DNA of 12,917 nucleotides from Acidobacteriota bacterium. Lineage in GTDB: Bacteria > Acidobacteriota > Aminicenantia > UBA2199. Made by a program: the position numbers and the translations under genes. A model generated the notes under the pieces. It was not told the DNA's origin and searched no databases. It saw only the letters and a program-made list of their open reading frames with translations. This document shows positions 1-12,917 of the stretch, piece after piece. Numbering within the stretch: position 1 is the stretch's first letter; the number at the start of each line of letters is the position of its first letter. The DNA lies in the NCBI GenBank assembly GCA_021817755.1, contig JAKAGC010000040.1:1-12917 (forward strand), in the 5' to 3' direction.

Positions 1-385
1 GTATTAACATTTCATGGTCTACTCGAACAATCTGTTGCCGTTGTGAAATAATACGCGTTTTTACGAGGGTTTGATTTTCGGAGGTACGATAGAGTGTATT
101 TGTAAATCCATCTATTCTGGAAAATTCATCAGCATAAGAATCATTTCCGGTAATTCCCATTAAAATACACTGACTTCCGAGTTTAACAATATTGGAAGCC
201 ACATTCCCCGCCCCACCAGCTCGACACTCCTCTTTTTCTACCTTAACTACAGGAACGGGGGCTTCGGGTGATATACGATTCACACTTCCAAAAATATAAC
301 GATCCAGAATAACATCCCCAAATACCAATACTTGTTTTTCTTTAAAATGCGAACATATTTTTTCAAATCGTTTTATCGATGTCAT
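1..385 (-). CDS. hldE: D-glycero-beta-D-manno-heptose-7-phosphate kinase (RfaE1/HldE kinase domain), 3' end beyond the window
   Basis: ATP-dependent sugar kinase of the PfkB/ribokinase family that phosphorylates heptose 7-phosphate at C1 on the way to ADP-heptose, the inner-core LPS precursor; cytoplasmic. I translated 128 codons by hand from the ATG at 385 with no stop before the left edge. Near the N-terminus are VFGDVILDRY and RISPEAPVPVVKVE, then GGAGNVASNIVKLG and later LVKTRIISQRQQIVRVD, all diagnostic of RfaE1. An AGGA ribosome site lies about 7 bases before the ATG. It starts 7 bases after the stop of the O-antigen ligase gene and is the fourth gene of that operon. The window cuts it, so I cannot tell whether it is a kinase-only protein (about 330 residues) or the bifunctional HldE with a C-terminal nucleotidyltransferase. 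The family call is firm; the choice between rfaE1 and hldE is open. Confidence 0.93.
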   Translation of the reverse strand, partial: MTSIKRFEKICSHFKEKQVLVFGDVILDRYIFGSVNRISPEAPVPVVKVEKEECRAGGAGNVASNIVKLGSQCILMGITGNDSYADEFSRIDGFTNTLYRTSENQTLVKTRIISQRQQIVRVDHEMLI

Positions 386-392
386 AGAATTC

Positions 393-1616
393 CTAAATTG
401 GGGTACCATTAGAATTGACCCTATTAATTTTATTATCGGATATTTCAAACAATGATTCCTTCAAAGTTATAAATGGAATGCTTATAAAAAAGAACAATAG
501 GAATTTTATTTCTGTATCCCCATAATTATATTCAAACAAACCGGCCACCAGGAAACCGATAAATACAAATAATACCCCAAGAGGTATTACTTTTTCAGCG
601 TGAGGCATAATTTTAATTTTTCTTACAAGATTAATAATAATAGATACAAAAGCAATTAAAAGGCTTAATAAACCTAGAATTCCACGTTCGGCTGCAACCT
701 GAAAAAAATTATTATGCAAATGAAGATTCGTTTGCTGGGCTTCGGGGGGTTTATAACGATCGTAAACCATGGGAATATTATTGGGGCCAACTCCGGTCAC
801 AGGGTAATCCTTCACTATATTTACTGCCATTCGCGCCATAAAAATTCGATCTTTATTTGAAGCATCGTTTATATCAACAATTGAAATAAAACGATTTTTC
901 ACGGTAGGAGGAAGAAATATAAAAGCTAATATAATAAAAGGGATTGCGATATATAGAATTTTGGGTTTGAAGTAAATAATAAATGTACCGAGTGCAAAAG
1001 CAATTCCTATCCAAATAGATCGCGTTAATGATAAATATATGGTAATGAGTATCAAAATCAGACCTATTGATATGGCTATACGCATCTTGAATCGTTTTTC
1101 ATAAAAAACATAAACAAAAAAGAAAATAAAAGTCAGCATCAGGAGACCGGAGAAAGTCATCCAATGGGAAAGGAATCCTTTTAACCGGAAATCAAGCGAA
1201 ACACCTCCTCTGCGGAAGGCATCAACAATACCGATAGCGGCTGAAAGTACGCCTGAAATTAAAACAGTATAGAGAGAAATAATTAACCTTTTTTTTGAAG
1301 TTATGATGACCAGGAACAGAGGAATCAATAAATAAAGAAATGCTTCTTTATTATCTTTAATACTAACCCATCGATCGACTGCTGTCAGTGAAGAAATTAA
1401 GGTCACTACTGCATACAGCAATAAAAACTTATAATAACGGGGAAGTGCGGGAATATAAAACCCATTCAATATCGTGTAACCAATCCACTGTAAAAGTAAT
1501 ACTGTAAATAAAATATAACAACCCGCTATCGAAAAGTTTATAAGGAATAAAAAACCGAGCAGCAGGTAAAATGTAACATCACTTTGAATATTGAATAATT
1601 GCTTCATAGACTTCAT
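393..1616 (-). CDS. waaL: O-antigen ligase family membrane protein (WaaL/Wzy_C-like)
   Basis: Multi-spanning inner-membrane protein of 407 residues with about 11-12 hydrophobic segments, the layout of the O-antigen ligase/polymerase family. The larger extracytoplasmic region lies around residues 237-310 and ends in a His-x-His-Asn motif (H299, H301) before NNFFQVAAERGILG, matching the conserved ligase loop. LTRSIWIG with R199 resembles the conserved arginine region ahead of that loop. The family transfers undecaprenyl-linked glycan to lipid A-core (WaaL) or polymerises O-units (Wzy); motifs alone do not separate these. The adjacent GT9 and heptose kinase genes favour the LPS ligase. The predicted start at 1616 overlaps the upstream glycosyltransferase gene by 38 bases and has only a weak ACGG beside it. 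The Met4 codon (ATG at 1607) has GGA 8 bases upstream and is an equally good or better start. Confidence 0.82.
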   Translation of the reverse strand: MKSMKQLFNIQSDVTFYLLLGFLFLINFSIAGCYILFTVLLLQWIGYTILNGFYIPALPRYYKFLLLYAVVTLISSLTAVDRWVSIKDNKEAFLYLLIPLFLVIITSKKRLIISLYTVLISGVLSAAIGIVDAFRRGGVSLDFRLKGFLSHWMTFSGLLMLTFIFFFVYVFYEKRFKMRIAISIGLILILITIYLSLTRSIWIGIAFALGTFIIYFKPKILYIAIPFIILAFIFLPPTVKNRFISIVDINDASNKDRIFMARMAVNIVKDYPVTGVGPNNIPMVYDRYKPPEAQQTNLHLHNNFFQVAAERGILGLLSLLIAFVSIIINLVRKIKIMPHAEKVIPLGVLFVFIGFLVAGLFEYNYGDTEIKFLLFFFISIPFITLKESLFEISDNKINRVNSNGTPI

Positions 1617-2586
1617 CCGTAGTAATATTTTTCATACAAGGTATTATATCATAAATGCACCGTCTTTGCGTACAGGGTTGACAATTCATAAGGTGCCGTA
1701 TAATTGAGACATCATGCTCTCTCCAGGGGCCACTAATAGCTGGGATATTGGGACCAAACAATGCTACAATTGGAGTGGGAGTCAAAGAAGCAAGATGCAT
1801 AGGACCGGAATCGGCTCCCACGAATACCGAGCACCGGGAAATGACATATATTAACTCTGGGATGGTTAATTTGCCAGTCAAATTATGTATGGGAAGACGA
1901 GAACATAGATAATCTCCTTTCATTTTTTCATCAGTACTATTTCCAACAAGAAATACATTCCAATTACGAGAGATAAGTTGTGCTGCTAATCGTTCAAAAT
2001 TATCTAACCCCCAATCCCGGAAATTATTTCCTGCTCCCACATGGAAAACGGCTTTATTCCCATGAGTTTCTAAAACTGAAATATCCATCTTATTAGACAC
2101 AAGATGATGATCTATGGATAAAGCAGGATAAGGCGGAATCGAATCGCTTGTAACAAAACATCCCAAATGCTCCAACAATCTAGCTTGATTATAAACTGAA
2201 TGATTAGGTGAGTCTGGATTATTTCTGGGAGAAAAATGAGTATAAGCCCAATTACGGTTAGGAGTGCGGTATCCGATACGACATTTTATACCACTGAGCC
2301 AGGTAAGTTGCGCACTACGGGGTCCGGAATGAAAATCCACTACTGCATCATAAGTTTCAGACTGAATTTTTTTTCTAAAATTCCACATCTCTTTGATTCC
2401 CATCTTCCGAGGGACGACTATGACTTGATCAATACCGGGAATAAGACGGGCAAGCTCAGCATAAGGCTCTTCTACTATGTATGATAGGAGTGTATTGGGG
2501 AAGCGATGTTTAAAAATTTGAATAGAGGGGATAGTTAAAACGATATCCCCTAGCAGCCGCAATCTGATAAATAGAACGCGTTCCAC
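1579..2586 (-). CDS. Glycosyltransferase family 9 protein, heptosyltransferase-like
   Basis: Cytoplasmic, membrane-associated GT-B enzyme of 335 residues (usual size for GT9), which normally adds ADP-activated heptose to the growing LPS core. The N-terminus has the family signature RLRLLGDIVLTIPS. The second half has HVGAGNNFRDWG and GADSGPMHLASLTPTPIVALFGP, the nucleotide-sugar binding region. A C-terminal C-x2-C-x4-C-x6-C cluster (CQPCTQRRC...PCM) is common in this family. The start is GTG at 2586, whose first base is the last base of the upstream TAG stop; no good ribosome site is visible, so translation is probably coupled to the Trm112-like gene. Ligase and heptose kinase genes follow. 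The exact sugar and acceptor cannot be read from sequence; WaaC, WaaF and WaaQ-type roles are all possible. Confidence 0.88.
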   Translation of the reverse strand: MERVLFIRLRLLGDIVLTIPSIQIFKHRFPNTLLSYIVEEPYAELARLIPGIDQVIVVPRKMGIKEMWNFRKKIQSETYDAVVDFHSGPRSAQLTWLSGIKCRIGYRTPNRNWAYTHFSPRNNPDSPNHSVYNQARLLEHLGCFVTSDSIPPYPALSIDHHLVSNKMDISVLETHGNKAVFHVGAGNNFRDWGLDNFERLAAQLISRNWNVFLVGNSTDEKMKGDYLCSRLPIHNLTGKLTIPELIYVISRCSVFVGADSGPMHLASLTPTPIVALFGPNIPAISGPWREHDVSIIRHLMNCQPCTQRRCIYDIIPCMKNITTDEVYEAIIQYSK

Positions 2587-2777
2587 TAGTCGGTAATAGT
2601 TATGGCTTCATCCAGCATCATAACGGGAATTCCTTCCCGTATCGGAAAAATCCTTTTACAACCTTCGCATTTCAAGCCATAGCTATCCTTTTTGTACTCC
2701 ACCGGTTCGACACCGGTTTTGCATGCGGGGCATGCCAATATGTCCAATAATTCTTTTGAAATAATCGTTTGTTCCAT
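2586..2777 (-). CDS. Trm112-like small zinc protein
   Basis: Small protein of 63 residues with two CxxC knuckles (C16/C19 in LACPAC and C37/C40 in CEGC), then the conserved RIFPIREGIPVMM segment of the Trm112/YcaR family. The four cysteines should bind one structural zinc. Eukaryotic and archaeal Trm112 stabilise and activate SAM-dependent methyltransferases. Bacterial members are often found beside LPS or cell-envelope glycosyltransferase genes, and their function is poorly known. Length is normal for the family. An AGAAGGAA ribosome site precedes the ATG closely. It is the first gene of the four-gene LPS operon, and its stop overlaps the next start by one base. Family assignment is secure; the role in LPS synthesis is inferred from position only. 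Confidence 0.88.
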   Translation of the reverse strand: MEQTIISKELLDILACPACKTGVEPVEYKKDSYGLKCEGCKRIFPIREGIPVMMLDEAITITD

Positions 2778-2822
2778 TTTTTCCTTCTATTTAAAATTTG
2801 GTAAATATGTCTTCCGATTGAC

Positions 2823-2851
2823 ATTTTCTCATGGATAGGGTTTCATGTCAA
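2823..2851 (-). promoter_or_regulatory. Candidate sigma70-type promoter of the LPS operon
   Basis: On the minus strand TTGACA (2851-2846, perfect -35) is followed after 17 bases by GAAAAT (2828-2823, 4 of 6 bases of the -10). It lies in the 120-base gap between the REC-HATPase-PP2C gene and the Trm112-like gene and would give a leader of about 40 bases. The -35 is also one arm of a 7-base inverted repeat, TTGACAT at 2818-2824 and ATGTCAA at 2845-2851, which could be an operator or chance. No T-tailed terminator is clear in the gap, so read-through from the chemotaxis cluster is possible. Confidence 0.5.
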
Positions 2852-2897
2852 CGGGGTGGAAAAATAAATTCATCCACAAAAAACAACTGCAAGAGTA

Positions 2898-4598
2898 TTA
2901 TTCAATCTCAATAATGGCAATGGTAATATCGTCTTCAATATTTCCATCGGTAAATGAGTAAACTGCTTCTTTTATTCTTTTAATAATTTCGGATATTCCC
3001 GTATGAGCACCTTCACGATAAATAGTGGTTAACCGTTCTTCGCCGAACTCCTCCAATTTCGAATTTTTTGCCTCAGTGACACCATCGGTGTAAAAAAGAA
3101 TTCTATCTCCTGGTTCAAGGTATAATTCTCGTTCTTCAAATTTAGTATCCTTGAACACTCCAACAAAAAAACCTTCGGAATTAAGAGGAACGACTTCGCC
3201 GGAATTCACTTTTAAGAGGAGAGGAGATGGATGATTGGCATTGGTATAAACGAACTTCTTCTCTTCCTGAAAATATATCCCGTAAAAAGAGGTAAAATAT
3301 TCTCCAGAATTCAAATATTGGAAGAACTCTTGATTTAAAATTTCATATAACAATTCGGGAGAAAGAACATCCTTGCCATACAATGAGAAGAATACCTTCA
3401 ACATTGAAGATATTAACGCCGCAGCAACACCATGACCTGATATATCGGAAATAAAATATCCATAAATATTTTCTTCTAAACGGGTGATATCGATAAAATC
3501 ACCGGATACCTTCTGCAACGGAATAAATAGAAAATCACATTTGACTCCTGGAAATTCTTGTAAATCCTTTTTTTTGGGCAAAAATGTCGTCTGAAATTCT
3601 GCTGCCAGGTCTAACTCAAAATCAAAATCCTCTTTCATTCTGGAGAGTTTTTTCATTTTTTCAACTACTTCAAAACTCTCTACTTCATCATCTAATTTCG
3701 TCCGTTTATCTTTCTTCCCATCAGCATATTTTACCAAAGTAACTTTGTTGCCCTTTTCATTGTAAATAACTTCATCATAAGCATTAAGAGTCATCATAAT
3801 CCCTTTACCATGCTCATTAAGAAAATTTTCAGGATTCTGAGGATCAGGAATCGATGTTAAATCGAATCCTTTTCCCATATCTTCTATAGTTAATTTTAAA
3901 TAATCAGTTGTGGAAAAAACTTTGATATCGACCACTTTATTTACATTTTCCGGACGTAGAGCTTTTTCCCGTAGAGCCCTGTTATACTCACCGGAACTCA
4001 ATAGCTTCTGTTTTTCTTCATAAGAAATTTCAAGGTTCCCGTGTTCGATTGCATTAATCAAAATTTCCTGGAGTCCAATTTTCATAAAAGATATTTCTCC
4101 AAAAATATAATCGACATTTGCAAAAATATAATCGGTTACGGAAGGGATAATATGTATATCATTAGAAATCTTGAGATGACGTTTTTCCCATTGTAAAAAG
4201 GAAGCACTTAGTTTAACACGTATTTTCTTAAATAATATTTCAATTTTACTAATAAGGTATTTCAAATCTTTGGGTTTAAAAGGTTTCTTTAATAATTCTA
4301 CCGCGCCATTTCTCATTGCACTCAAGATCAAATTATGATCAGAATAGCCAGTTATTACAATAATGGGGACATCCTTATCTATTTCTTTAATTTCTTTTAC
4401 AACAATATTTCCGCTTTTATCTGGTAATCGAATATCGGAAATAACTATATCGGGAGAAAATTCTCGAAATTTCTCAATACCTTCGTTTCCGCTTTCTGCC
4501 AGTATTACTTCATAATTGTAAATCATAAAAAAATCTTTCAAGTATTCTAGTAAATCCACATTGTCATCAATGATTAGTATACTTCCTTTGTAGCTCAT
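2898..4598 (-). CDS. Response regulator with RsbW-like kinase domain and SpoIIE-type PP2C phosphatase (REC-HATPase-PP2C)
   Basis: A 566-residue cytoplasmic switch protein with three parts. Residues 1-125 are a receiver with D11/D12, phospho-acceptor D55, T83 and K105 all present. Residues about 145-295 are a GHKL ATPase of the anti-sigma kinase type: N-box QEILINAIEHG (E178, N182), then EDMGKGFD (240s) and HGKGI (263-267). After a charged linker, residues about 330-566 are a SpoIIE/RsbU-type PP2C with SGDFIDI, SDISGHG, YTDGVTEA and EDDIT, including the metal-binding aspartates D367, D385, D505 and D557. Both opposing activities look intact. By family analogy the kinase phosphorylates, and the phosphatase dephosphorylates, a serine on a STAS protein, with the receiver setting the balance. 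It overlaps cheB by four bases (ATGA) with GGAGGG upstream, so it is the last gene of the chemotaxis cluster. HsbR of Pseudomonas uses the same domains in a different order. Confidence 0.9.
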   Translation of the reverse strand: MSYKGSILIIDDNVDLLEYLKDFFMIYNYEVILAESGNEGIEKFREFSPDIVISDIRLPDKSGNIVVKEIKEIDKDVPIIVITGYSDHNLILSAMRNGAVELLKKPFKPKDLKYLISKIEILFKKIRVKLSASFLQWEKRHLKISNDIHIIPSVTDYIFANVDYIFGEISFMKIGLQEILINAIEHGNLEISYEEKQKLLSSGEYNRALREKALRPENVNKVVDIKVFSTTDYLKLTIEDMGKGFDLTSIPDPQNPENFLNEHGKGIMMTLNAYDEVIYNEKGNKVTLVKYADGKKDKRTKLDDEVESFEVVEKMKKLSRMKEDFDFELDLAAEFQTTFLPKKKDLQEFPGVKCDFLFIPLQKVSGDFIDITRLEENIYGYFISDISGHGVAAALISSMLKVFFSLYGKDVLSPELLYEILNQEFFQYLNSGEYFTSFYGIYFQEEKKFVYTNANHPSPLLLKVNSGEVVPLNSEGFFVGVFKDTKFEERELYLEPGDRILFYTDGVTEAKNSKLEEFGEERLTTIYREGAHTGISEIIKRIKEAVYSFTDGNIEDDITIAIIEIE

Positions 4599-5653
4599 TT
4601 TAGTTTACCCTCCGCAAATTCGACGATTTTTTGAGAAATATTCGGTAGTGAGATCTGGTATTCAACTCCCCCCAATTCAAAAGCACGTTTAGGCATTCCA
4701 TAGACGATGGAAGATTCCTGATCCTGACCAATTGTTCGAGATTGATTGAGCCTCATTTGCAAGATTCCCTGGGCTCCATCTTCGCCCATACCTGTGAGGA
4801 TGATTCCAAGGATTTCCGGACCTCCAATCCGGGCTGCCGATAGAAACAATACATTCACTGCCGGTAAATGAAATCCGACTGGTTTTCCTTCAACCAATCG
4901 GGTATAAAACAATCCGGAGCGTTTTTGAATTTCAAGATGAAAATTTCCTGGAGCCACCACCACTTTTCCTGGTGTCAACGGTTCATTATTTTCTGCAACC
5001 TTTACATTGAGAGTAGTTTTTTTATTCAATTGTTCGGCCAATGATTCGACAAACGTGGCCGGCATGTGTTGAACTATAGCAATACCGGGTGTATTCTGAG
5101 GTAAACGCATTAAAACCTGTGTTAATGCCTGTACTCCCCCAGTAGATGATCCCATTAAGATAACTTTATTGGAAGTTTGGATATGATCCGCAGCAGTTTC
5201 AATAATGGAACGGTTTTCCTTTTGAACTCCTTTTCTTCTAATATTAGAAGTAACAGCATTACGCACTTTTCTAACAATTTCATCTTTTATATCATCAAGA
5301 GTCTGCCATGTACTAAGTTCAGGTTTAGGGAAATAATCGACTGCTCCGATTTCTAATGCCTCTAATGTCATAGCGGCACGATCTTTCGTTAATGTACTTA
5401 TCATTACTACTGGTGTGGGACGAGATTGAATAATCTTTTTTAGAAATTCAATCCCATTCATCCGGGGCATTTCCACATCAAGGGTAATAACATCGGGCCA
5501 ATTGGTTTTCATAATATCCCGAGCATGAAAAGGATTGGAAGCAGTGCCGATAATCTCAAAATCAGGAAGCTTTGCAAATAAATCCTTTAAGAACGTTCGA
5601 ATAACAATCGAATCATCAACGATCAGCAATTTGTATTTTCGCGTTTCATTCAT
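4595..5653 (-). CDS. cheB: Chemotaxis response regulator methylesterase CheB
   Basis: CheB removes methyl groups from (and deamidates) receptor glutamates; phosphorylation by CheA relieves inhibition by the receiver. The 352-residue protein is of standard length and architecture. Receiver about 1-125: D13/D14, phospho-acceptor D59, S86/T87 and K110. After a linker, the esterase domain about 160-345 has the triad in its usual motifs: S170 in GSSTGG, H196 in VQHMP and D292 in LTGMGEDGA. The near C-terminal QDQESSIVYGMPKRA is also typical. It starts 2 bases after the cheD stop and ends in an ATGA overlap with the REC-HATPase-PP2C gene, so all three should be co-translated. Nothing is missing or unusual; I expect it to be active. 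Confidence 0.97.
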   Translation of the reverse strand: MNETRKYKLLIVDDSIVIRTFLKDLFAKLPDFEIIGTASNPFHARDIMKTNWPDVITLDVEMPRMNGIEFLKKIIQSRPTPVVMISTLTKDRAAMTLEALEIGAVDYFPKPELSTWQTLDDIKDEIVRKVRNAVTSNIRRKGVQKENRSIIETAADHIQTSNKVILMGSSTGGVQALTQVLMRLPQNTPGIAIVQHMPATFVESLAEQLNKKTTLNVKVAENNEPLTPGKVVVAPGNFHLEIQKRSGLFYTRLVEGKPVGFHLPAVNVLFLSAARIGGPEILGIILTGMGEDGAQGILQMRLNQSRTIGQDQESSIVYGMPKRAFELGGVEYQISLPNISQKIVEFAEGKLK

Positions 5654-5655
5654 AA

Positions 5656-6204
5656 TTATATTTCCATACGAGCTCTTTCACGGTATTTTTCTTCGATTGA
5701 GGAGATATTCCCCAAATTCTGAATTACTTTCTTTACGAGTACTTTGCCAGTTTGAGGAAAAAAGAATAACTTTCGTGCCGATCTACCACCAAGATCACTA
5801 GAAACTACTGGAATATTTTCCATTTCAAGAAATGCTTTAATAAATCGAATATTATTTTGACCTATATTGGAAGAAGTATTGGCAATGATATCTGCTCCCC
5901 CAAAAATTTTGGCTTTTAATTTTGATCGATCAACTTTCAATTTAATCAATTCCCCTAATAATAGTTCCATTGCCCACATACCATACCTGGCCACTGGACT
6001 CAAAAATATCTCCTCATCCCTAAAATCCCCAGGTAGCAGGAAATGATTCATCCCGCCAATTTTCCCATCTTCCTGGTAAATACACGCAGAGACACAGGAT
6101 CCCAGTATGGTTGCAATTCCTTCGCTCTTGTTGGATGCATAATATTCGCCAATATTTATGATCTTAACGTTCTGTTTGAATTTGTTAATATAGATGTCTT
6201 TCAT
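5656..6204 (-). CDS. cheD: Chemoreceptor glutamine deamidase CheD
   Basis: CheD deamidates specific glutamines of methyl-accepting receptors, and in many bacteria it interacts with CheC. The 182-residue protein carries the catalytic pair C37 in LGSCVSACI and H54 in GGMNHFLLP, 17 residues apart as in the Thermotoga enzyme. KIFGGADI, IGQNN, and SSDLGGRSARKLFFFPQTG are the remaining family blocks. The ATG overlaps the cheR stop by four bases (ATGA), with AAGG upstream, and cheB follows after 2 bases. The N-terminus is about 10 residues longer than the Thermotoga protein and the C-terminus has a short extra charged tail. No cheC or cheX gene is in this window, so if CheD is controlled by CheC the partner must be elsewhere. 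Confidence 0.96.
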   Translation of the reverse strand: MKDIYINKFKQNVKIINIGEYYASNKSEGIATILGSCVSACIYQEDGKIGGMNHFLLPGDFRDEEIFLSPVARYGMWAMELLLGELIKLKVDRSKLKAKIFGGADIIANTSSNIGQNNIRFIKAFLEMENIPVVSSDLGGRSARKLFFFPQTGKVLVKKVIQNLGNISSIEEKYRERARMEI

Positions 6205-7049
6205 CCTACCTTCTTATAGATCGATTTCCCAATAAATTTGAATAAATGATTATACTTGAAAAGATTTTCAGAATGGCCAGAAAAAAAAAAGCCCGGCGTA
6301 TTCATTACAGCATGAAATTTCTCATATACTGTTTTGCGGGTTTCATGATCGAAATATATTACTACATTTCGGCAAAAAATAATATCAACACTATGTTTAA
6401 ACCGGAATGGATCATAAACCAAATTGATACGTTTAAATACTACATATTGACGTAAGCGAGATTTTAATTTGTATTCAGTGTCAGAAACCCGATCAAAATA
6501 AGCATCCAATTTGGGGGCATCTATCCCCTTGAGTTCTTCCAAAGTATATTGTCCTGATACAGCTTTATTCAATACATCAGTGTCTATATCGGAACCTAAT
6601 ATTTTTAAATCCAAAGTAGTGGGGATTACCCCGTGAAACTCTTCCAGTAATTCCAACAGAATTGTATATACCTCTTCTCCCGTGGAACAACCTGCACTCC
6701 ATACCCTTAAAAACTGTTTACCTTTTGATTTTTTACTTTCAATTATCTGCGAAAGTACCGTACTACGTAACATTTCGAACTGGTTATTCTCCCTATAAAA
6801 CTTTGTCAAATTTGTAGTCATCCGGTTAATGAAACGGGCAACTTCCGCTGGATCCGATTCCAATAATACAATATAAGGTTCAAATGAAGAATATCCCAAC
6901 TCCCTTAGGCGTTTATATAAACGGGATACAACCAGTGCCCGTTTACTCTCCACCAAATGTATCCCAGTTGTCTTAAAAACGATATCGCGTATTTTGAGGA
7001 ACTCTCCGTCGCTTAACCTGACCTCGACAATTTCCATTTTCTCCGTCAT
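6201..7049 (-). CDS. cheR: Chemotaxis protein methyltransferase CheR
   Basis: SAM-dependent enzyme that methylates receptor glutamates in adaptation. The 282-residue protein has the N-terminal helical domain (about 10-85, with LSDGEFLKIRDIVFKTTGI), then NLTKFYRENNQFEML, the SAM-binding motif RVWSAGCSTGEEVYTI, the acidic motif ILGSDIDTDVLNKA, FCRNVVIYFD, and SGHSENL near the C-terminus. No TPR or receptor-tethering extension is present. The ATG at 7049 is used; Met5 (ATG at 7037) has GGAG three bases before it and is an alternative. A five-codon ORF ATG-GAC-GAT-ATC-GTA-TGA just upstream (7063-7046) ends in an ATGA overlap with the 7049 start, which might couple initiation. There is a 31-base gap from the Hpt-CheW gene. 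Confidence 0.96.
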   Translation of the reverse strand: MTEKMEIVEVRLSDGEFLKIRDIVFKTTGIHLVESKRALVVSRLYKRLRELGYSSFEPYIVLLESDPAEVARFINRMTTNLTKFYRENNQFEMLRSTVLSQIIESKKSKGKQFLRVWSAGCSTGEEVYTILLELLEEFHGVIPTTLDLKILGSDIDTDVLNKAVSGQYTLEELKGIDAPKLDAYFDRVSDTEYKLKSRLRQYVVFKRINLVYDPFRFKHSVDIIFCRNVVIYFDHETRKTVYEKFHAVMNTPGFFFSGHSENLFKYNHLFKFIGKSIYKKVG

Positions 7050-7080
7050 ACGATATCGTCCATGTTATTTAATCCAAATT

Positions 7081-8613
7081 TTATCCATTACTAATTCCGA
7101 TTTGATCTTCTTCCATTTTAAAAATCTCTTTTAATTTTAAGAGAATGATAAACTTTCCATCCTTCTGACCGATACCGATCAAATATGAAGATGGAATCTG
7201 TTGCATTTGGGGTGCATCCGATATTTCTTTCCGGGTAAACTGGATGACTTCCGAGACGCAATCCACAATAATCCCCATTTTTTTTCCATTAATTACTGCG
7301 ATTAAAATAATGGTTTTATGATCGTAGGGACGTTCTTCAAATCCCAGTCTCACACGAAAATCGAATACTGGAATAATATCGCCGCGGAGATTTATTATTC
7401 CTTTCGTAAATTTTTCGGCATTGGGAAGTGGTGTGATCACATGAAGAGTCACTATCTCGTGAACCTGACGGATACCAATTCCGTATTCCTCTTCTCCAAC
7501 CATAAATGTAAGATATTCGTTAATTTCCCGTATTAAATCACTATCTTCGTCTTCTTCATCGTCGTCTTCTTCGTAATCTATTTCTCCTTCATCATTAACA
7601 GAACTTCCCACTCTTACTTCATGAGATTCCTCGTTATTCCCATTTTCATCAGGAGAGAGAGTCTCTCTAACATCAAAATCCGGATCAACTTCTTCTTCAT
7701 TAAAATCGTCTTCTTCTTTATATCTCGCAGAATTCTCAGATTTTACGGCCCTGGGCATTACTGATTCCCGGTCTCCTTTTTCTTTTCCCTTAAGATAATC
7801 CGTGGAATCCGGTAGGTATCCTTTTTTCCTTCCTTCATCTTTTAAACGGACATCCTCGATTACTTCCGCTTCCACCAATGAATCCGGTTTGACTTCTTTA
7901 ACATTTTTTTCATCAATACCAAAAATATGAGCTACAAGATCCCGTTCCAGCACCGAGGCATAAAGTATACTCAGAGGTATCCCTTCGCCAGTAAAGTTGT
8001 CATCTTTTAGGACTAACTCCATATCAACATTTCGTGCGAGAATTTCTCCGGTTTTTTCAATTTCATTGAGAAAGTCCAATGGATTTTTTCCTCCGAGGGC
8101 TTCATCTTTTAATTCAAATTGAACCAGATATACTTTCTTTCCTTGTTTTCTTAATGCATCTATTCTTTGTTTATCAATTTTAACCGATGTATCTTGTATA
8201 TCTTCTTTAATTTTTGTAACTACTTTATTAACCGGTTTGGAGTCCAGACATTTTTTTAATTCCTGCAAATTCACTCGAATATCGTAATCATCACTTTGTT
8301 CGCTGTCTTCCAGCATGTCTTTTAATTTATCTATAGCTTTCAATACACTGGATGATATCTCAGAATTAAAAACAAGTTCATTGTTCCTGACCAGGTTAAA
8401 TATATCTTCCATTTTATGGGAAAGTTTTTCGATATTTTTGAGGCCAAGAAAAGATGAACCTCCCTTTATGGAATGAACGGCTCGAAATACCCGGTTTATC
8501 AATTCATTGTCCGCGCTTCCTTGTTCTATTATAATAATATCTTCTTCGATATTCTTGAGATGCTCCAGGGACTCCTCGACAAATTCGGGGATCAAATCGC
8601 CAAACTCACTCAT
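7081..8613 (-). CDS. Hpt-CheW hybrid protein (CheA-like, lacking dimerisation and kinase domains)
   Basis: A 510-residue protein built like CheA with its middle removed. Residues 1-105 are a histidine phosphotransfer domain with H47 in FRAVHSIKGGSSFLGL, like the CheA P1 site. Residues about 158-235 (VYLVQFELKDEALGGKNPLDFLNEI...) resemble residues 152-230 of the CheA encoded next door, its P2-like region. Residues about 295-360 are a strongly acidic, low-complexity linker. Residues about 363-500 are a full CheW/P5 domain with GIINLRGDIIPVFDFRVRLGF. No N-box, G-box or P3 helix is present, so it cannot be a kinase. By family logic the CheW part joins the receptor-CheA array, and H47 could accept phosphate from CheA or pass it between receivers. 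A strong AGGAGG precedes the ATG. It lies 30 bases after cheW and before cheR. Domain calls are firm; the role is inferred. Confidence 0.9.
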   Translation of the reverse strand: MSEFGDLIPEFVEESLEHLKNIEEDIIIIEQGSADNELINRVFRAVHSIKGGSSFLGLKNIEKLSHKMEDIFNLVRNNELVFNSEISSSVLKAIDKLKDMLEDSEQSDDYDIRVNLQELKKCLDSKPVNKVVTKIKEDIQDTSVKIDKQRIDALRKQGKKVYLVQFELKDEALGGKNPLDFLNEIEKTGEILARNVDMELVLKDDNFTGEGIPLSILYASVLERDLVAHIFGIDEKNVKEVKPDSLVEAEVIEDVRLKDEGRKKGYLPDSTDYLKGKEKGDRESVMPRAVKSENSARYKEEDDFNEEEVDPDFDVRETLSPDENGNNEESHEVRVGSSVNDEGEIDYEEDDDEEDEDSDLIREINEYLTFMVGEEEYGIGIRQVHEIVTLHVITPLPNAEKFTKGIINLRGDIIPVFDFRVRLGFEERPYDHKTIILIAVINGKKMGIIVDCVSEVIQFTRKEISDAPQMQQIPSSYLIGIGQKDGKFIILLKLKEIFKMEEDQIGISNG

Positions 8614-8643
8614 ACTAACCTCCTGGTAAACAAAATCATTTTA

Positions 8644-9096
8644 TTAAATTCCATCGATCACTTCAATTTCATCAGAAGAGAACAGTTTATTTACATCTAA
8701 TAGCATAATGAATTTCTTTTCTTTTTCCACCATGCCTTTGATGAATTTTGTACCTTTTCGTTCGGTAAATTTAGGAGGTGGGACAATATCGTCATCTTTA
8801 ATGGTAATCATATCGGAGACGCCATCCACTAGCATTCCCAGTAGACGACCTAGTACTTCCAATACAATGATGACCGAGTATTCATTTGCTTTCTGGATAG
8901 GTAATTGAAACAATTTGCGTAAATCGATAATGGGAACTGCTGTTCCTCTTAAACTCAATACTCCCAGGATAAATGCGGGTGCTTCGGGTATTACCGTCAG
9001 CTCCTGGTTCCTGATAATCTCTTTAATGCGGGTTAATTCGATCCCATAATCCTCTTCCAATTTAAATGTGATGTATTGTTTTTCGTCGATCGCCAT
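8644..9096 (-). CDS. cheW: Chemotaxis coupling protein CheW
   Basis: CheW links chemoreceptors to CheA in the membrane-bound signalling array. This single-domain protein of 150 residues has the full SH3-like fold signature: QYITFKLEEDYGIELTRIKEII, FILGVLSLRGTAVPIIDLRKLF, GMLVDGVSDMITI and KFIKGMVEKEKKFIMLLDV. An in-frame TTG at 9099 would add one residue, but GGAGG (9105-9101) stands only one base from it and four bases from the ATG at 9096, so I chose the ATG. It lies 40 bases downstream of cheA and 30 bases upstream of the Hpt-CheW hybrid. The array could thus contain three CheW-type domains from this cluster: CheW, the CheA C-terminus and the hybrid. Nothing unusual in length or motifs. 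Confidence 0.96.
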   Translation of the reverse strand: MAIDEKQYITFKLEEDYGIELTRIKEIIRNQELTVIPEAPAFILGVLSLRGTAVPIIDLRKLFQLPIQKANEYSVIIVLEVLGRLLGMLVDGVSDMITIKDDDIVPPPKFTERKGTKFIKGMVEKEKKFIMLLDVNKLFSSDEIEVIDGI

Positions 9097-9099
9097 CAA

Positions 9100-9105
9100 T
9101 CCTCC
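9100..9105 (-). promoter_or_regulatory. Shine-Dalgarno site that decides the cheW start
   Basis: GGAGGA on the minus strand directly abuts an in-frame TTG at 9099 but is four bases (from GGAGG) from the ATG at 9096. The spacing makes the ATG the likelier start. Confidence 0.7.
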
Positions 9106-9136
9106 AGGCTATATAAGCGTATTCCAGTTTTCATGC

Positions 9137-11230
9137 TTAAATATCCATCATTCGTTCAAGACCGGGAATATCCAGAATAAGTGAAATACTTCCATCTCCA
9201 TTCAATGACGCTCCGATAATCCCCGGGATAGAACGGTAATTATCCTGTAAATTCTTTATAACCGCTTGAGAAATTCCCAATATTTCATCCACATATATAC
9301 AAAACTTTTTAAAGGTACTTTCAACTAATACGACGATACCTTTTTGGAAATCTTTTTCCTGGATATCTTCATCTCCCAGATATTTGTGTAACCTCACCAA
9401 TGGATAAACTTCTCCACGGAGATTAACAAGGTCTTTAGCGCCTTTGACGGTTTTTAGATCCAACGTTGCCAACTGAAAAGATTCGACGATGGCATCTAGG
9501 GGAACGATATATGTCCGCTCACCGATACGCAGTCTCATACCGTCTATAATAGCAATAGTCAGTGGGATTTTTATCTTAAAACGCGTTCCTTTCCCAATTG
9601 TAGATGAAATTTCGATACGGCCTTTGAGGGATTCGATATTTTTTTTCACTACATCCATTCCCACTCCCCTTCCAGAAATCTCAGTTACAACCGCTGCTGT
9701 GGAAAACCCAGGCATAAATAGGAAAGAATAAATCTCTTCGTTGCTCATATTCTCTTTCGGTTTTTTTGTCATTCCCTTGGAGAATGCTTTTTTATATATG
9801 ACATCCGGATCAATGCCTTTTCCATCGTCTTCGATTTCAATAATCACATTTCCTTCTTCCTGGTAGGCACGCATCCAGATATTTCCTTTTTCCGGTTTTC
9901 CTACTTTTCTACGATCTTCCGGCGTTTCAACTCCATGATCTACCGAATTCCGAACCATATGCTTTAAGGGATCGGCAATCTGTTCGATCATAGTTTTATC
10001 CAGTTCGGTTTCTTCTCCGGAAATATGAAGTTCTATATTTTTCTTCTGTGAATTAGCCAGATCACGAACTACCCTGTAAAAGCGTTTAAACGTACTTTCC
10101 AGGGGAACCATACGAACCATCATGATTTGTTCTTGCAAGTCCCGTGATATTCTATTTAATTCGGTGGTACTATTGATGATTTCCTTGATCCCGGTTTGTT
10201 GTGCGATCATAGAAATCCGTGATACGGAAATCACCATCTCACCGATAAGATTAATGAGCTTATCAAGTTTATCGGTTTTAACTCGTATTGTGGAAGCAAT
10301 CTGAACTTTCTTACTTTTCTGTTTCTTTTTTAGTATTTTTTGAATTTCCTCTTTTTTGACGGAGGTTTTGGCAACAATTTCCTCCCCGATTTTTTTATGC
10401 TGGGCGGCAATGCGTTCCACTTCTTCTTCTTCAATTACGCCTTCGTCAACTAAGATTTCACCGATTTTTTTATCGGCCAGTTCCGTATCTACATCTTCCA
10501 CAAACCTGGAGTTGATATCGCTGATTTCAATCGGGTTCTCATCATAAACAAAAATAAATACGTCTTTTACTTCATCAAAGGTATTACGGGTGCGTAGTAT
10601 AAGGTCGTAAAAAATATAATTTTTATAAGGGTCTATTTGTTCAAGCTCGGGGATACGGCTAATATTGGCACGTATTGAATCGAAAGAGCCCTGCTCCGAT
10701 AATTCCCTAAGAAGCAGAATCGGATCCTGACCACGGTTGAAGATATCTTCTTTCAACTCCACATGAATGCCAAAGTATTTTGCTTTTTTGACTTTCCTGG
10801 CTTCCCTTTTTTCTTCCACTTTAAATTCGACAGGTTCCGTAACTCCTTTGAACCGATTCAATGATGCCTCAATTTTCGCAATTTTCTTCTCTTCTACAGG
10901 GGGACCACCAAAATAGAATTCGATAAAACCTTTGAGGATATCTATGGATTCAAGTATAAGGGAGATCAGGTTTTTTGAAATGCGTAATTCGCCTTGACGA
11001 ACACGATCCAGGATATTTTCCACGCCGTGAGCAAAATGAGCCATGTCATTAAAACCGACAACTCCGGCACTGCCTTTTATGGAGTGAAATATTCTGAATA
11101 TCTCGTTGATAAGCTCTTGATTGTGAACATCTTTTTCCAAGGAGATGAGTACTTCTTCCGCATCTTCGACCAACTCATCTACTTCATTCTTGAAGATTTC
11201 TTTTAACTTCTCGATGTTGTTATCCTTCAT
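9137..11230 (-). CDS. cheA: Chemotaxis histidine kinase CheA
   Basis: Receptor-controlled histidine kinase that phosphorylates CheY and CheB. The 697 residues give P1 (1-105) with H49 in FRIFHSIKGSAGVVGF; a P2-like region (about 150-235) with no obvious likeness to E. coli P2; a linker holding two copies of an IGE(I/E) motif repeat (256-280 and 281-304); P3 dimerisation helices (315-375, LDKLINLIGEMVISVSRI); P4 ATPase (380-560) with N-box HMVRNSVDHGVE (N428, H432), DDGKGID, SGRGVGMDVV and GKGTRF; and P5 CheW-like domain (560-697) with VNLRGEVYPLVRL. All catalytic motifs are present, so it should be active. It starts 12 bases after the cheY stop, with GGTGA as ribosome site, and cheW follows after 40 bases. 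Confidence 0.97.
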   Translation of the reverse strand: MKDNNIEKLKEIFKNEVDELVEDAEEVLISLEKDVHNQELINEIFRIFHSIKGSAGVVGFNDMAHFAHGVENILDRVRQGELRISKNLISLILESIDILKGFIEFYFGGPPVEEKKIAKIEASLNRFKGVTEPVEFKVEEKREARKVKKAKYFGIHVELKEDIFNRGQDPILLLRELSEQGSFDSIRANISRIPELEQIDPYKNYIFYDLILRTRNTFDEVKDVFIFVYDENPIEISDINSRFVEDVDTELADKKIGEILVDEGVIEEEEVERIAAQHKKIGEEIVAKTSVKKEEIQKILKKKQKSKKVQIASTIRVKTDKLDKLINLIGEMVISVSRISMIAQQTGIKEIINSTTELNRISRDLQEQIMMVRMVPLESTFKRFYRVVRDLANSQKKNIELHISGEETELDKTMIEQIADPLKHMVRNSVDHGVETPEDRRKVGKPEKGNIWMRAYQEEGNVIIEIEDDGKGIDPDVIYKKAFSKGMTKKPKENMSNEEIYSFLFMPGFSTAAVVTEISGRGVGMDVVKKNIESLKGRIEISSTIGKGTRFKIKIPLTIAIIDGMRLRIGERTYIVPLDAIVESFQLATLDLKTVKGAKDLVNLRGEVYPLVRLHKYLGDEDIQEKDFQKGIVVLVESTFKKFCIYVDEILGISQAVIKNLQDNYRSIPGIIGASLNGDGSISLILDIPGLERMMDI

Positions 11231-11242
11231 GTTATCACCATA

Positions 11243-11626
11243 TCACCTTATAAATTTCTTTATAATCGATAGCAGCAAGTCGGGTTTGAAGGGTTTGGTC
11301 ATCCATCCGGCAGCTCCATACTCTCTTCCTTGCTGTTTCAGGATTTCTTCACGTTCGGTGGTTAGGATAATAACCGGGATAAACTTGAACAGTGATTTAC
11401 TATCTTTTACAGCCCGTAAAAATTCCAATCCGTTCATTTTGGGCATATTGACATCGGAAATAATCAAGTTGATGCGTTCGCCTTTTTTTCTCAGGTCTTC
11501 CAGCATTTTGAGTCCCGCTTCGCCGTTTTCCGATTGAAATACATTATATCCCCCGCCGGTTAAAACAAAATTTACCGATGCTCTCAGGGTGGGAGAATCA
11601 TCAACGATCAAAATATTCTTTTTCAT
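11243..11626 (-). CDS. cheY: CheY-type single-domain response regulator
   Basis: Stand-alone receiver of 127 residues, the usual CheY length. D9/D10 bind magnesium, D58 in LIISDVNMPKMNG is the phospho-acceptor, T89/T90 are the switch threonines, and K111 in WMTKPFKP is the invariant lysine. Its place directly before cheA makes it the likely CheA target that carries the signal to the flagellar motor, although single-domain receivers near STAS genes can serve other outputs. GAGG of the ribosome site overlaps the stop codon of the STAS gene upstream, so the two are probably coupled. No cheZ, cheC or cheX gene for CheY-P dephosphorylation is in the window. Confidence 0.92.
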   Translation of the reverse strand: MKKNILIVDDSPTLRASVNFVLTGGGYNVFQSENGEAGLKMLEDLRKKGERINLIISDVNMPKMNGLEFLRAVKDSKSLFKFIPVIILTTEREEILKQQGREYGAAGWMTKPFKPDLLLSIIKKFIR

Positions 11627-11634
11627 TCCAAACC

Positions 11635-11934
11635 TCAGTTTTCCAGTTTAAGGAATTTATTTAACCCGGATAAATCCAGGATTTCCTTTGTTTCCGTATT
11701 GGCTCCTATAATCTTATATTTGATCTTATCTCGCTGCATGGATTTAATCAATGCAATCAGCAATTGGATGCCGGAAGAATCGATATCGGTCAAACCGGAA
11801 AGATCGATATTCACCTCTTTTTCCTGTGTTATTTTTTCCAGTCTTGCTAAGAGCGCGTCCTTTACCTGCTGCGCATTGTCAAAGATCAACTCTCCCTCGA
11901 CAATGATATTGTTTTTTGACCCTTTGATTTTCAT
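11635..11934 (-). CDS. STAS-domain protein with canonical DSSG motif (anti-sigma-factor-antagonist-like)
   Basis: Single STAS domain of 99 residues, the normal size for SpoIIAA/RsbV-type antagonists. INLIDS-type core: IDLSGLTDIDSSGIQLLIALI, where D52-S53-S54-G55 is the switch motif; one of the two serines is the expected phosphorylation site of an RsbW-like kinase. It ends with ILDLSGLNKFLKL, also typical. Its sequence differs strongly from the two other STAS proteins here, so it is a separate subfamily. It starts 15 bases after the neighbouring STAS gene, with only a weak ribosome site, and is followed by cheY after 8 bases. The obvious candidate partner is the REC-HATPase-PP2C protein at the cluster's end. 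A scaffold role in the chemotaxis array is an alternative. Confidence 0.9.
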   Translation of the reverse strand: MKIKGSKNNIIVEGELIFDNAQQVKDALLARLEKITQEKEVNIDLSGLTDIDSSGIQLLIALIKSMQRDKIKYKIIGANTETKEILDLSGLNKFLKLEN

Positions 11935-11949
11935 TCTAGTACTCGATCA

Positions 11950-12249
11950 TCAAATATTGAATAACTTATCCAGTTTAATTGCTTTAAATAATGCAGTAAT
12001 TTCCTTATTCAAGTTCATAATTGTTACACGCCCTCCTTTGGAGGTAAATTTTTTATAAAACAGCAGGAGTTTTCCTATTCCGGAACTCCCTATGAAATTG
12101 ACTTCTTCGAAGTTAATGCACACTTCTTCGGGGGTTTCTTCCGATATCTGGTTCAGGGCCTTTTTCAAGCTTTCTGCGCCAGGAATGTCGATACTTCCCG
12201 ATAAGAATACGGTTGTTTTGCTGCCTTCGTTCACGACCTTTATATTCAT
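11950..12249 (-). CDS. STAS-domain protein (anti-anti-sigma-like), first gene of the chemotaxis cluster, GSSG motif
   Basis: STAS protein of 99 residues with SGSIDIPGAESLKKAL and NFEEVNFIGSSGIGKLLLFYKKF. The switch motif reads GSSG instead of the usual DSSG, but both serines that could be phosphorylated remain. I counted 66 of 99 identical residues with the STAS protein at 12612-12911; the last 50 residues are nearly the same. An in-frame TTG at 12255 gives a two-residue longer form, but GGAG (12260-12257) is seven bases from the ATG at 12249 and only one base from the TTG, so the ATG is preferred. It also gives exactly the paralogue's length. Two candidate promoters lie just upstream, which makes it the leading gene of the run down to 2898. 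Its partner is probably an RsbW-like kinase; target unknown. Confidence 0.9.
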   Translation of the reverse strand: MNIKVVNEGSKTTVFLSGSIDIPGAESLKKALNQISEETPEEVCINFEEVNFIGSSGIGKLLLFYKKFTSKGGRVTIMNLNKEITALFKAIKLDKLFNI

Positions 12250-12256
12250 ACGCAAT

Positions 12257-12260
12257 CTCC
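12257..12260 (-). promoter_or_regulatory. Shine-Dalgarno site that decides the STAS gene start
   Basis: AAGGAG on the minus strand with GGAG seven bases from the ATG at 12249 and one base from an in-frame TTG at 12255. The spacing selects the ATG. Confidence 0.75.
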
Positions 12261-12279
12261 TTTTTTTGATTTTTTTAAT

Positions 12280-12308
12280 AATATAGTAAAGATGGGAAAA
12301 AAAATCAA
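12280..12308 (-). promoter_or_regulatory. Candidate proximal sigma70-type promoter of the chemotaxis cluster
   Basis: Minus strand TTGATT (12308-12303), a 17-base spacer, then TATATT (12285-12280): 9 of 12 consensus bases with ideal spacing. Transcription would begin some 25 bases before the ATG at 12249. The -35 lies inside the descending arm of the perfect inverted repeat at 12297-12326, so hairpin formation on read-through RNA, or protein binding at the repeat, could affect it. Confidence 0.5.
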
Positions 12309-12326
12309 GTTACTTTGATTTTTTTT
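12297..12326 (-). terminator. Perfect 12-base A/T-rich inverted repeat, possible bidirectional terminator or attenuator
   Basis: Arms A8-TCAA (12297-12308) and TTGA-T8 (12315-12326) pair perfectly around a six-base loop. On either strand the RNA would form a hairpin whose 3' arm is a run of eight U. There is little G+C in the stem, so it would be a weak intrinsic terminator; it could instead be an attenuator in the leader made from the distal promoter, or a protein-binding site. Confidence 0.45.
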
Positions 12327-12387
12327 CATACAATGCCTTCATGCCTGATCTGGGTACTCCCGATTGAATTGATATCGACCCGTCACC

Positions 12388-12416
12388 ATTTTATCTTAGA
12401 CAGGACTTAAAGTCAA
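12388..12416 (-). promoter_or_regulatory. Candidate distal sigma70-type promoter of the chemotaxis cluster
   Basis: Minus strand TTGACT (12416-12411), a 17-base spacer, then TAAAAT (12393-12388): 10 of 12 consensus bases. It is the best promoter match I found in this gap. Its -35 overlaps the palindrome GACTTAAAGTC (12404-12414), a possible operator. The leader would be about 130 bases and would contain the inverted repeat at 12297-12326. Confidence 0.55.
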
Positions 12417-12464
12417 TCATTCGAACTGTTCGGCTCTCAATTTTCGATATTGGGTAGGGGAAAA

Positions 12465-12493
12465 GGACGCTGGCGAGTTTATACTCAACGTCC
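12465..12493 (-). terminator. Imperfect hairpin with short T-tail downstream of the right-hand STAS gene
   Basis: On the minus strand GGACG (12493-12489) pairs with CGTCC (12469-12465), and inside it GAGT pairs with ACTC around a four-base loop; an asymmetric internal loop separates the two stems. TTTT follows at once (12464-12461), then CCCC. This could end transcription from the STAS gene at 12612, but the T-tail is short. Confidence 0.35.
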
Positions 12494-12545
12494 TGTAAAC
12501 CCTCTAAAACCTTTGTGAACAAATCGCACTACATTGTTCCTTTAA

Positions 12546-12564
12546 CCGCAATAATATTTTGCGG
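12546..12564 (-). repeat. Short inverted repeat (hairpin)
   Basis: CCGCAA and TTGCGG form a perfect 6-base stem around a 7-base A/T loop, about 50 bases after the stop of the right-hand STAS gene. No T-run follows on the minus strand, so it is not a normal intrinsic terminator; it could stabilise the 3' end of the transcript. Confidence 0.35.
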
Positions 12565-12611
12565 CGTTACCGAGTTTTATCGAACAATTCGGCCTTTATT
12601 TCGGGAACATC

Positions 12612-12911
12612 TCAAATATTAAATAACTTATCCAGTTTTATAGCTTTGAACAGCATTGTGATTTCCTTATTCAGATTAATAATGGAAATCTTTCCGCCGC
12701 GCGCTGTGAAATTTTTGTAAAAAAGTAACAATTTTCCAATACCCGAACTTCCGATAAAGTTTACCTCTTCGAAATCGATTGTCAACTCATCCGAATCGCT
12801 TTCCAATACTTTTGTCAATGACTTCTTCAACTGCTCGGAACCCGGGATATCGATACTTCCGGATACATTCATTACCGTCTTTTTGCCATCTACGGCTGTT
12901 TTCACATGCAT
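12612..12911 (-). CDS. STAS-domain protein (anti-anti-sigma-like), paralogue of the neighbouring STAS protein
   Basis: STAS protein of 99 residues with VSGSIDIPGSEQLKKSL and DFEEVNFIGSSGIGKLLLFYKNF. Like its 67% identical paralogue at 11950-12249 it has GSSG in place of DSSG, and both end in the same LFKAIKLDKLFNI. The reading frame continues two codons to the window's edge, but the ATG at 12911 aligns exactly with the paralogue's start, so I take the gene as complete. Its promoter and ribosome site lie outside the window. A 362-base gap with possible terminators and new promoters separates it from the next STAS gene, so it may be regulated on its own. Likely substrate of an RsbW-like kinase; the partner it binds is unknown. 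Confidence 0.88.
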   Translation of the reverse strand: MHVKTAVDGKKTVMNVSGSIDIPGSEQLKKSLTKVLESDSDELTIDFEEVNFIGSSGIGKLLLFYKNFTARGGKISIINLNKEITMLFKAIKLDKLFNI

Positions 12912-12917
12912 GTCAGA

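Follow-up and report, generated by a model that had tools for sequence, protein, structure and literature searches.

An Hpt-P2-CheW protein encoded in an acidobacterial chemotaxis operon, a candidate second output arm of the chemosensory array towards a SpoIIE/STAS partner switch

Where a single chemosensory kinase serves several outputs, the routing is usually attributed to P2 affinity and to receiver choice inside CheA. In Rhodobacter (Cereibacter) sphaeroides, CheA3 bears a phosphorylated Hpt at its N-terminus and a CheW/P5 domain at its C-terminus, separated by a dead kinase; it localises to an array and has a kinase partner, CheA4, devoid of Hpt (PMC10782961, available part). In the available part of this 2023 CheA survey, P1, P3, P4 and P5 are considered as the core and CheA homologues are identified by the combination of HATPase and CheW (PMC10782961). 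An HATPase-less protein would presumably escape this rule. In Pseudomonas aeruginosa, the HptB-HsbR-HsbA path leads from an Hpt via a REC-phosphatase-kinase protein to a STAS protein, which shows that an Hpt-REC-phosphatase/kinase-STAS chain can work (PMC6482189, available part).

The protein considered here is encoded in a che gene cluster within the window, i.e. the whole stretch of DNA analysed (12,917 nucleotides; Table 1). Like CheA3, it combines an N-terminal Hpt and a C-terminal CheW-type domain with no working kinase; unlike CheA3, whose 794-aa middle retains degenerate Hpt, P2, P3 and P4 remnants, no kinase remnant was found in it, its co-encoded CheA is complete whereas CheA4 lacks the Hpt, and its C-terminus is of the stand-alone CheW type instead of CheW/P5 (PMC10782961, available part). 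Compared with the HptB pathway, where hybrid kinases feed the Hpt and the target is ordered REC-PP2C-kinase, the proposed donor is CheA and the putative target is ordered REC-HATPase-SpoIIE (PMC6482189, available part). Hpt, REC-phosphatase-kinase and STAS genes stand together in the window as well (Pfam). HptB itself is not known to have a P2 or CheW domain. The joining of a CheW-like domain to a phosphorelay domain further recalls CheV (PMC12691637, available part). CheV nevertheless carries a receiver and not an Hpt-P2, while the window protein gave no REC match at E<=10. The CheV receiver is also found at the opposite end relative to the Hpt-P2. As for the CheA P1-P2 fragment, an Hpt and a receiver-docking domain are present in both, the window protein being alignable to the structures 2lp4 and 1u0s, but here they belong to a separate polypeptide with its own CheW and without P3-P4. 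In the mainly open-access literature searched, no Hpt-CheW protein accompanying a complete CheA was found, and no link between a P2 type and SpoIIE/STAS; the initial annotation, which knew of no described protein with this exact layout in a core che operon, must be qualified in that CheA3 has a close published layout (PMC10782961, available part).

Table 1. Features of the Hpt-CheW gene and of the surrounding che cluster
Feature	Coordinates	Strand	Evidence and remarks
REC-HATPase-SpoIIE protein, 566 aa, proposed phospho-acceptor	2898..4598	minus	Pfam REC, HATPase_c_2, SpoIIE
CheB	4595-5653	minus	Pfam
CheD	5656-6204	minus	Pfam
CheR	6201-7049	minus	Pfam
Hpt - P2-like - acidic linker - CheW protein, 510 aa	7081..8613	minus	ORF; Pfam Hpt and CheW; AlphaFold mean pLDDT 78.8
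CheW domain, residues 363-505	7099..7527	minus	Pfam; alignment with E. coli CheW; tree placement
Disordered acidic linker, residues 251-362	7528..7863	minus	pLDDT <50 at 254-355; poorly conserved
P2-like domain (P2c), residues 143-250	7864..8187	minus	hhalign to CheA P2-like regions; Foldseek
Hpt domain, CheA P1-type, residues 2-124	8242..8610	minus	H47 codon at 8473-8475
Stand-alone CheW	8644..9099	minus	Pfam
CheA (P1, P2-like region, P3, P4, P5), proposed kinase for H47	9137..11230	minus	Pfam Hpt, H-kinase_dim, HATPase_c, CheW
CheY-like receiver	11243..11626	minus	Pfam
Three STAS genes, proposed partner-switch substrates	11635-11934, 11950-12255, 12612-12911	minus	Pfam STAS

On the minus strand, three STAS genes are followed by cheY, cheA, cheW, the Hpt-CheW gene, cheR, cheD, cheB and the REC-HATPase-SpoIIE gene. 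Separated by 30 bp from the preceding cheW and by 31 bp from the following cheR, the Hpt-CheW gene very likely belongs to the operon; it consists of exactly one open reading frame on this strand, which the initial annotation had left unspecified, stops being scattered throughout the plus strand. The Pfam Hpt match spans residues 7-104 (53.7 bits, cut-off 24.6) and the CheW match residues 366-501 (119.8 bits, cut-off 23.5), the latter covering profile positions 1-137 of 138, i.e. a complete domain, as had been annotated. Apart from these two, the 510-aa protein gave zero Pfam matches down to E<=10, be it PF02895, PF02518 or REC, which implies that P3 and the HATPase are absent, in line with the initial annotation. 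Regarding a possible kinase remnant between Hpt and CheW, as in split CheAs of the CheA3 type, none was retrieved by Pfam and the stretch following the P2-like domain is disordered in the AlphaFold model. This model comprises a five-helix Hpt (2-124), a ferredoxin-like domain (160-240), a disordered region (254-355) and a CheW fold (364-504); residues 1-242 align with the solved CheA P1-CheY/P2 structure 2lp4 (rmsd 10.9), the domains matching but their relative placing differing, and the C-terminus aligns with CheW structures. In addition to H47, the Hpt exhibits K50 and E69. The CheW domain can be aligned to that of E. coli and its NLRG motif is nearly invariant in the 94-sequence family alignment; judging from conservation, it may bind the receptor tip and CheA P5. 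The linker contains 41 D/E among 112 residues (251-362), 31 of them within the 67 residues of 296-362, and not the approximately 60 acidic residues previously reported; as it is the least conserved part of the protein in the family alignment, with a length of 33-122 aa in the members having both Hpt and CheW, its acidity was rejected as a conserved feature.

The middle domain, for whose type the name P2c is coined here, resembles CheA P2-like regions only remotely, the hhalign probability against CheA P2-like profiles being 63% for the close family and 91% for the distant one; the negative controls, seven in number, gave 31% for a REC and 2.3% at most for the others. By Foldseek, the top match was the CheA P2 1u0s_A (prob 0.93, E 0.082). 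The announced likeness to the P2-like region of the adjacent CheA amounts to a remote resemblance to CheA P2-like regions, and the P2 type is distinct from the one in the adjacent CheA: single P2c sequences from three other loci (L109, L114 and L115) scored 75-95% against the family profiles and 0.7-3% against the adjacent-CheA P2 profile (hhalign). In Aminicenantes, P2c occurs in Hpt-CheW, Hpt-only and Hpt-CheR proteins (L114, L115) as well as in one CheA (L109). The Hpt - P2-like - CheR fusions (L114:4741-6315 and L115:3605-5056) are encoded beside REC-SpoIIE and HATPase-STAS genes, and neither CheA nor CheW was matched in the genomes bearing them. The P2c-type CheA of L109 is located in the window's own genome, on a contig (C241) also encoding an MCP, an HATPase-STAS protein and a SpoIIE frame cut at the contig end, and is regarded as part of a second chemosensory system, likewise connected with a partner switch.

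Protein database searches uncovered a conserved family, with 84 clusters having both Pfam domains in a first search and 52 more in a second. In the first search, considering the best 120 of 197 matches, the family corresponds to P0001-P0093, where 84 of the 93 members carry both Pfam domains, the remainder being 7 Hpt-only proteins of 315-332 aa and 2 without the N-terminus. In the second search, with a distant member as query (110 matches), both domains were found in 52 of the 55 sequences P0121-P0175, 6 of these two-domain members being short (305-332 aa), and 3 sequences have CheW only. Short Hpt-CheW proteins without P2 also occur. By source names, members originate from Aminicenantes, Acidobacteriota, Omnitrophota and Desulfomonilia, plus Spirochaetia for a short Hpt-CheW type; among the 80 loci listed from named genomes, full-length matches include at least one from Aminicenantes (L009) and at least seven from Deltaproteobacteria/Syntrophaceae (L010-L015, L048). 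The annotated phosphotransfer histidine is indeed present and well conserved, H47 being kept in 88 of the 92 sequences covering the region in the 94-sequence alignment (Y in 2, R in 2), and K50 and E69 in 92/92. Its replacement by Y in P0025, P0028 and apparently P0163, and by R in P0082 and P0088, makes phosphate carriage impossible for some family members.

Regarding the origin of the parts, a midpoint-rooted tree of 85 CheW domains, selected from 388 domain matches, separated 30/30 CheA P5 domains (SH-aLRT 100) from the stand-alone CheWs, with which every Hpt-CheW domain was grouped, that of the window protein thus being not of P5 type; in a midpoint-rooted tree of 59 selected Hpt domains, the type of the adjacent CheA (11 rows) was set apart (98), though in both trees many inner forks are open and some branches are long. 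These placements indicate a P1-P2 unit joined to a CheW and not a CheA minus P3-P4, so that a deletion derivative of the adjacent cheA, the origin put forward in the initial annotation, was rejected. A vestigial CheA copy having lost P3-P4 could account for the domain order P1-P2-...-P5-like, but in view of both trees, of the retention of H47 and of the presence of the family in several phyla by source names, such a relic is highly improbable. As four Hpt-only rows are placed among the Hpt-CheW rows, the Hpt-only form seems to have arisen by subsequent loss of CheW.

The genomic context of P2c was investigated by running the Hpt plus middle profile over 396 genomes of the window's phylum, 186 of which matched, mostly through CheA P1 regions among the matches listed. 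Outside the window's family, the strong whole-module matches (188-211 bits) among those listed were eight, of which seven lie in CheAs and one in a frame truncated at the end of its contig (L156-L163); all eight have a P2c match (38-54 bits) and adjoin STAS and REC-SpoIIE genes, Pfam confirming STAS in 8/8 and SpoIIE in the 6/6 checked. At 12 CheA loci lower among the matches listed, P2c and STAS were each found in 0/12 and SpoIIE solely at L175, some 6 kb away, while all three were absent from seven more CheA loci. Five further Aminicenantes CheA loci without P2c (L110, L111, L123, L124, L125) exhibit SpoIIE in 0/5 and STAS in L110 (Pfam, 29.7 bits). Altogether, and with the caveat that the rows of this comparison are not independent, the 24 CheA loci without any P2c protein have SpoIIE in 1/24, STAS in 1/24 and both in 0/24, whereas the P2c loci examined in the phylum have SpoIIE in 16/16 and STAS in 15/16, with a contig end in the sixteenth; for Aminicenantes, window included, these counts are 8/8 and 7/8, the contig of L118 ending behind cheY. 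Since family f31 supplies 6 of the 8 positives and 7 of the first 12 controls, the contrast also holds within a family. Nevertheless, a strict rule whereby P2c would always be accompanied by SpoIIE and STAS and other types never had to be rejected: L118 has no STAS (contig end), L110 has STAS without P2c, and neither SpoIIE nor STAS was found in 5.6 kb at L067, which encodes a CheA from a spirochaete whose P2c match is weak. Deltaproteobacterial loci were likewise discarded as support, SpoIIE or STAS being found in 0/7 within flanks of up to 8 kb per side (less at contig ends); there, the Hpt-CheW gene stands alone, with a class I tRNA synthetase gene adjoining it at L010. At L162 (4414-8226) and L163 (9732-13799), long PAS - histidine kinase - REC - SpoIIE - HATPase proteins are encoded beside STAS genes and a P2c CheA, the REC-SpoIIE protein thereby having a histidine kinase part of its own. 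On the whole, we conclude that the REC-HATPase-SpoIIE protein, together with its STAS genes, is the conserved partner, and P2c its likely docking domain.

Closer to the window, orthologues of the REC-HATPase-SpoIIE protein are encoded in 7/34 genomes of family f1, and in the clusters containing the Hpt this gene is found in 5/5 and STAS in 4/5, the fifth being truncated where its contig stops. Across the 7 aligned orthologues, Asp55 and the lysine of REC as well as the ATPase and phosphatase motifs are kept, with some conservative changes; a DSSG or GSSG motif is kept in 11/11 STAS sequences aligned. The window STAS genes (11635-12911), upstream of cheY, are two of GSSG and one of DSSG type. 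The f1 genomes are drafts, 60-96% complete, so that little weight can be given to any one absence; in G001, G002 and G003, however, the locus is internal to its contig. While G000 and G004 have the full operon (the STAS end of G004 lying beyond the contig), the cluster is reduced to STAS-CheA-HptCheW-REC-HATPase-SpoIIE in G001, which belongs to the window's genus, and in G003. In the clusters of these two relatives, the sole CheW domain besides CheA P5 is that of the Hpt-CheW protein, which in G003 is also the only one found besides P5. Both CheAs (L116:5223-7181 in G001 and L117:3243-5198 in G003) have lost some 46 residues in frame, the ATP lid and the G2 box among them, N replaces the P1 histidine in that of G003, and from such lesions they are likely pseudokinase scaffolds. 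In G002, the cluster consists of STAS-Hpt-REC-HATPase-SpoIIE, the CheA dimerisation domain was not found in the genome and a single CheW match (23 bits) was obtained genome-wide. G007 and G013, with neither CheA nor CheW in their genomes, have STAS and REC-HATPase-SpoIIE without Hpt at that place and, elsewhere, an Hpt-P2c-CheR gene beside REC-SpoIIE and HATPase-STAS genes. MCP matches numbered 15 in G000 (some being pieces of one frame), 8 in G004, 2 in G001, 1 in G002 (below cut-off) and 0 in G003, G007 and G013. From the gene sets of G001-G003, the Hpt with its H47 persists beside the REC-HATPase-SpoIIE gene after loss of receptors, of kinase activity and even of CheW. FliG is encoded in G000-G004 and in 0/29 other f1 genomes, and the Hpt or Hpt-CheW protein is present in exactly the same 5/34; this is a hint of a flagellar connection, also in genomes deprived of receptors, although shared descent may explain it, four of the five genomes being of one genus. 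G003 has FliG and no MCP match.

Upon domains, H47 conservation, gene association and origin of the parts, which were all established computationally, a mechanism can be proposed for which we infer each phosphotransfer step, the docking of P2c on that REC, the array localisation and the downstream target. The protein's own CheW domain would pin the separate P1-P2 arm into the chemoreceptor array, where P4 of CheA would phosphorylate H47 in trans; the flexible linker would let Hpt and P2c reach out, and P2c would dock the receiver of the co-encoded REC-HATPase-SpoIIE protein, which would take the phosphoryl group and then reset STAS serine phosphorylation by partner switching. One array would thereby have two outputs, CheY and CheB via P1-P2 of CheA itself, and the STAS switch via the Hpt-P2c-CheW arm. 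Genome comparison suggests that this second output would be directed at a phosphatase switch and not at CheY, the motor protein. That such an array-docked, CheA-fed second arm passes phosphate to this partner switch has, in our estimation, an even chance of being correct. With CheA and receptors intact in the window, and with the ATPase motifs of CheA present in the alignment, P4 of CheA is the likeliest phosphodonor and CheW the likeliest array anchor; the docking through CheW, already claimed at first annotation, receives indirect support from the two relatives' clusters without any other CheW domain besides P5.

The main weakness of a strictly CheA-driven reading resides in the decayed lineages, since with CheA dead or absent another kinase must feed the Hpt, or the Hpt has another use. 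Orphan or hybrid histidine kinases could mainly phosphorylate the Hpt, the phosphate then going to the REC-HATPase-SpoIIE protein while CheW would only park the protein at the array. The persistence of Hpt and H47 in G002, where CheA was not found, and in G001 and G003, where it looks kinase-dead, together with MCPs gone or few in all three, speaks for this possibility, which is nonetheless unlikely given that CheA and receptors are intact and CheA co-encoded in G000 and G004, and that a P1-type Hpt combined with a CheW domain fits CheA best.

Of the three roles initially offered, relay to another receiver gains indirect support from gene association, with the REC-HATPase-SpoIIE protein as likely target, whereas a phosphate sink or CheY-P buffer is less favoured. 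Phosphate could drain to extra Hpt sites within the array, and the window operon does have a cheY gene; yet the protein is retained in the CheY-less clusters of G001, G002 and G003 and its P2 type is unlike that of the adjacent CheA, which makes an intra-array sink or buffer quite improbable. There is equally little to expect from an adaptor reminiscent of CheV (CheW plus REC), where phosphorylation of the Hpt would tune the coupling of receptors to CheA by the CheW domain with no onward relay: a phosphorylatable domain joined to CheW, and the G003 protein providing the only CheW domain besides P5, would suit it, but a pure adaptor has no need for the P2, which is kept even in CheW-less members (though short members without P2 exist).

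Should the CheA-fed second arm prove true, output routing would find a modular solution in a P1-P2 arm that is detachable and held by CheW, and a connection between chemosensory arrays and STAS/SpoIIE switches would be established; the association of P2c with SpoIIE/STAS predicts its specific docking on the REC of the REC-HATPase-SpoIIE protein. More broadly, Hpt plus a receiver-specific P2 fused to CheW might form plug-in arms, by which one kinase would serve two receivers chosen by two P2 types (CheY/CheB vs. the STAS switch) and which would outlive the array where receptors and kinase are lost, a generalisation that is conceivable but doubtful. Besides, the P2-P3 linker of the window CheA (residues ~250-305) shows by eye two K.GE.LV-type repeats with no Pfam match, a similar stretch being present in another CheA of the genome (L110). 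Beside the che cluster, positions 2-2586 of the window encode a PfkB-type sugar kinase fragment, an O-antigen ligase (Wzy_C) and a heptosyltransferase (Pfam).
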